Assembly (NCBI GenBank): GCA_030605565.1
Contig: JAUWIB010000101.1
Location: 1 to 52,485, forward strand
Direction of reading: 5' to 3'
DNA length: 52,485 bases
Source of the DNA: a bacterium
GTDB lineage: Bacteria; Zixibacteria; MSB-5A5; GN15; FEB-12
The notes under the pieces: generated by a model
The model's database searches: none
The model's input: only the letters and a program-made list of their open reading frames with translations
What the model was told of the DNA's origin: nothing
Part shown: in pieces, positions 1 to 52,485 of the stretch
Position numbering within the stretch: position 1 is the first letter of the stretch
How the letters are laid out: every line of letters begins with the position of its first letter
Program-made: the position numbers and the translations under genes

Positions 1-1
1 A

Positions 2-469
2 TGTTGCGTCGATCAAGGGTCCGCTCAACTCTCGTATATGTCGTTCAAATTCCCGGTCAGTGAGCAACCGTCTCAGCCTGACCGTCAGCCGCCGGGCAGG
101 CTGAGATTGCTGGCTATTGATGATCAGACAGTGATCCTGGATCTCATCACGGCCATGTGCCAGTCATTGGACTACGAGATCAAAACGGCCCGATCGGGGA
201 CCGAAGGTCTGAAACTGGCTGAGCAGTATGAATTCGATATCATTCTGACTGATCTGGCCATGCCGGTGGCTTCCGGACTTGAAGTGGCCAGACGCCTCAG
301 AGAGATCGCCCCCGGCATCCCGGTGATCCTGGTAACGGGTTGGGAGGTCACGCTCCAGCCGGAGCAGTTGCAGGCAGCCGGCATAGTCCGTGTCCTGCAC
401 AAACCGTTTCGGATCGAACAACTCACCGAGATCGTCCGCTCAGTGACTGCCGACCGGACAGTCGGCTAG
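2..469 (+). CDS. C-terminal receiver (REC) domain, probably the end of a hybrid histidine kinase (5' end outside the window)
   Basis: A complete receiver domain is visible. Counting from the ATG at 38, it has the acidic pair D28-D29, phospho-acceptor D72 in 'ILTDLAMP', T100 in 'ILVTGW' and K122 in 'LHKPF'. The frame is open to the left edge. The residues before that ATG, ending 'GSAQLSYMSFKFPV', resemble the last strand of a HATPase_c domain, where 'G-x-G-[ST]-x-F-x-F-x-[LF]P' is usual. I therefore infer the C-terminus of a hybrid kinase rather than a free-standing regulator starting at 38. The receiver should accept phosphate from its own or another kinase. The HDOD protein with an H-box follows 224 bases downstream on the same strand. 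A stand-alone response regulator starting at 38 remains possible. Confidence 0.8.
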   Translation, partial: CCVDQGSAQLSYMSFKFPVSEQPSQPDRQPPGRLRLLAIDDQTVILDLITAMCQSLDYEIKTARSGTEGLKLAEQYEFDIILTDLAMPVASGLEVARRLREIAPGIPVILVTGWEVTLQPEQLQAAGIVRVLHKPFRIEQLTEIVRSVTADRTVG

Positions 470-693
470 TCTTCTGTCCCAGCACTACATTCACACCGTC
501 TTGTGCCCGGCGGGTCTTCAGACCCGGCTGGAAACCGATGTCCTGCGGGGCATGTTGGTCATCAGCAATGACAAGTGCAGCGTTTTTCCACAGCCTGACA
601 GCAGATTCTCCTCCCCTGCATTTCCCGGCAAGTAAACCATTTCTGGTGGCTGCCGATACTACCGTAAAAAGAGAAAACTGTTCGCGTGAGACC

Positions 694-2019
694 ATGAACA
701 AAATCGACATCCTCGAGCAAATTCGCAACAACGAGAATCTCCTCTCTTTGCCACAAGTGCTTTCTGAGATCCTTGAGGAGGTAGGCAAAGATGATTTCAC
801 TGCCGACTCGCTGGCCAGGATAATCCTCAAAGATCCGTCGTTGACCGGACGGATCCTGAAAATGGCCAACTCCCCGTTCTACCAACGCGTCGCTGAGATC
901 AACACGGTTCATCAGGCCGTGTCGGTGCTTGGTGTCACGACGGTCAAATGCCTGGCTCTGTCCACATCGGTATTCAACCCTGACAAAATTGCCGTCGCCT
1001 CGGGCGTTGATCCCAAAGAGTTCTTTGCCTACTCGCTTTGCGTCGCGTCGACCTCCGAGAAGATCGCCCGGGCCATCTCGAATACGTCACCTGAGGAAGC
1101 GTTCATAGCCGGACTGCTGCACGACATCGGCATCCTGTTCTTGCTGCATCATTATCCCAACGAGTACGCCTGTATTGTGCGAAAAGAAATACCGGCCGAA
1201 TCGCTGGTCGATGCTGAGATCGCCGTGTTCGGTATCGACCACGGTGAGATCGGGTGCCACCTGGCCGAAACATGGCGGCTGCCGGACTATGTCACCGAGA
1301 GTATTGCCGATCACCACAAACAGAAGTCGGACAAAGCCACGCATGTGCTTCAAGACATCCTGTGTCTGGCGGTCCAACTCACCAGCGATCGCTTCAGCGG
1401 TTTTGAAACAGACCTTGAGGATCGACTGCAAAGAATCAACGACCTTTCCGCCAGGCTGTCTCTTGACAAAGCCCAGGTAGACGAAATATCCTCGTCGCTT
1501 CTGGCCGGGACGATCGGTACCGCAGAGTATCTTGGTGTCGACATCGGTAACATTGAGGGTATGCTGGTCAGGGCCAACCAGGAAATCTGGAAATCGTACC
1601 TGACGATAGAGAACCTCTTCCGTGAGCGACAAGAACTGTCCCGGAACCTCCTGCTGCAGGAACGCGAAAAGGGTGCGATAGAGTCGAAGAACATCGCCAT
1701 GGCCACGCTGTCGCACTACCTCAACAACGCCACCATGGCCATCTACGGTCGTAGCCAGCTCCTCCGCATGATGCTTAAGAAGGGCGAGACCGACCGCATT
1801 CTGGAAAAACTCGAGGGTGATCTGGAAGTGGTCGATCGGTCGATCGAGAAAATCGTCGCCGTACTGGAGGAGATGCGGGAAATCTCACCCATCGATCAGC
1901 AGAAGTATTACACCACGTCCCGGGCGCTCAATATCGACGACCGGATCGAAAAACGCCTGGCCAGGATGAACGCCGACGGTTCCTGGGCCTCGCATTCAGA
2001 GACCACTGCCGAGGTTTGA
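694..2019 (+). CDS. HDOD-domain protein with an isolated histidine-kinase H-box (DHp-like) C-terminus
   Basis: The 441-residue protein begins at ATG 694; the longer open frame upstream only shadows the receiver gene. Residues about 10-205 form an HDOD (HD-related output) domain ('LPQVLSEILEEV', 'DPSLTGRILKMANSPFY', 'AFIAGLLHDIGILFL'), a family tied to signalling and second-messenger responses. After a helical linker, residues 330-395 contain 'ATLSHYLNNATMAIYG', a dimerisation/phospho-acceptor motif with candidate His341 followed by a second long helix. No N, G1 or G2 box of a HATPase_c domain follows and the protein ends at 441, so it cannot phosphorylate itself. The neighbouring receiver is a natural partner. 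No strong ribosome-binding site is seen. The HDOD call is firm; the role of the H-box is inference. Confidence 0.85.
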   Translation: MNKIDILEQIRNNENLLSLPQVLSEILEEVGKDDFTADSLARIILKDPSLTGRILKMANSPFYQRVAEINTVHQAVSVLGVTTVKCLALSTSVFNPDKIAVASGVDPKEFFAYSLCVASTSEKIARAISNTSPEEAFIAGLLHDIGILFLLHHYPNEYACIVRKEIPAESLVDAEIAVFGIDHGEIGCHLAETWRLPDYVTESIADHHKQKSDKATHVLQDILCLAVQLTSDRFSGFETDLEDRLQRINDLSARLSLDKAQVDEISSSLLAGTIGTAEYLGVDIGNIEGMLVRANQEIWKSYLTIENLFRERQELSRNLLLQEREKGAIESKNIAMATLSHYLNNATMAIYGRSQLLRMMLKKGETDRILEKLEGDLEVVDRSIEKIVAVLEEMREISPIDQQKYYTTSRALNIDDRIEKRLARMNADGSWASHSETTAEV

Positions 2020-2065
2020 ACACAAACCCGTTGCCATCACCCGATCATTTGCATAGCTTCTTCCT

Positions 2066-3265
2066 ATGCTGACCTACCTGACTTCCGGCGAATCACACGG
2101 ACCACAACTTACGGCTATCATTGACGGTCTGCCGGCTGGTTTGCCGATCTATGTCGTGGCGATCAATCACCAATTGGCGCGACGGCAGAAGGGGTACGGT
2201 CGCGGCGGGCGCATGAGGATCGAGCAGGATCAAGTCGAATTGGTGGCCGGTGTGCGGGCCGGTCTTACCATGGGCGGACCGGTAACCGTAGTCATTCGCA
2301 ACCGTGACTGGGCCAATTGGACCGGGATCATGGACCCAATAAACCCAATTGCGGATAATCTCTCACCGAAAGAGCAGAAACTCGCCTACGATACCCGTCG
2401 CGCCCGGCCCGGTCATGCCGATTTGGTCGGCGGCATCAAGTGGCATCATCACGACCTGCGCAATGTTCTGGAGCGCGCTTCGGCCCGTGAGACAGCCGCC
2501 CGCGTGGCGGTTGGCGCCGTGGCCAGGCAGTTGCTGGAGAAGTTCGACGTTCAGTTCGCTTCCCATGTCGTCCGCATTGGCCAGATCATTTTGCCGGCGG
2601 ACTTTCCTCGCCCGGATCCCGACACGATAACTCGGGTCACCGAGGACTCGGAAGTGCGGTGTCTGGATACTGAGATCGGGCAGAATATGATCGAAGCCAT
2701 CCGCCAGGCCATGAAGGACAAGGATTCACTCGGTGGTGTGGCTGAGATTATTGTGCGCGGCTTGCCGGTCGGATTGGGTGGCTTTTCGCAATGGTACCAC
2801 CGCCTCGACGGACGTCTGGCCGGCGCCATGATGGCGATTCATTCGGTCAAAGGCGTAGAGATCGGACTGGGGTTTGAGGCGGCAAGAACTCGCGGTTCGC
2901 AGGTGCATGACCAGATCTTTTTTGACCCATACGGTGACCCGGTTAAGAAGAAGTTCCATCGCGAAACCAACAACGCCGGCGGCCTCGAGGGCGGCATCAC
3001 CAACGGTGAAGATATCATCATCCGGGTGGCCGCCAAACCGATCTCGACGTTGAACCGGTCTCTGAAGACGGTCGATGTTCTCACCAAGGAGCCGGGCGAG
3101 GCGATCGTGGAACGCAGTGACTGTTGTATTGCGCCACCCCTGGCCGTGATCGGTGAAGCAGTGGCGGCCCTCGTTCTGGCCGATGCCTTTCTCGAAAAAT
3201 TCGGCGCCGATAATCTTGCCGAAACCGAACGCAACTATCATTCGTTTCTCGCCGCCGAGTACTAA
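2066..3265 (+). CDS. aroC: Chorismate synthase
   Basis: Chorismate synthase makes chorismate from 5-enolpyruvylshikimate-3-phosphate, the last shikimate-pathway step, using reduced FMN. The 399-residue product matches the family from end to end. It starts with 'GESHGPQLTAIIDGLPAGL', has the 'GYGRGGRM' arginine/glycine segment, 'RASARETAARVAVGAVA' in the centre and the C-terminal 'CCIAPPLAVIGEAVAALVLADA'. Length is normal (350-400). ATG 2066 fits the family N-terminus, but no clear Shine-Dalgarno lies in front of it. It is 46 bases downstream of the HDOD gene on the same strand, with no functional link. No other aro gene is in the window. Confidence 0.97.
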   Translation: MLTYLTSGESHGPQLTAIIDGLPAGLPIYVVAINHQLARRQKGYGRGGRMRIEQDQVELVAGVRAGLTMGGPVTVVIRNRDWANWTGIMDPINPIADNLSPKEQKLAYDTRRARPGHADLVGGIKWHHHDLRNVLERASARETAARVAVGAVARQLLEKFDVQFASHVVRIGQIILPADFPRPDPDTITRVTEDSEVRCLDTEIGQNMIEAIRQAMKDKDSLGGVAEIIVRGLPVGLGGFSQWYHRLDGRLAGAMMAIHSVKGVEIGLGFEAARTRGSQVHDQIFFDPYGDPVKKKFHRETNNAGGLEGGITNGEDIIIRVAAKPISTLNRSLKTVDVLTKEPGEAIVERSDCCIAPPLAVIGEAVAALVLADAFLEKFGADNLAETERNYHSFLAAEY

Positions 3266-3781
3266 GGCGGCTGCACCTTCCGTCAAGACATCATTCACTT
3301 TCCGTGGGCGGCAGATGTAGAGAGGCTGTCCCACAAGTCCCATTTCTATCGCGTAGCGGCGGGGCTTGTCTCCGCAGGTAATAAGTGGCGTTCATTGGGG
3401 CGACGCATGGCCGCCCCCTACGCGGGGTTAGGTGACACCCCTGTGAACTCGGTACTCGGTACCCCACCTAAAGCGGAGCGACAGGTGGGTTCCGTTGAAG
3501 TGGAAAAACATTGGACCCACCCGACGCTGACGCTCTGGGTGGGGTACCGATCGTCAGTGAGTCTGATTGCAGCAACCGGTTGCAGCAGATCGTCGGGTCA
3601 CACCCTCGACTTCGTTGAGTCCAAGTCCGACGAAATGTTCTTATGCGGCAGACGTAGACATCTGTCGTACACATTAACACTGGGCGCCGCGAAGGGGTAA
3701 AGAGACACGATGGGCCCACCGATTTCTGTTGCCGCCTGATACCTGTTCCGCTACTTTAGGACAAAGCAAAGGAGTACGGCA
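3266..3781. repeat. 516-base gap filled with dispersed palindromic repeats
   Basis: No convincing gene lies here. The stretch holds repeat units that recur elsewhere in the window. Two facing copies of the 'ggtaccccacc' / 'ggtggggtacc' unit lie at about 3455-3490 and 3516-3550; the unit recurs near 42706 and 44670. Units of the 'ggcggcagac...' type lie near 3304 and 3645-3667, recurring near 36558, 43508 and 44708. A plus-strand frame of 101 codons (3395-3700) is made from these repeats and is not credible as a gene. The last 25 bases carry the Shine-Dalgarno of pepA. Confidence 0.7.
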
Positions 3782-5278
3782 ATGAAAATACAATACCTGA
3801 CCGACCGACCCGCAGACTGTTCGACGGTGGCTCTCGTGATGTTTGTGACCAGCTACGACCGACTGATCGAAAAGAGCCTGAAGGAGCTTGACCGCGCCTG
3901 CGGCGGAACGATCACCGCTCTCATGGAATCCGGGGAGTTCACCGGATTGGCGAGCGAGACAGCGGTGATCACCAACCCGGACGGATATCGAGCCGAGCGT
4001 GTTATCCTTGCCGGATTAGGTGACAAGAAATCAGTGACGGCGGACAGTTATCGTCGGGCCGCCGGGACATTGTCGCGGCACAAGTCTTTGACCTGCTGCC
4101 GTACGGCCACCTTTCATCTGGGATCAATTGAGGACAAACAGATATTCCAGGCCGTGATCGAGGGATATCTCCTGGGTTCGTACCGTCTGCTCGAATACAA
4201 AACTCAGGAAAGTGATCTCGCTCAGCACAACCTGTCCGAGTTGACATTTGCTATCGATAACAAGCGGCTGTCGAATCGGCTGGAGGAGGCTGTCGAACGC
4301 GGTCGGATCGTGGCGGAAGGTCAGATCAACGTGAGACGTCTCTCGGCAATTCCGGCTAATGATCTTTCACCCACAAAGTTCGCCCGTGAAGCGGTCAAGC
4401 TGGCTGAGAAACATGACGCCATGACCTGTCGCGTACTTGATCAGAAAGCTATCAAGTCTGAGAAAATGGGAGCACTGCTGGCGGTGGCGCAAGGCTCCGA
4501 ACAACCGCCGCGCTTTGTTATTTTGGATTACAAAGGCGGGCGCGCCGGACAAAAGCCGGTGGTTCTGGTCGGCAAGGGGGTGACCTTTGACTCTGGTGGA
4601 CTGTCTCTGAAGACAGCCGCCTTGATGGTAGAGATGAAGGGCGACATGACCGGCGCGGCGGTTGTCCTGTCGGCGATGCAGGCGGCGGCGCAACTGAAAC
4701 TGCCGCTCAATCTTGTTGGGCTGATGCCGCTGACTGAAAACATGGTCTCCGGTAACGCCACCCGGCCGTCGGATATTATCACCACGCGCAACGGGCTCAC
4801 GGTCGAGATCATCAATACCGATGCCGAAGGACGCCTTATTCTGGCCGACGCTCTCGACTACGCCGACAAGTTCGAGCCTCAGGCGGTCATTGATATCGCC
4901 ACTCTCACCGGCGCCGCGCTGTACATCCTGGGATACTCGGGAGCGCCGATTCTCGGCAATCATGCCGGCCTGCTGGAGAGGATCAAGGTTGCTTCCGAGG
5001 CGACGGCTGAACGCGTCTGGGAACTTCCGATCTGGGATGATTTCCGCAACTCGTTGAAGTCGGACATCGCTGATATAGTCAACTCAGCCGGTAAGACTGC
5101 CGGTACGTCGACAGCGGCCGCCTTCCTCGAGAATTTCGTCGGTGACTGGCCGTGGGCACACATCGATATAGCCTACGTCGACGTAGAACCTAAAGGGCGC
5201 CCTTATACTCCAAAGGGCACCACCGGCATCGGCCTGCGACTGCTGGTTGAGTTGTTGTCGAACTGGAAGAAGTTGTAG
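3782..5278 (+). CDS. pepA: Leucyl aminopeptidase (M17 family)
   Basis: This is a cytosolic di-metal aminopeptidase that removes N-terminal residues from peptides. The N-terminal macro-like domain spans residues about 1-170. The catalytic domain shows the family metal/active-site segments 'GKGVTFDSGGLSLKT', 'MKGDMTGAAVVLSAM' and the signature 'NTDAEGRLILADAL'. The 498-residue length is typical of full-length M17 enzymes. ATG 3782 is preceded at good spacing by 'aaaggag'. It stands alone: repeats precede it and a convergent CYTH gene follows after 74 bases. Some PepA proteins also bind DNA, but nothing in this sequence settles that. Confidence 0.96.
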   Translation: MKIQYLTDRPADCSTVALVMFVTSYDRLIEKSLKELDRACGGTITALMESGEFTGLASETAVITNPDGYRAERVILAGLGDKKSVTADSYRRAAGTLSRHKSLTCCRTATFHLGSIEDKQIFQAVIEGYLLGSYRLLEYKTQESDLAQHNLSELTFAIDNKRLSNRLEEAVERGRIVAEGQINVRRLSAIPANDLSPTKFAREAVKLAEKHDAMTCRVLDQKAIKSEKMGALLAVAQGSEQPPRFVILDYKGGRAGQKPVVLVGKGVTFDSGGLSLKTAALMVEMKGDMTGAAVVLSAMQAAAQLKLPLNLVGLMPLTENMVSGNATRPSDIITTRNGLTVEIINTDAEGRLILADALDYADKFEPQAVIDIATLTGAALYILGYSGAPILGNHAGLLERIKVASEATAERVWELPIWDDFRNSLKSDIADIVNSAGKTAGTSTAAAFLENFVGDWPWAHIDIAYVDVEPKGRPYTPKGTTGIGLRLLVELLSNWKKL

Positions 5279-5352
5279 CCGGACAGGGACGCCCGATGTC
5301 GCACGCGCAGACCTATCCCTGAGTCCCTTCTGGAGGGAAACCTCGCGTAGAA

Positions 5353-5973
5353 TCAGAACACCTTCGCGCGTTTCAGGGCGCGGGCGAATTTGCTTTCGGA
5401 TTGGGTCTCAAAAGGAATGGACAGGGAGCCGAACATGCGGCGCAAACTGTCCTCAACTGTCTCCAGGCGGCTGGTGTCGGGTAGTTCGACCTCCAGTTCG
5501 TAGTCGACCGAACCGTCGCCGAACTCGGTTTTGTCGATCTCCAAAAGGTAAGTGTAATCCGCTATCTTGAAGAACTTCTTCTGGCGCAGATTCTCGAACT
5601 TGACCAGGATCATTACTTCCAACCGCCCCAACTTTTCGGTCAAGTACTCCACCGGGAGGACCGGCAGGTCCATAACATCGACTTGCAACGCGAGGACATC
5701 AAGTGCTTCCGAGCGACTGATCTCAGCTTCGATTTCCTGACGGATGAAAGCGCTGCCGGTCTCTTCGGCGATGCTCTTGATCGTCACCAGGCCGCGATGG
5801 TTCTCGGCCCGCACCCTCAGCGCCCAGCCGGCAGCCGATAATTTGCGATCCTCGGTATCGAAGAAAGCGTTGAGATGCCGCTCTTCCTTTTCGGTCTGCC
5901 CCAGAAACCCCATCAGTTTGAGGTAGTTGGTGAACGATCCGAGGTTGAGCTTGATCTCTATCTCGCGACTCAT
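5353..5973 (-). CDS. CYTH-domain protein (triphosphate tunnel enzyme family)
   Basis: The N-terminus 'MSREIEIKLN' carries the ExExK signature that defines CYTH/triphosphate-tunnel proteins. Alternating acidic and basic strands follow ('RVRAENHRGLVTIKS', 'FENLRQKKFFKIADYTYLLEIDKTEFGDGSVDYELEVEL'), as expected for the eight-strand tunnel that binds triphosphates and metal. Members include class IV adenylate cyclases, thiamine triphosphatases and inorganic triphosphatases; the sequence does not choose between them. At 206 residues it is a single domain. I start it at 5973, where the signature begins. An in-frame ATG at 5991 lies just downstream of 'tatact' and could be a leaderless start. It converges on pepA and is separated from the operon at 6219-12654 by a repeat. 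Confidence 0.85.
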   Translation of the reverse strand: MSREIEIKLNLGSFTNYLKLMGFLGQTEKEERHLNAFFDTEDRKLSAAGWALRVRAENHRGLVTIKSIAEETGSAFIRQEIEAEISRSEALDVLALQVDVMDLPVLPVEYLTEKLGRLEVMILVKFENLRQKKFFKIADYTYLLEIDKTEFGDGSVDYELEVELPDTSRLETVEDSLRRMFGSLSIPFETQSESKFARALKRAKVF

Positions 5974-6063
5974 TTTGTGCTGTCTGACCATAGTGCTATA
6001 GTATAATGAAACCGTCCGGATAAAAGCATCAAGTTTTTTGTGAGCTTTCGGCCTTCAGGGTTT

Positions 6064-6177
6064 GTCATTGCGAGTGACCGAAGGCACTCGTGCCGTAGGG
6101 AGCGCGGCAATCTCATTGGGCGCGGAGCGAGATCGCCGCGGTCGTCCCGCGCGGCGCGGGGCTCCCTCGCGATGACG
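6064..6177. repeat. Palindromic repeat, 'cgtcattgcgag' family, full unit
   Basis: The unit opens with 'gtcattgcgag' and closes with the near-reverse complement 'ctcgcgatgac', enclosing inner arms such as 'gcggcaatctcat'. Related full units are at 16594-16698 and 49059-49173, and half units at 39701-39745 and 44741-44814. It occupies most of the gap between the CYTH gene and the phosphomutase-fusion gene and would fold into a long hairpin in RNA from either strand. Confidence 0.85.
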
Positions 6178-6218
6178 GTTTCTGGGCAGTATCGCAGGAA
6201 TGCTGTCCTACGCCGTTA

Positions 6219-8720
6219 CTACCCTTCCTGCGACTCTTCGACGAAAGAACTGTAACGCTCGATAAGGGTCTGGGTACTTTCCGCCGATGGCGACTCAGCC
6301 AGAATATTGAATGCAGCCGTCATGCGGTCAGGCGCCACCAGCACCCAGCCGTCATCCTCAAAGATCCGAACACCGTCGATTAGCTGGCGCTCCTTGTCGT
6401 CAGTACCGACGATCAGCTTGCGCATGACGGTTCCTTTCATCGACCACGGACACGGCACCGAGACAAATCGCCGGATGAGATATTCGTATTTCTTGCGTAG
6501 CGAACCAAGGCGTGTCTTGGTGGCGGCCATCATCTCCAACAGTTTCACGGCGGCAAGCATAGCATCGGCGCCCATCTGGAAACCGGGGAAAATAAAACCG
6601 CCGCGGGTGCCGCCGACAAAATCGACATCGCCTCGACCGTAGACCTCCATCATAGCCAGATGATCGTTGGCCACCCGAATCACCTCGACACCGTGCTCGG
6701 CTGCAATCTTCTCAACTCCCATCGAGGCCGCGACCGGCACCGCTATTTTCTTCGTTTCGTGAGTGGACAAAAAGAGGTCGGTTACGATCAAGAGCAGAAG
6801 ATGGCTGTCGACCGGCTGCCCCATTTCATCGACGGCGGTGAGCTTCTCGGCGGCGGAATTTAACAGAAAACCGACATCACAGTTGAGCGAAGTAACGATT
6901 GAAGACAGTTGCACAATTGCCTGACTGTGTTCCTCGGGCGAACTAGAGAACTTACGCGGATTCAGGTTGGCGTTCAACTCGATGGCTGAGATGCCAAGGT
7001 TGAAAAACAGAGTCGGAAAAATCTGGCTGGAGGAACCGTTAGAGTGGTCTACAACCAGCTTGAACCCGGCTTTTCTTATCACCTCGCTGTCGATATCGTT
7101 CATGAAATCGGTTCGATAATCCTCCTGAACCATCTGGGGCATTTCCAGATGTCCGATCGTATCCAGCGAGGCACGCTCAAACTCCTCCCCAAAATAGATG
7201 CGTTCGACCTTCTTTGTTTTGGAGGTCGGCAGATCCAGTCCTGAACCATCGAAGAATATGCAGTCGATCAGGCGATAGTCCTGCGGGTTGTGGCGGACAT
7301 AGATGCCGGCGGCAAAATCGCCCTTGCCCAGGCCGTGGCGAACCACCGGAATCGGAAGCATCTCAAGGTCGGACACATTGACACCCGCCGCCAACAGACC
7401 CGAGATGAGACCGCGTTTGAGAAGTCGCGAGGTGTCGGAAGCATCACGGCTGGTCACGACAGCACTGCCCGGTCCCACGAAAGCTCCGAAGGCGGCGCCG
7501 ATACGCACCAACATTTCCGGCGTGATTTCAACCAGCGCCAGCCCAGTTATCTTGGAATCGGTGAACAGTTCACGGTTCCACTTTTCCCCCCAGACCATCG
7601 ACGTAGAGACAATAGCGCCGGCATCAACAGTCTTGCCCGGCCAGATTTTGCAGTTGGCGCGCACCGTGGCGCCGTTGCCGATAGAGCAATCATCGGACAC
7701 GATGACCTCATCGAGGAGTTGCACATTCTGCCCGATCCGGGAATGGAAACCAACCACAGCGTTACTCATGTTCGTTTTACTGCCGACGACAGTGTCGTCC
7801 CACAATACTGAGTTGGTCAATGAGCACCCCGTCCCCACCCAACTGCGGTGTCCGATAACGCAGTTGCGCAGCTTCGTCCCGGGACCGATTGAGACATCAT
7901 TGCCGAGGATCACTTTGCCGTGTAGCTGTACACTGTCGCCTATCTGGACATTCTCGCCCCGGTACAAAGTCAAGTCATCACTTTCGTCGACCACCGTCTT
8001 GAGATCGAGATGCAAATTTCCATCGAACAAGTCAGCATGTACCCGTCGGTACTCTGCGACGTTACCGATATCCTTCCAGTAACCCTCCATGATCTTACCA
8101 AACAACCCCATTTCCCTCGACAGCATAAGCGGGAACAGGTTCTGCGCGAAATCGAAATTGGTACGGGGAGGAATGAGCCTGACAGCGTCCGGCTCAAGTA
8201 TGTAAATGCCGGTATTGATGGTATCGGAGAAGGCCTCACCCCAGGAGGGTTTCTCCAGAAAGCGAACAATCCGACCGTCGGAGTCGGTTATCACGATGCC
8301 ATACGCCAATGGGTTTTCCCTGCGCGTCAACAGCAGCGTCGCTTGCGATTGTTTTTCCCGGTGCCATGCGACCGCCTCGCCGAGATCGAAATCGGTAATG
8401 AGATCACCGGAAATAATCAACACCGGTCCGTCGGTCGATTCAAGAGCACACCGCACGGCGCCGGCGGTACCATAGTCATCATCCGGCTGGACGTAATCCA
8501 TGGTCACCCCGAAGGCACTGCCGTCGCCGAAATGGTTGCGGATATGTTCAGCCTGAAAATACACCAGCGATGTGATGTGATTGATACCGTGCTTTGCAAG
8601 AAGCGAAACAACATGCTCCATCATCGGCAGATTGCCGATTGGCGCCATCGGTTTCGGTATGTTTATCGTCAGCGGTCTCAGCCGGGTACCGAACCCACCG
8701 GCCATTATTATTGCTTTCAT
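6219..8720 (-). CDS. Sugar-phosphate nucleotidyltransferase / phosphomannomutase-like fusion (Mpg1 type)
   Basis: The 833-residue protein has three parts. Residues 1-230 are a nucleotidyltransferase ('MAGGFGTRLRPLT', 'KPMAPIGNLPMMEH'), probably a mannose-1-phosphate guanylyltransferase. Residues about 250-400 are left-handed beta-helix hexapeptide repeats ('GNDVSIGPGTKLRNCVIG'). The rest is a phosphohexomutase fold with the phosphoserine loop 'TSRDASDTSR'. The usual metal loop (DGDxDR) is replaced by 'GFLLNSAAEKLTAVDEMG', so mutase activity is doubtful. ATG 8720 has a 'ggag' site. It is last in the operon starting with tmk, 29 bases after the HAD gene. It may feed GDP-mannose to envelope glycans; the inositol-lipid locus nearby makes mannosylated lipids conceivable, which is inference. 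Confidence 0.88.
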   Translation of the reverse strand: MKAIIMAGGFGTRLRPLTINIPKPMAPIGNLPMMEHVVSLLAKHGINHITSLVYFQAEHIRNHFGDGSAFGVTMDYVQPDDDYGTAGAVRCALESTDGPVLIISGDLITDFDLGEAVAWHREKQSQATLLLTRRENPLAYGIVITDSDGRIVRFLEKPSWGEAFSDTINTGIYILEPDAVRLIPPRTNFDFAQNLFPLMLSREMGLFGKIMEGYWKDIGNVAEYRRVHADLFDGNLHLDLKTVVDESDDLTLYRGENVQIGDSVQLHGKVILGNDVSIGPGTKLRNCVIGHRSWVGTGCSLTNSVLWDDTVVGSKTNMSNAVVGFHSRIGQNVQLLDEVIVSDDCSIGNGATVRANCKIWPGKTVDAGAIVSTSMVWGEKWNRELFTDSKITGLALVEITPEMLVRIGAAFGAFVGPGSAVVTSRDASDTSRLLKRGLISGLLAAGVNVSDLEMLPIPVVRHGLGKGDFAAGIYVRHNPQDYRLIDCIFFDGSGLDLPTSKTKKVERIYFGEEFERASLDTIGHLEMPQMVQEDYRTDFMNDIDSEVIRKAGFKLVVDHSNGSSSQIFPTLFFNLGISAIELNANLNPRKFSSSPEEHSQAIVQLSSIVTSLNCDVGFLLNSAAEKLTAVDEMGQPVDSHLLLLIVTDLFLSTHETKKIAVPVAASMGVEKIAAEHGVEVIRVANDHLAMMEVYGRGDVDFVGGTRGGFIFPGFQMGADAMLAAVKLLEMMAATKTRLGSLRKKYEYLIRRFVSVPCPWSMKGTVMRKLIVGTDDKERQLIDGVRIFEDDGWVLVAPDRMTAAFNILAESPSAESTQTLIERYSSFVEESQEG

Positions 8721-8749
8721 TCGGTGACTCCGCTCAACTCCTATGATGA

Positions 8750-9406
8750 TCAGTCTCTCATGTATCCACGTTCCACCAGGCAGCGAGAGATATCAGTAAA
8801 TGTGTCATACGTAACATGGTCAATATTGTACAAGACACAATATTGTTCAAGGTCTTTCTTGGCGAAAACCAGATCAGCCTCCGTCACCCCGCAGGTGTCC
8901 GAGTAACCGTCGCCGATGAATACGATGGCTGTTTCCGAATGTCGCTGGCGGTATTCGCGGATTCGCTCCCCCTTGCAACTGCCGCAGCGGTCGCACGATG
9001 GATTGTCGTATGGGAATGTCACCGTCAAACCACCGTTCTCCAGGCGTCCGATGTTGGCGATTACCGGCAGGTCGGACAGACCAAAGCGCTCCAGGACATA
9101 CTTGATATAGAAATCCAGCCCGTCGGAAAGTATGATCAGATCGGCGTCATTAGACCGGCATTGTCGCACGAAGTCTTCAAAACCGCGATTGAGTTCAAAC
9201 TGGTCAAGGAACTGAAAGATCTCGTCAGGCGCCGCGTGCACCATCGCAGCCTCCTTAAGAAGGCAATCACGCGTGGAGAGAGCACCGCTTTTCCAGAGTG
9301 GAACCAGTTCAGCGTTTCTCCCCTGCGAAAAATGGTGAAACAGGTTGTATCCGATATCGCGCCGGGAAACAGTCCCGTCGAAGTCGGCGAAGATTGTTGT
9401 CTTCAT
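8750..9406 (-). CDS. HAD-superfamily phosphatase, MtnX-like
   Basis: A 218-residue HAD subfamily I phosphatase. Motif I is 'FADFDGTVSRRD' (nucleophile Asp9, acid/base Asp11), motif II 'ILSDGLDFYI' and the acidic motif 'FIGDGYSDTCG'. The 'CDRCGSCKGERI' cysteine cluster in the cap/core junction is typical of the MtnX/PHOSPHO1-like branch, which acts on small phosphorylated metabolites, in some species in methionine salvage. No other salvage gene is nearby, so the substrate is open. Its start overlaps the upstream membrane-protein stop by four bases (ATGA at 9403-9406), showing translational coupling. Confidence 0.85.
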   Translation of the reverse strand: MKTTIFADFDGTVSRRDIGYNLFHHFSQGRNAELVPLWKSGALSTRDCLLKEAAMVHAAPDEIFQFLDQFELNRGFEDFVRQCRSNDADLIILSDGLDFYIKYVLERFGLSDLPVIANIGRLENGGLTVTFPYDNPSCDRCGSCKGERIREYRQRHSETAIVFIGDGYSDTCGVTEADLVFAKKDLEQYCVLYNIDHVTYDTFTDISRCLVERGYMRD

Positions 9407-9693
9407 GAAAACAGAAGCCTTATCAATACTATTGAAGCCAGTATGATCAAGAGCGTGTATGCAAGCAGCCAGTGGCGGTAAAGTCGTGACCGTCGAAATT
9501 GTTCAGCAAGGATCACCACCTTGGCTACCGTGGCTACCAGGGCGAGCAGAACTCCGAGCCAGGCCAGCCGCTCGGCAAACGGATTTCCTACCATTGCCAA
9601 AACCATTGCGCTCGTCAACATGAGGAACAACCCGCGCCAGGCATAGCGCTGGAACTTGACCAGCAACTTGAAATTGAAGAAGTGCTCCGTCAC
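9403..9693 (-). CDS. Small integral membrane protein of unknown function
   Basis: About 96 residues with three predicted membrane helices: one around 'GLFLMLTSAMVLAMVG', one around 'LAWLGVLLALVATVAKVVIL' and a C-terminal one 'WLLAYTLLIILASIVLI'. I do not recognise a family. I chose GTG 9693 because it makes a GTGA overlap with the TauE stop (9690-9692) and has 'gagg' seven bases upstream. ATG 9717 would add eight residues and a 28-base overlap. Its own stop overlaps the HAD start. It may be an accessory of the exporter encoded just upstream, but only position suggests that. Confidence 0.65.
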   Translation of the reverse strand: MTEHFFNFKLLVKFQRYAWRGLFLMLTSAMVLAMVGNPFAERLAWLGVLLALVATVAKVVILAEQFRRSRLYRHWLLAYTLLIILASIVLIRLLFS

Positions 9694-10463
9694 CACCACG
9701 CCTCGATTACGTGCCATGATAATTGCTGTGACAGGTAAATCGCAGCGGCGACATACAGCGATTTTACCATCCACGGGCGAGCCCGGGTTCCCAGGATACT
9801 GCCGAGCTTGGCGCCGACGATCATGCCAAAAACCACCGGGGGCAGTATCGACAGGTTGATCTGATCGTTCAGAAAATAGACGGCGCAGGCGGCAGCGGCC
9901 GAGAAGCCAATGACCATCGATGATGTGCCGCGCGCTGTCGACAGTGAGACACCCCCAACCAGGGACAACAACGGTGTGAGCAACTCCCCGCCGCCGATTC
10001 CGATCAGCCCGGCCAGCGCGCCGATAAACAACGCCAGGACTACACAGAAAGGATAGCGGTCATGTCTGATCCTTTCGAGTGTCGACACACTCCGAGAGCC
10101 TTTGCCAACCAGCAGTTGCACCGAGGTAAACAGGAGGACCGCTGTCAGAGCCAGACGCGTGACGTCGGACGGCACGACCGCGCTGAGGTAACTGCCGGTG
10201 ATGTTCCCCATCACCATGACCAGAGCAATAATCACGGTCAACTCCAGATCGACCATTCCCTTCTTGAGATAGGAGTTGGAGGCCGCAAACGAACTGGCTA
10301 CGATGGCCGTCAGCGAAACCGGCACCGCCTCTCTGACCCCGATCCCCCCGAAGACAGCCATGAGCGGCACCAGGACAACACCGCCCCCGACTCCCAGCAA
10401 TCCCCCAATCAGCCCGGCTCCGATGCCGCATAGAACAAAAACGACAAGTTCGTTCGGTATCAT
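9690..10463 (-). CDS. TauE/SafE-family membrane transporter
   Basis: The 257-residue hydrophobic protein has two internally similar halves, each with a glycine-rich helix start: 'GIGAGLIGGLLGVGGGVVLVP' near the N-terminus and 'GALAGLIGIGGGELLTPLL' in the middle. That is the hallmark of the TauE/SafE (DUF81) family of anion exporters and importers, several of which move sulfite, sulfonates or related organic anions. About eight membrane helices are expected. The substrate cannot be read from the sequence. It overlaps the S41 protease stop by ATGA (10460-10463) and the next gene by GTGA. Confidence 0.9.
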   Translation of the reverse strand: MIPNELVVFVLCGIGAGLIGGLLGVGGGVVLVPLMAVFGGIGVREAVPVSLTAIVASSFAASNSYLKKGMVDLELTVIIALVMVMGNITGSYLSAVVPSDVTRLALTAVLLFTSVQLLVGKGSRSVSTLERIRHDRYPFCVVLALFIGALAGLIGIGGGELLTPLLSLVGGVSLSTARGTSSMVIGFSAAAACAVYFLNDQINLSILPPVVFGMIVGAKLGSILGTRARPWMVKSLYVAAAIYLSQQLSWHVIEAWW

Positions 10464-12025
10464 CGAAGCTCAATCCTCTTTGCTGCAAAGGCGATTTGGT
10501 CCGATCCTTTCATCACCACCTCGTCATAGGCGCGGTAGGTAGAATAGGCGCGCTCGAAAGCGAGTTGAACCAACCGCATTTTGAGATATGGTTTGTACTC
10601 GAAAAGTCGCCGCCGGTCATGCGCCCGGGCCAACTCGACCAGGCCGGAGGCCATGGCCTGAACTTGTTCGGAGCCGCTTTCCAGTTCGGCCAGCACAAGG
10701 AGGCTATCGGCACGCCGGGTCAACTCCGACGGGTATTCGAATTCGTCCTTAATGAAGTGAGCCAACTGTTCAATCCAGATATCATCCAGCCCGCCGCGGT
10801 CGGCGTGAGCAATAATCTCGGCTTGATTGTTGTGAGCGAAACGATGCAGAAGAAACGAATTCTCCAGAGCGCGAATGTACACATCCGATGTGGGTGATAC
10901 GTAGTAGTAATCCGGCGGGAGTCCATGACCAATCTCATGCAGCATGGAATCGAAATCGTTAAGATATATCCCACCCTCGAAGTAGTAGCGTGAAATCGTG
11001 AGCCGAAGTCCGTCGTCCTCAAAAAACCGCAAGTATCCCTGGACCAATCCCTTGCCAAAAGTGGTATCCCCCACCAGGACCGCGCGATTATTGTACTTCA
11101 GCGCTCCCGCAACGATTTCCGAAGCCGACGCCGAGTTGCGATCAACCAGTACCGCCATCGGCAAGCCGTGAGTGCGGTCGCCATCGTCGGCGACGAAGCT
11201 CTCGTTATTCCACCGGGAGCGACCATCGGTGCCGACTACGAATAGTCCGTCCTCAAGAAACAGACTGGCCGTAGCGTGTGCTTCGACAAACAAACCACCC
11301 GGATTCCCGCGCAAGTCAAGGATCACGCCCCTGGCTGAGTTCTCGGGACCGGCCAGTGAATCCAGCGCCGACGCTACCTCGTCGGCGGCGCCCGGCGCGA
11401 AATCGGTCAACTTGATGTATACCACGCTGTCCGGCGTGAAACCCGCATAGACGACGTGACGATATGACACCTCGCGCCGCTCAACCACGATTTCCAGACT
11501 GTCATCATCGCACGGACGATAGACCTTCAAGATCACCGTGGTGCCGTCTTCACCCCGCAGAAACAGGGTCGCCTCGTTAGGCGTCCGGTCGGCCAGAAAG
11601 TTCGAATCGGCGGCGATGATTATGTCGCCACTCAAAAGACCGGCCGCATTCCCCGGACCATCATCACGAACCGAGTAGACCCGCAAACCGTCCGGGTGTC
11701 CGGTGATAGTTACGCCGATACCCCCGTAGTGGCCCTCTCGCTGCTGTCGTTTTTCCTCGAATTCCGCAGGGGACACGTAGCCTGAATACCGATCCAACAC
11801 GTCCATCATCGCTCGCCGGCCGGAGATTACCAGATGACCCCAGTCCGCCTCACCTCCATGATGCTCCTCCACCAAACGGGCGACCGTTACCATGTGGAAG
11901 GCGTGCTCAAGTCCGGGGTCGGACAGGACGTAGAGTGCCATGCCGCCGCTCAACAGAATCATGACGCTGAGGAGCATCGTGGAGATCAAAATAGATCGCC
12001 GATCAAACGTCGCGTATTGAGTCAT
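10460..12025 (-). CDS. S41-family (C-terminal processing) serine protease with PDZ domain
   Basis: A 521-residue periplasmic or membrane-anchored tail-specific protease. Residues about 14-34 form one hydrophobic signal anchor ('ILISTMLLSVMILLSGGMAL'). A PDZ domain follows ('GGIGVTITGHPDGLRVYSV', 'GPGNAAGLLSGDIIIAA'). The S41 core carries 'LDLRGNPGG', the nucleophile segment 'NSASASEIVAGAL' and the lysine of 'TFGKGLVQ', so the Ser-Lys dyad is present. Such proteases trim C-termini of exported proteins. The C-terminal 150 residues are helical and not assigned. It overlaps tmk upstream (ATGA at 12022-12025) and the exporter downstream. Confidence 0.93.
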   Translation of the reverse strand: MTQYATFDRRSILISTMLLSVMILLSGGMALYVLSDPGLEHAFHMVTVARLVEEHHGGEADWGHLVISGRRAMMDVLDRYSGYVSPAEFEEKRQQREGHYGGIGVTITGHPDGLRVYSVRDDGPGNAAGLLSGDIIIAADSNFLADRTPNEATLFLRGEDGTTVILKVYRPCDDDSLEIVVERREVSYRHVVYAGFTPDSVVYIKLTDFAPGAADEVASALDSLAGPENSARGVILDLRGNPGGLFVEAHATASLFLEDGLFVVGTDGRSRWNNESFVADDGDRTHGLPMAVLVDRNSASASEIVAGALKYNNRAVLVGDTTFGKGLVQGYLRFFEDDGLRLTISRYYFEGGIYLNDFDSMLHEIGHGLPPDYYYVSPTSDVYIRALENSFLLHRFAHNNQAEIIAHADRGGLDDIWIEQLAHFIKDEFEYPSELTRRADSLLVLAELESGSEQVQAMASGLVELARAHDRRRLFEYKPYLKMRLVQLAFERAYSTYRAYDEVVMKGSDQIAFAAKRIELR

Positions 12026-12654
12026 AACCTGGCGATTCGACGGTCCAGAACAGTTCGGATACTCTGAAACACTTCGTCAACGGAGCGGCCGGCATCCACG
12101 ACCTTTATGCGCCGACGTTCTTTGCGGGCAAGCTCCAGAAAACCGGAGCGCACCCGGGTGAAAAACGCCTTCGGTTGCGACTCCAATCGGTCCGGTCGCT
12201 TGCCCCGGCGACTGCGAGCGGTGCGAAGATCGAGATCGAGAAGAAAGGTCAGGTCCGGTTTGAGATCGCCCACGGCCAGTCGGTTCAGGCTTCGCACCAT
12301 CCGGATGTCCAGTTTTCTCCCGAACCCCTGGTAAGCGGTGGTACTATCATAGAACCGGTCGCACAGCACGGTGTGGCCAGCGGCCAACGCCGGCTGTATC
12401 TCCTGACTGGTAAGCTCCGACCGCGCCGCTTCGTACAACAGCAACTCCGTCACCGGTGCAATTGACAACTTTTCGTCGAGCAGGACCTCCCGGATTCTCT
12501 CGGCCGTGGCTGTGGCGCCGGGTTCGCGCAGCAGTTTAACCCGCATACCCCGAGCGGCAAGATACTGGTAAGTCAAGATGGCCTGGGTTGTCTTACCGCA
12601 ACCGTCGATACCTTCAAAAGTGACAAAAAGAGCTTTGGATTTCTTCGCGGTCAC
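12022..12654 (-). CDS. tmk: Thymidylate kinase
   Basis: Thymidylate kinase phosphorylates dTMP to dTDP. The P-loop is 'FEGIDGCGKTTQ', the DRx motif region is 'LCDRFYDSTTAYQGFGR' and the lid carries 'RSRRGKRPDR'. I start it at GTG 12654, which has 'aagga' seven bases upstream and gives 210 residues, the normal size. The longer open frame to 12726 would run through the ino1 terminator hairpin. It heads the six-gene run 12654-6219, in which four consecutive junctions overlap by four bases. Confidence 0.95.
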   Translation of the reverse strand: MTAKKSKALFVTFEGIDGCGKTTQAILTYQYLAARGMRVKLLREPGATATAERIREVLLDEKLSIAPVTELLLYEAARSELTSQEIQPALAAGHTVLCDRFYDSTTAYQGFGRKLDIRMVRSLNRLAVGDLKPDLTFLLDLDLRTARSRRGKRPDRLESQPKAFFTRVRSGFLELARKERRRIKVVDAGRSVDEVFQSIRTVLDRRIARL

Positions 12655-12680
12655 GATGTTATCCTTACGCAGCACATTCC

Positions 12681-12715
12681 AAAAGAAAGACCGGCGGTTT
12701 CTTGAATCGCCGGTC
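12681..12715 (-). terminator. Rho-independent terminator of ino1
   Basis: On the minus strand an 8-bp perfect stem, 'gaccggcg' with 'cgccggtc' (12715-12708 with 12696-12689), encloses an 11-base loop and is followed by 'tttctttt'. It lies 30 bases past the ino1 stop and just upstream of the tmk start, so the tmk operon probably depends on read-through or its own promoter. Confidence 0.88.
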
Positions 12716-12744
12716 AAGGTAGTCAAATCACTATCGGTAACAAA

Positions 12745-13947
12745 CTACTTTTTGCTGCGAACCAACCGCTTTTTCGTGCGTGACGCCGCACCTGCTTTCG
12801 AAGTGGCCGGGCGCGTCGAACCGGTGCGCTTGGCCGCCACCTTCAGCTTCCGCTTCGGCTTGGCTGATTGTTTCCAACCGTACTTGGTGATGAACTCCTC
12901 GGTCAGCTTGCGGGCTTCATCGTCGGTGTACTGAACCGGCGGCGATTTCTTGAAGTAGGACGACGGTTCGATCAGAGCGCCCGACAGTTTATTATCCAGC
13001 GCCAGTTTGCAGCAGCGCACAGCGTCGATCACCACGCCGGCAGAGTTCGGGCTGTCCCACACCTCAAGCTTCAGTTCGATGTTGAGTGGTACATTGCCGA
13101 AGGTGGTGCCTTCCATGCGAATGTAAGCCCACTTGCGGTCGCTCAGCCACTCGACATAGTCGGACGGACCGATATGAACGTTGCCGGGGCCGATATCGTA
13201 GTTGAGTTGGCTGGTCACGGCGTTGGTCTTGGAAATCTTTTTCGACTCCAGCCGCGAGCGTTCGAGCATGTTCAAGAAGTCAGTGTTGCCGCCGACGTTC
13301 AACTGACTGGTGCGTTCCAGTCTCACACCACGCTCAAGGAAGAGGCGCGTGAGGACGCGATGCGCGATAGTAGCGCCGACCTGCGACTTGATGTCATCGC
13401 CGATCACCGGTAGACCCCTTTCTTTGAACCTCTTCTGCCAGTACTGCTCCCGGGCGATGAAAACCGGGATGCAGTTGACAAAACCGCAGCCAGCGTCGAG
13501 AATCTGCTCCACATACCACTTGGTGGCCTCTTCCGAACCGACCGGCAGGTAGTTGATCACCACATCGGTCTTGGTGTCTTTGAGCAACTTGACGATATCC
13601 ACCGTGTCTCCGGGCGCTTTCTCGATCACCTGTGAAAGATAGTAACCCAGACCATCGTGCGTCATCCCGCGCTGTACCTTAACACCCAGCTTCGGCACCT
13701 TTGAGAACTTGAAGGTGTTGTTCGGTTTGGTGAAAACAGCCTCGGAGAGGTCCTTGCCGACTTTGTTCTTGTCGATATCGATGGCCGCTGAAAACTCAAT
13801 GTCCCGAATATGATAGCCGCCCAGATTGACATGCATCAAACCCGGAATCTGGTCATCCTCTTTGGCCTTCTTGTAGAACTCGACTCCCTGCACCAGCGAC
13901 GAGGCGCAGTTGCCGACACCAATAATAGCAACTCTTACCTTGCCCAT
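12745..13947 (-). CDS. ino1: myo-Inositol-1-phosphate synthase with a basic C-terminal tail
   Basis: Converts glucose-6-phosphate to inositol-1-phosphate using NAD. The N-terminal Rossmann loop is '[16 protein letters not shown]'. Conserved family blocks include '[17 protein letters not shown]', '[12 protein letters not shown]', '[13 protein letters not shown]', '[13 protein letters not shown]' and '[16 protein letters not shown]'. It is the prokaryotic short form. The enzyme core ends near residue 365; the last 35 residues are an added Lys/Arg/Ala-rich tail ('[12 protein letters not shown]' onward), unusual for this enzyme. ATG 13947 has 'aaagga' seven bases upstream, and a good sigma70-type promoter lies at 13996-14024. 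It is divergent from tetR. Confidence 0.95.
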
Positions 13948-13995
13948 GAATGAATCCTTTCGCTTCCAATCAAACTGTGGTCAACTCTTGTGCTG

Positions 13996-14024
13996 AAAAT
14001 AGGGTTATTGAATGTGGTTGTCAA
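13996..14024 (-). promoter_or_regulatory. Sigma70-type promoter of ino1
   Basis: On the minus strand, 'TTGACA' (14024-14019) and 'TATTTT' (14001-13996) are separated by 17 bases. This puts transcription start near 13989 and leaves a leader of about 42 bases with an 'aaagga' ribosome site before ATG 13947. Confidence 0.75.
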
Positions 14025-14073
14025 ATATCACTTGACGAAAGCATCGATTTATACAATATTGGTTTATATATAG

Positions 14074-14087
14074 TGACCGAATGGTCA
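14074..14087. promoter_or_regulatory. Palindromic operator, probably of the adjacent TetR regulator
   Basis: 'TGACCgaatGGTCA' is a perfect 5-bp inverted repeat around a 4-base centre, with an AT-rich region just upstream. It lies between ino1 and tetR, about 50 bases behind the ino1 -35 element and 120 bases before the preferred tetR start. The layout resembles published TetR-family sites such as that of RutR (TGACCA-NN-TGGTCA). An ATG at 14081 sits inside the palindrome, which argues against using it as the tetR start. Confidence 0.6.
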
Positions 14088-14206
14088 TCACGATGGTTTC
14101 CGGCCTAAAGTCGGGCAGAGATGAGCCGGTTGCAAGTTTAGGTTCAGCGGGAGAAATAGGCGAATCTGAAGATTCGGCTACCACAAACAACGCCTGTGGG
14201 ATCACG

Positions 14207-14854
14207 ATGCTGGATGAAAACATCACGGCCGAACTGGCCGAGCGAGGTATTGTTAACGACACTTTCCGTCGTCTCGCTCCCGACAAAAAAGAACTGATCT
14301 ACCGCGCCGCCATTGGTCTGTTTGGAAAGTTTGGTTATGACGGTCTGTCGGTGGATCAACTGTGCCGCGAGGCGGCGATCTCGAAGGGTTCGTTCTTTCA
14401 GTATTTCCCTTCCAAAAGCCATCTGCTGGAATTCACCGTCCTGATGTTCGATGATTTCCTGGCCAAATGGATGGCCGAGCTTAAAGGCAACGAAACGGCC
14501 GTTCTGGCGCGAGAGCGGCTACTGTATCTATACCAGGCGCTATTGGTGAACTCGAAGCTGCACCCGGATCAGGAGCGATTTTTTCTGTTCGTTACGCGCG
14601 GCCTGGAGCACGCCGCAGTGAGGTTGGAGGGAATCGACCTGGAACGTCATTTCAATGAATATATTGCCGAAATCATCAAACGTGGCGAGGAAACCGGTGA
14701 AATCAGGGGTGATGTCGATGTTGAACTGACTGTGCATCTGACTTCGCTCGTTATCGAGGGATTGGTGCGACGGCGATATTTGGTCGGGCGACTGCCACGG
14801 GGCGAGACCGGCGAGTACCTGATCTCTTTCTTGTTCGACGGCATCAAGGCGTGA
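14207..14854 (+). CDS. TetR-family transcriptional regulator
   Basis: The DNA-binding domain is clear: 'LIYRAAIGLFGKFGYDGLSVDQLCREAAISKGSFFQYFPSKSHLL', quoted in its key parts as 'AAISKGSFFQYFPSK'. A helical ligand domain follows, ending 'EYLISFLFDGIKA'. From ATG 14207 it has 215 residues, normal for the family. The frame is open back to an ATG at 14081, but that codon lies inside the putative operator and would add 42 low-complexity residues. It stands between ino1 and the pfkB/CDP-alcohol transferase genes, convergent to pfkB (14 bases), and probably regulates itself and ino1. The ligand is unknown; given the neighbours, a lipid or acyl compound is plausible. Confidence 0.88.
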   Translation: MLDENITAELAERGIVNDTFRRLAPDKKELIYRAAIGLFGKFGYDGLSVDQLCREAAISKGSFFQYFPSKSHLLEFTVLMFDDFLAKWMAELKGNETAVLARERLLYLYQALLVNSKLHPDQERFFLFVTRGLEHAAVRLEGIDLERHFNEYIAEIIKRGEETGEIRGDVDVELTVHLTSLVIEGLVRRRYLVGRLPRGETGEYLISFLFDGIKA

Positions 14855-14868
14855 GCGTATGCGCGGTT

Positions 14869-15804
14869 CTACCTGTTCACATCGACGTCGACCTTGAAAC
14901 CACCGATCTTCAGCAGTTCCGCCTGACGCCCGCGGATCATGTCCTCGGTCATCGAAAAGTCCGGGCCGCTGTTCTCGATCATCACCGACGAGGTACATGA
15001 CGCATAGCAACCGGCGCGTCTCAGATCACCGCCGGTCTTGAGATACTCGAAAGTGAACCCGGCCATATAGGTGTCACCGGCGCCCGTGGAGTCGATCAGG
15101 TCGATGCCGTAGGGGGGGATATCAATGAACTCGTGACCGTCGTAGATGATTGATCCGAGTTCGGCCAACGTCACGATCACGATCTTCGGTCCCCACGACT
15201 TGATTATCCGCGCTGCTTCGTAAGGATCCTGCCGGCAGTCGATACCGGTGAGAATCTGTCCTTCCAGTTCGTTCGGCTTGACGATATCAAAGGCACTTAG
15301 GGCCTCTTGTATACCGTCGACCTTTTCATGGAAAATTCGGCCGTTCTCATCAGCGCCTCGAATCAAACCCTGGGGGTCGCAGAAGAACAAACCATCGAAG
15401 GACTCACGTATCTGTCTAACATTTTCGAGCGATACCTCACCTAAGATAGGACCGATCAATACGGCCTCAGAATCGCGGTACCATTTCGGGTCGAGCGGTT
15501 CAATATCAGCCGCGCGTCCGAGCAAATCGAGAGTGCGATTGCCAAAGTCGTCGTAGTAAATCAGCGAGAAGCCGCCGGTCTCGTCCGAGGGCACTATGCG
15601 GTATTCAATGCCCAGCACCGAGAGTGCGTTTTTGAAATGTTCTTTGTAGTCATCACCGATGGCGCCCACAAGACGGACCTTCACACCCATTTTGGCCAGG
15701 GCCAGGGCGGCGTTGGTGGAACATCCCGAGAGGACGCGTCCTTCCGGTTCGAGTTTTTTCGTTTTGATATAATCGTAAACCGGGTTACCGATAGCGGTGA
15801 TCAT
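14869..15804 (-). CDS. PfkB-family carbohydrate kinase, possibly an inositol kinase
   Basis: A 311-residue ribokinase/PfkB kinase. Family features are the N-terminal 'GGxSTNAALALAKMG'-like segment (here 'SGCSTNAALALAKMG'), 'VKPNELEG', and the C-terminal signature 'DSTGAGDTYMAGFTFEYL' with catalytic Asp in GAGD. PfkB enzymes phosphorylate sugars, nucleosides and, in some archaea and plants, myo-inositol. Its position 74 bases downstream of a CDP-alcohol transferase and close to ino1 makes an inositol or sugar-alcohol substrate likely, but that is inference; a ribokinase or adenosine-type substrate is not excluded. ATG 15804 has only a weak ribosome site. Confidence 0.88.
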   Translation of the reverse strand: MITAIGNPVYDYIKTKKLEPEGRVLSGCSTNAALALAKMGVKVRLVGAIGDDYKEHFKNALSVLGIEYRIVPSDETGGFSLIYYDDFGNRTLDLLGRAADIEPLDPKWYRDSEAVLIGPILGEVSLENVRQIRESFDGLFFCDPQGLIRGADENGRIFHEKVDGIQEALSAFDIVKPNELEGQILTGIDCRQDPYEAARIIKSWGPKIVIVTLAELGSIIYDGHEFIDIPPYGIDLIDSTGAGDTYMAGFTFEYLKTGGDLRRAGCYASCTSSVMIENSGPDFSMTEDMIRGRQAELLKIGGFKVDVDVNR

Positions 15805-15877
15805 GTGATGAATCCGTCAATTCCTATGTGTACAGTGCGTCGACGTGTGAGTACGATGGATCAGGCTTTGTTGCCAC

Positions 15878-16528
15878 TCAAACTTCCCGTTTGTTGCCGA
15901 GGAGTTTCTTGGTGTAGATCAGTCGCTGGACAGATGTGATGAACGATGTCAGCCCGACGATTATCAATGCCAGTTCCAGCCAGCTTCCTTTGGGCCAGGC
16001 GCCTGTCGGCAGCCAGTGTTCAATAATGGAGCCGGCGATTATCAGGAGGAACTTCTCCAGTCGTCCCATGAAGCCGACCGCGCAGTTTTCGATCTTGCCT
16101 ATCGACTCAGCCGCCGCCCGCGTGTAGCTGGCGATGACCATCCCAAAAAGCGCGAACAGCCCCCACCCGGGGTGCACCGCGCCGGAGAGAGTGATTCCGG
16201 CCAGGATAAAAAACTCGCCATAGCGGTCACTGACATGATCGAGAATGCCGCCGAAGACAGTGCCGATATTGCCGGCGCGCGCAGTGGAACCGTCCAGCAT
16301 GTCGGTGAAGGCAGTGGCGATCATCCAAAAGACACCCCAGAGCATCTGACCATTCCAGAAAAACAGCCCTGAGGCGATCGCGCACAAGAGTGACAAGCCG
16401 GTCAGCATGTTGGGCGTCAACCCTAACTTGAGACATATCCGCCCTAGGAATAGCGAGGACTCTTCGTAGAATTGCCGCTTGCGCTGGTTGATAGTCGGCG
16501 CACCTTCCTGAACCTTGGTCTTAGCCAT
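15878..16528 (-). CDS. CDP-alcohol phosphatidyltransferase, likely phosphatidylinositol-phosphate synthase type
   Basis: An integral membrane enzyme of about 216 residues. The full CDP-OH-P signature D-G-x2-A-R-x8-G-x3-D-x3-D is met in 'LDGSTARAGN' through 'GILDHVSDR', giving the metal-binding aspartates. Multiple membrane helices surround it, and 'GFMGRLEKFLLIIAG' resembles the phosphate-binding arginine segment of enzymes that use inositol phosphate. With ino1 in the same locus, transfer of inositol-1-phosphate onto CDP-diacylglycerol is the best guess; a PgsA-like glycerophosphate role is the alternative. ATG 16528 is preferred to GTG 16543 by similarity of the N-terminus ('MAKTKVQEG'), with weak support. 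It is followed by pfkB in the same direction. Confidence 0.85.
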   Translation of the reverse strand: MAKTKVQEGAPTINQRKRQFYEESSLFLGRICLKLGLTPNMLTGLSLLCAIASGLFFWNGQMLWGVFWMIATAFTDMLDGSTARAGNIGTVFGGILDHVSDRYGEFFILAGITLSGAVHPGWGLFALFGMVIASYTRAAAESIGKIENCAVGFMGRLEKFLLIIAGSIIEHWLPTGAWPKGSWLELALIIVGLTSFITSVQRLIYTKKLLGNKREV

Positions 16529-16593
16529 AACGGAATATAGCACCCCGTTTTGGCGACGTCAACAATAGCGCCTGTTGAAAAAGGTCCTTTTCT

Positions 16594-16698
16594 CGTCATT
16601 GCGAGCGACCGAAGGGAGCGCGGCAATCTCATACTGTATGTCGCCCAATGAATTGAGATTGCCGCGTCGTCCGCCGCGGCGGACTCCTCGCAATGACG
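16594..16698. repeat. Palindromic repeat, 'cgtcattgcgag' family, full unit
   Basis: Begins 'cgtcattgcgag' and ends 'ctcgcaatgacg', an exact 12-base inverted pair, with inner arms 'gcggcaatctcat' and 'tgagattgccgcg'. It lies just upstream of the CDP-alcohol transferase in the 492-base gap 16529-17020, which otherwise contains only further repeats. Confidence 0.88.
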
Positions 16699-16723
16699 GC
16701 TTTCGTGGTTTGTCAACAAGCCT

Positions 16724-16912
16724 GAACGTCCGGGCCACCCGTCCAGTGCCTTCGGTTCTCGCAATGATGACGAACTAACAAATCATATCTCCTATGTGTC
16801 GTCAGGCATCTCTGCCTGACGATTCTTGTAGGTCAGGTTCCTTGCGAACCTGACGCCTATCGTCAGGAGCACAGGGCTCCTGACCTACTACTGCTACTAC
16901 TACTACATCGTA
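16724..16912. repeat. Cluster of short palindromes and a CTA microsatellite
   Basis: Units in order: 'gaacgtccgggccaccc' (16727-16743), also near 42750 and 44842; the palindrome 'gtcaggca-tctc-tgcctgac' (16801-16820); 'gtaggtcaggttcc...gaacctgac' (16828-16854); and 'gtcaggagc...gctcctgacctac' (16862-16888). A run of CTA triplets follows (16885-16906). The 'gtaggtcagg' units recur at least eight times in the window. No gene is seen between 16529 and 17020; short in-frame ORFs here are repeat-derived. Confidence 0.8.
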
Positions 16913-17020
16913 CGAAGGGGTACTACTATTTGCACATAGATGATTGGTCAACTCAGACATCCCGCGCTTTGCCTGTCTATATGATTGACATCACCGACGC
17001 TACGCCGGATATTGCGGGCC

Positions 17021-18019
17021 ATGTTTATCGACCAGGTTCAAATCGACATCAAGGCAGGCAACGGCGGAGCGGGTTGTCTATCGTTTCACACCGAGAAGTT
17101 TGTCCCCAAGGGCGGGCCGGACGGTGGCGACGGCGGGCGCGGCGGAGACGTAATCGTGCGGGCTGATCCCAACCTCACTACGTTGCTGGACTTTCGCTAC
17201 CGCCGCAAATACCAGGCCCCAAACGGCCGGCCTGGTTCAGGAGGACTCAAAACGGGGAAATCGGGTGAGAGTATCATTCTTCGCGTTCCGGTCGGTACCA
17301 TCTTCACGGACCGGGATTCCTCGGAGACAATCGTGGACCTAGACGAACCCGGCGCTGAAGTGGTTATTGCGCGGGGCGGTCGCGGTGGTCGCGGCAACGC
17401 CTACTTCAAATCTCCCACCAACCAGGCGCCCCGGCAGGTCCAGCCCGGTCGACCCGGTGAGGAGAGAAAGTTGACCCTTGAACTCAAGTTGCTGGCCGAT
17501 GTCGGTCTGGTGGGTCTGCCGAACGCCGGTAAGTCGACAATTCTGGCGACGTTTTCAGCCGCCCGGCCCAAGATTGCCGACTATCCGTTCACTACTCTGG
17601 CGCCGAACTTAGGGATTGTCAAGTTGCGCGAGTACAAGTCGTGCGTGATGGCCGACATTCCGGGACTGATCGCAGGCGCTTCGCAGGGGAAGGGTCTGGG
17701 GCATCAGTTTCTGAAGCATATCCAGCGCACCCGGCTGTTGATCTATGTTATAGATATCAACTCACCCGATCTTGAGCAAGCCTATAATGAACTGAAGCAG
17801 GAACTGGCCGATTTCGATCAAACGCTGCCGTCGCGACCATCGTTTGTGGTGATAACAAAGATCGACACGGTCACAGAAAGTGATCTAAAAGCTGTTTGTG
17901 AACGGCTGCCGGATGATTATATTTACCTGTCGGCGGTGTCCCATGAGGGCGGCGAGCGATTTATTCACGTAATAGAAAGACGACTTGACCAACAGCGAGA
18001 TGAAAGAACGACTGATTGA
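17021..18019 (+). CDS. obgE: Obg-family GTPase
   Basis: A ribosome-associated GTPase that acts in large-subunit maturation and growth control. Residues 1-160 form the glycine-rich Obg fold ('DIKAGNGGAGCLSF', 'GGPDGGDGGRGGDV', 'ARGGRGGRGNAYF'). The G domain has G1 'GLPNAGKST', G3 'DIPGLI' and G4 'TKID'. At 332 residues it lacks the long C-terminal extension of some homologues. ATG 17021 starts exactly at the family N-terminus 'MFIDQVQIDIKAG'; the frame upstream is not needed. Its end overlaps dprA by 20 bases. Confidence 0.96.
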   Translation: MFIDQVQIDIKAGNGGAGCLSFHTEKFVPKGGPDGGDGGRGGDVIVRADPNLTTLLDFRYRRKYQAPNGRPGSGGLKTGKSGESIILRVPVGTIFTDRDSSETIVDLDEPGAEVVIARGGRGGRGNAYFKSPTNQAPRQVQPGRPGEERKLTLELKLLADVGLVGLPNAGKSTILATFSAARPKIADYPFTTLAPNLGIVKLREYKSCVMADIPGLIAGASQGKGLGHQFLKHIQRTRLLIYVIDINSPDLEQAYNELKQELADFDQTLPSRPSFVVITKIDTVTESDLKAVCERLPDDYIYLSAVSHEGGERFIHVIERRLDQQRDERTTD

Positions 18020-19100
18020 CGCCATAGCTTTGATGCGCATTCCCGGCGTGGGGCGGAAACGCTATCGCCGTCTGGTTGAGGCTTTCGGGTCACCCTCGGA
18101 GGTTTTGGCGGCACCGATACAACGACTGGAAACCGTCAAAGATATCTCCCGGACGACTGCGACGGCGATCAAAGAACAGTATGACGGCCCAGCGGCGCGC
18201 AGTTACGCCTCCAAGGTTGTGCAGTTGGGCTGGGCGGCTCTGTCGTTCGATGACCCTGGATATCCGACGCCGTTGCGTTCTGTCCCGGACGGCCCGGCGG
18301 TGTTGTTTCGGCTCGGCGAGGCCACTGCGCCGGATGAAAAAATGATCGCTATCGTGGGCACGCGCCACCCCTCTGAGAAGGGTCGCTTGTTCGCTTCACA
18401 GCTTGGTTCAGCTTTGGCCCGAAGCGGTATCACGATTGTTTCCGGTATGGCCGAAGGGATTGACTCCGCTGCGCACCACGGCGCCCTGGATGGCGGCGGT
18501 AAGACGATCGCCGTGCTCGGCAGTTCGCTGGACGTCATCTACCCCGCATCAAACAAGAGTCTGGCGGCGCGCATCAAGGAGCAGGGCGCCATATACTCCG
18601 AGTACCTGCCCGGCACCCGACCCGACCGCGCCTTTTTCCCCGAACGCAACCGCATCATTTCCGGTCTCTCACGCGGCGTAGTGGTAGTAGAGGCCGGCCG
18701 CAAATCCGGCGCGCTGATCACCGCCTCCCACGCCTTAGAGCAGGGACGCGAGTTGTTCGCCGTGCCGGGGGCGCCGACCGATCGCATGAGTGAAGGCGCC
18801 AACGAACTGATTCGCAATGGCGCCCGCTTGACTACCTCACCGGAAGACATCTTTGATGAACTCCCCACTCTGAAGGGAGAAGTATTGGCGAAGAAATTCA
18901 TCCAATTGCCGGACATGACCGACGCCGAAAAAAACATCACCGCCCTTTTCTCGGCCGGACCGATGCAGGTCGATCAACTTTCACGCGCCGCTGAACTGCC
19001 GGTGTCGGAGTTGATGGAACTGTTGTTGGCGCTTGAGCTCAAAGGGGTCGTGCGCGAGTTGTCCGGTAAACGGTTTGTCCTCGTAGAAGAGTACGCATGA
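18000..19100 (+). CDS. dprA: DNA-processing protein DprA (DNA recombination mediator)
   Basis: DprA loads RecA onto incoming single-stranded DNA during transformation. The Rossmann-like core shows 'IAIVGTRHPSEKGR', 'SGMAEGIDSAAHHGAL', 'VLGSSLDVIYPASN', 'FPERNRIISGLS' and 'GRKSGALITASHALEQGR'. An N-terminal helix-hairpin-helix region ('MRIPGVGRKRYRRLVEAFGS') and a C-terminal winged helix (residues about 300-366) complete the long form. ATG 18000 is chosen; a TTG at 17985 would add five residues. It overlaps obgE upstream and ptsH downstream (ATGA at 19097-19100). No other competence gene is in view. Confidence 0.95.
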   Translation: MKERLIDAIALMRIPGVGRKRYRRLVEAFGSPSEVLAAPIQRLETVKDISRTTATAIKEQYDGPAARSYASKVVQLGWAALSFDDPGYPTPLRSVPDGPAVLFRLGEATAPDEKMIAIVGTRHPSEKGRLFASQLGSALARSGITIVSGMAEGIDSAAHHGALDGGGKTIAVLGSSLDVIYPASNKSLAARIKEQGAIYSEYLPGTRPDRAFFPERNRIISGLSRGVVVVEAGRKSGALITASHALEQGRELFAVPGAPTDRMSEGANELIRNGARLTTSPEDIFDELPTLKGEVLAKKFIQLPDMTDAEKNITALFSAGPMQVDQLSRAAELPVSELMELLLALELKGVVRELSGKRFVLVEEYA

Positions 19101-19366
19101 CGCAGCAAACCGTCACCATTGTCAACAAGCTCGGCATGCACGCGCGCCCGTCGGCCATGTTTGTCACCGAGGCGACGCGCTTTGAGGCCGAGGTCTATGT
19201 GTCCAAAAACGGCACCAAAGTCAACGGCAAGTCGATCATGGGGGTTATGATGCTGGCGGCTGAGAAGGGGTCGGAGTTGCTGCTTGAGGTCAACGGCCCG
19301 GACGAAGAGGCAGCCTTGACGGCGTTGGTGAAGGTCATCGCCTCCGGGTTTGGGGAGGAGATGTAG
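19097..19366 (+). CDS. ptsH: Phosphocarrier protein HPr
   Basis: The 89-residue phosphocarrier passes phosphate from enzyme I to PTS components. His15 lies in 'KLGMHARPSAMF', and 'VNGKSIMGVMMLAAEKG' has Ser46, the site of regulatory phosphorylation by HPr kinase where one exists. Length and all landmarks are normal. Its start overlaps dprA by four bases. Enzyme I, usually the next gene, is 1.6 kb downstream, behind an insertion-like segment. Confidence 0.97.
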   Translation: MTQQTVTIVNKLGMHARPSAMFVTEATRFEAEVYVSKNGTKVNGKSIMGVMMLAAEKGSELLLEVNGPDEEAALTALVKVIASGFGEEM

Positions 19367-19447
19367 CTTCAGGTGGTGTCCTAGTTTGGCTGTTGTTGGA
19401 GTGAATACGCTGGCGGTCAATCCTGGACAAAAAACTTGTTTTTATCC

Positions 19448-19475
19448 TTGACAATACAATTTTGTATATTATATT
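19448..19475 (+). promoter_or_regulatory. Strong sigma70-type promoter with an inverted repeat in the spacer
   Basis: 'TTGACA' (19448-19453) and 'TATATT' (19470-19475) are separated by 16 bases. The spacer holds 'ATACAA-tt-TTGTAT' (19454-19467), an inverted repeat placed where a repressor would block polymerase. Transcription would start near 19482, about 50 bases before the ORF at 19535. Confidence 0.75.
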
Positions 19476-19534
19476 CGGCATGTCTGGGAACCATGTGGGT
19501 TCGCCAGCGGTTTAAAGGATAAAAGGAGATTGCG

Positions 19535-19969
19535 ATGACAGACAATAATGAATTTGCCGAGTCCAAGATTTTCAGCCAAGCCGATTTGACCTACTTCGAG
19601 GAGGGCATTCAGAAAGAGATCGACGTGTTGAGGAAAGATTTGGCCAGCGTGCAAGCTCGACTAGCACAGAGAGAAGGCCAGTTAGCCAAGATTCGACAAT
19701 TGCGGGCTAGTAACGGCAGTCCATCAGATTCGCTGGATGATCGGCTAAATCGCCGTATAGGGGAAATCTTCGTTGAAGCGGGCGAGCCGATGCGCTTGAT
19801 GAACATTCTGAATAGCTACCATCAAGCTTCCGACGACACGATCACCAGACAAGAGCTTTTTGAGTATCTGAGCAAGAACAAGGGCATACTGTACGAAGTC
19901 GTAGGCGAAAGAGGCGGTGCTCGATGGAAGTTGATCGAGCGAAGTGAAGAACGTGAAGATCCGACATGA
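19535..19969 (+). CDS. Uncharacterised coiled-coil protein with winged-helix-like C-terminus
   Basis: A 144-residue protein of no family I can name. Residues about 18-60 are a heptad-rich coiled coil ('FEEGIQKEIDVLRKDLASVQARLAQ'). Residues 70-137 look like a small winged helix ('IGEIFVEAGEPMRLMNILNSY', 'TITRQELFEYLSKNKG', 'ERGGARWKL'), reminiscent of HARE-HTH-like modules. It is well expressed by design: 'aaaggag' precedes ATG 19535 and a strong promoter lies upstream. A self-regulating DNA-binding role would fit the inverted repeat in that promoter, but this is inference. It lies inside the segment separating ptsH from ptsI. Confidence 0.7.
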   Translation: MTDNNEFAESKIFSQADLTYFEEGIQKEIDVLRKDLASVQARLAQREGQLAKIRQLRASNGSPSDSLDDRLNRRIGEIFVEAGEPMRLMNILNSYHQASDDTITRQELFEYLSKNKGILYEVVGERGGARWKLIERSEEREDPT

Positions 19970-19970
19970 C

Positions 19971-19999
19971 ACAAAAAAGCCGACGCGGCAACGTCGGCT
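19971..19999 (-). terminator. Minus-oriented intrinsic terminator
   Basis: An 8-bp stem 'agccgacg' / 'cgtcggct' (19978-19985 and 19992-19999) with a 6-base loop. On the minus strand it is followed by 'ttttttg', the arrangement of a Rho-independent terminator. On the plus strand there is no T-run. No minus-strand gene is seen upstream of it, so it may limit antisense transcription; it could also act weakly as a 3' hairpin for the gene ending at 19969. Confidence 0.55.
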
Positions 20000-20211
20000 C
20001 ATACTTGAAACATGTCCCACCCTGCAAACGAATAGGAGACGTTTCGGTTGAAAATATACTTGCACAAAGCCCCGCTGTCAAGCCCTAAATGCGTATCGGG
20101 CAAAGATTTCCGTCCTACCAAGAAGCGGCGCAACTCATCAATAATTGGTAGGTTAGCGCGCCCGCCACCAGATTTCTTATGCCAAAACTGCTATTAAACC
20201 ATATAGCATCA

Positions 20212-20322
20212 GAACTCGGACCGTTGCCAGTCCGAGTTCCACAAAATCGCGAAGGGGCCGGTGAGGTTCACGGTCTCAGGGTTTGCACCTGATGGCCAAG
20301 GGTTCGAATCCCTCCGGCTCCA
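20212..20322 (+). other. Strong hairpin followed by a tRNA-like element (defective or unusual tRNA)
   Basis: A perfect 10-bp hairpin lies at 20212-20239 ('gaactcggac' / 'gtccgagttc', 8-base loop). At 20254-20322 a tRNA-like fold follows. The 7-bp acceptor stem is 'ggggccg' / 'cggctcc' with discriminator A. The anticodon stem is 'tcagg' / 'cctga' with loop 'gtttgca' (anticodon TTG, Gln, if real). The T-arm is 'aaggg-ttcgaat-ccctc', with one mismatch. The element is only 69 bases because the D-arm is about 13 bases, so a standard D stem cannot form next to the anticodon stem. No CCA is encoded. I read it as a tRNA remnant or atypical tRNA; a longer structured RNA is possible. Confidence 0.5.
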
Positions 20323-20454
20323 AAAGGAACACCCGCCAATTGCTTTGGCACTTGGACGGGACAGCCTAATCCGCGGTCTGACCGAAAACAAGGCTTATAT
20401 TAGTATAATCGGTCGGGCCGTGGGTTACAACACTTATGTTATGGAGATTTCGTT

Positions 20455-20805
20455 ATGAAATCTGTAACCACGGGCCTACACGGTCCACATCCTTTGACGC
20501 ACGATTCAGTTGATCGTGCCGTACGCGGAACCGGCCCCGGCGCATATGCTCTGGGTCACGTCGGTTCCAACGACGTATTCTACGTGACATACGTCGGCAG
20601 GTCGGATACCAACTTGAACAAGCGCCTTCACGAACATATCGGCGCTTATAAGGAGTTCAAGTTCGGTCTCTATGATACGGCAAAGCAGGCATTCGAAAAA
20701 GAGTGCGAGCTTTACCACGACTTCAATCAAACGGATAACGATGTTCACCCCGCACGACCCGTCGGGACGAACTACAGGTGTCCGGTGTTGGGTTGTAATG
20801 CTTAG
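20455..20805 (+). CDS. Small GIY-YIG-type nuclease
   Basis: The 116-residue protein matches a single GIY-YIG domain. The first motif is 'PGAYALGH' (G-A-Y for GIY), the second 'YVTYVGRSD' (Y-V-G for YIG). The conserved Arg is in 'LNKRLHEHI' and the metal-binding Glu in 'FEKECELYHDF'. Such domains nick or cut DNA in homing endonucleases, restriction enzymes and repair proteins. No other domain is present. 'ggag' lies eight bases before ATG 20455, and a 'tataat' box at 20404-20409 could be its -10 element. It sits 133 bases after the tRNA-like element and within the segment splitting ptsH from ptsI, which suggests mobility. Confidence 0.75.
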   Translation: MKSVTTGLHGPHPLTHDSVDRAVRGTGPGAYALGHVGSNDVFYVTYVGRSDTNLNKRLHEHIGAYKEFKFGLYDTAKQAFEKECELYHDFNQTDNDVHPARPVGTNYRCPVLGCNA

Positions 20806-20817
20806 ATAGGCCGCGAT

Positions 20818-20850
20818 GGTTGGTCGGCTCTGTAGTGGGGCCGACCAGCC
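20818..20850 (+). other. Stable hairpin after the GIY-YIG gene
   Basis: 'tggtcggc' (20821-20828) pairs perfectly with 'gccgacca' (20840-20847), extended by G-C pairs on the outside. It lies 13 bases after the stop. No T-run follows on either side, so it is more likely an mRNA 3' stabiliser than a classical terminator. Confidence 0.6.
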
Positions 20851-20972
20851 TCGCTTAGAGTCACAATACTAACCAGTTCTCACAGTTTATCCTTGCCATC
20901 TTACGTGGGGGCGGGTAATATAAATCGGTAAATTGGACTGACTTGCGGCGGATTTCGCAGGAGTGTATCGCT

Positions 20973-22727
20973 ATGACCGGTAAACGCAGGCTACTACGTG
21001 GCCTTTCCATATCCGGTGGGATCGTCCTCGGACACGCGAGGGTGATTTTGCCGGGCGAGTCCGAAATGGTCGAGGTAGCTATCGCGACCACCCGGCTCAC
21101 ACAAGAAACCGAGGCGTTGGATCGTGCGGTCGAGCAAACAGTGGGCGAACTGCGCGAACTGCGCGAAACAGCCGGCAAGAAAATGGGCGGCCCGGTGGCC
21201 AAGGTGTTCGACGCCCAACTGCTTATTGCCAGTGATTACGAGTTCCTCAAACAGGTCAAAGAGGAAATCCGCTCGCGAAAACGCAACGCCGCCTACATCT
21301 ACGATCATCTTGTCAAGCGAACAATAGAACCCTTAGAGCAATCCAAAGATTACTACATGCGCCAGATGGCCGAGGATATCAAGTCGGTCTCGACGCGCGT
21401 ACTGTCGCATCTAAGCGGGTTTGATAAGTGTGAGTTGAAACTCCCACCCAACACTATCCTGGTCGGCAAATCGTTTACTCCCAGCGACGTCCTCACTTAT
21501 CGGCAGCGTAAGGTGGTCGGATTCCTGGTTTCCAAAGGCGGGGCCGATTCGCATATGGGATTAATAGCCCGCTCGCTGCTGTTGCCGGTGGTGCTGGTGG
21601 ATGGCGCCTACGCGGCGGTGTCCAGCAACAACCGCATTATCCTTGACGGCACGGCCGGTGAGGCAATTATCAATCCGACCGATGAAGACTGGGCTGAGTA
21701 TCAGAAGCGCAAAAAGCGCCACGGCCCGGCGTTGGTCACCCGTATTAGAAGGCTGACACGCGTACCCCCGGTCACCCGCGATGGTGTCGAGGTCGGGATT
21801 GCCGGCAATCTTTCGCTGAGCGGGCCGGTCGACGACATTCTGGCGGAGAAAGGTTTCCCGATTGGGCTTTACCGCACGGAGTTTCTATACCTGATCGAGA
21901 ACCGCTTTCCCGACGAGGAGACGCAATTTGAGGCCTACCGAAAGGTAGCCGAGAAATTCGCCAGCGGTTCGGTGGTGCTAAGGACGTTTGATCTGGGTTA
22001 CGACAAGATCAGCAGCGACGCCGGCTGGCCGGAGGAAATGAACCCGGCTCTCGGTTGGCGCGGTATCCGAGTAATGCTGGATCGCAGCAACATCTTCAAG
22101 ACGCAGATCAGAGCTATTCTGCGCGCTTCGATGTTCGGCCATCTCAAAATCATGCTGCCGATGGTCACTGAACTTGCCGAGGTGGAACGAGCGCGCAAAC
22201 TGGTCTCTCAGGTCAAGCTCTCCCTGAGGCGGCAAAAGATCGCGTTTGACGAAAATATCGAACTGGGCATTATGGTCGAAGTTCCGGCCGTAGCTATGAC
22301 AGCCGAGACGATGGCCCCCAGGGTCGATTTCATGTCGATCGGCACCAACGACCTGACCCAGTACACTATGGCCGCGGATCGTATGAACAACAAGGTGGCC
22401 GGACTCTACTCACCGTATCACCCGGCCGTCCTGAACCTGATTCACACCACGGTGAAGGCCTGTAAACGGTTCGGCAAACCGGTCTCGATTTGCGGCGAAG
22501 TCGCCGGCGACTTGTTAGCCCTGCCGTTGTTTATCGGGATGGGTGTTGATCAGCTATCGATGAATCCAAACAGGATATTTGATCTCTGTCGACTCGTGAA
22601 ACGGATAGACTCCCGGTTGGTGCGGCACTTGGTAGCGCCGGTGCTGGCCGCCGGTTCAGAGTCGACAGTCAGGCAAATTCTGGAGAATTTCAGATCAGAG
22701 TTGCACAAAAAGAAACTTCAAGCATAA
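20973..22727 (+). CDS. ptsI: Phosphoenolpyruvate-protein phosphotransferase (enzyme I of the PTS)
   Basis: Enzyme I transfers phosphate from PEP to HPr. The phosphohistidine loop is 'SKGGADSHMGLIARSL' with His194. The PEP domain has 'GLYRTEFLYL', 'LGWRGIRVMLDR', 'SIGTNDLTQYTMAADR' and 'SICGEVAGD' with the catalytic Cys. At 584 residues it is normal. I start it at ATG 20973, preceded by 'aggag'; a TTG at 20943 is less likely. No sugar-specific EII is encoded nearby, so the relay may serve regulation or an EII elsewhere. The isomerase follows after 11 bases in the same transcript. Confidence 0.96.
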   Translation: MTGKRRLLRGLSISGGIVLGHARVILPGESEMVEVAIATTRLTQETEALDRAVEQTVGELRELRETAGKKMGGPVAKVFDAQLLIASDYEFLKQVKEEIRSRKRNAAYIYDHLVKRTIEPLEQSKDYYMRQMAEDIKSVSTRVLSHLSGFDKCELKLPPNTILVGKSFTPSDVLTYRQRKVVGFLVSKGGADSHMGLIARSLLLPVVLVDGAYAAVSSNNRIILDGTAGEAIINPTDEDWAEYQKRKKRHGPALVTRIRRLTRVPPVTRDGVEVGIAGNLSLSGPVDDILAEKGFPIGLYRTEFLYLIENRFPDEETQFEAYRKVAEKFASGSVVLRTFDLGYDKISSDAGWPEEMNPALGWRGIRVMLDRSNIFKTQIRAILRASMFGHLKIMLPMVTELAEVERARKLVSQVKLSLRRQKIAFDENIELGIMVEVPAVAMTAETMAPRVDFMSIGTNDLTQYTMAADRMNNKVAGLYSPYHPAVLNLIHTTVKACKRFGKPVSICGEVAGDLLALPLFIGMGVDQLSMNPNRIFDLCRLVKRIDSRLVRHLVAPVLAAGSESTVRQILENFRSELHKKKLQA

Positions 22728-22738
22728 GGACCATTAAA

Positions 22739-23857
22739 TTGACGATTCTTGACGACATTGAAACCGTGCGCAAGGCAGATCCGAGCAATATGTACAATCG
22801 GATTTTCGATCTGCCTGAACAGATGGCCGACGCCCTTACTCTGGCTCAGCGCTGGCAGATCGACGCCGACGAGTTTAGCGGCATAAAGAACATTGTTGTG
22901 GTCGGCATGGGCGGTTCGGCTATCGGTGGCGATCTCACTCGGACTTATCTTTCGTCCAAACTGCTGGTGCCATTCGAGGTGTGTCGCCACTATGTCCTGC
23001 CCGAATACGTGGATGATGAGACGTTGGTGATTGCAGCGTCCTACAGCGGCAACACCGAGGAGACTATCGCGGCTGTCGAGGATGCACTGACCCGTAAGGC
23101 GATGATGGTGGCTATCAGCACCGGCGGTTTGCTGGGCGACATCTGCGAACTGAATCAGATTCCGATGGCCAAGCTTCCAGAAGGCTGGCAACCGCGGGCG
23201 GCTTTGGGATACTCTTTCATACCGCTGGTCATGTTTCTGGAAAAGATCGGTTTGGCCAAAGATGTCGCCAAAGAACTCGAAACGGTCGTCGCCAGCCTGC
23301 AGAAGTTCCGCGACGGTTACATAGAGGATCAACCGTCCGAGCAGAATCCAGCCAAGAACCTGGCTCTCAAAATCCACGGCCGCATCCCGATCATATACAG
23401 CGGCCCGACATTGATGGATGCTGTGGCCATTCGGTTCAAAGGGCAACTCTGTGAAAACGGAAAGAACCTCGCATTTGCCAACCATTTCGCCGAGTTCAAC
23501 CATAACGAACTGGTCGGCTGGTCCAAGACGATAGAGCCATTCAAGGACAAGCTCGTCGTCATTATACTGCGCGACGCCGGCGATCACCCGCAAATTCGGC
23601 AGCGCATGAATATCGTCAAGGACATTATCCAGAACCTGGACGTAGAAGTGATGGAGGTTCATTCCAAAGGTGCGGTGCGGCTGGAGCGGATGTTCAGTCT
23701 GATCCAGATCGCCGACTTTACTTCGTACTACTTAGCCGTCCTGAACGAAGTTGACCCGACACCGGTTGAGGTTATCGAACAACTCAAGGCACAGTTGGAG
23801 GAAAAGAAGGCCATCACGACCGGATCGCGCGACACTATGGAATCACCTTTCAAGTAG
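22739..23857 (+). CDS. Bifunctional phosphoglucose/phosphomannose isomerase
   Basis: Interconverts glucose-6-phosphate or mannose-6-phosphate with fructose-6-phosphate. Two SIS sugar-isomerase halves are present. The first carries 'VVVGMGGSAIGGDL' and 'AASYSGNTEETIAAVEDA'. The second carries 'FAEFNHNELVGW', the segment typical of the archaeal/bacterial PGI-PMI family. At 372 residues the length is usual. The start is TTG 22739, with 'aagga' overlapping the ptsI stop at good spacing. Its mannose-6-phosphate and glucose-6-phosphate products are substrates for GDP-mannose synthesis and for ino1 in this window, which is a metabolic but not an operonic link. A strong terminator follows. Confidence 0.93.
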   Translation: MTILDDIETVRKADPSNMYNRIFDLPEQMADALTLAQRWQIDADEFSGIKNIVVVGMGGSAIGGDLTRTYLSSKLLVPFEVCRHYVLPEYVDDETLVIAASYSGNTEETIAAVEDALTRKAMMVAISTGGLLGDICELNQIPMAKLPEGWQPRAALGYSFIPLVMFLEKIGLAKDVAKELETVVASLQKFRDGYIEDQPSEQNPAKNLALKIHGRIPIIYSGPTLMDAVAIRFKGQLCENGKNLAFANHFAEFNHNELVGWSKTIEPFKDKLVVIILRDAGDHPQIRQRMNIVKDIIQNLDVEVMEVHSKGAVRLERMFSLIQIADFTSYYLAVLNEVDPTPVEVIEQLKAQLEEKKAITTGSRDTMESPFK

Positions 23858-23882
23858 GCGCAGTAGCAAGCTGCTTTCTTGG

Positions 23883-23909
23883 CGTCAGGTTCCAAGGAAC
23901 CTGACCTAC
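23883..23909. repeat. Palindromic repeat, 'gtaggtcagg' family
   Basis: 'gtcaggttcc-aa-ggaacctgac' plus 'ctac' forms an almost perfect palindrome. Copies with the same arms occur at 25593-25619, 26795-26821 and 39944-39971. Confidence 0.85.
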
Positions 23910-23928
23910 AGAACTGTGATACCACTAT

Positions 23929-23958
23929 AGCCCACCTCCAGCGAGGTGGGCTTTTCTT
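23929..23958 (+). terminator. Rho-independent terminator of the ptsI/isomerase transcript
   Basis: A 10-bp perfect stem 'agcccacctc' / 'gaggtgggct' (23929-23938 and 23943-23952) with tetraloop 'cagc', followed by 'tttctt'. It lies about 70 bases past the isomerase stop and closes the plus-strand run. Confidence 0.92.
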
Positions 23959-24556
23959 GTGTCGCATTTGACTCGCCATATGCCGGACGCGATCATGGCC
24001 GGGTTGGGAGAATGGTCGTGCGCGCGGCGTGAAAATGGGTTCGTTTTGCGGATTTTCATATTCACTTAATAGAATCGGTGGTGATTCAGAAGCCCTATCG
24101 GTATGGTGGCGATGAATGCGGCGGTCTGTCTTGTAGTGGTAGTCATTGGATGGTCCTTTATTGATGGTTGTGCCGAAGCGTTTTGGTTGGAAGTGGTAGC
24201 GTTTTTGTGAGTGGAAACTTCTTGTAGGTCAGGAGCCCCGAGCGCTCCTGACAAGAGTCAGGACCACCAAGGGGTCCTGACCTACGGGGACTTTTTCGCG
24301 CTTTGATTTCCACCATTAATTGTGGGCCACCCGACGTCTGCCCCAGAAGTCGCCTTTCTTCTGTCGCGTAGCGGCGGGCCTTGTGTCCGCCGGAATCGAG
24401 GGGCGACGCGAGGCGTCTACGCGGGGTTAGTAACTGAGCACATAAACAGTGGTGAGGACGATGCAGTGACAGCCGAGTTTTGAGACAGTCTCCAAGCGGA
24501 TGGGCCACCCGGCGGCCCGTCAAGCAGGGATAAGTGAAAAAGATCACAAAAAACTC
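23959..24556. repeat. Gap of about 600 bases, repeats only
   Basis: No credible gene. A 'gtaggtcaggagc...ctcctgac...gtcctgacctac' double unit lies at 24224-24285. A 57-base segment at 24153-24209 is repeated beyond the dtxR gene. Further material near 24360-24430 ('gcgtagcggcggg') resembles 3354-3364. A minus-strand frame of 152 codons (24158-24616) is built from these repeats and is discounted. Confidence 0.7.
24153..24209. repeat. Direct repeat, left copy, flanking the dtxR region
   Basis: A 57-base segment starting 'tcctttattga' and ending 'gtggtagcgtttttgtg' matches 25439-25495 in the same orientation at all but about six positions. The two copies lie 1.3 kb apart around the DtxR-type gene. 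Confidence 0.85.
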
Positions 24557-24617
24557 TTGACGCATGCGATCTGATTCGCTATCCTTGGTTTCAATGAAAA
24601 CGAATGTCAATTTCATT
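24557..24617 (+). promoter_or_regulatory. Promoter and palindromic operator upstream of dtxR
   Basis: 'TTGACG' (24557-24562) and 'TATCCT' (24580-24585) are 17 bases apart. Directly at the predicted start of transcription lies the inverted repeat 'AATGAAA' (24593-24599) / 'TTTCATT' (24611-24617) with an 11-base AT-rich centre. Its size and position suit a metal-responsive repressor site, most simply for the DtxR-type protein encoded downstream. Confidence 0.65.
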
Positions 24618-24632
24618 TAAGGGAATGAACTC

Positions 24633-24767
24633 GTGAGAACCACAGACTTAGCACTCACTATCCCTGCGATTTCCAGGGTAGTGTCATCGGCACTGGCCCA
24701 GGACATCTCATCGACGGACTCAAAGCCAACTGAGATCGCCATCAAGGATGTAGAAGAACATGAATGA
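24633..24767 (+). CDS. Putative 44-residue leader ORF overlapping the dtxR start
   Basis: GTG 24633 has 'aaggga' eight bases upstream and opens a 44-codon frame ('MRTTDLALTIPAISRVVSSAL' in its first part, one residue omitted at each side of quotation) that stops at TGA 24765-24767, five bases past the A of the dtxR ATG. It lies wholly in the dtxR leader, downstream of the promoter. The overlap would couple translation of the two. No family is recognised. It may be chance: the region is short and not constrained by anything visible. Confidence 0.35.
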   Translation: MRTTDLALTIPAISRVVSSALAQDISSTDSKPTEIAIKDVEEHE

Positions 24768-25311
24768 GATCAGAGATATTTGGAAACAGTTTGGACATGT
24801 CCGTCCGGGCCATCGCGCTCTCCACCACCTGATGGCAGTATACCACTTGACCAGGGAGTACGGCTTCGCAAGATCATCCGATATCGCGAATTTCCTCAAT
24901 ATTTCCAAGGGTAGTGTCTCTGGTGCACTAAATGGCTTAGAAAAGGCGGGCTTCGTGGTAGCGGATCAACGGCGGCGATACCGCCTGAGCGGCAGTGGTG
25001 TCAATATCGTCAACACTGTTCTTGCAAAGAGACACATTGTGATGCAGTTCTTGTCCGAGATACTTGGATTGTCTCCCTTGGACGCCATGGCCGACGCCTG
25101 CAAGATAGAGCACTTGCTCAGCCAGCAGGCCGCCGACCGACTCACTACTCTGGTGGGTCTTCTAAAAGGTGGCTCATCATGTTCCAAAGAATTCTGGAGT
25201 GAGCTTCAGGAAGCCGCCGAGTTTTGTCAGCCCGACCAGCGGTGCGAAGGATGCTCTGCCCAATGTTGCTTTGCCATCCGGAATCCGGGATTGAAGGCGG
25301 CGGTGAGTTGA
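24760..25311 (+). CDS. DtxR/MntR-type metal-dependent regulator with a C-terminal cysteine cluster
   Basis: Residues about 15-80 are the winged helix ('SDIANFLNISKGSVSGAL', 'GLEKAGFVV', 'YRLSGSG'). Residues 85-135 are the dimerisation/metal helices of the family ('VLAKRHIVMQFLSEILGL', 'ADACKIEHLLS', with Cys114, Glu117 and His118 as likely ligands). The 183-residue protein has no SH3-like FeoA domain. Instead the C-terminus is Cys-rich: Cys141, 156, 162, 165, 169 and 170 ('CQPDQRCEGCSAQCC'), which could bind iron-sulfur or zinc. It probably senses Fe or Mn. The upstream promoter with a palindrome suggests autoregulation. No metal transporter is adjacent, so its targets lie elsewhere. Confidence 0.85.
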   Translation: MNEIRDIWKQFGHVRPGHRALHHLMAVYHLTREYGFARSSDIANFLNISKGSVSGALNGLEKAGFVVADQRRRYRLSGSGVNIVNTVLAKRHIVMQFLSEILGLSPLDAMADACKIEHLLSQQAADRLTTLVGLLKGGSSCSKEFWSELQEAAEFCQPDQRCEGCSAQCCFAIRNPGLKAAVS

Positions 25312-25675
25312 AGCAAAACCGATCCCGATATCTATCCGAACTGGACAACAGGACCAAACAGTGGATAGTAGGGTAGGTCTGTCCGCAGACCTGCCAACAA
25401 AGGCGGGTCCGAAGACGGACCCACCCTACGGATTTCTGATCCTTTATTGACGGTTGTGCCGACGCGTTTTGGGAGGAAGTGGTAGCGTTTTTGTGGGGGA
25501 AGGGCAGGTTTGTCTTCAAACCTGCCGCAACTACGCACCCAACTCTGTCATTCTGGCGAAGGCCAGAATCCAACGCGCCTCGCACTGTTCTTCGTCAGGT
25601 TCCAAGGAACCTGACCTACGGGACTGAGAACAGTCACCCACAAACGAGTTTGAGGGTGACAGCCAGTAGTAACTC
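25312..25675. repeat. 364-base gap of repeats, including the right copy of the direct repeat
   Basis: Units in order: 'ggtaggtctg...cagacctgcc' and 'ggcgggtccg...cggacccacc' at 25371-25430; the 57-base direct repeat at 25439-25495; 'ggcaggtttg...caaacctgcc' at 25503-25526; 'gtcattctggc...gccagaatcc' at 25547-25571; and the 'gtaggtcagg' palindrome at 25593-25619. No gene is seen. Confidence 0.8.
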
Positions 25676-26368
25676 CTAGGCTATCTTGCTGTTGACTGCC
25701 AAGACGAATTTCCGGGCAACGCTGAGAATCTCGCATGCATAGCCCGTCATATCTTCGTATTTCCTGGGCCATCGGTTGCGGTTTCGCGCACCTAAGTTTA
25801 TGTCCATCTCATGCGCAATCTGGTTGCGGACTTCAAAAATCGTCTTGACGAGCTTCTGATCTTGAACAATCTCCTTAGCCGTAATCGCAAAATGGGCCGC
25901 CACCTTCAAGAGTTGCTCCTTGGACTGCAGACTATCACCAGTGAGTGTCCTCAGGAGGTCATCTATCACTATTTGCCTTGGCTTACGCGACGCGAGAACT
26001 TTGGAAAGGAACTTTATATCTAAGGAATCCTTCTTGCCTGGTTCTACGTCGACTGATCCCTTCCTAATTCGACGCTCTAGAAACTTCTCGAATTCGGTGT
26101 GTGCTCCAATGTCCTTCATGATCACTTCCGGAAGGACGTCCTTTATCAGTTGCTTTGCAACAGCGTCTAGGCCAGCAGTAGCGAACAGCAACATAGCCCT
26201 CAATATGTCCTGCTCCTGATCTGTGGTTGCCCCTCTACCGATCTTGGTATCATCGAAATACGTACAAAAAGCGGTTACTGACTTTCTAGCATTCTGATAA
26301 ACAACGACCGCGTTTTTCAGTATCTTTGGACGATCTTTCATATTCAGAGGGGGGATCACAATACTCAC
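25676..26368 (-). CDS. HEPN-like protein, candidate RNase (partner of the 4-fold beta-flower gene)
   Basis: A 230-residue, mostly helical protein. Near the C-terminus, 'VRNQIAHEMDIN' contains R181-N182-x3-H186, the Rx4-6H motif that forms the active site of HEPN ribonucleases, on a helix followed by another long helix. The first 150 residues are also helical ('QEQDILRAMLLFATAGLDAVAKQL'). HEPN proteins are often RNA-cutting toxins in defence or toxin-antitoxin loci; without alignment that remains a hypothesis. GTG 26368 shares its first G with the TAG stop of the upstream gene and has a strong 'gaggag' site six bases upstream, so the two genes are coupled. Confidence 0.65.
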   Translation of the reverse strand: MSIVIPPLNMKDRPKILKNAVVVYQNARKSVTAFCTYFDDTKIGRGATTDQEQDILRAMLLFATAGLDAVAKQLIKDVLPEVIMKDIGAHTEFEKFLERRIRKGSVDVEPGKKDSLDIKFLSKVLASRKPRQIVIDDLLRTLTGDSLQSKEQLLKVAAHFAITAKEIVQDQKLVKTIFEVRNQIAHEMDINLGARNRNRWPRKYEDMTGYACEILSVARKFVLAVNSKIA

Positions 26369-26694
26369 TACTGTCTCCTCGAAAAAGCTGATAGGTCAAC
26401 GTCCGATGTGCCAGGGGGCAATGGTGAATACCCCATGAATCCAGGATTACCTGCGTAGCCCGGGTAGCCCGGATAACCAGGATAGCCAGGATAAGCCCGG
26501 TACGGAGTGTACGATTTCCTATATAAACGGGAGCCAGGATAAATGTGTCCAAGGTATTCACCGTCTACCGTGACCACCTCCTTGTCGGCCCACGGTAGCC
26601 AGCCGATCCAGTCTCCATTGGTGTCGAAGACGTAAATATCTTCAACAAAGGCGATCCATTCGCCGGATGAGTTGAATAAGTACGTAATATACAC
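26368..26694 (-). CDS. 4-fold beta-flower-like small protein with PGY-repeat tail
   Basis: About 108 residues. Short tandem strand motifs recur four times: 'YLFNSSGEWIAF', 'IYVFDTNGDWIGWL', 'VVTVDGEYLGHIY' and 'RLYRKSY'. This matches my memory of the '4-fold beta flower' proteins (name recalled, not checked). A low-complexity 'PGYPGYPGYPGY' segment and a short acidic end follow. I prefer GTG 26694, where the first strand motif begins and 'aggcgg' lies upstream; GTG 26712 would add six residues. It is coupled to the HEPN-like gene (TAGTG), so the pair is one unit. The fold is often a partner or sensor module; its role here is unknown. Confidence 0.6.
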   Translation of the reverse strand: MYITYLFNSSGEWIAFVEDIYVFDTNGDWIGWLPWADKEVVTVDGEYLGHIYPGSRLYRKSYTPYRAYPGYPGYPGYPGYAGNPGFMGYSPLPPGTSDVDLSAFSRRQ

Positions 26695-26794
26695 TAGGCC
26701 ACACCGCCTCACTTGAGATCAAGATAGACTATTTTACCAATTGAAACAACCCCAAGAGCCAGGTAACTATTATGCAAAGCCCGTTAATCCCAAT

Positions 26795-26851
26795 CGTCAG
26801 GTTCCAAGAAACCTGACCTACAAAATGTCGAAACCGCAGGGGTTTCGACCT
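26795..26851. repeat. 'gtaggtcagg' palindrome joined to a 'gtcgaaacc' palindrome
   Basis: 'gtcaggttcc-aag-aaacctgac' (26796-26820) is followed by 'gtcgaaacc...ggtttcgac' (26826-26848). The second unit recurs at 51534-51560 and, expanded, at 52107-52150. It lies between the small-protein pair and the end of topA. Confidence 0.8.
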
Positions 26852-26890
26852 ACTTTAGAATCACACTTTTTGGGGAGAACGCATCGAGGC

Positions 26891-29185
26891 TCAAGCTGTG
26901 GGTTCGGGGGTGGTTTCTTTGGATTCGACCAGTTCGTGTTTGCAGTCGGGACAGCGCAAAAACTCACCCTTCTTCTTGGAGACTTTCGCTACCATAAAAG
27001 GATGGTTGCATTCGGGGCACTTTTTCTTGACCGGTTGGTCCCAACTGGCAAAGTCACACTTGGGATACTTGGAACAACCGTAAAACAGTTTCTTGCCGCG
27101 AGTACGTTTCTCGACAATCTGTCCGTTGCAGCCGGTCTTCGGGCAATCGATACCGAGTGTGATCGCCTTGGTGCTCTTACAATCGGGGTAAGCGGAGCAA
27201 GCCAGAAAGCGTCCGAAACGTCCGACTTTCACCACCATCGGCGAGCCGCACTTTTCGCAGACTTCGTCAGTTTCCATCTGGGCTTCCTCACCCGGCAGCG
27301 GCTTGGTCGATTTGCATTCAGGATAGGCCGAGCAGGCCATGAACTTTCCATTGCGACCCCATTTGATGACCATAGGAGAACCGCACTTCTCACAAGTCTC
27401 GTCGGTTTTTTCGACCATCGAAGCCTTGATCTCTTTTTCACGCTTTTTCAGGTCGTTGATTGTCTCCATGAACGGCTCGTAGAATTCCTGGAGCACCGTC
27501 ACCCAGTCTTCGGCGCCCTCTTCAACCAGATCGAGTTCTTCTTCCATCTCGGCGGTGAAGGCGACATTGAAGACATCGGGCAGATTTTCCACCAGGGTTC
27601 GGTTAACCGTGGTGCCGAGATCGGTCGGGGCCAGCTTGCGCTCTTGCGCCTCGACGTACTTGCGGTCCTTGAGCGTGGAGATAATCGAAGCGTATGTCGA
27701 AGGTCGCCCAATACCTTCAGCCTCCAATTCCTTAACTAACATCGCCTCGGAGAAGCGGGTCGGCGGCTTGGTGAAAGCCTGGCTCGGCTTCAACTCCTTC
27801 AGCTTGAGCTGGTCTTTTTCGCTGAGTTCCGGCAGGCTTTCGACATTGTCGCCGTTACCGTTCTTGCCGTTCTCATCCGGCTCTTTGCTCTCACGATAGA
27901 GTTTCAGGAAGCCGTCGAAAGCGATCTTCTGGGCCGTGACTCGGAACAAGAACCGACCGGCTTCGATATCGACCGTCTCGACATTGAAAGTGGCCGGGCA
28001 CATCTGCGAGGCAACGAATCGATTCCAGATCAGAGAGTACAGCTTGAACTGCTGCGGCGTGAGACGTTTTTTCACCTTTGAAGGCGGTAGCGACATATAG
28101 GTGGGCCGGATAGCCTCGTGGGCATCCTGGGCCTTCTTTTTCGATCCATAGAAATTGGGCTTGGCCGGCAGATAGTTTTTGCCAAACTCCTTGCCGATAT
28201 ATTTGCGCACAGCACCCAGCGCTTCTTTCGACACCCTTGGTGAGTCGGTGCGCATATAAGTGATCAGGCCGGTAGGTCCATCCTGCCCGATTTCGATCCC
28301 TTCGTAAAGTTTCTGCGCCGTAGACATGGTAGCCTTGGGCGACAAACGGTATACACGGGCGGCATCCTGCTGCAAAGTCGAAGTGATGAACGGAGCAAAG
28401 GGGCGGCGCGTACGCTGGGATTTCTTGACCTGTGAAACCAGGTAGTCAGCGACCTTGAGCTCTTCGAGATAGCCCTTGACCTCTTTCTCAGAGGTAATAG
28501 TGATCTTTTTGGGACCTTTTTCGGTCGGTCGGACAACCGTCTTGCCGTCGATCTGATAAAGTCGCGCTGTGAACTTCTCATTCTTGCCGGCGATCAGATC
28601 GGCCGCAATCTGCCAATACTCTTGCGGTTTGAAAGCCTGAATCTCGGCCTCACGCTCGCACACCAGACGCAACGCTACCGATTGCACACGCCCGGCTGAG
28701 AGATTATAGGCAACCGTTTTCCACAAGAACGGCGATACCGTATAACCAACGATCCGATCCAACACCCGCCGCGCCTGCTGGGCGTTCACCAGATTCATGT
28801 TGATCTCGCGCGGGTTGTTGATCGCCTCAAGCACGGCCGATTCGGTGATCTCGTTGAAGGTCACCCGTACGAGTTGAGCGCCACCGTTGGCGATGCTGTT
28901 GGCGATGTGCCAGGCGATAGCCTCGCCTTCACGGTCCGGATCGGGAGCCAAATACACGGTAGTGGCTTTGCGAGCAGCCTTTTTCAGCGCGCTGATTACT
29001 TTCTCTTTGCCCTTGATTACCTGATAGTCCGGCTTGAATCCGTTTTTGACATCAATTCCGATCCTGGACTTGGGCAGGTCGATGATATGCCCGATCGTGG
29101 CCATTATCTCGTAATCCTTCCCCAGAAAGCGACTGAGGGTACGTGTCTTGGCGGGTGACTCGACTATGACTAAATTCTTTGGCAT
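26891..29185 (-). CDS. topA: DNA topoisomerase I
   Basis: Type IA topoisomerase that relaxes negative supercoils. The TOPRIM domain opens 'NLVIVESPAKTRTLSRFLG' and has the acidic 'APDPDREGEAIAWHI'. The active-site Tyr310 is in 'GLITYMRTDS'. The C-terminus carries four zinc-ribbon repeats: two near-identical 'CEKCGSPMV...CSAYPxC' units, then a third and a fourth ending 'CPDCKHEL'. At 764 residues it is normal. ATG 29185 fits the family N-terminus. It lies downstream of rpoZ, gmk and yicC in the same direction. Confidence 0.97.
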   Translation of the reverse strand: MPKNLVIVESPAKTRTLSRFLGKDYEIMATIGHIIDLPKSRIGIDVKNGFKPDYQVIKGKEKVISALKKAARKATTVYLAPDPDREGEAIAWHIANSIANGGAQLVRVTFNEITESAVLEAINNPREINMNLVNAQQARRVLDRIVGYTVSPFLWKTVAYNLSAGRVQSVALRLVCEREAEIQAFKPQEYWQIAADLIAGKNEKFTARLYQIDGKTVVRPTEKGPKKITITSEKEVKGYLEELKVADYLVSQVKKSQRTRRPFAPFITSTLQQDAARVYRLSPKATMSTAQKLYEGIEIGQDGPTGLITYMRTDSPRVSKEALGAVRKYIGKEFGKNYLPAKPNFYGSKKKAQDAHEAIRPTYMSLPPSKVKKRLTPQQFKLYSLIWNRFVASQMCPATFNVETVDIEAGRFLFRVTAQKIAFDGFLKLYRESKEPDENGKNGNGDNVESLPELSEKDQLKLKELKPSQAFTKPPTRFSEAMLVKELEAEGIGRPSTYASIISTLKDRKYVEAQERKLAPTDLGTTVNRTLVENLPDVFNVAFTAEMEEELDLVEEGAEDWVTVLQEFYEPFMETINDLKKREKEIKASMVEKTDETCEKCGSPMVIKWGRNGKFMACSAYPECKSTKPLPGEEAQMETDEVCEKCGSPMVVKVGRFGRFLACSAYPDCKSTKAITLGIDCPKTGCNGQIVEKRTRGKKLFYGCSKYPKCDFASWDQPVKKKCPECNHPFMVAKVSKKKGEFLRCPDCKHELVESKETTPEPTA

Positions 29186-29220
29186 GTTCTCAACTGTGTA
29201 AACGAACTACGCTTACCTTA

Positions 29221-29448
29221 TTACATCGTGTCCGGACGCTTAAACTTTACTCTTCCATCCAAAACATCTTTGAGAGCCACAGCAGTAATCTTGCGCGTTT
29301 CAAGGTCGACCGACGGGTCTTCGCCCAAGAGCTCAAGCTGCGCCAGGCGTTTGGTGTTCAATATCCTGGCATGTTGCGAGGAAACTATAACCGCTTCGTA
29401 AACGTTTAGCCCTAACTCCGGCAAACCTTCGACAGTGTGAATGGGCAT
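29221..29448 (-). CDS. rpoZ: RNA polymerase omega subunit
   Basis: The 75-residue protein contains the omega core: 'EAVIVSSQHARILNTKRLAQ', 'ITAVALKDVLDGRVKF'. Omega stabilises the beta' subunit. The N-terminus is a little diverged from textbook examples, as expected outside Proteobacteria. 'aggag' lies six bases before ATG 29448. Its position directly after gmk is a widely conserved arrangement and supports the call. Confidence 0.9.
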   Translation of the reverse strand: MPIHTVEGLPELGLNVYEAVIVSSQHARILNTKRLAQLELLGEDPSVDLETRKITAVALKDVLDGRVKFKRPDTM

Positions 29449-29476
29449 TCAAAACTCCTATTCAAAAGCTATAATG

Positions 29477-30136
29477 TTAACTAAGTTGTTTTAGCAAATG
29501 TTCCGCGTTAAAGTTCTCCGTGCGACAAGAATGGGCCTCGATAATGGTCCGCACCTGCCGCACCGCTTTGCTAAGCTCGTCATTCACAACGGCATACTCA
29601 AAGCGTTGAAAAAGTTTCATTTCCTCCCTGGCGTTATCGTAGCGCACCCTAAGCTGCGCCTTTGTTTCCGTGCCACGCTGTCTCAGCCGTTGTCTCAGGG
29701 CCTTGATCGATGGCGGCAGGATGAAGATAGTGACGGCCTGGGGGTATACCTTCTTTAGCCGCTGGGCGCCCTTGACATCGACATCCAGAAGGATCACGCC
29801 ACCCTTGTTGAGCACCTGTTCCAGGGGCTGCCGAGGAGTTCCATAACGATAGAGGTGAACCTTGAATTGCTCGGCGAAGAAGTCGTCCTTTGCCAGGTGT
29901 GCGAACTGCTGTTCATCGACGAAGTAATACTCCCGGCCATTCCGTTCGCCGGGTCGCCTGGCGCGCGTGGTATAGGATATCGAAAACCGCCAGCCCCGAC
30001 GTTTACGCAGCGGTGTCAGCAGACGTCTGCAGATCGAAGTCTTTCCGCCACCGGAGGGGGAGGAAATGATCACAATCCTGCCCGGCTTCTCAAACGACTG
30101 GGTCCGCCCCGATCTGTCTCGATGGCTCTTATTCAA
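29477..30136 (-). CDS. gmk: Guanylate kinase
   Basis: Phosphorylates GMP and dGMP. The P-loop is 'IISSPSGGGKTSICRRL', and the GMP-binding segment is 'SISYTTRARRPGERNGREYYFVD' in its usual place (quoted core 'YTTRARRPGERNGREY'). 'VILLDVDVKGAQRLKK' and the lid follow. The 219 residues from TTG 30136 include an N-terminal extension of about 17 residues; the start overlaps the yicC stop by eight bases and has a poor ribosome site, so expression probably depends on translation of yicC. Confidence 0.94.
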   Translation of the reverse strand: MNKSHRDRSGRTQSFEKPGRIVIISSPSGGGKTSICRRLLTPLRKRRGWRFSISYTTRARRPGERNGREYYFVDEQQFAHLAKDDFFAEQFKVHLYRYGTPRQPLEQVLNKGGVILLDVDVKGAQRLKKVYPQAVTIFILPPSIKALRQRLRQRGTETKAQLRVRYDNAREEMKLFQRFEYAVVNDELSKAVRQVRTIIEAHSCRTENFNAEHLLKQLS

Positions 30137-31004
30137 CGTTCTGAACCAACTCCCGAAGTTTCTCCACCTCGTCTTTGACAGCTATAGCCGCCCGGGTAAT
30201 TTTGATGTCCGAAGTCTTGGAACCAACCGTGTTGGCTTCGCGATTCATCTCCTGGAGGATGAAGTTGATGGTCTTGCCGATTGAACCCTTCAGTTTCATA
30301 GTGGCTCGAAACTGGTCGATATGGCTGACCATCCGAGTGCATTCTTCAGTAATGTCGGCCTTCTCGGCGAAGATGGCGATCTCTTCCTCCAGTCGGACTG
30401 GGTCTCCAACGGGCCGCGCTAACATATCCTCGAGACGTTCGGCCAGCCTCGTCCGGAACAATTGCACTGCCTGAGGCGTCAATACTGTGATCTCGCGGTT
30501 CAGGCGACTGATAGTTTTGAGGCGGGCAGCCATATCGCGGGCCATCGCCTGACCCTCTTTGCGCCGCATGGCGATTAGTTGGGTCAAGGCCTTCTGAATC
30601 GATCGCTCCAGCGGTGGCCAGAATCGGTCGGGATCGAGGCTGGTCTGGTCTGGGGCACTGGTTTCCGGAAGCAGCAGCAAATCGCTCAGCTTTATGTCAT
30701 CCTTCAGCTTAAGTTCTCTTTTCAAGGCTGTCAACTGACGGTAGTAGGAGACGGCTGCCGGGTAGTTGATAGGGTACTTCTCGGGCGTACCTTCCGGCAT
30801 TTCGTAGTTGACGAAAAGATGCACCTTGCCACGCTTCAATTGGCCGTTAATCAGCTTGCGCACTTTCGGCTCCAGGGCAAAAAGGGAACGGGGCAGCCGC
30901 ACCGATAGCTCCAGAAAGCGATTGTTTACGCTCGCCATTTCAGTGGTGAATTTCCCGATTTTCGTGGTCAATTCGGCTCGGCCGAATCCTGTCATTGAGT
31001 TCAC
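30129..31004 (-). CDS. yicC: YicC-family endoribonuclease
   Basis: The 291-residue protein has the family ends: N-terminal 'MNSMTGFGRAE' with 'ASVNNRFLELSVRLPR', and C-terminal 'KETNFI'-like block, here 'GKTINFILQEMNREANT'. YicC proteins are RNA-cutting enzymes that affect stress regulation and small RNA decay. GTG 31004 has 'gggag' six bases upstream. The order yicC-gmk-rpoZ is conserved across many bacteria. Confidence 0.94.
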   Translation of the reverse strand: MNSMTGFGRAELTTKIGKFTTEMASVNNRFLELSVRLPRSLFALEPKVRKLINGQLKRGKVHLFVNYEMPEGTPEKYPINYPAAVSYYRQLTALKRELKLKDDIKLSDLLLLPETSAPDQTSLDPDRFWPPLERSIQKALTQLIAMRRKEGQAMARDMAARLKTISRLNREITVLTPQAVQLFRTRLAERLEDMLARPVGDPVRLEEEIAIFAEKADITEECTRMVSHIDQFRATMKLKGSIGKTINFILQEMNREANTVGSKTSDIKITRAAIAVKDEVEKLRELVQNVE

Positions 31005-31076
31005 AAGCTACTCCCAGTCAACTGAATTGCGGTCAAAAATAGAGACCTGCCGCCGTTTGTCAACCGTTATTAGCAG

Positions 31077-31796
31077 TTATGACCGAGTTTTGGAGTGTTT
31101 CCTGGTTCGAAGTGACAACTCTATATCGATCATCGGCCCGGTCGGAGTCTGCCTTAGTACCGGCTCAGAGATGCCGGCCAGTCGTTTCAGGCTCGATTCG
31201 ATACGTTCGGCCGAGCGCCGGATCATAGTTATTTTGCGGGTAACGTCAGGGTTGTGCTTCTTGCGGTCATTCAGAATCAACTCAGATATACTCAGGATGG
31301 CCATGAGGGGATTGTTAATTTCGTGTGACAGAGTGCCGGTGGTAGTTCGAATCAACTCGGCCTGGGTTTCAGTTGCACTGTCGCTAAGTCCGATCCAGTC
31401 GAGTGACCGGTCGGCGGAATCGAGAAGCACTTCTTCGATTACGGTTGTTACCGTTTTTTGGAACCCATTGTCTCTGATCAGGCAGTGTACGGAATTCAGC
31501 GAGTCGAATTGCCTGGCGCAGGATTCGTCCCCGGAAGGCATGGACACAATTACCGGCATGTCGGCAGCCAGGTGTCCGATGTTCAAAACGAGTTCATAGT
31601 AGCAGGGGTCGTTGTTTTCCAGGTGAAGGACAGCCAGGTCGAAATAGCGATTACGCAGTGTTTGCAGTACCAGGGTCGGTTCGCATCCGGAAATCCGGCA
31701 ACCTTTGAACAACTCCTTGATTTCTCTCGACAGGGACTTGGCGCCATCACGGTCAGCGCTTATCAAAAGAATGGCCAGTCTTGAATCCAATATCAC
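31077..31796 (-). CDS. Degenerate receiver plus isolated H-box (DHp) protein, no ATPase domain
   Basis: A 239-residue protein. The first 120 residues have a receiver-like fold ('LAILLISADRDGAKSL', 'FDLAVLHLENNDPCYY', 'MPVIVSMPSG'), but the phospho-acceptor Asp is replaced by His in 'VLHLEN'. The rest is a DHp helical pair with an intact H-box 'GTLSHEINNPLMAILSISEL'. No HATPase_c domain follows. GTG 31796 makes a GTGA overlap with the PAS gene stop and has 'agga' six bases upstream; a GTG at 31832 is less likely. It appears to be a phosphotransfer or dimerisation partner for a kinase encoded elsewhere. It is the last gene of the coupled set 36459-31077. Confidence 0.8.
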   Translation of the reverse strand: MILDSRLAILLISADRDGAKSLSREIKELFKGCRISGCEPTLVLQTLRNRYFDLAVLHLENNDPCYYELVLNIGHLAADMPVIVSMPSGDESCARQFDSLNSVHCLIRDNGFQKTVTTVIEEVLLDSADRSLDWIGLSDSATETQAELIRTTTGTLSHEINNPLMAILSISELILNDRKKHNPDVTRKITMIRRSAERIESSLKRLAGISEPVLRQTPTGPMIDIELSLRTRKHSKTRS

Positions 31797-33250
31797 TCCG
31801 ATTCCTGCGATGATGACGACAGTGGCAGGCAACTGGCGTCCAGTTGTTGGTGAAGGGTGCGAGCGGTGTCGTGAAGACGACCCAACCCGAGATCGTCCAG
31901 CCTGCCTACCTGTTGACGGTAGTCGCTGCTCAGTAGTTCAGCGGTGGTGGTGAGTTTGTCCACGGTCGGCTTCAGATCATCGATAAGCCTCGACATAGCA
32001 TCTTGCCTCTCGGGATTGTCTGTTGGCCCGGCTTCACCGGGTGACTTGCGCATCAGCACCCAGCAGGCACTGTGGTCCGCAACATCATCCGACAACCGCA
32101 TAACAACCAGCAGGCAGTTCTCTCCGGACGGCAGGGTCACCTCGACACGGCGTTCGCCGCTTTCATCAGTTGGGCGACGGTCGAGCAGGGCGGCCAAACC
32201 AGCATTCTCTCCATCCTCCAGCAGACTCACGAAGTCATGACAGGTCTCGCCCAGACTGACCTCTCCGAGCATATCCGCCAACGCTGGATTGTAGCCGATT
32301 ATCCGGCCGGCCGCATCGGTCAGGAAAGCGCCGATACCCAGCGATGATAGAAAGCCGATAGTGAATTGCACGTTGATGTCGCGACCATCGGTCTCAGTCG
32401 TGTCGGGTCGTTTGTTGAACAAGTGTCCAACCAGTCGTTTGGCCAAGCAGGCGCGCATGACTGCCTGCTGTTGAGCATCCGAGGCCATGATCGGGTCGAA
32501 GATAAACCGCAGCAGACAGACATCATCCTCGACTGATACCGGGGTGATATATTCCGGCGGCGCTACACCGTCGGTGTCAATAGCCGTGCGGGCGTTGTCG
32601 GGATCGGTAAAGGCATACTCCTCATCGGTGAGAGCCACTCGCTGGTGCAGGTCGTTCACCGCTGGTATGGAATCGAATACAAACGGCGAGTCGCTGTCTC
32701 TTCCGGCCCCGGCTCGGGGCTCCAGATGGTCCCCGGCGATAAGATAGATCGCCATCTGCTCGGCGGCCGCGAATTCCCGGAGCAGCCCGGCCAACTGTCG
32801 GTAGCGAGCGGTCGGCTCCAGCGCCAAACAGCGCTCGATAAACTCGTCGGCGCCAAGCTCGGTCTCAATATCGCCGGTCGTCCGGACCTGGCTGCTGTGG
32901 GGTTTCAGAATCAACTGATAGTTGACCGGATTACCGCTGTTAAAACAGAGTGAGATGGTCGCATCGACCGGCAGTTGGCGGCCGTTTTTGGAGATCAAAG
33001 TGAGCGGAGCATAGTCGAAGTGCGTTTCGTAATGATTCCGCACGGTCAGGATATGGTCGATAACATCCTGCGAGGACCGATCCAAGACATCGGTTATTGG
33101 TTTGCCGAACAGTTCCTCTCGCGGACGACCCAGAAGCGTTTCCGTCTCATCATCGACAAAGACAAAACGCCCCCTCAGATCGATCTTACACTCGGCACAA
33201 CGGCACAACCCAACGGGTGGGACAGCGCTCCTGGTGGTCATCAGGCTCAC
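31793..33250 (-). CDS. Two-PAS sensory protein with a histidine-less DHp-like tail
   Basis: A 485-residue soluble protein. The first PAS domain is near residues 20-120 ('FVFVDDETETLLGRPREELFGK'), with a preceding 'CRCAEC' that may bind a metal or thiol. The middle (130-290) is a helical/GAF-like region of uncertain type. A second PAS lies near 305-410 ('IGAFLTDAAGRIIGYNPALADMLG'). The last 60 residues ('AMSRLIDDLKPTVDKLTTTAELL') resemble a kinase dimerisation helix, but the H-box His is Arg. No ATPase domain follows. Its stop overlaps the next gene (GTGA). Start GTG 33250 is three bases after the protease gene; ATG 33241 is an alternative. Confidence 0.7.
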   Translation of the reverse strand: MSLMTTRSAVPPVGLCRCAECKIDLRGRFVFVDDETETLLGRPREELFGKPITDVLDRSSQDVIDHILTVRNHYETHFDYAPLTLISKNGRQLPVDATISLCFNSGNPVNYQLILKPHSSQVRTTGDIETELGADEFIERCLALEPTARYRQLAGLLREFAAAEQMAIYLIAGDHLEPRAGAGRDSDSPFVFDSIPAVNDLHQRVALTDEEYAFTDPDNARTAIDTDGVAPPEYITPVSVEDDVCLLRFIFDPIMASDAQQQAVMRACLAKRLVGHLFNKRPDTTETDGRDINVQFTIGFLSSLGIGAFLTDAAGRIIGYNPALADMLGEVSLGETCHDFVSLLEDGENAGLAALLDRRPTDESGERRVEVTLPSGENCLLVVMRLSDDVADHSACWVLMRKSPGEAGPTDNPERQDAMSRLIDDLKPTVDKLTTTAELLSSDYRQQVGRLDDLGLGRLHDTARTLHQQLDASCLPLSSSSQESE

Positions 33251-33253
33251 ATC

Positions 33254-35395
33254 TCAGTTTATTTTCAACAGCTTAAGGATGATTTCCTGTCGGTCGGTCG
33301 TAACCACGGCCAGGTATACTCCGGCGGCAGCCGTTTGGCCCTGATGGTTGCGGCCATTCCAGGCTATCATCGTCCATTCCCTTAAGCTATCGGCGGAAAC
33401 TGGATGTGAGTTGACTTTCTCCCATATCTTTTCGCCGGCGACGTTGAAGATTGAAACAGAAATGAACCAGCCGGCGGCGGGGTCTATGAAAATCCGGACG
33501 GAATCGGCAAACGGATTCGGTCCGGCATAGATGGAGCGGTCGGTGACGACAATCGTCTCCAGGATGATGTTGAGAGTATCGGAATAAAGATCGGTGGAAG
33601 CGATAATGTGAAAGCGAACCTGCGGTGGGTTGTCAACTGAGCCGGTGATAGTCAACAGACCGCTGCCGTCGCCGTAATCTTCCAATTCGACACCGGCCGG
33701 CGCATCAGGCAAGCTCAAAAGCGGCGGCGTCTCGGGGGAACCGTTCATGGTCACCACGATCTCCTGCACCTCGCCGACTATCACCCGAATGGTGTCAATG
33801 ACATCCAACGTCGGAATGCCGGAAGCGCGAAAAGCGTTGAACAGCCCCCAACCGAAGTCGTTGTCAGGATTGTCGGCCTGATTAGCTGTTGACCGTGCCA
33901 GTTCACGGAACTGCCCAGCGGTCATGGTCGGGTCATACTGAAGGGCCAGTGCCGCCCCACCCGCCACCAGCGGCGCCGAGAACGATGTGCCACGGGCGAA
34001 CGAGAAACCGCCGATGGGCAGCGGATAGGTAGTGTAGACGTCGACGCCTATCGTAGTCACGTCCGGTTTGATGCGACCGTCGGCAGTCGGGCCGGGTGAT
34101 GAAAAGCCGGCCAGGGTTGAGTCCGGGTTAACGGCGCCGATGGCCAATACGCTGTCACCGTCGGCGGGTGCGGCGATACTGTTCCATGACGACCCGCGAC
34201 TGTTACCGGCGGAGGTGATGACGACGATGTTCTTCGACGCCGCGATGTCGGCGGCTATTGTTATCAGCGCCGTGTTACCGTCCATGTCATCAAGCGTGTA
34301 GCTGCCACTGTCGGTGAATTCGCTGTAGCTCAGCGATGACGTAATAATATCAGCACCGATAGAGTCGGCCCACTCGGCGGCGGCGATCCAGTTGTCTTCC
34401 TCAAGTTTGATCTCGGTGCCGTCGCAAGTGATTTCGGTCTTGGCGAGCAGAAAATCGGTTTCCGGTGCGATACCGATCAGTGTGTCCGGCGCGTGACCGG
34501 CAATCACTCCATAGACCAGGGTGCCGTGATACATCTGTTGTCGATTGACAGGGTTGTCGGGGCAGTCCGGTTCACCTACCGACGTGTCGCGATTGATGAA
34601 ATCATAACGAGCCAGGATCGACGCTGTCGACAGCGCCGGGTGGTCGGTGTCGAAACCGGTGTCAAAGATTGCGATCACCACGCCGTCGCCGGTAATGCCC
34701 ATACGGTGAAGCCTGTCGGCCTGGATAAACCGGTTTTGTCGTAGCGATTCGCCATAGTCGTAGTCGACAGTGCTCTTGGGGATGTCGTCGAGATTGAACC
34801 TCACGATCTCCGGCAGCGTCGTCTGGAGTGTCTTCAGGGTGTGCACCTTTTCAACGAACGGCAGTGATGCTGCTTTTGTTATCTGTGCCGAATCTGCGAT
34901 CACCGCCACCGCTTTGAGATAGCGTGAAGCATGACGGATAGTAACGCCGGTGTTTTCGATGGCATCAAGGGCCGCCTGTGCAATGGGGTAGTCCCGCTGA
35001 TCGATGAGTAGACCCGCCGCGTCCACTTTGGCGCGTCTGAGGTGAGCGCGGATAGTGAACGGGATCGGTTGGTCAGCCACGGCCGTGCTGTCGACAAAGA
35101 TCCAGTAGATGCTGGGGTAGTCATCGGCGGCGAGGGTTGCCCGGGCATCGCCGGTGAGTTTGTCGAGCGGGGGCTGGGCGGATGCTGTCGCTGCCTGTTC
35201 CGGTGGTTCTTTCGTTCGCGTCAAGCGAGCGTGTGAACCGCCGGTTGAGTCTTCCGAATTTCGCAGGGTCACACCTTCGACTATGTCGAATCCAAGACCC
35301 TGCGAAACAGCCACAACGATTGCACAAAAAACCCAGAAGAGCAGCGTTCTTGTTCTCCTGCCATTATTGGAAACCTGTCGGAGATTTTTCATCAT
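33254..35395 (-). CDS. Secreted subtilisin-like (S8) protease with FlgD/T9SS-like C-terminal module
   Basis: About 713 residues. A signal peptide lies within the first 40 ('LLFWVFCAIVVAVSQG'). The S8 triad is complete; counted from the ATG at 35404, Asp248 is in 'IAIFDTGFDTDHP', His293 in 'MYHGTLVYGV', Ser474 in 'GTSFSAPLVAGG', with the oxyanion Asn in 'TSAGNS'. The last 90 residues ('GPNPFADSVRIFI', 'VSIFNVAGEKIWE', 'AAGVYLAVV') are the FlgD/T9SS type-A-like C-terminal module common in the FCB group. Three ATGs (35404, 35395, 35392) are possible; 35395 makes a TGATG overlap with the upstream stop. The protein is probably surface-sorted. Coupled genes encode cytosolic sensors. Confidence 0.92.
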   Translation of the reverse strand: MMKNLRQVSNNGRRTRTLLFWVFCAIVVAVSQGLGFDIVEGVTLRNSEDSTGGSHARLTRTKEPPEQAATASAQPPLDKLTGDARATLAADDYPSIYWIFVDSTAVADQPIPFTIRAHLRRAKVDAAGLLIDQRDYPIAQAALDAIENTGVTIRHASRYLKAVAVIADSAQITKAASLPFVEKVHTLKTLQTTLPEIVRFNLDDIPKSTVDYDYGESLRQNRFIQADRLHRMGITGDGVVIAIFDTGFDTDHPALSTASILARYDFINRDTSVGEPDCPDNPVNRQQMYHGTLVYGVIAGHAPDTLIGIAPETDFLLAKTEITCDGTEIKLEEDNWIAAAEWADSIGADIITSSLSYSEFTDSGSYTLDDMDGNTALITIAADIAASKNIVVITSAGNSRGSSWNSIAAPADGDSVLAIGAVNPDSTLAGFSSPGPTADGRIKPDVTTIGVDVYTTYPLPIGGFSFARGTSFSAPLVAGGAALALQYDPTMTAGQFRELARSTANQADNPDNDFGWGLFNAFRASGIPTLDVIDTIRVIVGEVQEIVVTMNGSPETPPLLSLPDAPAGVELEDYGDGSGLLTITGSVDNPPQVRFHIIASTDLYSDTLNIILETIVVTDRSIYAGPNPFADSVRIFIDPAAGWFISVSIFNVAGEKIWEKVNSHPVSADSLREWTMIAWNGRNHQGQTAAAGVYLAVVTTDRQEIILKLLKIN

Positions 35396-36459
35396 CACCA
35401 GCATCGAGCTATCTGAGTCGCCAAATGTGATTTCAGTTCGTCACGATTCTGCATGTCGCCAGATAGTGTGATTATTCGATGCGGTCCTCCAGTTGTCAAT
35501 ACATGATTCGCGGGTACGATTCTCAGATGGTGGAATGGGAGTGGGCCGAATTGCGAATAGTTCGCTCGCACCAGCCTGGCCGCTTCTTCCACAACAAACC
35601 CGGCCCATGTATCTGCGATGTCCGGCGGGTAGCACACTTCAATGGTCAGGCTATCGACATAGGCGCGGTCTCGGATCAGGCCCTTCTGCGCCACAAAGGA
35701 GAAGTCAAGATCGTTCCTGGAGCGGATGTAGAAGTTCTTGTACCCAGACTCGAACAGAGGCTGGTACTTGATCCCCGCGTACTCCTGCTGGTGTTGGTTG
35801 ACGATATCGACATAAACCGAATCGTTGTGCGCGGGGGGCAGTACTCCGTAGTGTTCTTTGTCATTGATCAACTCACCGGGATAAACCAGACCGTAGGCCG
35901 AGTCAATCTTGAGCGCCATGGCGAAATCGGCAAACTCCGGCACGCTCTGATCGATCACACCCGACCTCGGCGTGTACCAACGTCCATCGCGAAAGGCAGC
36001 TACCTTTGGATACCATCCGGTGTACACCACACCATCAGATGCATCTTTCGGATCAAGTCTCGTCTCAAATGTCATGATGAAGAATGCCTTCCCATCCGGT
36101 GCGAGTGGCCGAGGCAGGACGGCGGTGATCATACGACCATTTATAATCAGTTCACTCCCGGATAACGGCACTCCGTAGCACAACATCGAGTCCAGTACAA
36201 GACTCGGTGGTTCTGTATTCATGCTGGTGTCGTGAGGATCAAGGATAGGTATCCCGGTGAAGAAACGAACTTCACCGACACTGTCGTCCGTGCGGTTGTG
36301 GTATTCAACTTCGAGCAGTCCGCGCACCAGCAGCGAGTCCGGTTTGACTTCGCCTCGGAAGCTGTAGCGCACGGGAGGGATATGGGGCGGCGAGCCGGCC
36401 CTGAAATCCGGATGCTTATGGCCCCGTGTCTGGGCGGAAGCGGTGGAGGTCAGCAGCAT
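35395..36459 (-). CDS. Truncated, catalytically degenerate M1-aminopeptidase-like protein
   Basis: The body matches the N-terminal beta-saddle of M1 (gluzincin) peptidases: 'GVVYTGWYPKVAAFRDGRWY', 'FADFAMALKIDSAYGLVYPGELI', 'FGPLPFHHLRIVPAN', 'GGPHRIITLSGD'. Where HExxH should come, the sequence reads 'HLATQIARCW' and stops at once. Zinc ligands and the catalytic Glu are thus absent, and the thermolysin-like domain is missing. A signal-peptide-like stretch ('ALLNLVTIGLVMLLTSTASAQ') begins upstream of ATG 36459, but no start codon fits it; the frame is open through repeats to ATG 36789. The 5' end may be damaged by repeat insertion. Pseudogene or re-purposed binding protein are both possible. 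It is coupled to the S8 gene. Confidence 0.6.
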   Translation of the reverse strand: MLLTSTASAQTRGHKHPDFRAGSPPHIPPVRYSFRGEVKPDSLLVRGLLEVEYHNRTDDSVGEVRFFTGIPILDPHDTSMNTEPPSLVLDSMLCYGVPLSGSELIINGRMITAVLPRPLAPDGKAFFIMTFETRLDPKDASDGVVYTGWYPKVAAFRDGRWYTPRSGVIDQSVPEFADFAMALKIDSAYGLVYPGELINDKEHYGVLPPAHNDSVYVDIVNQHQQEYAGIKYQPLFESGYKNFYIRSRNDLDFSFVAQKGLIRDRAYVDSLTIEVCYPPDIADTWAGFVVEEAARLVRANYSQFGPLPFHHLRIVPANHVLTTGGPHRIITLSGDMQNRDELKSHLATQIARCW

Positions 36460-36795
36460 CACCAGGCCAATAGTGACCAGATTTAGAAGCGCCGTGGCGG
36501 TCGTTCCTGCGAAACGGGCTTTCCAAAAAACTACCGGGTGGTGGTTATTCCTTTGCTGTGGGCGGCAGACGTCCTCGTCTGCCCCTTGATTACCTTGGAT
36601 GCGTCCTTCAAACGGGCAGACCGGGAGGTCTGCCGCGCACAGTATCATGGGTTTTGGGAAGGTCCCAAAAGCAGGAATCCAGGTCAGGTGATGTCGGGCG
36701 ACCCCGCCCGACGTTTTCTCCCTAACCAAGAGACTGTCAGGCGAGTCGCCTGACAGCACCGGGGAAGTATGTCGATGACCTGCCCACATTACTTC
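36460..36795. repeat. Repeat cluster between the AsmA gene and the M1-like gene
   Basis: Contains 'gggcggcagac-gtcctc-gtctgcccc' (36559-36584) and 'gggcagaccgggaggtctgcc' (36615-36636), then a 'gtcaggcga...cgcctgac' palindrome (36736-36755). An 'aaagga' sequence near 36549-36554 on the minus strand looks like a ribosome site that has lost its start codon. The stretch has no stop codon in the frame of the M1-like gene. Confidence 0.7.
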
Positions 36796-39603
36796 TTAGA
36801 AAAGGTCCTTCAGGAGTCCTTCGGCCTTCTTTTTCAGATTGTCGCCAAGGTTGTCTTTGATGGCGCTGATATCCAGATTCAGTTTTGGACTGTCCATTGT
36901 CCCACCGATTGAGAGCGGCAATCTCACTCGACCGCCGTTGTCGCTGCCGAAGAAGGACGACAGTCCTCCCAGCAGTTTCTGCGATCTTTCTTTTGACAGT
37001 AAGAGCGATCCCTGATAGTTCAGTCCGCCGTCGAAACTGTAGTATCCGTCCAACTCCAGGTCGCCAAGGTCACCGAGAGCCGTCGTCAGTTTGTCTATGC
37101 CCACCTTGCCGTCTTTGACGACAATATTGGTCGTGGCGTTCTTCAACGTCTGTTCCTGGGCAAACGTCTCACCGAACTTCGACGCCAGATTGCTCACCAG
37201 TTCATAGGTGGCTCCGGAAGTGCGCAGCTTGCCGTCATTCATGTCCATCTTCCCATCCATCGACAGCGAGTTGAGAAACTCCTCCGGTTCCCATCCGCGA
37301 GCGTCGTAACTGCCGTTAAGATCGATCTTGCCGAACAGAAAGCCGCCCATTTTCGAGAACCGCGAGAGGAAGTCATCCGCCTCGATTTGCCTGGCCTGAA
37401 ACTTACCCTGGTAAACCGGATTCTCAAAGTCGGTCAGGTCAATAGTGGTGTTACCCTTGACCTCGCCGGTGTATACGTTACCGGTCACGTCGTGGCAGGT
37501 GATCTTACGATCCTTGATGACAGCCTTCCCTTTGATATTGCTGAACTCGACCTGACTATATATCAGCGTGTCGAAATGAAATCTGCCCCGACCATTGATA
37601 TCCGGCAGGATAATCGGCGGCGCCGAGTCGGCCGGGAGGCTACTTCGGTTGACACCCGAACCGGGCACCGCCTCGGGGAAGAGACGGTCGAGATTCAAGC
37701 GTTGCGATGACAACTCGAATATGAACATCGGTTTCTTGACCCGACTCTGGTCAACGATTTCCAGGGGCAGAAGATATGGAAACGGATCGATCAGCTTGCC
37801 GGTGAACGAGACATCGGATGACGTAAACTTCACCTGCATTTCCCGCACCGTGATCGTATCGGGAGCGATTAGCAGATCGACCCCAAGGTGCTCAATCGGC
37901 TCCGGCATGTTGTCATCGTTATAGAAAGCATCGACCAGTGACAGACTGCCGCGTGGCTTGAAATTCGAGAACTGATCGGCCGAACCGGTCAGGTTGATAT
38001 CTATCTCAAGACGACCGGCCATCTGGGGGTGACATTCCTGATTGAGGAAGCGATTCAACATGGCGAGGTTCAACGATCCCTTTATGGCGCCATCCATCGA
38101 CGGCGCGACACTCTGTGCTTCGGATGAGTCAGCCATCAGGTACGGCGCCAGATTGTTGATGCGACCGGAGAACGACAGATTGCCGCCGGCTGTTTCCAGC
38201 GACAACTCCTTCACGCGCGTCAGGCTGTTGTCGACAAATATATCCAGTGAGAACTTTTGGATCGGCTCAGGCAGGAGGTTGGATTGATAGCTGCCGTTCT
38301 TGACCGACAGATCACCCGAAAACCGCATTTCAGCCGGTTGCGACACCAGTCCGGAGAACTTGGTGTCGAATTCCATCTCGCCGGTCAGCCGGTGCTCAGC
38401 TTCTGTCGGAAGAAACGGTTCTACAAAAGCGAGGTTCAACCTCCCGGCTAACTCTCCGCTCACTGAGGGGTCGTCGAAGTTGTTCACGGTTAGTTGTCCC
38501 GTCAACGGTCGACCGTCGAAAGAGCCATCCTCGATATTCATCCGCAAATTGTCCACCTCGAAATCAATCAGGGTGCGTCGGAATGTCAGCTTGCCGGGGA
38601 TGTCGCTTCCCGTCATTTCCAAGTCAGTGATCACGGCGCTACCGGAGTAACTGAGCGGCTCCGTCTTTGACTCGTCATAAGACAGGTCGACGTCAAGCGT
38701 GAAAGCGCCATCGAGGTCAAAGCCTTCAAGCGCGGCCAGTTGCTCCGGCGGCAGCAGGCCGAACAGATCGGCCACCTGGATTTCTTTGGACCTGACGCTG
38801 GTGCGACCACGGGTGGCGCTCCCGCCGTGATCGAGGCTGCCGGTTAGCTCAAACTCCAATCCGTTGACGGCCAGTTCGGACTCATGCAGCATGATTTCCT
38901 TCCTGGCCATATCGTAATCGGCGTGATACTGGAGGTCCACGGCGAACGACGGCAGGGAGTCATCCATCACCACCAGCAAACTGTCCACGCTAATCCGCCC
39001 CGATGACTGATAGACGTTTTCGCGGGGAATATCGAGCGATGTCTGAAGATCCAGCCCGACCAGCCGCAGCGACAGACCGGAACTGTCGTCGGAGTATTCG
39101 AGTTGTCCATTGTTGATTTCAAGACGGTCGAAGGTCACTGCCGCCGCTGCCGCCTTTGTCTCCGGTGAGACACCCTCGGCGATTTCCGGGGGTAACTGTT
39201 CATCGATAGAGGGGAAACTGTAGTTACTGGAGCCATCGGCGTTCTTCTTCATCACAATCCGGGGAGAGTTGACAATCAGCCGATCGACTCGGTACTCCCC
39301 CGAAAGCAGCGGGAGTAACTGGAGTTTCACGTCGATATTGTCGGCTGTCAGCAGGTCACCGGTATCGAACTGTTCCGGACTGGCGACGGTAACGTCGACT
39401 AACTTGACACCCAGACCGCCCCAGAACGAAACATCCAGGTCGGCAATCGTCACCTCGCGATCCAGCTTCGCGCTGGCCTGCTCGACGGCCATGTCGCGTA
39501 TTTTGTCGGCGGGCAGGAACAGCTTCGCGGCGACAACCAACAGGATAAGGAGGACGGCCACGATGCCGGCCAGCCATGCGAGTATCTTAAGTAGTTTCTT
39601 CAT
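36796..39603 (-). CDS. AsmA-family envelope protein
   Basis: A protein of about 935 residues with one N-terminal membrane helix ('LLKILAWLAGIVAVLLILLV') and a long beta-rich body. The AsmA domain opens 'DREVTIADLDVSFWGGLGVKLVDVTV' with 'LLSGEYRVDRLIVNSPRI'. The C-terminal AsmA_2-like segment includes 'NGSYDARGWEPEEFLNSLSMDGKMDMNDGKL' and 'LGDLGDLELDGYYSF' (key parts only). AsmA-type proteins form elongated grooves proposed to move phospholipids between inner and outer membranes, consistent with a two-membrane cell. ATG 39603 gives a direct start into the helix; ATG 39621 is possible. It stands alone between repeat clusters. Confidence 0.88.
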   Translation of the reverse strand: MKKLLKILAWLAGIVAVLLILLVVAAKLFLPADKIRDMAVEQASAKLDREVTIADLDVSFWGGLGVKLVDVTVASPEQFDTGDLLTADNIDVKLQLLPLLSGEYRVDRLIVNSPRIVMKKNADGSSNYSFPSIDEQLPPEIAEGVSPETKAAAAAVTFDRLEINNGQLEYSDDSSGLSLRLVGLDLQTSLDIPRENVYQSSGRISVDSLLVVMDDSLPSFAVDLQYHADYDMARKEIMLHESELAVNGLEFELTGSLDHGGSATRGRTSVRSKEIQVADLFGLLPPEQLAALEGFDLDGAFTLDVDLSYDESKTEPLSYSGSAVITDLEMTGSDIPGKLTFRRTLIDFEVDNLRMNIEDGSFDGRPLTGQLTVNNFDDPSVSGELAGRLNLAFVEPFLPTEAEHRLTGEMEFDTKFSGLVSQPAEMRFSGDLSVKNGSYQSNLLPEPIQKFSLDIFVDNSLTRVKELSLETAGGNLSFSGRINNLAPYLMADSSEAQSVAPSMDGAIKGSLNLAMLNRFLNQECHPQMAGRLEIDINLTGSADQFSNFKPRGSLSLVDAFYNDDNMPEPIEHLGVDLLIAPDTITVREMQVKFTSSDVSFTGKLIDPFPYLLPLEIVDQSRVKKPMFIFELSSQRLNLDRLFPEAVPGSGVNRSSLPADSAPPIILPDINGRGRFHFDTLIYSQVEFSNIKGKAVIKDRKITCHDVTGNVYTGEVKGNTTIDLTDFENPVYQGKFQARQIEADDFLSRFSKMGGFLFGKIDLNGSYDARGWEPEEFLNSLSMDGKMDMNDGKLRTSGATYELVSNLASKFGETFAQEQTLKNATTNIVVKDGKVGIDKLTTALGDLGDLELDGYYSFDGGLNYQGSLLLSKERSQKLLGGLSSFFGSDNGGRVRLPLSIGGTMDSPKLNLDISAIKDNLGDNLKKKAEGLLKDLF

Positions 39604-39669
39604 CACCTCACTCTTGAACATATCTATCCATCTGATGTTTATACTATGCTGCGTGGAGAGATCGATCAA

Positions 39670-39986
39670 TTAAAAAGCAAGCGGGCGTTACTCTAAGACT
39701 CGTCATTGCGAGACCACGCGCTTCGCGTGGCCGTGGCAATCTCATCTTGAGCGTGGCGTATGTCCTCGTGCGCCGCGAAAGACAGGCTTGCCTATATAAC
39801 CGTCGTCAGGCTGGGTAGGTCAGGAGCCCTGTGCTCCTGACATTGAAGGCAGGTCTGAAGACAGACCTGCCATGCGAGATGTTCACTTGCGCCTACCCGC
39901 TAAAGGCCTGTCCTGCTGGCGGCGAAAGAACAGCCTTCGGCTGCGTCAGGTTCACAAGGAACCTGACCTACTCAGATCACACCACG
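39670..39986. repeat. Repeat cluster downstream of the helicase gene
   Basis: Contains a half unit of the 'cgtcattgcgag' family (39701-39745), a 'gacaggcttgcct' unit (39781-39793) also found near 43014, 'gtaggtcaggagc...gctcctgac' (39815-39841), 'ggcaggtctg-aaga-cagacctgcc' (39849-39872) and 'gtcaggttc...ggaacctgacctac' (39945-39971). No gene is seen in these 317 bases. Confidence 0.8.
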
Positions 39987-42674
39987 TCAGTTCGCAGCTT
40001 CGCGGCCTTGATCCGAGACCAACGAGCGCACCTCCCAGTCGGGATGGTTCCTGAGGCATTCCACGTTTAGTTGTACCTGGGATGGGTCGGCACTGAGACG
40101 GTAGTAACCGAGCCGATTGTTTTCGATCACCGGCCAGTCGCACTTCAGGCCGGCGTTGATCTCATTTTTCATCCGGTAGAGATAGCGCGCCTGGTTGAAC
40201 CCGATCTCCAAATCCTCTTTGTAGATCCATCCGGACTCACTGTGCAGTCGCGACCAGGCCAGCTTGGCGAAATACTTGAATGACTTGCCGGTCAGCCGCA
40301 CCGGGAAACCATCGATCTTCACCAGGTACCGTTCACGCTCATAGCTGCCGTCGATCTCCACCGACCGCGGCGAGGTGACCAGCGGCGGACCTCCCTTCTG
40401 AACCGACTGGCTGACAGTTGCTACATCGTGATTCATATCGAACTCCTTTCCTATAGATTGCAATCTTTTATGAAGGCGCGCCAATTTCCGCTTCCCCTGG
40501 ATGACTTCTTTCAGTTCATCCTCTGAGAGTTTTCCGAGTTGCGGCACTGTTTCAATCCCCGCCTGTTGCAGCGAAGCGAAGTCGGTGCGGTTGAAAATCT
40601 GTCTGAAATGCCGATGCAACTCCTGCATCGAGACTGGTATCCCCCAGCGGAGACTGAAAGCCAACTCGCGCAACTTGCCGGCGAGCGGTGAGTCACGATC
40701 TTCCGCCTCGATCAGCGAGGTCAGCCCGCAGACCAGATGCGCAGCCGTGTCACCCAACGAAAGCATCTGACCGAGATGCATTTGGAACCGCTCTTCAAGT
40801 TGCTTCACCGGAGTCATCCGTCGCCACTGCTGAAGAAGCATCAACGCCTTCACCGTCGCCGCGACGCGATACGGCAGCGGTTCGCTCAATCGACACTCGC
40901 CCAGCAGAACCCCGGCCTCATCGACGGCATCATCGAAATGTTGATACAACATTCTCACCGGCGAAGCATTGACATGTTCCCATCGCGACAGCAGGCCGGG
41001 CGGCAATGCCCAACCCGGACTGGAGAGAGCCAGTGCGATCCATCCGAAATCACTATCGGGCCGGTCATCTTCAAGTCGCCGCCGAAAATGGACTGTCTGG
41101 GCCACCGATAACCCCGATACCGCCGATGCCTGGCCGACGGCAGTGACATTCAGGCGACCGCTTTCGTCGCATCGTATCAGTCCACTATCAATCAGGCTCT
41201 GCTGTACCGGCTCAAAGTCGACCGGAGCGGCACTCTCGGCGGTATAGAGAGTTTGCGCGAACAGTTTGTCGATCTCATCGCTGTCATGCGCCAGGCCGGA
41301 GGCGATCATATCCAGCAGCCAATCTTGCCAGGGCACAGTCGCCAGAGACGACTTGATCGGTTCCGGACGATCCGGTGCGATGTAGCTTTCCCAGAGGATA
41401 TCGCGGTCGAAATCGGTCTCAGCCAGCACCACGGCGCGACCGGGTCGATTCTGATCGGTCAAACCAAGCCGTCCGGTCATGTTGTCAAACTCCGAACGAC
41501 TCACCGGTACCAGGGTCGGTCCTCCGCCGTATTCACCCGAGGTGTACTTGACCGTTTCCAGATAAACGCTGTCGGCCGGCAGATTGATCCCCATCGCCAG
41601 CGTCGTAGTGGAAAAGACGACCTTGACTTTCTTATCCATGAAGGCCTGTTCGACGATAGTGCGCTGCCCCGGGGAAAGGTCCGAATTGTGAAAGGCCACC
41701 CCTCGGCTCAAGGCCTGCCTGAGCGAGCGAATGAGAAACGACGGTTCTTCCTCATCGAGCGTTTCCAGAGCGTGGCTTGCCGCCGGCCAGTTAACAGCCG
41801 CGGCCAGCCGGAAGGCGGCGTCAACCGTATCCCGTCGTGATTTTAGAAAAACCAGCGTCGAGCCATCGTCCGATTTCAGCCGGCGGATAAACCCAGCCAT
41901 CGGTTCATCGCCGATCTCGGTTTTCTCAAACGACTCGCTGCCGTCCAGTCCACTATTATAGAACCGGTAGCGAAACGATCCTTCCGCCGCCACCCCTCGG
42001 ATCAGGTCAACCGGACGGTTGGTTTCTTCGACCAGTTCGGCCTTCAGCCAATCGGCCAGGCGACCGGCCGAGGCAGCATCATCGCCGATCACAGCCGACA
42101 ACCCCAGGAGCGACGGTGTGTAGACCGAGGCAAGAATCTTGGTGAGCAGCCGCTCCAGAATCGCGCCCCGGCCCGGCTCGCCGACCGTCTGCAACTCATC
42201 CACCACTACCAGCCCGATATTTTTCAGAGTATCGAGCCGGGCGGTTAACAGCAGATCGAATTTTTCATAGATAGCCAGCGCCACCCGGTAGTTGCCCTCG
42301 GCGAATTTCTTGTCGTTTTCGGGATGGTCGGAGGTCACGGCCAGACAATCGATACCGAGTTGTCCCAGCGATTTTTGCAGGCTTTCGTATTTCTGTTCGG
42401 CCAATGATTTCAGGGGAAACAGCATGACTACGCGACGCCGCGCCATGAGTGCTTTCACCGCCGCCAACTCAGCGCAGAACGACTTGCCCGATGAGGTCGG
42501 CGCCGAAACGATCATGCGGATCGGCTCATACTCGCGGTTTGCATCGGCCGCTCCCAACAACCCGCGTCGCACGGCCCGACTCTGCACCGGCAGAAGCGAT
42601 TCTCCCTGCCGCTCACGCCAGAGGTCGATGATGCGGGAGGGTATTCCGAATTTCGCAAGGTCACTTAGTCGCAC
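39987..42674 (-). CDS. Ski2/Hel308-like superfamily 2 helicase with a C-terminal winged-helix domain
   Basis: About 895 residues. Motif I is 'SAPTSSGKSF', motif Ib/Ia 'LFPLKSLAEQKYESL', motif II 'VVVDELQTVG' (DELQ in place of DExH), motif V/VI 'TTTLAMGINLPADSV' and 'MTGRLGLTDQNRPGRAVVL'. A helix-hairpin-helix-like segment follows ('LQQAGIETVPQLGKLSEDEL'). The last 110 residues are set apart by a linker and look like an OmpR-type winged helix ('GFPVRLTGKSFKYFAKLAW', 'YLYRMKNEINAGL', 'IENNRLGYYRLS'). GTG 42674 is chosen because the frame upstream is repeat. It probably acts on DNA or RNA forks; the tail suggests sequence or structure recognition. Confidence 0.85.
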   Translation of the reverse strand: MRLSDLAKFGIPSRIIDLWRERQGESLLPVQSRAVRRGLLGAADANREYEPIRMIVSAPTSSGKSFCAELAAVKALMARRRVVMLFPLKSLAEQKYESLQKSLGQLGIDCLAVTSDHPENDKKFAEGNYRVALAIYEKFDLLLTARLDTLKNIGLVVVDELQTVGEPGRGAILERLLTKILASVYTPSLLGLSAVIGDDAASAGRLADWLKAELVEETNRPVDLIRGVAAEGSFRYRFYNSGLDGSESFEKTEIGDEPMAGFIRRLKSDDGSTLVFLKSRRDTVDAAFRLAAAVNWPAASHALETLDEEEPSFLIRSLRQALSRGVAFHNSDLSPGQRTIVEQAFMDKKVKVVFSTTTLAMGINLPADSVYLETVKYTSGEYGGGPTLVPVSRSEFDNMTGRLGLTDQNRPGRAVVLAETDFDRDILWESYIAPDRPEPIKSSLATVPWQDWLLDMIASGLAHDSDEIDKLFAQTLYTAESAAPVDFEPVQQSLIDSGLIRCDESGRLNVTAVGQASAVSGLSVAQTVHFRRRLEDDRPDSDFGWIALALSSPGWALPPGLLSRWEHVNASPVRMLYQHFDDAVDEAGVLLGECRLSEPLPYRVAATVKALMLLQQWRRMTPVKQLEERFQMHLGQMLSLGDTAAHLVCGLTSLIEAEDRDSPLAGKLRELAFSLRWGIPVSMQELHRHFRQIFNRTDFASLQQAGIETVPQLGKLSEDELKEVIQGKRKLARLHKRLQSIGKEFDMNHDVATVSQSVQKGGPPLVTSPRSVEIDGSYERERYLVKIDGFPVRLTGKSFKYFAKLAWSRLHSESGWIYKEDLEIGFNQARYLYRMKNEINAGLKCDWPVIENNRLGYYRLSADPSQVQLNVECLRNHPDWEVRSLVSDQGREAAN

Positions 42675-42701
42675 AGGTAAACCTGCCTTTCGCGGCGACA
42701 A

Positions 42702-43026
42702 CCCACCTGTCGCTTCGCTTTAGGTGGGGTACCGTTTTGAAACCCGGACGAACGTCCGGGCCACCCAGCCGCGCTTCGCGCGCTTTCTTGTGACGGAGTC
42801 ATAAAAACACCACTTATGTCACCCTGAGCACTTTCCATAACGTCACCCTGAGCGGAGTCGAAGGGCAACACCTGTTGTAGTGGCAACGTCATACCTCGAC
42901 TCCGCTCGGCATGACGTCAAGGGCGGCACCATCGCCGGGATGCTACCCTATGTCTCGCCCGGTTACCACTCTCTCTCCTTCCCTTCTTGAGAAGGGCGCG
43001 CGAAGCGCGAAAAACAGGCTTGCCTG
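42702..43026. repeat. 325-base repeat cluster
   Basis: Units: 'cccacctgtcgc...aggtggggtacc' (42703-42733), 'cccggacgaacgtccgggccacccagcc' core (42743-42770), 'gtcaccctgagcggagtcgaaggg' core (42844-42868) with a facing 'cgactccgctc' near 42898, and 'aaacaggcttgcctgtcaaac' core near 43013-43032. No gene. Confidence 0.75.
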
Positions 43027-43242
43027 TCAAACCCCACACCCTCCAAAACCACAAAGAGGACAACTGAAACAGTTACCCAGCCGAACCATCCCCGCTCCGC
43101 AATCGGGACAGGTGGCGGCGTTGAGGTAGCTGTAGCCTTCCGATTCTGTAAGTGAACTCGTGACAGCATTTACGGGGTTGCCGCTGTAGTCCTCGGCCAG
43201 TTCCGCTCCGGGATATCCTTGTGCCAGGCCAGCCTCAATCAT
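43027..43242 (-). CDS. Zinc-ribbon microprotein resembling the C-terminus of B12-dependent ribonucleotide reductase
   Basis: Seventy-one residues. The last 28 hold a compact cysteine array 'CPDCGAGMVRLGNCFSCPLC' followed by 'GFGGCG', which is the pattern seen at the extreme C-terminus of class II (NrdJ) reductases, where the cysteines help re-reduce the active site. The first 40 residues are of no known family. It is clearly a gene: 'aaaggag' stands six bases before ATG 43242, and a strong promoter with a palindrome lies upstream. No reductase is in the window. It could be a detached redox partner or simply a small zinc-binding protein. Confidence 0.75.
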   Translation of the reverse strand: MIEAGLAQGYPGAELAEDYSGNPVNAVTSSLTESEGYSYLNAATCPDCGAGMVRLGNCFSCPLCGFGGCGV

Positions 43243-43288
43243 ATTGGTCTCCTTTCCAACATCTGCTGTAGATTATCGGCTCGGGATC

Positions 43289-43317
43289 AATATACTGCAC
43301 ATTTGTGCAGGCGTCAA
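43289..43317 (-). promoter_or_regulatory. Promoter with a perfect operator palindrome in its spacer
   Basis: Minus strand: 'TTGACG' (43317-43312), 17-base spacer, 'TATATT' (43294-43289). The spacer is almost wholly the perfect inverted repeat 'CTGCACA-aa-TGTGCAG' (43310-43295). It also fits CTG-N10-CAG, the spacing of the LexA box of Proteobacteria, though the centre differs. An A8 tract just upstream of the -35 could act as an UP element. The layout predicts tight repression of the microprotein gene. Confidence 0.75.
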
Positions 43318-43408
43318 GTGAAAAGTGACGATAAATCACTTTTTTTTCGGAGGGTTTATATGTTGTGGTTTAGGTGGTTAGGGGTACGAGATGTAGGGGG
43401 CGCGCTGG

Positions 43409-43533
43409 GTCATTCCGGCGAAAGCCGGAATCCAGTCTTGCAGGTTATCAAGCTAAAGTGGGCGGCGTATGTCTACATGCGCTGACGTGGAATCTGGCTT
43501 GACCGGATGGCAGATGTGGACATCTGCCACGCA
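43409..43533. repeat. Two palindromic units between the microprotein promoter and the pentapeptide gene
   Basis: 'gtcattccggcg-aa-agccggaatcca' core at 43409-43434 and 'ggcagatg-tgga-catctgcc' at 43509-43528. The first recurs at 25547 and 47688, the second belongs to the 'ggcagac' family. No gene lies between 43243 and 43542. Confidence 0.8.
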
Positions 43534-43542
43534 CAACTGCTA

Positions 43543-44580
<1,038 letters not shown>

Positions 44581-45100
44581 TTCACCACCCCTCAGAATGG
44601 ATTGTGATTTGTCTTTCTTTACCGAAAGTATCCGGGCAAACGGAGGTATTGTCAAGGACTGAGTTTTCACCCACCCGGCGCTCCGCTCTGGGTGGGGTAC
44701 CGGTCAAGGGGCAGACGGGGACGTCTGCCGCCCACAGAATGAGATTGCCGCGGTCACGCGAAACGCGCGACCTCGCAATGACGATTTGTACTGGTCGGCG
44801 ACCTCGCAATGACGGCTTCTGGGGTTCATCAACAAGCCCGAACGTCCGGGCCACCCAGCCAGCGGGCCTTGCGGTCAATTCTGAAGATTCGACCGCAAGA
44901 CACTAGCCGTCGAGTTTTAAGAACCCTTTCTCATCGAATTACGTTATATTAGTGCCGGTGGATCTGCGACCTTCAGCGGTTGCTAATGAACGGGCATGCA
45001 GAGGTCCGATGATTACCGCTGCGGCGTAAGGTGCGGAACAACAAGGGATTACAGCCTGCCCTCAACGGCGGTTCAGGGAATGAAAGGATAGCCGATATCT
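44581..45100. repeat. 520-base gap with repeats upstream of lon
   Basis: From the left: 'cccacccggcg...gctctgggtggggtacc' (44671-44702), 'gggcagac-gggg-acgtctgccgccca' core (44709-44735), right halves of the 'cgtcattgcgag' family (44741-44783 and 44793-44814) and 'gaacgtccgggccacccagcc' (44842-44862). The remaining stretch to 45100 is unassigned lon leader; a 'ttatatta' near 44944 could be part of its promoter, but no matching -35 is seen. Confidence 0.75.
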
Positions 45101-47596
45101 ATGAAAATGGCATCAGATATACTAATCAAGAGCCGGTACCGAATACCCCTGGTGACAGAAGGCCCAACGGAGGACTTCCCGCTATTGCGTCTTCGGATGG
45201 CAGTGCTGTTTCCACTCAATCTGCTGACCATCCAGGTGCGACGCAAAGAAACCCTCCAATTGATCAGCGATTGTCACTCCAAGGAGCAGCAATTCGTTGC
45301 CTCATTCTCGCCCTACCCGGACGATGAGAACGAGCCGTCACCTGTCCATCGAATGGCTACTTTGGCCACAGTGCGCGACTGTCGCGAGGCGCCCGGCGGG
45401 TCGCTGCTGGTGACTATTGAAGGACTCAAGAGAATCGCCATAACCAAAGTCTCCGGCTCAGACGCCTATTCAACCGCAACCGTCCAGGATTTGGAACTGG
45501 ATAGCAGTGATCCCAAGAGCCATCGGGGACGGATGGATGCTGTCATCACTATGGTCGACGAAATCACGCGGCTCGACCCAAGCTACTCGGCCGAGTTGGT
45601 TTTTATTCTGAAAGCTATCGAGAACGATCCTTCCCTCCTGGCCGACCGGGTCGCCTCGTTCTTCCATTTCCCTCTGGCGTGGAAACAGGAACTTCTCGAG
45701 GCTGTCGATTTGCAACTCCGCTACGGTCTCATGTTAGGATACCTTGATCGGGTTCTGACACACGCCGGAGCTTTGCGCACAGTAAGCTATCAGGGGCGGT
45801 CGGATGGGCAACCCCGGCCGTTTATCCCCTGGCAGCCGGCGCGTGGGCAGCAGCCGTATCTTGAGCCTGACAACGGTCAGGCCGAGGAAGCGTTTCGCGT
45901 TCGGGAAGTGATCAGTAATTCTCCGCACCTGCCTCCGGAGGTGAAAGCGCGGGCTACTATCGAAGTTGACCGGCTGTCGCGGCTGTCGTCGGCCTCGGCT
46001 GAGTACGGTGTCACCAAAAACTATCTCGACTGGATTCTCGCCCTGCCGTGGGGGAAAGTCACCCCGGAGAATTACGAGATTCCCGAGGTCGAGCGAATCA
46101 TCAGCACCGACTACTTCGGCCCGACCAGCATCAAAGAGCAGATTCTACAACGACTGTCGGTGCGCAAGCTATCCGGCGGTATAGATGAAGGTCCGACCCT
46201 CTGTCTGGTCGGTGCGCCGGGAACCGGCAAAGCGTCGTTGGCCAAAGCGATTGCCCGTTCACTGGGCAAGGAGTTCATTCGTATCTCCGTCGGCGGTATT
46301 TCCGAAGTGTCCGAGATCAAGGGCATGCCGCGGACTTTTCTCGGCGCTCAGCCCGGCAAGATTGTCAGGGCGATGAAGGACGCAGGTTCGTGCGATCCGG
46401 TGATTCTGATCGAGGACATAGATTACTTCAATCTGGATAACAAATCCTCGGTCAACATGGCGCTGTTGGAAGCTGTTGACACGCGCTTCAACTCACGTTT
46501 CATAGACAGCTATCTGGGGGTGCCTTTTGATCTGAGTAAGGTGTTCTTTATCTGCTCGGTGCGCGCCTTCGAGGAAATCCCGGAGCAGTTCATTCCGCGC
46601 TTTGAACTAATGGAGATCCCCGGTTACATCGAGCGCGAGAAGATCGTCATCACCAAAAAATATATCATCCCTACCCTTCTCAAGAAGCATGGACTGCGCA
46701 AATCCGAGTTCAAGATTTCGGAGAAAACGCTGGCCTGCATCATTTCCAACTACACGCAAGAGGCCGGCTTGCTGGGCTTCTCGCAGCAGATCGAGAAAAT
46801 CTGCCGCAAGATGGCTTTGGAAAAAGCGCAGGGGAAGCGCAAATTCTGGACGATTAGCGAGAAAAGCCTCGAGTCGTTTCTCGGCTCGCCGGTGTTCATC
46901 CCGGAGAAGGCCGAAAAAGTTCCCGAGATCGGCACAGCCACCGGGCTGGCCTGGACCGGCGCCGGGGGGGATCTGATGTTTATCGAGGGGCTCAAGATGA
47001 AAGGGGAGGGGTCCATCACCACCACCGGGTCGCTGGGCGAGGTGATGAAAGAGTCGATCCAGGCGGCGCACTCCTACGTACGCTCCAAGTCCGATATGCT
47101 GGGGATCGATACTGCCGATTTCAATGAATTCGATATCCACATCCACTTTCCTTCCGGCGCGATTCCCAAGGATGGGCCCTCGGCCGGCGTGACGGTTTGT
47201 CTGGTGATTGCATCGGTGATGGCGGAGCGACCTATTCGCAATGACATAGCTATGACCGGTGAGGTCACGCTGCGTGGCAAAGTGCTGCCGGTAGGCGGTA
47301 CCAAAGAGAAAATATCGGCTGCCTATCGCGCCGGTATCTTCCACGTCGTACTGCCCAAGGAAAACCAAAAAGACCTCAAAGAGATCCCCAAAGAGATTCA
47401 GCGCAAAACGAAATTCACTTTTATCGAGCGCGTCGATGAGTTGTTCGAAATCTGTCTGCTGAATTTCACGCCGTCATCGCACACACTGGAGAAGCTTTTC
47501 GCCGAAGAGATCGAGAAGGCGAAGAAGAAGAAGTCAGCCAGGAAACCGGCCAAAAAGAAGAGCCGCCCCAAAGCCGCCAAACCGCGGAAGAAGTAG
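45101..47596 (+). CDS. Lon-family protease paralogue with eroded AAA+ motifs and a basic tail
   Basis: An 831-residue protein with the full Lon plan: LAN substrate domain (1-215), AAA+ (365-600) and S16 protease (610-790). The protease dyad is intact: Ser694 in 'KDGPSAGVT' and Lys735 in '[15 protein letters not shown]'. The ATPase is not. Walker A reads 'GAPGTGKAS' (Thr to Ala378). Walker B reads 'ILIEDIDYF' instead of LLDEIDK. Sensor 1 Asn is lost ('ICSVRAF'), and the sensor 2 Arg of 'AGVR' is Leu558 ('AGLLGFSQQ'). The Arg finger (R500) and pore aromatic ('RTFLG') remain. Residues 806-831 form a Lys/Arg tail ('[13 protein letters not shown]'). ATP-dependent unfolding may be weak or lost. ATG 45101 or 45107. 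Confidence 0.92.
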
Positions 47597-47624
47597 GGGG
47601 GTGAAAGTTTCTCATCTAGTCCAA

Positions 47625-47758
47625 GTAGGTCAGGAGCGAGCCTGTCCTGAGCGGAGTCGAAGGGCGTTCCTGACGACACCGAAGCACGTCATTCCTGCGA
47701 AAGCAGGAATCCAGTATCCTCCGCAATACGGATGGATTTCCGCGTCCGCGGGAATGAC
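47625..47758. repeat. Repeat cluster between lon and the propeller gene
   Basis: 'gtaggtcaggagc...cctgacg' (47625-47674) interrupted by 'cctgagcggagtcgaaggg' (47646-47664), then 'gtcattcctgcg-aa-agcaggaatcca' core (47688-47713) and a right arm 'gcgggaatgac' (47748-47758). The gap separates two convergent genes. Confidence 0.8.
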
Positions 47759-47777
47759 AGAGAAGAACCGCCGCTCC

Positions 47778-49001
47778 CTACTCCCGCCAGGTCGGACCAA
47801 CCATCGGTGGTTCGCCGCCGGTGAACATGAAGTCGACTAAGTAAACCAGGTCTGAGATGTCGTTGACGAAGTCGCCATTGATATTGGCTCGCCACTTAGG
47901 GTGAGGCGGTTCGTCTCCGCCGGTGAAGTACCAGTCCACCATCATGACCAGGTCCCCGATGTCGACGGTGAAGCTGCCGTCCAGATCACCGGGTACATAG
48001 TTGAAGTCCAGGTGAACCGGCCCGTCGCCGAGGGTAAACCTGTCAAGAATCGATCCGGCCGAATCGATCGGAGTAACAAAATCCGACATTCCCCCGACAA
48101 ATACAGTTGAATCCTGGTACGCGACCGCCATCATGCAACCAGAATCGACAACCAGGGGATTGGCCGGGCCGTGCAGCAAGTCTCCGGTGAGAGCATGGTA
48201 GGTGTAAACATAGCCGTCACCGACCCAGCCGCCTGCGGCCAGATAGCCGATATCTTCGAGGCTGATGGCTAACTGTCCGGGCGAACCTCCGACTGCTATA
48301 CTGTCGACAACGCTGTTAGTGGTCGGATCGATAACATAGACGATGCCGAACTTCGACCAGTAGTCACCGGTGCAGATGACATGGATGCGTCCCAACCGAT
48401 CGGTGGCAAGGTACTGCGGGTTCATGCCGACGTTGATGTCGAGGAGTTTCTGGTCGGTGTGAGTGTCATACACAGCCACTTTGCCCTGTCCGTACTGGTA
48501 AGTGTCCCAGTCAAACGCTGAGATCGCCACGTAAACCTTGAAGTCATGGATGATGACACCCTCGGGCGAAGTGCCGATCGGTGTTTCATCGACTACGCTG
48601 CCGGTGGCCATGTCCAGTTTCATCAAACTGTGGTTTGCGAAGCTGCTGACATAAGCGTACCGGCTGTCCAGGAACGCCATCCAAAACGGATTGGAGGCAG
48701 CGCCTGTGCTGATGAATCCAACTGTAGCTACACTGTTCAAATCCACTATCTGAATCTCGTCGGTGCCCGAGCAGACTATGTAAGCCAAAGTGTCATGTAC
48801 TACTACCTGATTCGGGTACGAAAACAAATCCGAGCCGAGCGGCAAAAGGTTGTTGGTCACCTGGCCGCTTTTCAGATCAATTCGCGAAAGCGTTTCTCCG
48901 ACGGTGTTGGCAACCCATGCCGTCGGCTCAGCCGCCGGCAGATTGTACGCCAGGACCAACAGCAAAAGAGCTGTCAGGCAGAATAAGCGCCAGATGGGCA
49001 T
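47778..49001 (-). CDS. Secreted YVTN-type beta-propeller with C-terminal dockerin-like repeats, BtuG-like
   Basis: About 407 residues. A signal peptide opens at ATG 49001 ('MPIWRLFCLTALLLLVLAY'); no lipobox is seen. Seven YncE/YVTN-like blades follow ('AWVANTVGETLSRIDLKSG', 'VDLNSVATVGFISTG', 'AVYDTHTDQKLLDINVG', 'YVIDPTTNSVVDSIAVGG'). The last 65 residues hold two dockerin-like calcium repeats ('GDLDGSFTVDIGDLVMMVD' and 'NGDFVNDISDLVYLVDFMF'). It follows the btuB-like gene in the same direction and under the same B12 riboswitch. In Bacteroides, a propeller of this class (BtuG) captures B12 for BtuB. The analogy is inference, but position and fold agree. The dockerin units may anchor it at the surface. 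Confidence 0.85.
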   Translation of the reverse strand: MPIWRLFCLTALLLLVLAYNLPAAEPTAWVANTVGETLSRIDLKSGQVTNNLLPLGSDLFSYPNQVVVHDTLAYIVCSGTDEIQIVDLNSVATVGFISTGAASNPFWMAFLDSRYAYVSSFANHSLMKLDMATGSVVDETPIGTSPEGVIIHDFKVYVAISAFDWDTYQYGQGKVAVYDTHTDQKLLDINVGMNPQYLATDRLGRIHVICTGDYWSKFGIVYVIDPTTNSVVDSIAVGGSPGQLAISLEDIGYLAAGGWVGDGYVYTYHALTGDLLHGPANPLVVDSGCMMAVAYQDSTVFVGGMSDFVTPIDSAGSILDRFTLGDGPVHLDFNYVPGDLDGSFTVDIGDLVMMVDWYFTGGDEPPHPKWRANINGDFVNDISDLVYLVDFMFTGGEPPMVGPTWRE

Positions 49002-49058
49002 GGTTGAATCACTGAGCCTTGGAGTGGTGGCCCGGACATTTAGGCTTGATGAGTTTCT

Positions 49059-49173
49059 CGTCATTGCGAGCGACCGAAGACACTCGTGTCGTAGGGAGCG
49101 CGGCAATCTCTTACGCCAAGTCTGCCAACGAATTGAGATTGCCACGACCAGCTTCGCCGGTCTCGCAATGACG
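49059..49173. repeat. Palindromic repeat, 'cgtcattgcgag' family, full unit
   Basis: Starts 'cgtcattgcgag' and ends 'ctcgcaatgacg', an exact 12-base inverted pair. It lies between btuB and the propeller gene and has no stop codon in the frame of the latter. As RNA it would form a long hairpin between the two cistrons and could set their expression ratio. Confidence 0.85.
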
Positions 49174-49225
49174 AGGGCACGAGCTTTTTCAACAAGCCCA
49201 TTTGTTGTAGTTAAGGTGTGGTTGT

Positions 49226-51562
49226 TCATTTCTTCCGTTCCTTCGGTGTAAAGGTGAGTTTCATGCCGAGGCTGTATTCCCGACCCGACATAGGATGCTT
49301 GGAGATCAGGACGTATTCTTCATCTCCTGCATTGCGCAGCCGACCGTCAAGTTGTAGACGCCAGCGAGAAGTAAGGTTTACCTGTGTCCCCAAACCTACC
49401 TCCTGAAGCGTGTAGCCATCGTACCATTTTTCGTTGCCGCTCAGAGCGTACCGTCGAGCGACCCGGCGCACGCGATAGGATGCAAAGGCAAGGCGGTGAT
49501 TCAATCGGATCCCCAAAGTGGTAACGTACCTCGGGGAATAGGTTAACCACTTGTCATAGCTGTTATGACCGGGTTGCTTATTGAGGGCGTGAGTAATACT
49601 GTTGCCATAAGAGATAACCAGCCGCTCTTTCCACAGCTTGAGGGTGATGAAGTCCTCATGTCCTGTTATGCGGACGGCGCCGAGATTGACCGGCTTGAAA
49701 ACACCCTGGGGGCCGCTTCGGACCCACTCTACCAGGTCCTCGACATTCTTGCGATAAACGGTGATGCCGGCCGAGAACTCAAACTGCTCGGTGCGGCCGG
49801 TCAGTTCGATACCTCCGTCAAGATGTCGGGAGCGTTCCGGTCTGAGATCGGGGTTCCCCTCAGAGCGGGCGTCGCCTTTCCAGAACAGGGCGTTGATCGA
49901 CGGCAACCTGAGCGACTCTCCCCAGGCCGCTCTGGCTACGAACCGAAGTCGCTCCCCTCGTGAAACCGTGACGCCGAACCGGGGCGACCAGGACTTGGTG
50001 CGGACGGTCTGCCGCGGTTTCTCCCACGGATACCGAGGAGCGGTTTTCTCCGGTGCGGTGGTGGCGTTATCGTATCTCAGCGCCGCCGACAGGGTAACGT
50101 CATCAAGCAGTCTCGTCCAGGATAGATCGAAAGGATGTCGGTCCAGGACAAAGGCCGAGTAGGTACGGCGCACCGTTATGCCGGAACCGTTCAGTTCCCT
50201 CAGGTAGTCGACATGATTCAGGACGTCGCGTTGATACTGAGCGCCCCACTCGAGCAGATTGTGCTTCAGTAAGCGGCACTCGATATCCGCCCGGATATCC
50301 AGGATGTCGTTGGTGAAGCGGGTATCGAACTGGTTTGTCGATTTCGCGTGGAGATCGCGAAATCGTTGCTCGTAGCGTGACAAACCGCCGGTGAGCCGGG
50401 CTTTCAACCGTGATGAAAACGATCGTTGCAGCGTAAGACCGGCCAGCACGCGATCGTCTTCACGGAGCGCGTACTGGTTGGGTTCCGAAGCACTACCGGG
50501 CAGGCCATTTTCACTCTCGTAGACTTGCAGCGAGTAGCTGACCCTGGTCCGGTCAGGGGTCCAGAGACCGGAGAGAAAGTAGTTGCGTGATTCGCTGCGG
50601 TTGTTGATCCGAGTACCCCGGTACACCGTTCCATCGGGTGAAATGTGGTAGTCGTAGTCAAAATCACCATCCGATGAACTCGCACTGTAGGCAATACGGT
50701 ACGTTTCCTTATCGAGGCGAAGCGGGTTGACCAGGGTGATCACGTGACGTCGGGTATCCCATTGGCCGAGATGGTTCTCCGTCTCAACGAATGACGGTTC
50801 TTGCAGCGTGGTTGGTTGCGTGATAATGTTGACCACTCCCCCGATTGCCCCCGGTCCAAACTGTGCCGAAGCGCCGCTCTTGTACAGTTCGATCCGCTGC
50901 ACCATCTCCACCGGCACACTGCTGAGGTCAGCCTCACCGCTGCCGGACGGATTGATTTTATGCCCGTCCAGAAGCACCAGCACCTGCTTCGGGGAACTTC
51001 CCCTGATACGAATCCGGGTCGGACCGCCCGGTCCGGTCCGCTCTACCTGGACACCTTCGACCGATTCAAGCAGTTCGGGAAGATCACTCGGACGGCTGTC
51101 CTCAATCTGTTGTCGGTCGATAATCGTCACATCCCCATGCAACTCCGGTCGCCTGGCCGAGACCGTTATACCCCGCACCGGGTAGATCTTCCGCTCCAGT
51201 GTGACCCGCACGTGGCGGGTGACATCAACCACCAGATCAATCTCGATCACTTTCCCGATTTGATAGCCGGGAGCAGTGACCCGTAGATGGTAAACACCTA
51301 AGGGGATATTGTCGAAAGCGAAGTTCCCCCGGTCGTCGGCAGCAACCTGGTACGAAGTGCCTTCCAGTTGTACAACGGCGCCTGCTATCGGACTGCCGTC
51401 CTGCTGATCGATAACCAACCCTCTCAGCCGGGTGTTCGATTGTGCCTGAAGATCGTCAGCAACAAACAGCAGTGACAAAACAGCGAATGCCACCAGAACG
51501 AGTAGATTGTTGCCACGATTGCGGTTAGAGACCGTAGGTCGAAACCCCTGTGGTTTCGACAT
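49226..51562 (-). CDS. btuB: TonB-dependent outer-membrane receptor, BtuB-like (vitamin B12 uptake)
   Basis: From ATG 51562 about 778 residues: signal peptide ('LLVLVAFAVLSLLFVADDLQAQ'), a carboxypeptidase-regulatory-like beta-sandwich ('LRGLVIDQQDGSPIAGAVV'), a TonB-box-like 'GITVSARRPE', the plug ('DLPELLESVEGVQVERTG', 'IRGSSPKQVLVLLDGHKI', 'GPGAIGGVVNIIT') and the 22-strand barrel ending 'YSLGMKLTFTPKERKK'. The cobalamin riboswitch upstream fixes B12 as the likely substrate. The start is unsure: ATG 51562 lies in a dispersed repeat, while ATG 51799, just after the riboswitch and with 'gagggt' upstream, is in frame but would put about 80 repeat-encoded residues before the signal peptide. 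The propeller gene follows. Confidence 0.9.
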   Translation of the reverse strand: MSKPQGFRPTVSNRNRGNNLLVLVAFAVLSLLFVADDLQAQSNTRLRGLVIDQQDGSPIAGAVVQLEGTSYQVAADDRGNFAFDNIPLGVYHLRVTAPGYQIGKVIEIDLVVDVTRHVRVTLERKIYPVRGITVSARRPELHGDVTIIDRQQIEDSRPSDLPELLESVEGVQVERTGPGGPTRIRIRGSSPKQVLVLLDGHKINPSGSGEADLSSVPVEMVQRIELYKSGASAQFGPGAIGGVVNIITQPTTLQEPSFVETENHLGQWDTRRHVITLVNPLRLDKETYRIAYSASSSDGDFDYDYHISPDGTVYRGTRINNRSESRNYFLSGLWTPDRTRVSYSLQVYESENGLPGSASEPNQYALREDDRVLAGLTLQRSFSSRLKARLTGGLSRYEQRFRDLHAKSTNQFDTRFTNDILDIRADIECRLLKHNLLEWGAQYQRDVLNHVDYLRELNGSGITVRRTYSAFVLDRHPFDLSWTRLLDDVTLSAALRYDNATTAPEKTAPRYPWEKPRQTVRTKSWSPRFGVTVSRGERLRFVARAAWGESLRLPSINALFWKGDARSEGNPDLRPERSRHLDGGIELTGRTEQFEFSAGITVYRKNVEDLVEWVRSGPQGVFKPVNLGAVRITGHEDFITLKLWKERLVISYGNSITHALNKQPGHNSYDKWLTYSPRYVTTLGIRLNHRLAFASYRVRRVARRYALSGNEKWYDGYTLQEVGLGTQVNLTSRWRLQLDGRLRNAGDEEYVLISKHPMSGREYSLGMKLTFTPKERKK

Positions 51563-51605
51563 CACGCGCTTGGCGTGATTCTTTGGCTTTGTCTTGGTGG
51601 TCGTA
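51534..51605. repeat. Repeat at the 5' end of btuB, left copy of a repeated pair
   Basis: 'gtcgaaacccctgtggtttcgac' core at 51538-51560 followed by 'gattctttggctttgtcttggtgg' core (51579-51602). Almost the same sequence recurs at 52105-52188, so two copies flank the riboswitch. Two more units between 51640 and 51740 belong to the 'cttgcctgtcgaaac' and 'ccttcgactgcgctcagg' families. Confidence 0.8.
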
Positions 51606-51874
51606 GGTGTGATCACGTGGCGCACGAGGGCGTACACCACGCACAAAGAGGTGGCATGCCTGTCGAAACCTCGCCCTTCGACTGCGCTCAGGACGACACG
51701 GTCAAGCCGTGTTTCTTGCCCTTCGGGGCAGGGGGTTCGACCTACAAAACTAACGGGAGTTGACAGAGATTCCGGGCTGATTACAAAATGCCGCCGCATG
51801 ACGTACCCTCGGCTGCCACCGGCGACGGGATGATACCTGTCAGCCCGCGCTGACGGCAACGAACAAAGATGAGA

Positions 51875-52033
51875 TTGTGGCAGGTTTCCTGGCTTGGGCT
51901 TCAAACCTCCGGCAAGCGCCTTCCCCGTCAATGACGAGTGGCTTCGGGCCTGCGGAGTAGCCCTTACAGTAGCGGGGCTGCGACGGCTTCGCACCGTCTT
52001 CCCTATTATCCGTCCCGATGGACGGCACCACAA
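51875..52033 (-). promoter_or_regulatory. Cobalamin (adenosylcobalamin) riboswitch
   Basis: On the minus strand the conserved parts appear in order. Stem P1 is 'ttgtgg' (52033-52028) with 'ccacaa' (51880-51875). Then come 'gggaagacggtgcgaagccg', 'gcagccccgctactgtaagg', 'gccactcgtcattgacgggg' followed by 'aaggc', and the B12 box 'agccaggaaacctgcc' (51894-51879). A hairpin 'gtcagc...gctgac' (51854-51839) follows, then 'gagggt' at 51810-51805 before ATG 51799. No T-run is seen, so control of translation is more likely than termination. It regulates the btuB-like receptor and, through it, the propeller. Confidence 0.95.
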
Positions 52034-52042
52034 CGTTTGAAG

Positions 52043-52073
52043 GTAATAACGCTCGCTAACCGGGGAATGTCAA
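52043..52073 (-). promoter_or_regulatory. Probable promoter of the riboswitch/btuB transcript
   Basis: Minus strand: 'TTGACA' (52073-52068) and 'TATTAC' (52048-52043) with a rather long 19-base spacer. Transcription would begin near 52036, three bases before the first base of stem P1, which supports the assignment. Confidence 0.6.
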
Positions 52074-52104
52074 ACTGTTTTATTATGTGGGCGAGTCTTC
52101 TAAC

Positions 52105-52485
52105 CGTCGAAACCCCTGCGCCAATGGTCCGCCATAGGAGGAGTTTCGACATCGGCGAAGCCGATTCTTTGGCTTTGTCTTGGTGATCGAAGCGCATGAA
52201 ACAGGCTTGCCACTCGAAACTCGCCCTGCTATGATACATGTCAAGTTCTTTTCAGGGTTACCTCGATATCCGGTTCTTTTGTTTTTGTCCAATTTGTATC
52301 AGAGTGTCCTCACAACCTGCTATTCGTGGTTCTCCCACATGTTACATATTCGGAAGGTCGGAATTGGTGTCAACACACTTCAGAAACGTGCTCTCGCTGC
52401 GGTTACCCGCGGCACAGGGCGGGTACGTCATACACCATCTTCCGAATCTCTGGCAAAGACATCTTCTGAACAACTCGCTTTGATC
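52105..52485. repeat. Right end of the window: repeats, then an unassigned edge
   Basis: 52105-52188 holds the right copy of the btuB repeat: 'gtcgaaacccctgcg...' with an extra insert, then 'gtttcgacatc' and 'gattctttggctttgtcttggtg' core. 'aaacaggcttgcc' follows at 52200-52212. From about 52220 to the edge I see no convincing gene. On the minus strand one frame enters from the right edge and ends at a TAA near 52405 ('KMSLPEIRKMVYDVPALCRG' being its last residues); it may be the end of a gene outside the window, with low confidence. Confidence 0.5.

Follow-up and report, generated by a model that had tools for sequence, protein, structure and literature searches.

Background

AAA+ proteases are textbook coupled machines. 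What, then, would be the role of a Lon protease that has kept its catalytic dyad and lost the residues with which Lon hydrolyses ATP? This question is raised by a gene on a contig of 52,485 nucleotides (JAUWIB010000101.1; the whole stretch that was analysed is referred to as the window) from a metagenome-assembled genome of Candidatus Zixiibacteriota. A preliminary description of the window, made from its letters, had proposed an ATP-binding but slow or non-hydrolysing Lon, and had named three forms that such a protein might take: an ATP-independent protease, an assembly partner of a normal Lon, or a DNA-bound enzyme.

Known Lons provide reference points for this question. LonC is a hexameric protease that has no ATPase, binds six nucleotides and performs no ATP-powered unfolding (PMC3391209). 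In activated canonical Lon, formation of the peptidase site requires ATP binding, not hydrolysis (PMC11719849). Among the papers searched, none describes a LonA paralogue of the present kind, and none mentions both Zixibacteria and Lon protease.

Results

A full-length LonA with altered ATPase residues

The gene (45101..47596, + strand) is an open frame for a protein of 831 aa, the start of which may be a few codons off, and its product scores 638.5 bits against the TIGR00763 cut-off of 608. It follows the full LonA order of PF02190 N domain, AAA, Lon_lid and Lon_C, with the LON substrate-binding N domain at residues 27-217 (45179..45751, +; PF02190, E=6.6e-29) and the Lon_C protease domain at residues 585-786 (46853..47458, +; PF05362, E=9e-83). 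The closest solved relative is MtaLon of Meiothermus taiwanensis. A Foldseek search of the PDB with the AF2 model confirmed the LonA fold and nothing beyond; the model itself has a pTM of 0.42, a Ser loop of low confidence and a domain packing too uncertain for the conformational state to be read from it.

Seven ATPase residues were scored, namely Walker A Lys and Thr/Ser, Walker B Asp and Glu, sensor 1 Asn, the arginine finger and sensor 2 Arg, and five of the seven are replaced in the window Lon. Walker A (GAPGTGKA, residues 371-378; 46211..46234, +) keeps Lys377 and carries Ala378 in place of Thr, the Walker B pair is inverted to E438-D439 from the canonical D-E (46412..46417, +), sensor 1 Asn has become R488 (46562..46564, +) and sensor 2 Arg has become L558 (46772..46774, +). 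The arginine finger, R500 (46598..46600, +), is kept. The altered elements and the kept finger had been noted in the preliminary description, and all are borne out by alignment. Its statement that the pore aromatic remains is half right: pore loop 1 has F413 (46337..46339, +), where canonical Lons have Tyr, but the pore-loop-2 position (MtaLon W431) is N447 (46439..46441, +); an aromatic residue stands there in 44 of the 46 canonical Lons examined and in none of the 45 variants described below.

The catalytic serine was correctly recognised as Ser694, within PKDGPSAG (47180..47182, +), and is Ser in 91 of 91 Lons. The lysine had been placed at residue 735, which varies even in canonical Lons. 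Since serine and lysine stand 43 apart in both MtaLon (S678/K721) and E. coli Lon (S679/K722), the catalytic lysine is Lys737 (694+43; 47309..47311, +), and this residue is invariant in all 91 sequences.

The variant Lons form one clade beside canonical Lons

The source genome (G000; 3.39 Mb, 96% complete) encodes two canonical LonAs, on contigs C134 and C22, and the window Lon is thus a paralogue of two normal LonAs in the same genome. Both canonical proteins, about 34-38% identical to it, have every motif intact. Among 60 relatives down to order level an orthologue was found in nearly all (fragments counted); Walker A reads GKA in 50 of 50 extracted orthologues, and Walker B reads ED with a single exception (DD). 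A378, E438 and D439 are nearly fixed in the window order, and the set of losses varies by family across the clade.

A search of the phylum (132 genomes) with subsequent retrieval yielded more variant Lons in class-level families. In a tree built from 457 columns with the motif columns excluded, 45 variant Lons from 11 family-level groups form a single clade (SH-aLRT 100), separate from the Zixibacterial canonical Lons and from the Lons of other phyla; the tree is unrooted and took in no LonC sequence, and its natural reading is that the variants descend from an ATPase-competent Lon. For f8 and members of f14-f19 (f denoting a family) the best matches examined were canonical Lons, and f6 lay outside the survey of variant versus canonical Lons. 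The patterns of the genome-wide scan were biased to this clade, and dead LonAs may exist in other phyla.

One f12 genome (G102) encodes two dead Lons, L201 and L226, with the Walker B remnants EE and EG. The orthologue L061 (G002:C183) contains an in-frame TAG near residue 262, between the N domain and the AAA part, which may represent recent pseudogenisation, an assembly error or a division into two polypeptides.

ATPase residues are lost by different routes while the protease domain is kept

Each of the 45 variants lacks three to six of the seven ATPase residues; none of the seven is missing from any of the 46 canonical Lons. The losses follow more than one pattern. In f1-f5, f9 and f10 the Walker B Glu (replaced by Asp), sensor 1 and sensor 2 are lost, and the Walker A Lys and arginine finger are kept; in f12 and f13 it is the arginine finger that is lost, with Walker A and mostly sensor 2 kept; f7 and f11 combine losses of both kinds, arginine finger included, and in f7 the Walker A Lys has become Arg. 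The Walker B Glu is absent from 44 of the 45 variants. R500 is kept in the 35 variants of families whose Lon gene is linked to a helicase gene (see below), and lost in the other ten (f7, f11-f13). The pore-loop aromatic is missing at loop 1 in 13 of 45 variants and at loop 2 in all 45.

Residues that are invariant among canonical Lons have been lost in most variants at 28 of 68 positions of the AAA alpha/beta subdomain, against none of 43 in the protease domain (Fisher p = 7e-8). This contrast, and the recurrence of the motif changes in independently assembled genomes, put them well outside what chance or faulty sequencing could produce. The dyad S694 and K737 is invariant in 45 of 45 variants. 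Also invariant are E629 and L724, which correspond to MtaLon E613 and L708, positions where designed changes yield monomeric Lon.

The altered AAA domain is under purifying selection

Within the genus, the Nei-Gojobori method, with some comparisons near saturation, gives the AAA domain a dN/dS of 0.044-0.048. The values are 0.055-0.072 in the protease domain and 0.063-0.109 in the canonical Lons that these genomes also encode. Such low values for the AAA domain indicate that the dead module is constrained and needed. A378, E438 and D439 belong to the small share of AAA columns, about 14%, that show no variation in a 20-sequence alignment of the window order. A decaying pseudogene was rejected for the window gene, with an overall dN/dS of 0.07-0.08, and a sequencing or frame error was rejected on account of the same residues in dozens of independently assembled genomes together with low dN/dS.

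Terminal and linker regions

In canonical Lon a long N-terminal helix acts as scaffold and gate (PMC10643698). This helix, which includes the position of MtaLon Y224, has given way to unrelated sequence of low helix content in the window genus, a subgroup of f4 and f12. In the window Lon its place is taken by a degenerate linker, predicted to be disordered, at residues 228-258 (45782..45874, +); the same replacement is seen in L046, L049, L054, L056, L201, L226 and L229, and in at least three separate branches of dead Lons.

The C-terminal extension of the window Lon (47459..47593, +) comprises a helix, which AF2 places at 793-812 with low confidence beyond, and then a Lys/Arg tail of net charge +13. 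Across the variants the tails likewise consist of a short helix and a Lys/Arg-rich end, with net charges of +5 to +22 in untruncated rows. The strongly basic tail of the preliminary description is thus real, but basic ends are found on most canonical Lons of the phylum too, there without the helix extension. What is specific to the clade is the helix-containing extension that precedes the basic end. A deduction of DNA binding from the tail alone was set aside, the canonical Lons of the phylum being provided with basic tails too.

A Hel308-like helicase gene accompanies many of the variant Lons

At 41 of 53 loci with room for it, all in f1-f5, f9 and f10, a Hel308-like helicase of about 900 aa is encoded directly upstream on the same strand, and the gaps to the Lon gene, typically 50-330 nt, make co-transcription of the two genes plausible. 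In the window, the Hel308-like SF2 helicase (39987..42701, -) lies about 2.4 kb from the Lon gene on the opposite strand. The helicase is present in 123 of 132 genomes, some of them from families with no variant Lon detected, in which its neighbours differ; it is unlinked to the variant Lon in f7, f12 and f13, the latter two having other neighbours. Strict co-occurrence of helicase and dead Lon was rejected, as the helicase is the more widespread of the two.

Motif VI of the window helicase contains a 9-bp in-frame deletion between short repeats (GRAGRLG to GRLG), either a real lesion or an assembly collapse; GRAGR is intact in two related helicases that are about 95-96% identical to it. Between the window helicase and Lon lies a gene for a pentapeptide-repeat protein (43543-44670, -). 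Next to it, 34-nt direct repeats (42701-42734 and 44669-44702) abut both gene starts; repeats and pentapeptide-repeat gene are possibly the trace of a rearrangement that split a helicase-Lon pair.

Conserved downstream of the dead Lon in several families (L041-L073, L190-L197) are genes for a BACON-repeat protein and an M1 peptidase with dockerin, which is an odd neighbourhood for a cytoplasmic protease. Elsewhere in the window, 6219-8720 (-) encodes a fused nucleotidyltransferase, left-handed beta-helix and phosphoglucomutase-like protein. Membership of a defence system was rejected, the PADLOC matches being generic helicase hits or confined to the Lon_C domain.

Discussion

A protease that would work without its own motor

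We propose that the AAA+ module of this LonA paralogue would not hydrolyse ATP and would still build the ring-shaped protease chamber. Bound nucleotide would probably stabilise the chamber, and the Ser694-Lys737 sites would cut polypeptides that arrive unfolded or are brought by a partner, so that the dead AAA+ ring would serve as scaffold and gate, not as motor. That the window Lon is hydrolysis-dead is very probable and that it is an active protease is probable; the reading as a whole, a homo-oligomeric motor-less protease, we consider somewhat likelier to be right than wrong.

The suggestion of an ATP-binding but slow or non-hydrolysing Lon has thus gained strong support from sequence comparison, the ATPase residues having been lost clade-wide by different routes with the protease untouched. 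Nucleotide binding is suggested by the Walker A Lys (K377) and the arginine finger (R500, acting in trans) that the window lineage retains; this lineage appears to keep the residues for binding without those needed for hydrolysis and threading. As the parts that burn ATP and grip substrate are lost, the protein probably cuts without a motor of its own. The normal Lon role is filled by the two canonical Lons that this genome also encodes. The interface residues E629 and L724, together with purifying selection, point to a homo-oligomer. Among the forms first suggested, the ATP-independent protease is the one favoured, with LonC as its biochemical precedent (PMC3391209). Against the proposal, the invariance of R500 in the helicase-linked families could reflect action in trans on canonical Lon instead, and nucleotide binding may be gone in f7, given its Walker A Arg.

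The same arginine is also an argument for an assembly partner, in which dead subunits would enter mixed rings with canonical Lon, provide the arginine finger in trans and tune or inhibit its motor. R500 persists in all 35 helicase-linked-family variants despite their own broken ATP site, the window genome encodes canonical Lons as well, and truncated monomeric Lon mutants are able to join and inhibit a Lon pentamer (PMC10643698). However, loss of the arginine finger from the other ten variants, in four families of the same clade, weakens this suggestion; a mere regulator would have no need of a protease domain that keeps all 43 of the positions invariant in canonical Lons; and the two Lon types share only about 34-38% identity. 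We regard the assembly partner as unlikely. Retention of K377 and R500 would also suit a slow but real ATPase, an ordinary weak Lon in which the altered residues still support hydrolysis: the Glu and Asp of Walker B might in principle stand in for each other, and the AAA domain is strongly constrained. Yet T378, both sensors, the Walker B pair and the pore-loop-2 aromatic have changed together, and different residues are lost in other branches, which leaves this alternative with very little probability. A non-proteolytic chaperone or scaffold, whose protease residues are merely not yet lost, seems extremely improbable beside a dyad present in 45 of 45 variants and a protease domain in which, across the divergence of a phylum, none of the 43 positions has been lost from most variants.

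The proposed DNA-bound enzyme is poorly served by the basic tail, which canonical Zixibacterial Lons share, and the link to the Hel308-like helicase gene provides better support. A helicase-coupled protease would have the Hel308-like motor remodel nucleoprotein or unfold a DNA-bound protein that the tail-held Lon then cuts. Helicase-assisted proteolysis of DNA-bound protein occurs elsewhere, with SPRTN and FANCJ, and the upstream same-strand position at 41 of 53 loci, the Hel308 type of the neighbour, the strongly basic Lon tail and its conserved helix all accord with it. Against such coupling, the helicase is phylum-wide, extending to families without a detected variant Lon, and its gene does not adjoin the Lon gene in f7, f12 and f13; genes for secreted proteins are likewise conserved downstream; basic tails are no peculiarity of the variants; and the window helicase has a broken motif VI and lies on the other strand. 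Coupling of this kind we likewise regard as unlikely. Its boldest form is a two-gene machine in which the helicase would spend ATP on nucleoprotein and a motor-less LonA, tethered through its C-terminal extension, would cut whatever this exposes. That form is slightly less likely still; if true, it would amount to a pairing of helicase and protease in bacteria, brought about by a Lon giving up its own motor.

Significance

If the proposal of a motor-less protease is right, evolution has stripped a full-length LonA of its motor and kept the N domain, the AAA+ scaffold and the protease. The clade offers a graded series of partial losses, of three to six residues along two or more routes. With such a series one can test which ATPase elements a Lon is able to do without, and the order in which they may go. 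Also open to test are whether nucleotide binding alone gates the Lon protease site and whether ATP-independent Lons have arisen more than once, in LonC and in this clade. For annotation, the variants pass the TIGR00763 model 'endopeptidase La' and will be miscalled ATP-dependent.

Relation to known systems

The window Lon shares with LonA (MtaLon, E. coli Lon) the order of N domain, 3H, AAA+ module, lid and protease domain, as well as the invariant oligomer-interface residues. LonA is characterised by Pro before the catalytic Ser and 42 residues between Ser and Lys (PMC9569914), and the window Lon has P693-S694, K737 and this spacing; the endopeptidase La equivalog cut-off is passed only barely. 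It differs from LonA in the Walker A Thr, Walker B D-E, sensor 1, sensor 2 and pore-loop-2 aromatic that it lacks, in the added C-terminal helix and basic extension, and in the scaffold helix lost from the window genus.

Other systems match in part. LonB, with no LonA N domain, Asp before Ser and membrane segments in the AAA+ module, is not matched by a protein with an N domain and Pro. BrxL, the Lon-like protein of BREX defence, shares a Lon-type C-terminal domain (PADLOC, 1.6e-15), but the match is confined to residues 625-778 and the N-terminal architecture is that of LonA. The neighbouring helicase has SF2 motifs and an NCBIfam match to Hel308-type models, as in Hel308/Ski2-like DNA helicases, but falls far under the equivalog cut-offs and stands apart as a phylum-wide helicase whose C-terminal extension, judged by eye, resembles a winged helix.

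The closest functional parallel is LonC (MtaLonC, TTC1975), the known ATP-independent Lon, which likewise combines a degenerate AAA+ module with an intact Ser-Lys dyad and probably has the same working mode, a hexamer with nucleotide binding and no hydrolysis. LonC, however, lacks the LonA N domain, present here as PF02190, and has Asp before Ser, where Pro693 stands here and Pro in 45 of 45 variants. Given the LonA domain content, Pro693 and relatedness to LonAs in a tree that took in no LonC sequence, the motor loss appears independent of LonC. The window Lon is a LonA by content and descent that departs from the ATPase definition of LonA, with five of the seven residues replaced, and it would work in the manner of LonC without the N-terminal organisation of LonC or its Asp.

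Follow-up and report, generated by a model that had tools for sequence, protein, structure and literature searches.

The window examined here, a stretch of 52,485 nucleotides from a member of Candidatus Zixiibacteriota, carries on its minus strand a cobalamin riboswitch, followed by a gene for a BtuB-type TonB receptor and then by a gene for a secreted beta-propeller. We consider it likely, at a probability of about 0.7, that these form a B12-repressed scavenging operon whose propeller, attached by other than lipid means, would act as a lid on BtuB, with B12 capture and cohesin docking as its predicted activities. The nearest named records are metagenome-assembled genomes of this phylum, which confirms an earlier suggestion that the host lies outside Bacteroidetes; the assembly that contains the window is 3.39 Mb in size and 96% complete. 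The features of the locus are the following.

51862–52047, minus strand: cobalamin riboswitch aptamer (RF00174; cmscan 123.2 bits, full length 1–189)
49226–51562, minus strand: BtuB-like TonB-dependent receptor with an N-terminal CarboxypepD_reg domain (start codon inferred; a longer reading extends to 51799)
49054–49198, no strand assigned: dispersed repeat between btuB and the propeller gene (second copy at window positions 16589–16722)
47778–49001, minus strand: BtuG-like secreted beta-propeller with a C-terminal dockerin pair (407 aa, from the translation)
47997–48932, minus strand: propeller domain, mature residues 1–312 (from the ortholog family and the conservation of loops on the predicted ligand face)
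47781–47990, minus strand: two tandem dockerin-like EF-hand units (calcium-ligand pattern present twice)

The initial annotation had proposed a riboswitch, a BtuB-like receptor and a propeller gene in this order, at coordinates that prove correct within a few tens of bases, and the RF00174 score, the Pfam domains and AlphaFold2 modelling confirm the assignment. The receptor likely starts at the ATG at 51562 and not at 51799, because sequence conservation is poor over the longer upstream part; likewise, the propeller gene likely runs from the ATG at 49001 to the stop at 47778, and an alternative ORF of 483 aa from 49229 runs through the inserted repeat. It is the insertion of this repeat that accounts for the 224-bp gap between btuB and the propeller gene, whereas in the other loci the median gap is 21.5 bp and the genes often overlap by 4 bp (the value tabulated for locus L130 is a frame artefact). 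Another copy pair of the dispersed repeat is found at 49060–49110 and 6064–6114. Elsewhere in the window, at 43543–44670, lies an ORF with a long pentapeptide-like repeat run followed by membrane segments.

One could suppose that an ordinary YVTN repeat protein has come to lie behind BtuB by chance, given that YVTN propellers are common and that the sequence of this one is not specific to BtuG, but the distribution of the locus speaks strongly against this. The propeller has an orthologue in 25 of the 61 genomes of the order and in 73 of the 132 genomes of the phylum. We read 65 orthologous loci, 4 of which end at a contig end before the position of btuB; in every one of the 61 testable loci, which represent 15 or more families of the phylum, the gene immediately upstream, on the same strand, encodes BtuB, and each of the 53 loci that extend far enough before a contig end has the riboswitch upstream. 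The propeller thus shares with BtuG its place beside btuB in a cobalamin-riboswitch locus, and conserved adjacency, which had earlier been put forward as the test of this proposal, turns out strongly in its favour. Furthermore, the second match in the propeller search was single and clearly weaker. We therefore reject chance adjacency on the strength of the phylum-wide synteny and regard it as extremely improbable.

Relatives that lack the propeller differ in their receptor. In those examined, the gene behind the riboswitch encodes a divergent BtuB that is shorter and has no CarboxypepD_reg, the exception being genome G057, in which the long BtuB type is followed by masked N; the propeller thus pairs with one receptor type only. 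In the propeller-less relatives, the gene that comes after the riboswitch and short BtuB usually encodes a conserved protein of 130–150 aa that has no signal peptide (L061:5660–6061, and about 15 further loci among L055–L072). The two copies of this protein that were scanned gave no Pfam match, and it may take part in B12 use as a cytoplasmic partner.

The riboswitch itself scores far above the gathering score of 31.5 bits and is the sole cobalamin riboswitch of the genome. CbiC, a corrin-ring enzyme, was detected in 0 of the 61 genomes of the order, whereas the control search matched 7 of 14 reference genomes. Corrinoid scavenging is therefore expected, and judging from gene content these bacteria are expected to depend on corrinoids.

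The receptor contains CarboxypepD_reg, plug and barrel domains, all above Pfam cut-offs, and several comparisons place it in the BtuB family, as had been claimed. When a profile built from 25 of these receptors was compared with solved chains, BtuB1 scored 223 bits, BtuB2 178 bits and E. coli BtuB 173 bits, these three came ahead of every other solved TonB receptor, with XusA and CirA at 136 bits. The best family for the window receptor is TIGR01779 (B12 receptor), which all 25 members match, with a score for the window receptor of 139 bits that does not reach the equivalog cut-off of 599.7. Consistent with this, the receptor model (pLDDT 88) has a TonB plug and a 22-strand barrel with BtuB as the nearest structures; its best Foldseek matches are 8p98, 8blw, 8p97 and 8bmx, with the BtuG-bearing BtuB3, BtuB1 and BtuB2 ranked first, and by Z score the BtuG-bearing BtuBs and E. 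coli BtuB are tied. Control by a cobalamin riboswitch, conferred by the RF00174 element upstream, is a further feature that the receptor has in common with BtuB.

The propeller begins with a signal peptide that ends in AxA and lacks the lipobox cysteine, which confirms the initial description of a secreted protein without a lipobox; the same is seen in the order-level orthologues, with one class-level orthologue (L113) being ambiguous. The AlphaFold2 model (pLDDT 92, pTM 0.92) likewise supports the seven blades that had been proposed. The first Foldseek match of this model is 8bai, the BtuG2–cyanocobalamin complex, and its Z scores against BtuG chains are 31–35, as befits a BtuG-type seven-bladed fold; by this measure generic propellers are level with BtuG, the YVTN protein 1l0q giving Z 36.0 with 2.1 Å over 287 residues. 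Searches by sequence match BtuG structures at E about 2e-7, and the scores are 89.5 bits for 1l0q and 38–45 bits for BtuG. Orthology to BtuG is hence not reached from sequence alone, where 1l0q outscores BtuG, and at this level the propeller appears to resemble BtuG no more closely than it does other YVTN proteins of the generic kind. One orthologue (L010, G046:C338) has an in-frame TAG and is either a pseudogene or affected by a sequencing error.

More can be said of the face on which BtuG binds B12. Across 60 orthologues the loops on this face are more conserved than those on the opposite face (p=1e-5, with columns that are not independent and in a repeat family, YVTN, that conserves this face in general). 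The BtuG2 pocket includes Trp194, Tyr239, Trp272 and Tyr316 (PMC10404256). The equivalent of Tyr239 is Tyr or Phe in 60/60 orthologues and that of Trp194 is loosely conserved, being aromatic in 48/60; the remaining two are not conserved in this set, in a part of the protein, the last blades, where the alignment is weak. Like the B12 face of BtuG2, these propellers are acidic, with −6.9 net charges per 100 residues compared with −4.7 in the BtuG of Bacteroides finegoldii. The residue mapping used the B. finegoldii BtuG locus (L152), which came from plasmid records that also yielded a Persicobacter pair; plasmid matches to the propeller itself were to generic YVTN proteins only, and a search of viral contigs found no BtuG relatives. 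Overall, the propeller probably uses the B12 face of BtuG with a partly different pocket. With a fold that generic propellers match as well and a BtuG2 pocket conserved only in part, B12 binding by the propeller is a prediction. This partial conservation, together with the absence of the lipoprotein signal that defines BtuG, is also why we do not class the propeller as BtuG and describe it instead as a BtuG-like predicted B12 lid that would work as BtuG does, with a new mode of attachment.

That two pocket residues are not conserved also raises the idea that the propeller serves as a lid for something other than B12, for example a siderophore or a precursor of cobamides, and merely resides in a B12 operon; in Bacteroides, propeller lids of the XusB type do bind siderophores (PMC13142918). 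We think this quite improbable, because throughout the phylum the propeller gene is invariably linked to a cobalamin riboswitch and a receptor of the BtuB type, because the corrin-ring synthesis marker is absent, and because the partner receptor groups with BtuB and apart from siderophore receptors.

Near its C-terminus, in residues 338–407, the propeller protein contains two EF-hand or dockerin-like loops, DLDGSFTVDIGD and NINGDFVNDISD. In both, positions 1, 3, 5, 9 and 12 are occupied by permitted calcium ligands, so that the pattern D/N-x-D/N/S-x-D/N/S-xxx-D/N/S-xx-D occurs twice in tandem. The window protein has no match to Pfam Dockerin_1 at E<=1, and 16 of 21 aligned orthologues match that family at E<=0.01. 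At this one locus, tails from 60 orthologues fall into three kinds: a dockerin-like pair in 47 (with two strict calcium loops in 34 of these), a T9SS type A sorting domain in 11, and a membrane helix in 2. The T9SS domain, which is absent from the window propeller, scores above the TIGR04183 cut-off in each of the three such tails tested (L113, L118 and L119). The helix tails, both in family f13 (L142 and L144), consist of a hydrophobic membrane helix with basic residues after it and match no NCBIfam anchor family. In a tree of the propellers, the members with T9SS tails fall into a single group, and those with helix tails lie among the dockerin-tailed ones. The genome of the window has 18 dockerin hits in total, and dockerins are present in 125 of 129 genomes of the phylum, so the propeller gene is not alone in having a dockerin module, which at this locus is interchangeable with two other tails. 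The initial annotation is borne out on the dockerin pair and the missing lipobox, from which it had suggested a new anchoring mode.

These tails bear on whether the propeller acts at the surface. A signal peptide without a lipobox would also suit a propeller that is released or periplasmic and carries B12 in solution instead of capping BtuB. In addition, PF01497, the family of BtuF-type periplasmic binders, is present in 13 of 14 control genomes and has no match in the window's genome at E<=0.001; such a propeller would supply a periplasmic B12 binder that is otherwise missing. Nevertheless, a soluble carrier seems unlikely, since the T9SS-tailed orthologues are predicted to leave the periplasm and the pairing with one type of BtuB suggests contact with the receptor.

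If the propeller is instead a surface lid, as we favour, there is a candidate partner for its dockerins. Cohesins, which had been suggested as something to look for in the same genome, are present there with 6–8 hits (and in 117 genomes of the phylum), and several of the proteins concerned have a T9SS tail. This is clearest in a secreted protein of 282 aa in which Cohesin and Por_Secre_tail both score above cut-off (L156:1615–2463, G000:C62); its gene is closely followed by one resembling a serine/threonine kinase. From the T9SS-tailed cohesins, and from the precedent of Cloacimonadota discussed below, we infer that the dockerin pair replaces T9SS sorting, and a dockerin–cohesin relay is the likely anchor of the propeller.

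It is also worth asking what sets the type of tail. We rejected the presence of the T9SS translocon as the determinant: SprA is nearly universal, being found in 124 of 129 genomes of the phylum, and Por tails occur in all genomes. Nor does the presence of cohesins predict the tail, since the T9SS-tailed lineages other than f17 have them. The sole separator of the two groups is the number of first-look Por-tail candidates, 99–302 in T9SS-tailed genomes compared with 25–97 in dockerin-tailed ones, and the lineages concerned are related. Genomes of families f16 and f17 (G119, G120, G121, G122, G114 and G115) have 131–302 such candidates, and dockerin and cohesin hits are both absent from three f17 genomes. 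Altogether, four genomes that lack dockerins also lack cohesins (hypergeometric 4.5e-5), a co-absence that is suggestive only, as three of the four belong to one family.

A different reading of the dockerin pair is that it is a compact, calcium-stabilised end domain, or a signal recognised by secretion machinery on many exported proteins. The dockerin hits in the window's genome outnumber its cohesin hits, three genomes of family f1 (G076–G078) and several others have dockerins and no cohesin hit, and the model packs the pair against the propeller with high confidence. On the other hand, the devices that take its place in other lineages, a T9SS tail or a helix, both serve export or attachment; moreover, the dockerin-less genomes are cohesin-less as well, and the cohesin proteins of the window's genome themselves bear T9SS tails. 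We regard this as a serious but less favoured possibility and prefer cohesin docking.

Taken together, these observations can be arranged into a working mechanism. When cobalamin is scarce, the riboswitch would permit expression of btuB and the propeller gene. The propeller would be exported, kept at the cell surface and placed over BtuB as a cap, as in the BtuG of Bacteroides, and its negatively charged top face would capture corrinoids and pass them to BtuB, which would import them in a TonB-driven manner. Attachment would require no lipid: in the lineage of the window, the most likely partner of the two dockerin units would be a cohesin that reaches the surface through the type IX secretion system, and in other lineages the same propeller would rely on its own T9SS sorting tail or C-terminal membrane helix.

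A riboswitch–BtuB–propeller operon is conserved throughout an uncultured phylum of bacteria expected to be corrinoid-dependent. In a 2018 survey of human gut genomes BtuG was exclusive to Bacteroidetes (PMC6143338); with the operon conserved in a second phylum, B12 scavenging with the help of a lid looks more widespread, and perhaps more ancient, and these data suggest that it extends beyond Bacteroides. Tail modules that replace one another at a single locus offer a natural experiment on lipid-free retention at the surface of Gram-negative cells and, if docking occurs as proposed, extend cohesin–dockerin logic from polysaccharide breakdown to vitamin uptake. A broader reading, less probable than not but worth considering, is that across the phylum the tandem dockerin is a general surface-display tail swapped with a T9SS domain or membrane anchor, and that T9SS-exported cohesins hold exported nutrient-capture proteins by their receptors, a modular relay in the role that surface lipoproteins have in Bacteroidota. 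The B12 propeller lid would then be a clear instance, and it may have been recruited independently of BtuG. In a search that covered part of the literature, we found no paper joining BtuG or a TonB vitamin receptor to dockerins, and none on a dockerin-tailed vitamin capture protein.

The closest known systems are BtuB1G1, BtuB2G2 and BtuB3G3 of Bacteroides (PMC6143338, PMC10404256), which share with the locus described here a cobalamin riboswitch and an adjacent BtuB and seven-bladed propeller, as well as an auxotrophic host, the aligned Tyr239 and the nearest receptor and lid structures. The present system differs in its phylum, in having no lipobox or lipoprotein export signal, in its C-terminal dockerin pair or T9SS tail, in a BtuB with CarboxypepD_reg, and in the lack of conservation at Trp272 and Tyr316. 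XusA–XusB (PMC13142918) is likewise a TonB receptor with a propeller cap, but its ligand is an iron-siderophore, its lid is a lipoprotein, there is no cobalamin riboswitch, and the receptor matches XusA less well than it does BtuB1 (136 compared with 223 bits). The archaeal YVTN S-layer propeller 1l0q is alike in fold and repeat sequence and has no link to B12 genes. With respect to attachment, the nearest parallel is in Cloacimonadota, for which a cellulosome-like arrangement of dockerin cargo on a T9SS-anchored cohesin scaffold has been proposed (PMC8542988); the proposed logic is the same, whereas the cargo there consists of degradative enzymes and here would be a vitamin-capture protein under riboswitch control.
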